DNA of 11,140 nt. Origin: Nitrospirae bacterium CG2_30_53_67 (GTDB lineage: Bacteria; CG2-30-53-67). The stretch covers positions 1 through 11,140 of the forward strand of contig MNYV01000041.1 of the NCBI GenBank assembly GCA_001873285.1, given 5' to 3'. Under the pieces are notes generated by a model. That model had not been told where the DNA came from, did no database searches, and saw only the letters and a program-made list of their open reading frames with translations. Of the stretch, positions 1 through 11,140 are shown one piece after another; the first letter of the stretch is position 1, and each line of letters opens with the position of its first letter. A program made the translations under genes and the position numbers.

Positions 1-140
1 GGGGTTCACTTGACCCCTTGACCCCAAGATACCCAAGTGTAGTAGCCGTCGCAGACGGCAAAGATAGAGAAAAGCGGGGCACGCGAAGCGTAACCCTGGA
101 ATCCTCGAACCCTTTTTACCCACTAAATGGGAGAAGAACC
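1..140. repeat. Intergenic repeat, copy A (infC leader)
   Basis: This non-coding stretch has three parts. Positions 8-25 hold two octamers of the CTTGACCC type. Positions 41-99 are a core with two small hairpins: GCCGTC-GCA-GACGGC at 45-59 and ACGC-GAA-GCGT at 81-91. Positions 94-140 hold further octamers (CTGGAATC, CTCGAACC), a T-run and the partial palindrome CCCACTAAATGGG at 119-131. The 41-99 core recurs inverted at about 2561-2667, and the 94-140 part recurs directly at 2751-2796 and, less completely, at 5353-5407. The element ends about 12 nt before the infC Shine-Dalgarno sequence. Its left limit may lie outside the window. Function is unknown; a structured leader or a non-autonomous repeat are both possible. 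Confidence 0.8.
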
Positions 141-151
141 TTAATTTATTG

Positions 152-162
152 AAGGAGGTGAT
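152..162 (+). promoter_or_regulatory. Perfect Shine-Dalgarno sequence of infC
   Basis: AAGGAGGTGAT matches the full anti-Shine-Dalgarno tail of 16S rRNA. From the end of GGAGG (154-158) to the ATA codon at 166 there are 7 nt, which is an ideal distance. The GTG at 196 lies 37 nt from GGAGG and has no comparable signal of its own. This site therefore decides the infC start in favour of ATA at 166. Confidence 0.85.
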
Positions 163-165
163 TGT

Positions 166-723
166 ATAAAAAAAAGAGACAACCAGAAAGAGCGGGTGAA
201 TCAGGATATCCGGGCGCCGGAGGTCCGTGTGGTAGGCGATGACGGGAGCCAGATGGGAATCCTTCCCGTCTCTGAGGCCTTGCGGATCTGTGAAGAAAAA
301 GGGCTGGATCTCGTGGAGATCGCGCCCACAGCCAAACCTCCCGTATGCCGGATCATGGATTACGGAAAATTCCTTTACCAGAAGAGCAAAAAGGCCAGCA
401 TTGCAAGGAAGAAGCAGCAGGTGATCCTGGTCAAGGAGGTCAAACTCAGGCCGAATACCGAAGAACATGACCTGTCCTTCAAGGTGGGCCATGCAGAGCG
501 ATTTTTAAAGGAGGGCAACAAGGCCAAGATCTCCGTCATGTTCAGGGGACGGGAGATGATGTATTCCGATCGAGGGAAAAAGTTGTTGTCGGAGTTTATC
601 GAAAAACTTTCGGAGATCTGCACGGTGGAGCAACTGCCGAGAATGGAAGGGAGGAACATGATCATGATCCTCGCTCCGAAATCTTCAGGGGCTGCTTCAC
701 GGAAGAAAATGAATCATTCATAA
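166..723 (+). CDS. infC: Translation initiation factor IF-3, probable ATA start
   Basis: IF3 binds the 30S subunit, prevents premature 50S joining and checks the start codon and initiator tRNA. The product is recognised from the N-terminal domain (VNQDIRAPEVRVVG, then LDLVEIAPTAKPPVCRIMDY) and the C-terminal domain (KEVKLRPNTEEHDLSFKV, then KAKISVMFRGREM). The conservative start would be GTG at 196 (175 aa). The frame stays open upstream, and ATA at 166 gives MKKRDNQKERVNQDI, a normal IF3 N-terminus (185 aa). ATA sits 7 nt behind a perfect Shine-Dalgarno sequence. IF3 discriminates against unusual start codons, and infC genes of other bacteria use AUU or AUC for autoregulation, so the ATA start fits the family. 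It opens the infC-rpmI-rplT-pheS-pheT series; rpmI follows after 13 nt. The identity is certain and the start is very probable. Confidence 0.95.
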   Translation: MKKRDNQKERVNQDIRAPEVRVVGDDGSQMGILPVSEALRICEEKGLDLVEIAPTAKPPVCRIMDYGKFLYQKSKKASIARKKQQVILVKEVKLRPNTEEHDLSFKVGHAERFLKEGNKAKISVMFRGREMMYSDRGKKLLSEFIEKLSEICTVEQLPRMEGRNMIMILAPKSSGAASRKKMNHS

Positions 724-736
724 GAGGTGATCAGAT

Positions 737-928
737 ATGCCGAAGATCAAGAGTCATAGAGGGGCGTCGAAACGGTTCAAAAAAACCGGAACGGGCAAGA
801 TCAAGAGAAGCAAGGCCAATACGAGTCATATTCTGACTTCAAAGACCACGAAGAGGAAACGCAAGCTTCGGCACTCGACTCTCGTTGCTGACGCTAATTT
901 TAAGAGTATCAGGAAACTTCTTTCCTGA
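737..928 (+). CDS. rpmI: 50S ribosomal protein L35
   Basis: This is a 63-residue, very basic protein of the large ribosomal subunit. It opens with [20 protein letters not shown] and contains the family-typical [16 protein letters not shown] stretch, ending in IRKLLS. Its length equals that of typical L35 (about 64-65 aa). The ATG at 737 is preceded by GAGGTGAT at 725-732. The gene begins 13 nt after the infC stop, so the two are very likely co-transcribed and perhaps translationally coupled. L20 and L35 are co-regulated by an L20-binding RNA structure in several bacteria. I could not identify such a structure here. Confidence 0.97.
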
Positions 929-983
929 TCTCTCAGCAGAGAAAGACCCTGTTTGAGGCAAGGAATAAAAGGAGGAATAACCC

Positions 984-1346
984 ATGTCAAGAGTCAAAGG
1001 CGGCAACAAGCGGCTTCAGCGCAGGAAAAAGATCATGAAGACGGCCAAAGGATTTTACGGGGCCCGGAAGAGTCTTTTTCGCACGGCCATTGAGGCCGTG
1101 GACGAGGCGCTGCTGAACGCATACATCGGGAGAAAGCTGAGAAAAAGGGATTTCCGGCAGCTCTGGATCACCAGGATTAATGCGGCCGCGAGGGCGAGCG
1201 GTATGACGTACAGCAAATTGATCCAGGGGCTCAAGAATGCCAGTGTCGGAATCAACCGGAAGATGATGGCGGAACTGGCCGTGAACCATCCCCAGGATTT
1301 TGCCGGCCTCACCGAGGTCGCCAAAAGCCACTTGACCGCTGAATAA
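984..1346 (+). CDS. rplT: 50S ribosomal protein L20
   Basis: L20 is an early-binding 23S rRNA assembly protein of the large subunit. The 120-residue product shows the complete family pattern: a basic N-terminal extension ([19 protein letters not shown]), [15 protein letters not shown], then the globular part with [20 protein letters not shown] and [11 protein letters not shown]. The ATG at 984 has GGAGG at 971-975, with an 8-nt spacer. It follows rpmI by 55 nt. That gap contains only a weak inverted repeat (TCTC/GAGA) and no terminator, so the operon probably continues through. The order infC-rpmI-rplT is the standard bacterial arrangement. Confidence 0.97.
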
Positions 1347-1399
1347 TATTTTCTTCATTTTCGCCATGCTTTCTTAACGTTTTAGCTGGATGAAGCCCG

Positions 1400-2437
1400 A
1401 TGTCAATGACTATGTCTGAGATATTATCAGCGCTGAGCAGGATCGAAGGGCAAAGCATGCGTGAAATCATGGAGGCTTCGACCCTGTCCGATGTTGACGC
1501 CTGCCGTGTCCGTATCCTGGGGAAGAAAGGGACACTGACACCCCTGCTCAGCGGGATGAAGGATCTGACTCCGGAGGATCGCCCGTCGGCAGGCAAGGCG
1601 GTCAATGAACTGAAAGTCAAGCTTCAGGCATGGATTGATCAGCGGACAGAAGCAATCTCTCGTCTCGAAGAAGAAAGGCGTCTGGAGGAGGAGAGGCTTG
1701 ACATTACCCTTCCAGGACGAAGAAGGCCTACCGGCCGGCTGCACCCGATCACACAGACTTTTCAGAGGATTGAAGAGATCTTTCTCGGTCTCGGCTTCCG
1801 GATCGCCGAAGGACCGGAGGTGGAAGAAGACTATTATAATTTCGAAGCCCTGAATATTCCCAGGGATCACCCCGCCCGAGATATGCAGGATACCTTCTAT
1901 ATCACGGACGATATCCTTCTTCGCACCCACACTTCTCCGGTCCAGATACGGACCATGAAAAGTCAAGCCCCTCCGGTGCGGATTATCGCTCCCGGCAAGG
2001 TCTACCGCTGCGATGCCGACATCTCTCACACCCCCATGTTTCACCAGGTTGAAGGGTTGATGGTGGACCGGCATATTACTTTCGGCGACTTGAAAGGCGT
2101 CCTCGAATTTTTTCTTCACCGGATATTCGGCAAAAAAATCGGGGTCCGTTTCCGTCCCAGTTTTTTTCCTTTCACCGAGCCTTCTGCTGAGGTGGATATT
2201 GCCTGTGTCATGTGCGAAGGCCGGGGCTGCCGCGTCTGTAAACAGTCAGGATGGCTCGAAATCATGGGCGCCGGCATGGTGGATCCGGAGGTCTTTCGTA
2301 TGGTCGGCTACCACCCGGATGAGGTCACCGGTTTTGCCTTTGGCATGGGTGTGGAGAGGATCGCCATGCTCAGATATAGGATCGACGACATCAAGCTTTT
2401 CTTTGAAAACGATCTTCGGTTCCTGTCGCAGTTTTGA
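1400..2437 (+). CDS. pheS: Phenylalanyl-tRNA synthetase alpha subunit
   Basis: This is the catalytic alpha subunit of the cytoplasmic (alpha-beta)2 PheRS, which charges tRNA-Phe with phenylalanine. The N-terminal coiled-coil arm spans about residues 1-100. The class II catalytic core follows: motif 1 near 115-167 (HPITQTFQRIEEIF ... DMQDTFY), motif 2 near 175-220 (RTHTSPVQIRTM ... TPMFHQVEGL) and motif 3 near 321-338 (GFAFGMGVERIAMLRYRI). Four cysteines (C259, C262, C267, C270) form a CxxC...CxxC pattern found in many bacterial PheS and possibly bind zinc. At 345 aa the length is normal. The ATG at 1400 is followed by in-frame ATGs at 1406 and 1412; the only upstream purine signal is a weak TGGATGAAG. 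It lies 53 nt after rplT. pheT is not adjacent: 427 bp of repeat-rich DNA follows. Confidence 0.97.
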   Translation: MSMTMSEILSALSRIEGQSMREIMEASTLSDVDACRVRILGKKGTLTPLLSGMKDLTPEDRPSAGKAVNELKVKLQAWIDQRTEAISRLEEERRLEEERLDITLPGRRRPTGRLHPITQTFQRIEEIFLGLGFRIAEGPEVEEDYYNFEALNIPRDHPARDMQDTFYITDDILLRTHTSPVQIRTMKSQAPPVRIIAPGKVYRCDADISHTPMFHQVEGLMVDRHITFGDLKGVLEFFLHRIFGKKIGVRFRPSFFPFTEPSAEVDIACVMCEGRGCRVCKQSGWLEIMGAGMVDPEVFRMVGYHPDEVTGFAFGMGVERIAMLRYRIDDIKLFFENDLRFLSQF

Positions 2438-2560
2438 GCATTTTAAGATTTAAGATCACCTCCAAAAGTATGGGTGAAAACATCAGGGGTCAAGGGGTCA
2501 AGGATTCGAGGGGTCGAGTGAAGTGCTAAAAACATAAGGGGCCAAGGGTCCTAGGGTTCA

Positions 2561-2667
2561 AGGGTTACGCTTCGCGTGCACCGCTTTTCTCTATTTTTGT
2601 CGTTAGATCCCGGCATCTCCTTGAATCTATTCTTGCCGGGCCGGGACCGTCTGCGACGGCTACTACA
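2561..2667 (-). repeat. Inverted copy of the copy-A core, interrupted
   Basis: Positions 2561-2602 and 2647-2667 are the reverse complement of about 41-97. The first block (AGGGTTACGCTTCGCGTGC and the following CCGCTTTTCTCT-like part) differs at 3 of about 41 positions. The second block, CCGTCTGCGACGGCTACTAC, is the GACGGC hairpin of copy A read from the other side. The two copies face each other across infC-rpmI-rplT-pheS. The intervening 2603-2646 is absent from copy A. Confidence 0.8.
2603..2646. repeat. 44-bp hairpin insertion inside repeat copy B
   Basis: Relative to copy A, this segment is extra. It contains the inverted repeat CCCGGCA (2609-2615) and TGCCGGG (2634-2640) with an 18-nt loop, followed by CCGGGA. 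The left junction (GTCGT) and right junction (ACCGT) are near duplicates, as expected for a small insertion with target duplication or a replication-slippage event. The reverse event, deletion from copy A, cannot be excluded from two copies. Confidence 0.6.
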
Positions 2668-2864
2668 ATAAGTCATCCTGGGTTCAAAGGTTACAATGTT
2701 TTTCTCTGGAGATTTTGCTTGCATTTAAGTATTTCACTTGACCCCTTGGACCCTGGAATCCTCGAACCCTTTTACCCACTATATGGGAGAAAAACCAGAT
2801 TTTTAACAATTTTGTCCTGATGACTTTGTGGCAGCGTATTTAAAATCACTCTGGAAATAAGCCG

Positions 2865-5270
2865 ATGCTGATCAGTTACAACTGGTTGAGGGAACTTGCA
2901 GCATTCGATGATTCTCCTTCGGAAATCGCCGCCCGTCTGACCATGGCGGGGCTGGAAGTAGAGTCCATGACCGCCCTTGATCAAGGGCTCAATAACCTTG
3001 TCGTCGGACAGATCCTCTCTAAAGATACCATTCCCAAGACCGATCATCTCACCTTATGCAGGATTGATGTCGGGAAGGAGCATCTCCAAGTCGTCTGCGG
3101 AGCCCCGAACCACCGGGTCGGAGACAAGGTGGCGGTGGCCCTGCCGGGCGCAAGACTGCCCGGCGGAAAAGAAATCCGCAAAGCCAAAATATACGGCGTC
3201 GAATCCAACGGGATGATCTGTTCCGAAAAAGAGCTGGGCATATCGGATCATGTCTCCGGGGTCATGATCCTGGGCGAGGAATTTCTTGTAGGGGCGCCGG
3301 CTGCGGAAGCCCTGGGGCTGAAAGACACGATCCTGGAATTGAACGTGACTCCGAATCGCCCGGATGCGTTGAGCCACATGGGCGTTGCCAGGGAGATTGC
3401 GGCCCTGACCGGTTCCCTTCTGAAGATGCCGATTCCCACGGTTTCGGAGACGGGCCAGGAGATCTCCTCGTTGAGTCATGTTGAGATCCGCGATCCGGCC
3501 CTCTGCATGCGCTATACCGCCAGGATGGTCGTGGACGTCACCATTCAGCCTTCTCCTTTGAGGATACAGCAGCGTCTTCGGGCGGCGGGATTCCGGCCGA
3601 TCAACAATGTGGTCGATGTGACCAACTATGTTCTAACTGAGATGGGGCATCCATTGCATGCCTTTGATTTCGATCTCATATCACAACAACAAATCGTGGT
3701 GCGAAAGGCCCGTGAAGGGGAGAAGATCCTGACCCTGGACGGCGTTGAGAGGGAACTGGATCCCTCCATGCTCGCCATTTGTGATGCGGAGAAACCCATG
3801 GCCATAGCCGGGATCATGGGGGGTGAAGGGTCCCAGGTTAACGGGGAGACCCGCCGGATCTTCCTTGAAGCGGCCTGTTTCAATCCCGCATCCATTCGCA
3901 GGACATCCAAACAGATCGGGCTCCATTCAGAGTCCTCCCACCGTTTTGAGCGGGGAACCGACATAGAAGGAATGGTCAAGGCATTGGACCGAGCGGCTTC
4001 CCTGATTCAGGAACTCGCCGGTGGAAAAATCGCAAGAGGCCGGATCGATCTCTACCCGGTCAAACGTTCACCCCTTGAGATACCGATCCGTCAGGATCAC
4101 GTCCATTCCATCCTCGGTTTCGATATGGCGTCCGATGAGATCAACCGCATTCTCACTTCCCTTTCCCTTGAAATCGCGGAAAAGAGCGAAGGCAAGACCG
4201 TGGTCAGAATTCCAAGTTTCAGGTCCGATCTGACCCGTGAGATCGATCTCATCGAAGAGTTGGCGAGAATTTATGGTTACAACAGGATTCCAAGCACGCT
4301 TCCCCATTCCTTGATGACGTCATCGGAGATGACCTCTGCGCAAAAGTGGAGGGTACGGGTCCGCCGGATCATAGCCGGTTTAGGATACCAGGAGACCATT
4401 CACTACAGCTTCCACAATCCCAAGGATCTGGACGACCTGAACATCGGGGACGAAGACCCTCTGCGCTTACAGATCCGAATACGAAATCCTCTCAGCGAGG
4501 ATCAGAGCGTGCTGCGGTCAACCCTGCTGCCCGGATTGATCCGCACGCTTCAATACAACCTGAAACGTTCGTTGCCGGACATCAGGATATTTGAAATCGG
4601 GCATGTTTTTGAACCCCGGAACTCGGGTCTTCCTTTGGAGAAAAATCATCTTTCCGTGATGATCACCGGCAAGGACAAGCCCCTGGGTTGGGATATGCCG
4701 GGGAGAAGGGTGGACTTCTTTGATCTGAAGGGGGATCTGGAAGAACTTCTGGATAGGCTTGGGATAGGCGGCGTGGTCTTTTCGCCCCAGAATCAGTTTC
4801 CATTCCTGCATCCTAAAAAAAGCGCATGGATCGAATGCGGCAAGACTCGGCTGGGCTTTATGGGTGAATTTCATCCCGGTATCCTGAAAAAATTTGAACT
4901 TCCCGATCCGGTCCAGTATGGTGAGATGGACCTTGACCTCTGCCTGCAGGAGACCGATGACTCGGTCAGTTACGAGGTCGTACCGCATTTCCCTTCCGTA
5001 GACAGAGACATCGCCCTGATCCTTGCTGAAGAGATCTCTTGTGCCGAGGTCCAGGAACGGATACGGAGCCTGAAACCCGACCTGATCCGCGAGGTCCGTG
5101 TTTTTGATCTCTACAAGGGGAAGCACATTCCTGAAGGGAAGAAGAGCCTTGCGTTTAGAATACGATTTCAGGCCGATGATCGGACCTTGACCGACCCGGA
5201 GATCAACAAGATCCGGGACCGGATTGCGGCAGAGATGGGCAAAGCATTCCATGCGGCTTTGCGGGAATAA
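2865..5270 (+). CDS. pheT: Phenylalanyl-tRNA synthetase beta subunit
   Basis: This is the beta subunit of PheRS; it binds tRNA-Phe, holds the editing site and completes the tetramer with PheS. The 801-aa length is normal. The domains in order are: N-terminal MLISYNWLRE; tRNA-binding OB fold at about 45-150 (LVVGQILSKD ... GVESNGMICSEKELG); the linker VTPNRPDALSHMGVAREIA at 161-179; the B3/B4 editing domain at about 210-395 (GHPLHAFDFDLI at 251-262, then PMAIAGIMGG and HRFERGTD); the B5 domain at about 405-480 (RIPSFRSDLTREIDLIEE); a catalytic-like core; and the C-terminal FDX-ACB anticodon-binding domain at about 705-801 (HFPSVDRDIALIL). The ATG at 2865 matches the family start, though the upstream purine run (CTGGAAATAAG) is a weak ribosome site. 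It is separated from pheS by repeat copy B, so it may need read-through or its own promoter; none is clearly visible. Confidence 0.97.
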   Translation: MLISYNWLRELAAFDDSPSEIAARLTMAGLEVESMTALDQGLNNLVVGQILSKDTIPKTDHLTLCRIDVGKEHLQVVCGAPNHRVGDKVAVALPGARLPGGKEIRKAKIYGVESNGMICSEKELGISDHVSGVMILGEEFLVGAPAAEALGLKDTILELNVTPNRPDALSHMGVAREIAALTGSLLKMPIPTVSETGQEISSLSHVEIRDPALCMRYTARMVVDVTIQPSPLRIQQRLRAAGFRPINNVVDVTNYVLTEMGHPLHAFDFDLISQQQIVVRKAREGEKILTLDGVERELDPSMLAICDAEKPMAIAGIMGGEGSQVNGETRRIFLEAACFNPASIRRTSKQIGLHSESSHRFERGTDIEGMVKALDRAASLIQELAGGKIARGRIDLYPVKRSPLEIPIRQDHVHSILGFDMASDEINRILTSLSLEIAEKSEGKTVVRIPSFRSDLTREIDLIEELARIYGYNRIPSTLPHSLMTSSEMTSAQKWRVRVRRIIAGLGYQETIHYSFHNPKDLDDLNIGDEDPLRLQIRIRNPLSEDQSVLRSTLLPGLIRTLQYNLKRSLPDIRIFEIGHVFEPRNSGLPLEKNHLSVMITGKDKPLGWDMPGRRVDFFDLKGDLEELLDRLGIGGVVFSPQNQFPFLHPKKSAWIECGKTRLGFMGEFHPGILKKFELPDPVQYGEMDLDLCLQETDDSVSYEVVPHFPSVDRDIALILAEEISCAEVQERIRSLKPDLIREVRVFDLYKGKHIPEGKKSLAFRIRFQADDRTLTDPEINKIRDRIAAEMGKAFHAALRE

Positions 5271-5280
5271 AGAGGGCAAG

Positions 5281-5407
5281 GGTTCAAGGGTTTTTCTCTG
5301 TAGATTTTGCTTGCGTTTCAGTATCTCACTTGAACCCTTGACCCCTCGACCCCTGGAACCCTTTTTACCCACTAAATGGCCGATGGCTCGTAGAGGAAAA
5401 GAACCAG
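5281..5407. repeat. Intergenic repeat, copy C (mtnA leader)
   Basis: This is the third member of the family, between pheT and mtnA. Positions 5290-5339 match 2698-2747 of copy B with 5 differences in 50. From about 5328 four clean octamers follow (CTTGAACC, CTTGACCC, CTCGACCC, CTGGAACC), then a T-run and CCCACTAAATGG ending at 5379, then a variant tail ending GAAAAGAACC. It lacks the hairpin core found in A and B. As in the other copies, the plus-oriented end lies 12-70 nt ahead of a gene. Confidence 0.8.
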
Positions 5408-5463
5408 AAATAATAAATCAAAGATCATAATTTACAAACGAAAGGCTTCTCAGGACAAACAAT

Positions 5464-6555
5464 ATGATCCCCACAGTCGAGTGGAAAAATAACAAGGTCC
5501 GCATGATCGATCAGACGCTTCTGCCTTTAAAAGTCGTTTACCGGGAATATTCCGATTATCATGAAGTCATCTCTGCAATTAAAAATCTGGTGGTGCGCGG
5601 AGCGCCGGCCATCGGGGTTACGGCAGCCATGGCCGTGGCCCTGGCTGCCCGGGAGGTCAAGGCCGAATCCGCAGGTGATTTACTTCAGAAACTGGGGCCG
5701 ATCTGTGATGAGATCGCTTCGGCACGACCTACGGCGGTGAATCTTTTCTGGGCGGTTCAGAGGATGAAGGCCTTTGCAGAACGGAGCAAAGGGCTTTCCG
5801 TCAAGGAGATAAAAGAGGGCCTGATCCGTGAAGCCGAGGCCATCGGAGAAGAGGATATAGCGGTTAACCGGGCCATGGGACGTTATGGAGCCGAATTCAT
5901 CCGTGATCATGACACGATCCTGACCCATTGCAACGCGGGTTCACTGGCTACCGCCTGTTTCGGCACCGCCCTCGGCGTGATCTACACGGCCCAAGAGCAG
6001 GGGAAAAAAATCAAGGTATTTGCCGATGAAACCCGGCCGGTTCTTCAGGGCGCCAGGCTCACGGCCTGGGAATTGATGCAGGAGGGGATTGATGTCACCC
6101 TGATCACCGACAACATGGCGGGTTATTTCATGAAAAAGGGGATGATTCATCTTGTGATGGTGGGGGCGGACAGGATCGTCGCCAATGGAGATACGGCCAA
6201 CAAGATCGGGACCTATTCCGTGGCCGTCCTTGCCAAGGAACACGGCATCCCTTTTTATGTCGCGGCCCCGGCATCCACCATTGATCTATCCTTGCCGTCC
6301 GGTGAACATATTCCCATTGAGGAGAGGGACCCCATGGAAGTGACCCATATCTTCCATAAGATGCAGATCGCCCCGGAAGGCGTGAAGGTTGCCAATCCGG
6401 CCTTTGACGTCACCCCCGCGCGTTACATTACAGCCATCATCACGGAAAGAGGGGCCTTTTACCCCGGGGATGTTTACAAGATCAAGGACCCCGAAGCGGA
6501 CATGGAAAACATCCGGATCCATCCGGATTTAAAAACTCAGGGGAAACCGGAATAG
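5464..6555 (+). CDS. mtnA: S-methyl-5-thioribose-1-phosphate isomerase
   Basis: MtnA converts 5-methylthioribose 1-phosphate to 5-methylthioribulose 1-phosphate in the cytoplasmic methionine salvage pathway. It belongs to the eIF-2B alpha/MtnA isomerase family. The 363-aa product has the substrate-binding RGAPAIG motif (45-51), NLFWAV (93-98), the catalytic Cys in [10 protein letters not shown] (C156), [17 protein letters not shown] (188-204) and the catalytic Asp in [18 protein letters not shown] (D236). Both catalytic residues correspond to those known in the Bacillus enzyme. The ATG at 5464 has AGGA at 5452-5455 (8-nt spacer). No other methionine salvage gene is present in the window, so the rest of the pathway must be elsewhere or this is a partial or alternative salvage route. 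It converges on the LuxR-type regulator gene with 32 bp between the stops. Confidence 0.95.
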
Positions 6556-6587
6556 CTGTCTATTGCTGATCCATCATCGCCCCGAAA

Positions 6588-7598
6588 TCAGGCAAAGAGC
6601 CTCCTGATCAAGGACGTCCTGTTTTTCACACCCACCTTGTCGAAGATATGCTTTAAATGCACCTTGACCGTATGTTCGCTGATGAACATCTGTTCGCCTA
6701 TCTCCATGTTGCTCAGTCCCTGGAAGATCAGGTTGACCAGTTCCTTCTCTCTGCGGGAGAGTCCGTACCGGATGGCGAACGTATCGGTGTCGAAGGGGAG
6801 TTCCTTTGGAGGCACATGGGTCATCACCAGGATGTAATCGTTCCCCAGAGGATCCTTTTCGTCTTTTTCCAGAATCATCATCAGGACATTCAGGACCTGT
6901 CCGTCCGGCAAGGTCCATTCGGTCTCTGCCCGGTTGGATCGTTTTCTCCGCCGGGCGGTCAGGGATTTTGCATAGAGACTCCGGAGCAGCTTGACCACGG
7001 AGGGGTGAAGGCCGTAAGGCGGTTTGGTGCGGGTCCTTGTTCCTGAACTGAATTTGGAAAAAATAGCCCTCGATCCTGGATTCATGTAGACCGGTGTTCC
7101 CATGGAATCATAGAGGATCATGGCGATCGGAGCCTCGTTGCAGGCCTGCTCAAAGATCCGTCTTTCTTCGTTCATCTGCCTGAAGGTGCTGTCAAAGTTG
7201 ATCTTGTCCCGCACAGAGGCCCGGATCCATGCCAGGAGCTCCGCCTCCTGAATCGGTTTGGTCAGATACTTATCTGCGCCTTCATTGAGACCCGATACGA
7301 TGTCTTCCGTGGTTGTCCGCTCCGCGGTAAAAAGGATCACGGGGATATGGGCCGTAGCCGGGTTTTTCTTGATCCTCTTGCAGAGTTCCATACCATCCAA
7401 TTCGGGCATGTTGACATCCAGGATCACCAGGTCGATCTTGCTCTTTTTCAGGATCTTGCTGGTCTCCTTTGGGTTCTGTGTGGCATGAACGTGATAGCCG
7501 TTCAGTTCAAGGATGGTTTTCAATAAGAGAAGATTGTCTTGAATGTCGTCTACGATCAGAATGTCGTTCATCATGTTGTTCAATGCGGTTGTTTTCAT
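6588..7598 (-). CDS. REC-PAS-LuxR-type DNA-binding response regulator
   Basis: This is a transcription factor that is probably activated by phosphorylation. Starting at the ATG at 7598 it has 336 residues. The receiver domain spans about 12-130: acidic pair D17/D18, phospho-acceptor D61 in LVILDVNMPELDG, the T91 switch and K114 in DKYLTKP. A PAS-like domain spans about 150-260 (IFEQACNEAPIAMILYD ... ILVMTHVP). The C-terminal GerE/LuxR helix-turn-helix spans about 277-336 (LSRREKELVNLIFQGLSNME, then ISEHTVKVHLKHIFDKVGV). The start is supported by AAGGGA 6 nt upstream, inside the end of the preceding kinase-like gene, whose stop lies 2 nt away. The two are surely one transcriptional unit and probably partners. 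A PAS domain between REC and HTH suggests a second input such as a ligand or redox cofactor; no cofactor-binding residue can be named. The target genes are unknown. Confidence 0.9.
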   Translation of the reverse strand: MKTTALNNMMNDILIVDDIQDNLLLLKTILELNGYHVHATQNPKETSKILKKSKIDLVILDVNMPELDGMELCKRIKKNPATAHIPVILFTAERTTTEDIVSGLNEGADKYLTKPIQEAELLAWIRASVRDKINFDSTFRQMNEERRIFEQACNEAPIAMILYDSMGTPVYMNPGSRAIFSKFSSGTRTRTKPPYGLHPSVVKLLRSLYAKSLTARRRKRSNRAETEWTLPDGQVLNVLMMILEKDEKDPLGNDYILVMTHVPPKELPFDTDTFAIRYGLSRREKELVNLIFQGLSNMEIGEQMFISEHTVKVHLKHIFDKVGVKNRTSLIRRLFA

Positions 7599-7600
7599 AG

Positions 7601-8386
7601 CTATCCCTTGCATAAAGTTAAATGAATCTCCAAACGCCCTTTTGTCCTGGTGACGGACATTTCCCCTCCCATCATGGCCATATAGAACCGTGACAAGAGC
7701 ATACCAAATCGAATCCTTCCTGGAATATTGCTTTTCACGGTCCATGTGAAAAGCTCTTCCGTTTCCATGATACCCGATCCGGAAAAAACCAGCATGATGC
7801 CGAGGGCGCCCCGGGAACGGACGGATTTCGCCGCCGGGAGCTCTTTCACGTTGACATGAATCTTCCGGGGCTTGAACAGAAAAAGCACACCCTCAAATAT
7901 ATTTTCCAAAATAAGCTGCAACTTTTGCTCGTCCCCCAGTATCCGGTAAGAAATTTTGGACGGAGTGTAAAACAGGTTGATCCCTTTCCCCTGAACCTTC
8001 ATGGAACGGAGGATCTTGTCCAGTGTGGAATTCAAAAAAGGGTGGACGGCGATCAAGTCTTGATGAAATTCGGTATTCTGTCCGACGGCCCGGCAATATT
8101 CCACCAGATGATCCAGGATGGTCAGGAGATCCGTACTCCTTCTCAGAATGATGCCCACCTCTTTCTTCTGTTCAGCGTTCAGATTCCCGATGCGTTCACT
8201 CAGGAGGATCTCGGAAAAGCCGATGACGCTGTTCATAGGGGACCGAAGGTCATGGGACAGATCTGAGATGACGTCATGGATATTCGGAAGAAATTTGAAC
8301 CGTGAAGGAGACGGTGACCCCATCTTTTTATGTGCGTTCATTAATTTCGGAACTTTTTCTAATGTTGTTTTGGATAATGCGTTCAT
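7601..8386 (-). CDS. Histidine-kinase-like protein with degenerate ATPase domain (possible phosphotransferase)
   Basis: A 261-aa cytoplasmic protein with no membrane segment. The HisKA dimerisation/phospho-acceptor domain (about 35-105) is well kept: H45 in DLSHDLRSPMNSVIGFSEIL. The following HATPase-like part (about 115-258) has the fold outline (GDEQKLQLILENIF; MMGGEMSV) but the ATP motifs are lost. In the N box the usual NA is G166-V167. In G1 the Asp of DxGxG is F201 (VFSGSGI). In G2 the usual GTGLG is R224-I-R226-F-G228. It therefore probably cannot phosphorylate itself. Known proteins of this build, ChpT and Spo0B, transfer phosphate between receivers; a phosphatase or scaffold role is also possible. 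The start at 8386 fits the promoter upstream, but ATG at 8341 (MNAHKK) is an alternative; neither has a strong ribosome site. It is coupled to the LuxR-type regulator downstream. Confidence 0.85.
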   Translation of the reverse strand: MNALSKTTLEKVPKLMNAHKKMGSPSPSRFKFLPNIHDVISDLSHDLRSPMNSVIGFSEILLSERIGNLNAEQKKEVGIILRRSTDLLTILDHLVEYCRAVGQNTEFHQDLIAVHPFLNSTLDKILRSMKVQGKGINLFYTPSKISYRILGDEQKLQLILENIFEGVLFLFKPRKIHVNVKELPAAKSVRSRGALGIMLVFSGSGIMETEELFTWTVKSNIPGRIRFGMLLSRFYMAMMGGEMSVTRTKGRLEIHLTLCKG

Positions 8387-8426
8387 TATTGATTTTATTT
8401 TTTAAAATCAAATCACGATTTTATTT

Positions 8427-8455
8427 AATATAGCACTTTTTTTTGATGGATACAA
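8427..8455 (-). promoter_or_regulatory. Candidate sigma70-type promoter of the kinase-like/LuxR regulator pair
   Basis: On the minus strand TTGTAT (8455-8450) and TATATT (8432-8427) are separated by exactly 17 nt, including an A-tract. The -10 hexamer lies about 40 nt ahead of the ATG at 8386 in an AT-rich stretch that contrasts with the GC-rich coding DNA. A run such as AATAAAATC/GATTTTATT just downstream may form a weak leader hairpin. This is the best promoter-like match noticed in the window. Confidence 0.55.
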
Positions 8456-8614
8456 CTATGCCCCAGTAGAAAATAGGCCCTTTAGGAGATTCCGTGTCCT
8501 CCATCGAAATTGTGAAAATATAGCACAAAATAAAGTTAAAACAAAGAATAAAATAATCCCATGGATGTGACGGCAGGATACGGGAATGGAGAATTTTTCC
8601 GGATGCCGGCATAC

Positions 8615-8648
8615 TAAAAGAGGCCCCTCAGGTTTTAAGACCAGGGGA
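8615..8648 (-). terminator. Candidate intrinsic terminator after the hybrid kinase remnant
   Basis: On the minus strand CCCCTGGT (8647-8640) can pair with ACCTGAGGGG (8633-8624) across a 6-nt loop, with a 2-nt bulge. CCTCTTTT follows immediately. It lies about 65 nt after the stop codon at 8712 and before the promoter of the next gene pair, where a terminator is expected. The T-run is short (4), so it may be weak. Confidence 0.4.
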
Positions 8649-8711
8649 CGGCGTGTGAAGAGGTTGGGACTCATGATGCAACTCCATGAATTCATTAGAT
8701 AAATAGCTTTA

Positions 8712-9301
8712 TTAATTCTCTCGGTGATCCAAGACTCCTCTTATTCTCCGGGCCAGCACAGACGGTGTGAAAGGCTTGGACAGGAAGTGAACACCCTCCT
8801 GGTCCAGGGGGATCCGTTCGTCCGCATAGCCGGACATGAAAAGAATCTTCATGCCGGGGCGGGTCTTCCTGATCTGCCGGGCCATATCCGGGCCGCTCTG
8901 TTCCGGCAGGACCACGTCGGTCAAAAGCAGGTCAATGTCTCCCACATGCTCCTGCATCCGGCGCAAGGCCTCTTCCCCGGTTCCGGCGGATAAAACCTGA
9001 TATCCCAGATCCGATAAAACCTGAACAGCCAGATCAAGAATGACCGCTTCGTCTTCAACAATGAGGATCGTCTCGCTGCCTCGGGGGATCGCATCTTTTA
9101 GGGAGGGGAGGGGATGCGCCTTCTCATCCTCTGTTTCCGAAATTGCGGGAAAATAAACTTTGAACGTTGTCCCTTGTCCCGGTTCGCTGTAGACATAGAT
9201 ATGGCCGCCCAACTGTTTTACAATGCCATAGACCGTGGAGAGCCCCAGGCCCGTGCCTTCTTTCTTGGTTGTGTAGAAAGGCTCGAAGATGTTTGCTCCG
9301 G
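8712..9301 (-). pseudogene. C-terminal remnant of hybrid histidine kinase: HATPase G2 end plus receiver domain
   Basis: This frame continues the hybrid kinase that starts at 10300. It reads [20 protein letters not shown], then [20 protein letters not shown], the G2/ATP-lid end of a HATPase, followed by FKVYFP, a linker and a complete receiver domain: acidic residues in [15 protein letters not shown], the acceptor Asp in [20 protein letters not shown], and Lys in FLSKPF. The stop is TAA at 8714-8712. No plausible start precedes it; TTG at 9212 would begin inside the ATP lid. I therefore read it as the second half of a broken gene, not an independent one. The receiver itself looks intact and could still work if expressed by re-initiation or frameshifting. 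Confidence 0.75.
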
Positions 9302-10300
9302 GGAGAAGGTGTGCAGAAGAAGGTCCGCGTAGCCGATGATGGCCGTGAGAAGATTGTTGAAATCGTGGGCGATGCCGCCTGCAAACCGTCCGATGGCCTC
9401 CATCTTCTGTGCCTGAAGAAACTGGGCCTCAAGTTTTTTTCGCTCGGTTACGTCACGGGCCACAGCGACGATGTAGTCCCGGTCTGGGAGGGAGACATAG
9501 CGAGCGTTGATCTCCACAGGCGTCACGTCTCCATTCTTGCAGCGGTGCTCCCGCTCAGCCAGGTCCTGGCCGATCTTCTTGAGTTCGGCGGCGCGCAGTC
9601 CCCAGGTATCGAGGGTGGCGATCCGGCTGTCGATTTCCCAGACGTGGAGGGCGAGCATCTCTTCCCGGGTGTAACCCAAACTACGGCAGGCCTGCTTGTT
9701 CACGTCCAGGATGCGCCCTGTATCGGGTTCGACGACAAAGATGGCGTCGTTGGAGTGATCGAGCAATGTCCGGAAGAGGAGGAGTTCCTTTTTGGCATGC
9801 TCCTGTTCGACATAGGCCGACTCGAGTTGGAGCATCTTCTGCTCGAGCTTCATGACCAGCCGTTCGTTGTAGAGCTTGAGGATCTGTTTCTCTCCCTCGA
9901 CTCCGGCATTATTTTTCCGGATCTTTCCTGCTTCGGCTTCCTGGATGACCTTCCGGATGATCTTCAGGAACTCTTCGGGCTCCGTGGGTTTCCGGATGAA
10001 CCCGTCGGCGCCGAGCTTATAGGCCAGTTCCTCGTCTCTGGCCTCGGTATAGGTCGCGGTGTAGAAGACAAAGTGGACCCTCTGCAGGGCCGGGTCGGCC
10101 TTGACTTGGCGGCAGAATTCAAAGCCGTCCATGACCGGCATGAGGATGTCGGAAATGATGAGTCCGGGCCGCTCTTTTCGGGCGATCTTCAGGGCCTTTT
10201 CCCCATTGGCGGCCGCTGTCACCTGGTGGCCCTCCTTCATCAAGAGTGTCTCCAGCAGGTATTGCGTCTCTTTATTGTCTTCTACAATCAGAATTTTCAT
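9218..10300 (-). CDS. REC-PAS-HisKA hybrid sensor kinase, 5' part of a gene broken by deletion and frameshift
   Basis: A cytoplasmic sensor kinase without membrane segments. The receiver domain is at 1-120 (E7/D8, acceptor D51 in [14 protein letters not shown]104 in FIRKP). A coiled-coil linker at about 133-175 is rich in E, K, Q and L. A PAS domain at about 176-288 includes [19 protein letters not shown] and ends with the PAC-like [13 protein letters not shown]. The HisKA H box [20 protein letters not shown] has H312. After about residue 334 (near 9300) the frame departs from kinase sequence ([17 protein letters not shown]) and stops at 9218, while the proper continuation is in another frame (8712-9301). 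H312 and the G2 motif are only about 37 residues apart instead of roughly 170, so about 130 residues with the N and G1 boxes are missing. The ATG overlaps the stop of the preceding receiver gene (ATGA). Confidence 0.8.
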
Positions 10301-10671
10301 AAATCCTTCCCCTGAAAATATTTCTGCAGCTCGGTCATGAATGTCTCGGGATCAATGGGTTTCTCGATGTATCCGGCGCACCCCGCGGCCAGGGCCTTTT
10401 CTCGGTCGCCGGCCATGGCATAGGAGGTCAACGCCACGATCGGGACCGTCTGATCGGCCCCGGAACCACGGATCCGTCTGGTCACCTCCAGGCCGTCAAT
10501 ATCCGGAAGCTGAATGTCCACCAGAATAAGGTCCAATCCCGGTTCCCGGGCCCGGGCCACACCCGAGGCGCCGTCTCGTGCCTCGATAACCTCATGACCG
10601 CTCTTCTCCAGGATAAAGCGGACTAGATAGATGTTCGCCTCGTTGTCCTCGATGACCAGGATGCGCTTCAT
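10297..10671 (-). CDS. Single-domain (REC-only) response regulator
   Basis: A 124-residue stand-alone receiver, the type that relays phosphate or acts by protein contact (DivK/CheY/Spo0F-like), with no output domain. It begins [20 protein letters not shown] with acidic pair E8/D9. The phospho-acceptor is D52 ([13 protein letters not shown]), the switch residues are T82 and Y84 (VALTSYAM) and the conserved Lys is K104 (YIEKPIDPE). The ATG at 10671 is chosen because AGGAG lies 7 nt upstream; the longer frame back to 10719 would place that site inside the gene. Its TGA overlaps the ATG of the hybrid kinase (ATGA), so the two are translationally coupled and probably work together. It lies 282 bp after the stop of the upstream histidine kinase, separated by repeats. 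Confidence 0.9.
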
Positions 10672-10733
10672 GGTCTTTCTCCTCATGGCAGTATTGTACA
10701 GACATATACATAACCTCATCAGTCAACCAGACC

Positions 10734-10831
10734 TTGTCATTCCCCGATCCCCCGATCAAGTCGGAGGACAGGCCCGATCGGGGAATCCAGCCAGTCGAAC
10801 TGGATTGTCCGGTCGAGCCGGACAATGACAA
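10734..10831. repeat. Three-hairpin element with TTGTCATT/AATGACAA ends
   Basis: A 98-bp non-coding element bounded by the inverted 8-mers TTGTCATT (10734-10741) and AATGACAA (10824-10831). Inside are three stems: ATTCCCCGATC (10739-10749) with GATCGGGGAAT (10776-10786), CCAG-TCGAA-CTGG (10791-10803), and ATTGTCCGG (10804-10812) with CCGGACAAT (10818-10826). Its build resembles the GTCATT...AATGAC small repeats that I remember from environmental genomes. Its mobility and function are unknown; there is no T-run that would make it a clear terminator. Confidence 0.75.
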
Positions 10832-10852
10832 AACAAAGAAACGGCTGTTATT

Positions 10853-10940
10853 TATTCGTGCCCATTCGTGGCTGGGTAGTATTTTTTGGCGCCTTTGTGC
10901 CTTGGTGGCGTAAAAGGCTTTTCTCTGTGCCCTCTGTGGC
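10853..10940. repeat. Three paired short repeats of the TTCGTG / CTTTGTG / CTCTGTG type
   Basis: Three neighbouring pairs of near-identical 7-mers occur: ATTCGTG at 10854 and 10864 (period 10), CTTTGTG/CTTGGTG at 10893 and 10901 (period 8), and CTCTGTG at 10923 and 10932 (period 9). Each pair ends in a G-rich GTGGC-like element. On the minus strand they read CACGAAT, CACAAAG and CACAGAG. The block sits between the kinase stop at 10954 and the three-hairpin element. No open frame with plausible protein content covers it. Confidence 0.55.
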
Positions 10941-10953
10941 GTCTGTTCTTCTT

Positions 10954-11140
10954 TCATGACCTTTTAACCGGCAACAGCACCGTAAATTCGCTCCCCTTCC
11001 CGAAACGGCTTTGGACCGAGATGGTTCCACCGAGAAGTCCGGACAGCTTTTTACAGAGATAGAGGCCCAAGCCGGTCCCATCGTATTTCTTGGTCAGCGA
11101 CATATCCACCTGCTGGAAGGGCTCAAAGAGAAGCCGCATG
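10954..11140 (-). CDS. Histidine kinase, C-terminal end (cut by window edge)
   Basis: Only the last about 61 residues lie in the window. They show the end of a HATPase domain with an intact ATP-lid/G2 region: FEPFQQVDMSLTKKYDGTGL, then GLYLCKKLSGLLGGTISVQS, then GKGSEFTVLLPVKRS and a TGA at 10956-10954. The frame is open to the edge, so the protein continues upstream; the Met at 11139 is not a real start. Sequences of the FEPFQQVD...GTGLGL type are typical of soluble or membrane hybrid kinases. It is the only kinase end in this window whose visible ATP-binding motif is intact, making it a candidate phosphate donor for the REC-only regulator downstream. Confidence 0.85.
   Translation of the reverse strand, partial: MRLLFEPFQQVDMSLTKKYDGTGLGLYLCKKLSGLLGGTISVQSRFGKGSEFTVLLPVKRS

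Follow-up and report, generated by a model that had tools for sequence, protein, structure and literature searches.

The pseudo-kinase PhyT, whose gene lies at the phyR locus, relays phosphate by way of its own histidine, taking it from the single-domain receiver SdrG and delivering it to PhyR (PMC5898713). In ChpT, an extended helix replaces the ATP lid (PMC3433190). Spo0B of the Bacilli is a dimeric histidine transferase that is thought to derive from a histidine kinase, and loss of the ATP-binding domain has been proposed for it (PMC12826061). RetS inhibits GacS by forming a heterodimer with it and siphoning phosphate (PMC12189002). Here we analyze a stretch of 11,140 nucleotides (hereafter the window) that encodes a small kinase-like protein with a degenerate ATP site, directly upstream of a LuxR-type response regulator. 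In this little-studied lineage, a histidine kinase appears once again, and independently, to have been converted into a signaling protein that is not a kinase.

The pseudo-kinase and its partner regulator

Both genes lie on the minus strand, with the regulator downstream and 2 nt between the pseudo-kinase stop and the regulator start; their coordinates, open frames, and this gap, as given by an earlier sequence-only reading of the window, were all reproduced. Promoter and terminator scans gave nothing above chance. The features are as follows.

7601..8386 (-), pseudo-histidine-kinase gene, 261 aa, frame open throughout
8084..8308 (-), DHp helical hairpin, residues 27-101 (AF2 helices and HisKA 38-97)
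8252..8254 (-), His45, phospho-acceptor, aligned with the phospho-acceptor His of 56 kinase homologs
7604..8059 (-), degenerate CA (Bergerat-type) domain, residues 110-261 (AF2, Foldseek, VIA-align, GacS/RetS profile match)
7889..7891 (-), position of the N-box Asn, now Gly166 (alignment)
7784..7786 (-), position of the G1 Asp, now Phe201 (alignment)
7700..7723 (-), former G2 box, residues 222-229, P-G-R-I-R-F-G-M (alignment)
6588..7598 (-), regulator gene, REC-(PAS-like)-LuxR, 336 aa from an MKTT start, open throughout
7224..7562 (-), REC domain of the regulator (Pfam Response_reg PF00072, E 3.4e-30)
6870..7139 (-), PAS-like middle domain of the regulator (hhalign, 92% probability against a PAS profile)
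6603..6761 (-), LuxR/GerE DNA-binding domain of the regulator (Pfam GerE PF00196, E 3.6e-18)

Pfam recognizes HisKA (PF00512) at residues 38-97 of the window pseudo-kinase (E 8.8e-11) and in 6/6 members of its family, and HATPase_c (PF02518) is absent from the matches at E<=1 in all six. No sensor or transmembrane segment is evident. Motif columns were read from an alignment in which the window protein was set against 56 kinase homologs, drawn from other bacteria and from archaea. The assignment of His45 holds there; within the H box, H45-D46-x-R48-S49-P50, every position but 47 is invariant in the six orthologs. All 56 kinase homologs have D in the G1 column, where all six pseudo-kinases have F. 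At the N box, the Asn found in 55 of the 56 homologs has given way to G, G, V, V, E, and E, and the two G2 glycines (present in 52/56 and 55/56 homologs, respectively) are both Arg or Lys throughout the family. In the window protein GTGLG has become R-I-R-F-G (residues 224-228), and the family possesses its own conserved motif, PG[RK]x[RK]F, where G2 stood. The degradation of the ATP site at N box, G1, and G2 that had been read from the window alone is thus upheld, and a further change that was missed at the time is a shortened ATP lid, with 25 residues between G1 and G2 in 6/6 pseudo-kinases versus 28-32 in the homologs. Set beside what defines an active HisKA kinase, the protein has the phospho-acceptor His and lacks the HATPase_c motifs (N-box Asn, G1 Asp, G2 glycines), and it is predicted to be unable to bind or use ATP. 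It is a pseudo-histidine kinase, with a kinase fold, kinase functions lost (ATP binding presumably among them), and continued conservation.

A profile built from the six orthologs aligns over residues 41-251 with the kinase cores of GacS (E 6.5e-18) and RetS (1.4e-15), and since the alignment spans the whole kinase core, the protein ends in a CA domain that has diverged, not in some unrelated domain. The AF2 model, computed from a 57-row alignment (pLDDT 86.7, pTM 0.80), has helices 27-62 and 71-101 forming the DHp hairpin, mostly at pLDDT >=90, followed by a CA-type sandwich; this fold is partly imposed, as the remaining rows of the alignment come from true kinases. In the model, the helix that follows the former G2 box starts at residue 223, within what used to be the glycine loop; the extended helix of ChpT (PMC3433190) is comparable, but this is a predicted detail not to be pressed. 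The top Foldseek match to the model is the kinase region of RetS (E 3e-14), VIA-align Z scores against cytoplasmic regions of histidine kinases are 19-21 (ZraS 20.8, RetS 19.5), and DivL is also among the matches. ChpT is not among the fold-search matches listed, which carries no weight either way. The protein presumably dimerizes.

With a REC domain and a GerE/LuxR helix-turn-helix, the regulator is of the NarL/FixJ type. Of its earlier description as REC-PAS-LuxR, the two ends are borne out by Pfam and the middle is weaker, resting on the hhalign match: the window regulator has no curated Pfam PAS match, and one ortholog has PAS_8 at E=0.18. The regulator orthologs are 74-92% identical, and in their alignment the acidic pair D17/D18, the phospho-acceptor D61, and T91 are invariant, so the REC domain should still accept phosphate. 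Its conserved Lys, K114 (7257-7259(-)), is Lys in genus g1 and Arg in the g2 and g3 orthologs, a replacement that is frequent in pseudo-receivers (PMC12632262). An AF2 model of the regulator made without an alignment has a mean pLDDT of 46.5 and is usable for REC only.

Distribution, selection, and origin

Our sample of the phylum comprises eight genomes, all drafts, of which six belong to one taxonomic family (three genera) and two to a sister family. A full-length pseudo-kinase with the same motif losses is present in 6/6 genomes of the first and absent from 2/2 of the second, and a search of 386 genomes gave matches in those six only (E<=1e-27). A scan of genome contigs gave other kinases and no member of the pseudo-kinase family. 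Small Caulobacterales kinases (L043, L045, L059, and others) that had been taken to lack G1 and G2 were set aside: their QNA, DxGxG, and EGAGLGL motifs are largely intact, and the search pattern was too strict.

The regulator has the same distribution, and the two genes are adjacent and in the same order in all six genomes, which provides the conserved synteny that the sequence-only reading had named as a check. In one genome (G002) the regulator is split over two contig ends. The junction is a 4-nt ATGA overlap in G002-G005 and a 2-nt gap in G000, the window's genome, and G001. By names read from the sequences, mtnA, pheT, and pheS flank the pair on one side in most genomes; on the other side, a HAD hydrolase and a radical-SAM-like gene are found in G001, G002, and G004, and not in the window.

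Within genera, the pseudo-kinase evolves at a dN/dS of 0.20-0.22, with 0.19-0.30 for the CA domain, 0.09-0.16 for the DHp, and 0.03-0.05 for the regulator (Nei-Gojobori, within-genus pairs; dS is near 1, so the values are rough). The six pseudo-kinases are a single clade in a maximum-likelihood tree, supported at 100/100; a stem of 2.99 changes per column leads to it, and the branching inside it follows the genera, as in the genome taxonomy. The single clade, the long stem, the genus-wise branching, and the low dN/dS together fit one old change of function that was followed by rapid divergence and then by constraint and vertical descent; the loss of the ATP motifs is an old, selected change and not recent decay. 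This agrees with the earlier suggestion that the pattern reflects selection for another function. It had also been held that homologs with intact ATP motifs would point to a recently decayed kinase, and none of the five orthologs examined has them.

Other aberrant kinases were met along the way. A second pseudo-kinase in the phylum, of ~320-340 aa (L126 1267-2289(+) in G005 and L132 1189-2148(-) in G003), has a hydrophobic N-terminal stretch, keeps HDLR[ST]P, has lost the N-box Asn, G1, and part of G2, and forms a separate clade from the window pseudo-kinase in the tree. In G001, L136 1087-2247(+) encodes a REC domain and a kinase-like core with N box, G1, and G2 all lost; its phospho-acceptor His is Gln (SQDLESP), so it cannot carry phosphate on the usual His. 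A membrane kinase in the window's genome, L002 1039-1758(+) (G000:C75; C75:29935-30651), is truncated directly after the DHp. In its G001 ortholog, L122 (388 aa; 74% identity across 216 aa), the CA domain is complete, so the truncation reflects either an assembly fault or a loss that happened recently in the window's genome.

Possible roles of the pseudo-kinase

The explanation we place in front, and to which we give roughly an even chance, is that the pseudo-kinase works on the adjacent regulator as a dimeric histidine phosphotransferase of the DHp type, where phosphotransfer, its direction, and its donor are all presumed. The protein would be soluble and dimerize through its DHp, and its Bergerat-type domain is predicted no longer to bind or use ATP. 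His45 would take a phosphoryl group from an upstream receiver (the REC of a hybrid kinase or a single-domain receiver), and the next acceptor would be Asp61 in the REC-(PAS-like)-LuxR regulator translated together with the pseudo-kinase; the CA domain, trimmed and basic, would serve as a docking surface. What puts this reading ahead is a combination: the His is invariant and its DHp kept, the nucleotide site is lost, a regulator is paired with the gene, and the genome has six hybrid kinases with HATPase and REC in one open frame, many single-domain receivers, and no stand-alone HPt protein. Each of the two Hpt matches in the window's genome shares its frame with a kinase ATPase domain, and one of these frames was read as CheA. 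The retained His itself argues for phosphotransfer, as its mutation in HisKA kinases abolishes phosphotransfer and spares the phosphatase reaction (PMC7005713).

The sequence-only reading had proposed a relay from hybrid kinase to transferase to regulator. That proposal is partly supported: the pairing with the regulator stands (6/6), and the hybrid-kinase donor finds no support here. The neighboring hybrid kinase (window 8712-10300(-), REC-PAS-HisKA ... HATPase end-REC) carries an internal deletion and a frameshift: the break falls between '[25 protein letters not shown]' and '[18 protein letters not shown]', joining the DHp (HDFNN) to the end of the CA domain in another frame, with ~150 residues and the frame lost. 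This is either a decayed gene with a real deletion or a collapsed assembly. The hybrid kinase is also not at the corresponding place in the relatives' loci, and we rejected it as the phosphodonor. Elsewhere in the same six genomes, an intact soluble kinase of ~300 aa lies beside a REC-PAS-kinase.

L031 2462-4910 (G003:C55) (-), soluble kinase and REC-PAS-kinase; likewise G002:C158, G004:C29, and G005:C31; in G000 and G001 divided between contigs

Among paralogs of the regulator's REC, that of this REC-PAS-kinase ranks with the closest, which makes it a candidate donor.

Several points count against a phosphotransferase. No kinase is conserved beside the pair, and no phosphodonor was found. A relay is not required by hybrid kinases in a genome that lacks a free HPt, which is a common situation. 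The D46..S49 pattern of the H box resembles the acid..Thr pair of HisKA phosphatases, and the change of the REC Lys to Arg in the g2 and g3 regulators also speaks against phosphotransfer. A Bergerat domain has been kept, though a pure transferase such as Spo0B manages without an ATP-binding one.

The main rival is a dedicated phosphatase or sequestering partner, in which the DHp would bind the REC domain and, ATP-free, strip off phosphate placed by another kinase or hide the regulator; we consider this unlikely on balance, and yet a serious candidate. Strict pairing and co-translation with the regulator are as such a role would have them, the invariant acidic H+1 and Ser H+4 recall the acidic residue and polar Thr used by HisKA phosphatases, and PhyT likewise holds PhyR in a complex (PMC5898713). 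However, His45 is invariant, though HisKA phosphatase activity does not strictly need the His, and ADP and the ATP lid stimulate the phosphatase reaction (PMC7005713), whereas the pseudo-kinase has lost its nucleotide motifs and has a shortened lid. A RetS- or DivL-like partner, which would adjust the activity of another kinase and would itself read a receiver or pair with one, the regulator gene being just a neighbor from the same circuit, seems to us improbable. The conserved partner gene encodes a regulator and not a kinase, and a bare DHp-CA unit is unlike the multidomain sensors RetS and DivL; the standing of RetS as the best Foldseek match and among the best profile matches, with DivL also matched, could be accounted for by a shared atypical lid alone.

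It is very improbable that the protein is an active kinase with an unusual ATP site. The fold is kept, and so is D152, in the 'GDEQKL' stretch, across 6/6 pseudo-kinases and 52/56 homologs, but the N-box Asn, the G1 Asp, and both G2 glycines are replaced in all six, the glycines by Arg or Lys. A decaying or non-functional gene is hardly credible; the same genome does have other truncated kinases (C75:29935-30651 and window 9218-10300), but six open frames, a dN/dS of ~0.2 that includes the CA domain, and one old origin refute decay at the level of the family. Given the one-step origin, the orthologs, and a partner gene next door, the question of how a kinase becomes a phosphotransferase, the role that we favor here, is testable with two small proteins.

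Comparison with described systems

RetS and DivL have atypical kinase cores and are top structural matches, but they are multidomain sensors that act on other kinases, and RetS keeps the N-box Asn and the G1 Asp in the profile alignment, both of which the window pseudo-kinase has lost. The Caulobacter proteins HmrB and HmrX were considered as precedents and rejected, HmrX being CheA-P1-like and HmrB a bare helical hairpin, neither of them a DHp-CA protein.

The nearest functional precedent is PhyT (formerly PhyP) of Sphingomonas melonis (PMC5898713), which shares with the window protein a gene at the locus of the regulator, a degenerate ATPase domain, and a conserved DHp His. Unlike the window pseudo-kinase, which has no evident membrane segment, PhyT is membrane-anchored; its DHp is of the HRxxN type (PMC5898713), whereas that of the window family is HisKA-type, HDLRSP; and its partner PhyR is not LuxR-type, whereas the partner here is a LuxR-type DNA-binding regulator. 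In anatomy, a DHp with a Bergerat domain predicted not to bind ATP, the protein fits the ChpT type: like ChpT of Caulobacter crescentus (PMC3433190), it is soluble and has an altered lid and a single His. The ChpT model (HPTransfase, PF10090) is not among the Pfam matches at E<=1 in any of the six pseudo-kinases, and while ChpT acts in the CckA-ChpT-CtrA relay, the presumed target here is the next gene and the DHp is recognizably HisKA. Unlike Spo0B, the window pseudo-kinase keeps the CA fold under selection, and the Spo0B models (SPOB_a / SPOB_ab) gave no Pfam match at E<=1.

The earlier description of the pair as a new module was therefore too strong, as ChpT, Spo0B, and especially PhyT are precedents, though the protein falls in none of those families. 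We tentatively suggest, at clearly less than even chances, that these proteins are a class of DHp phosphotransferase that evolved independently and is specific to the lineage, recognizable by the G1 Asp-to-Phe change and by the basic PG[RK]x[RK]F motif in place of the G2 box. The class would be dedicated to one LuxR-type regulator and would act as a phosphorelay hub in a genome without a stand-alone HPt. By analogy, the pseudo-kinase most likely works like ChpT, Spo0B, or PhyT while belonging to none of their families.
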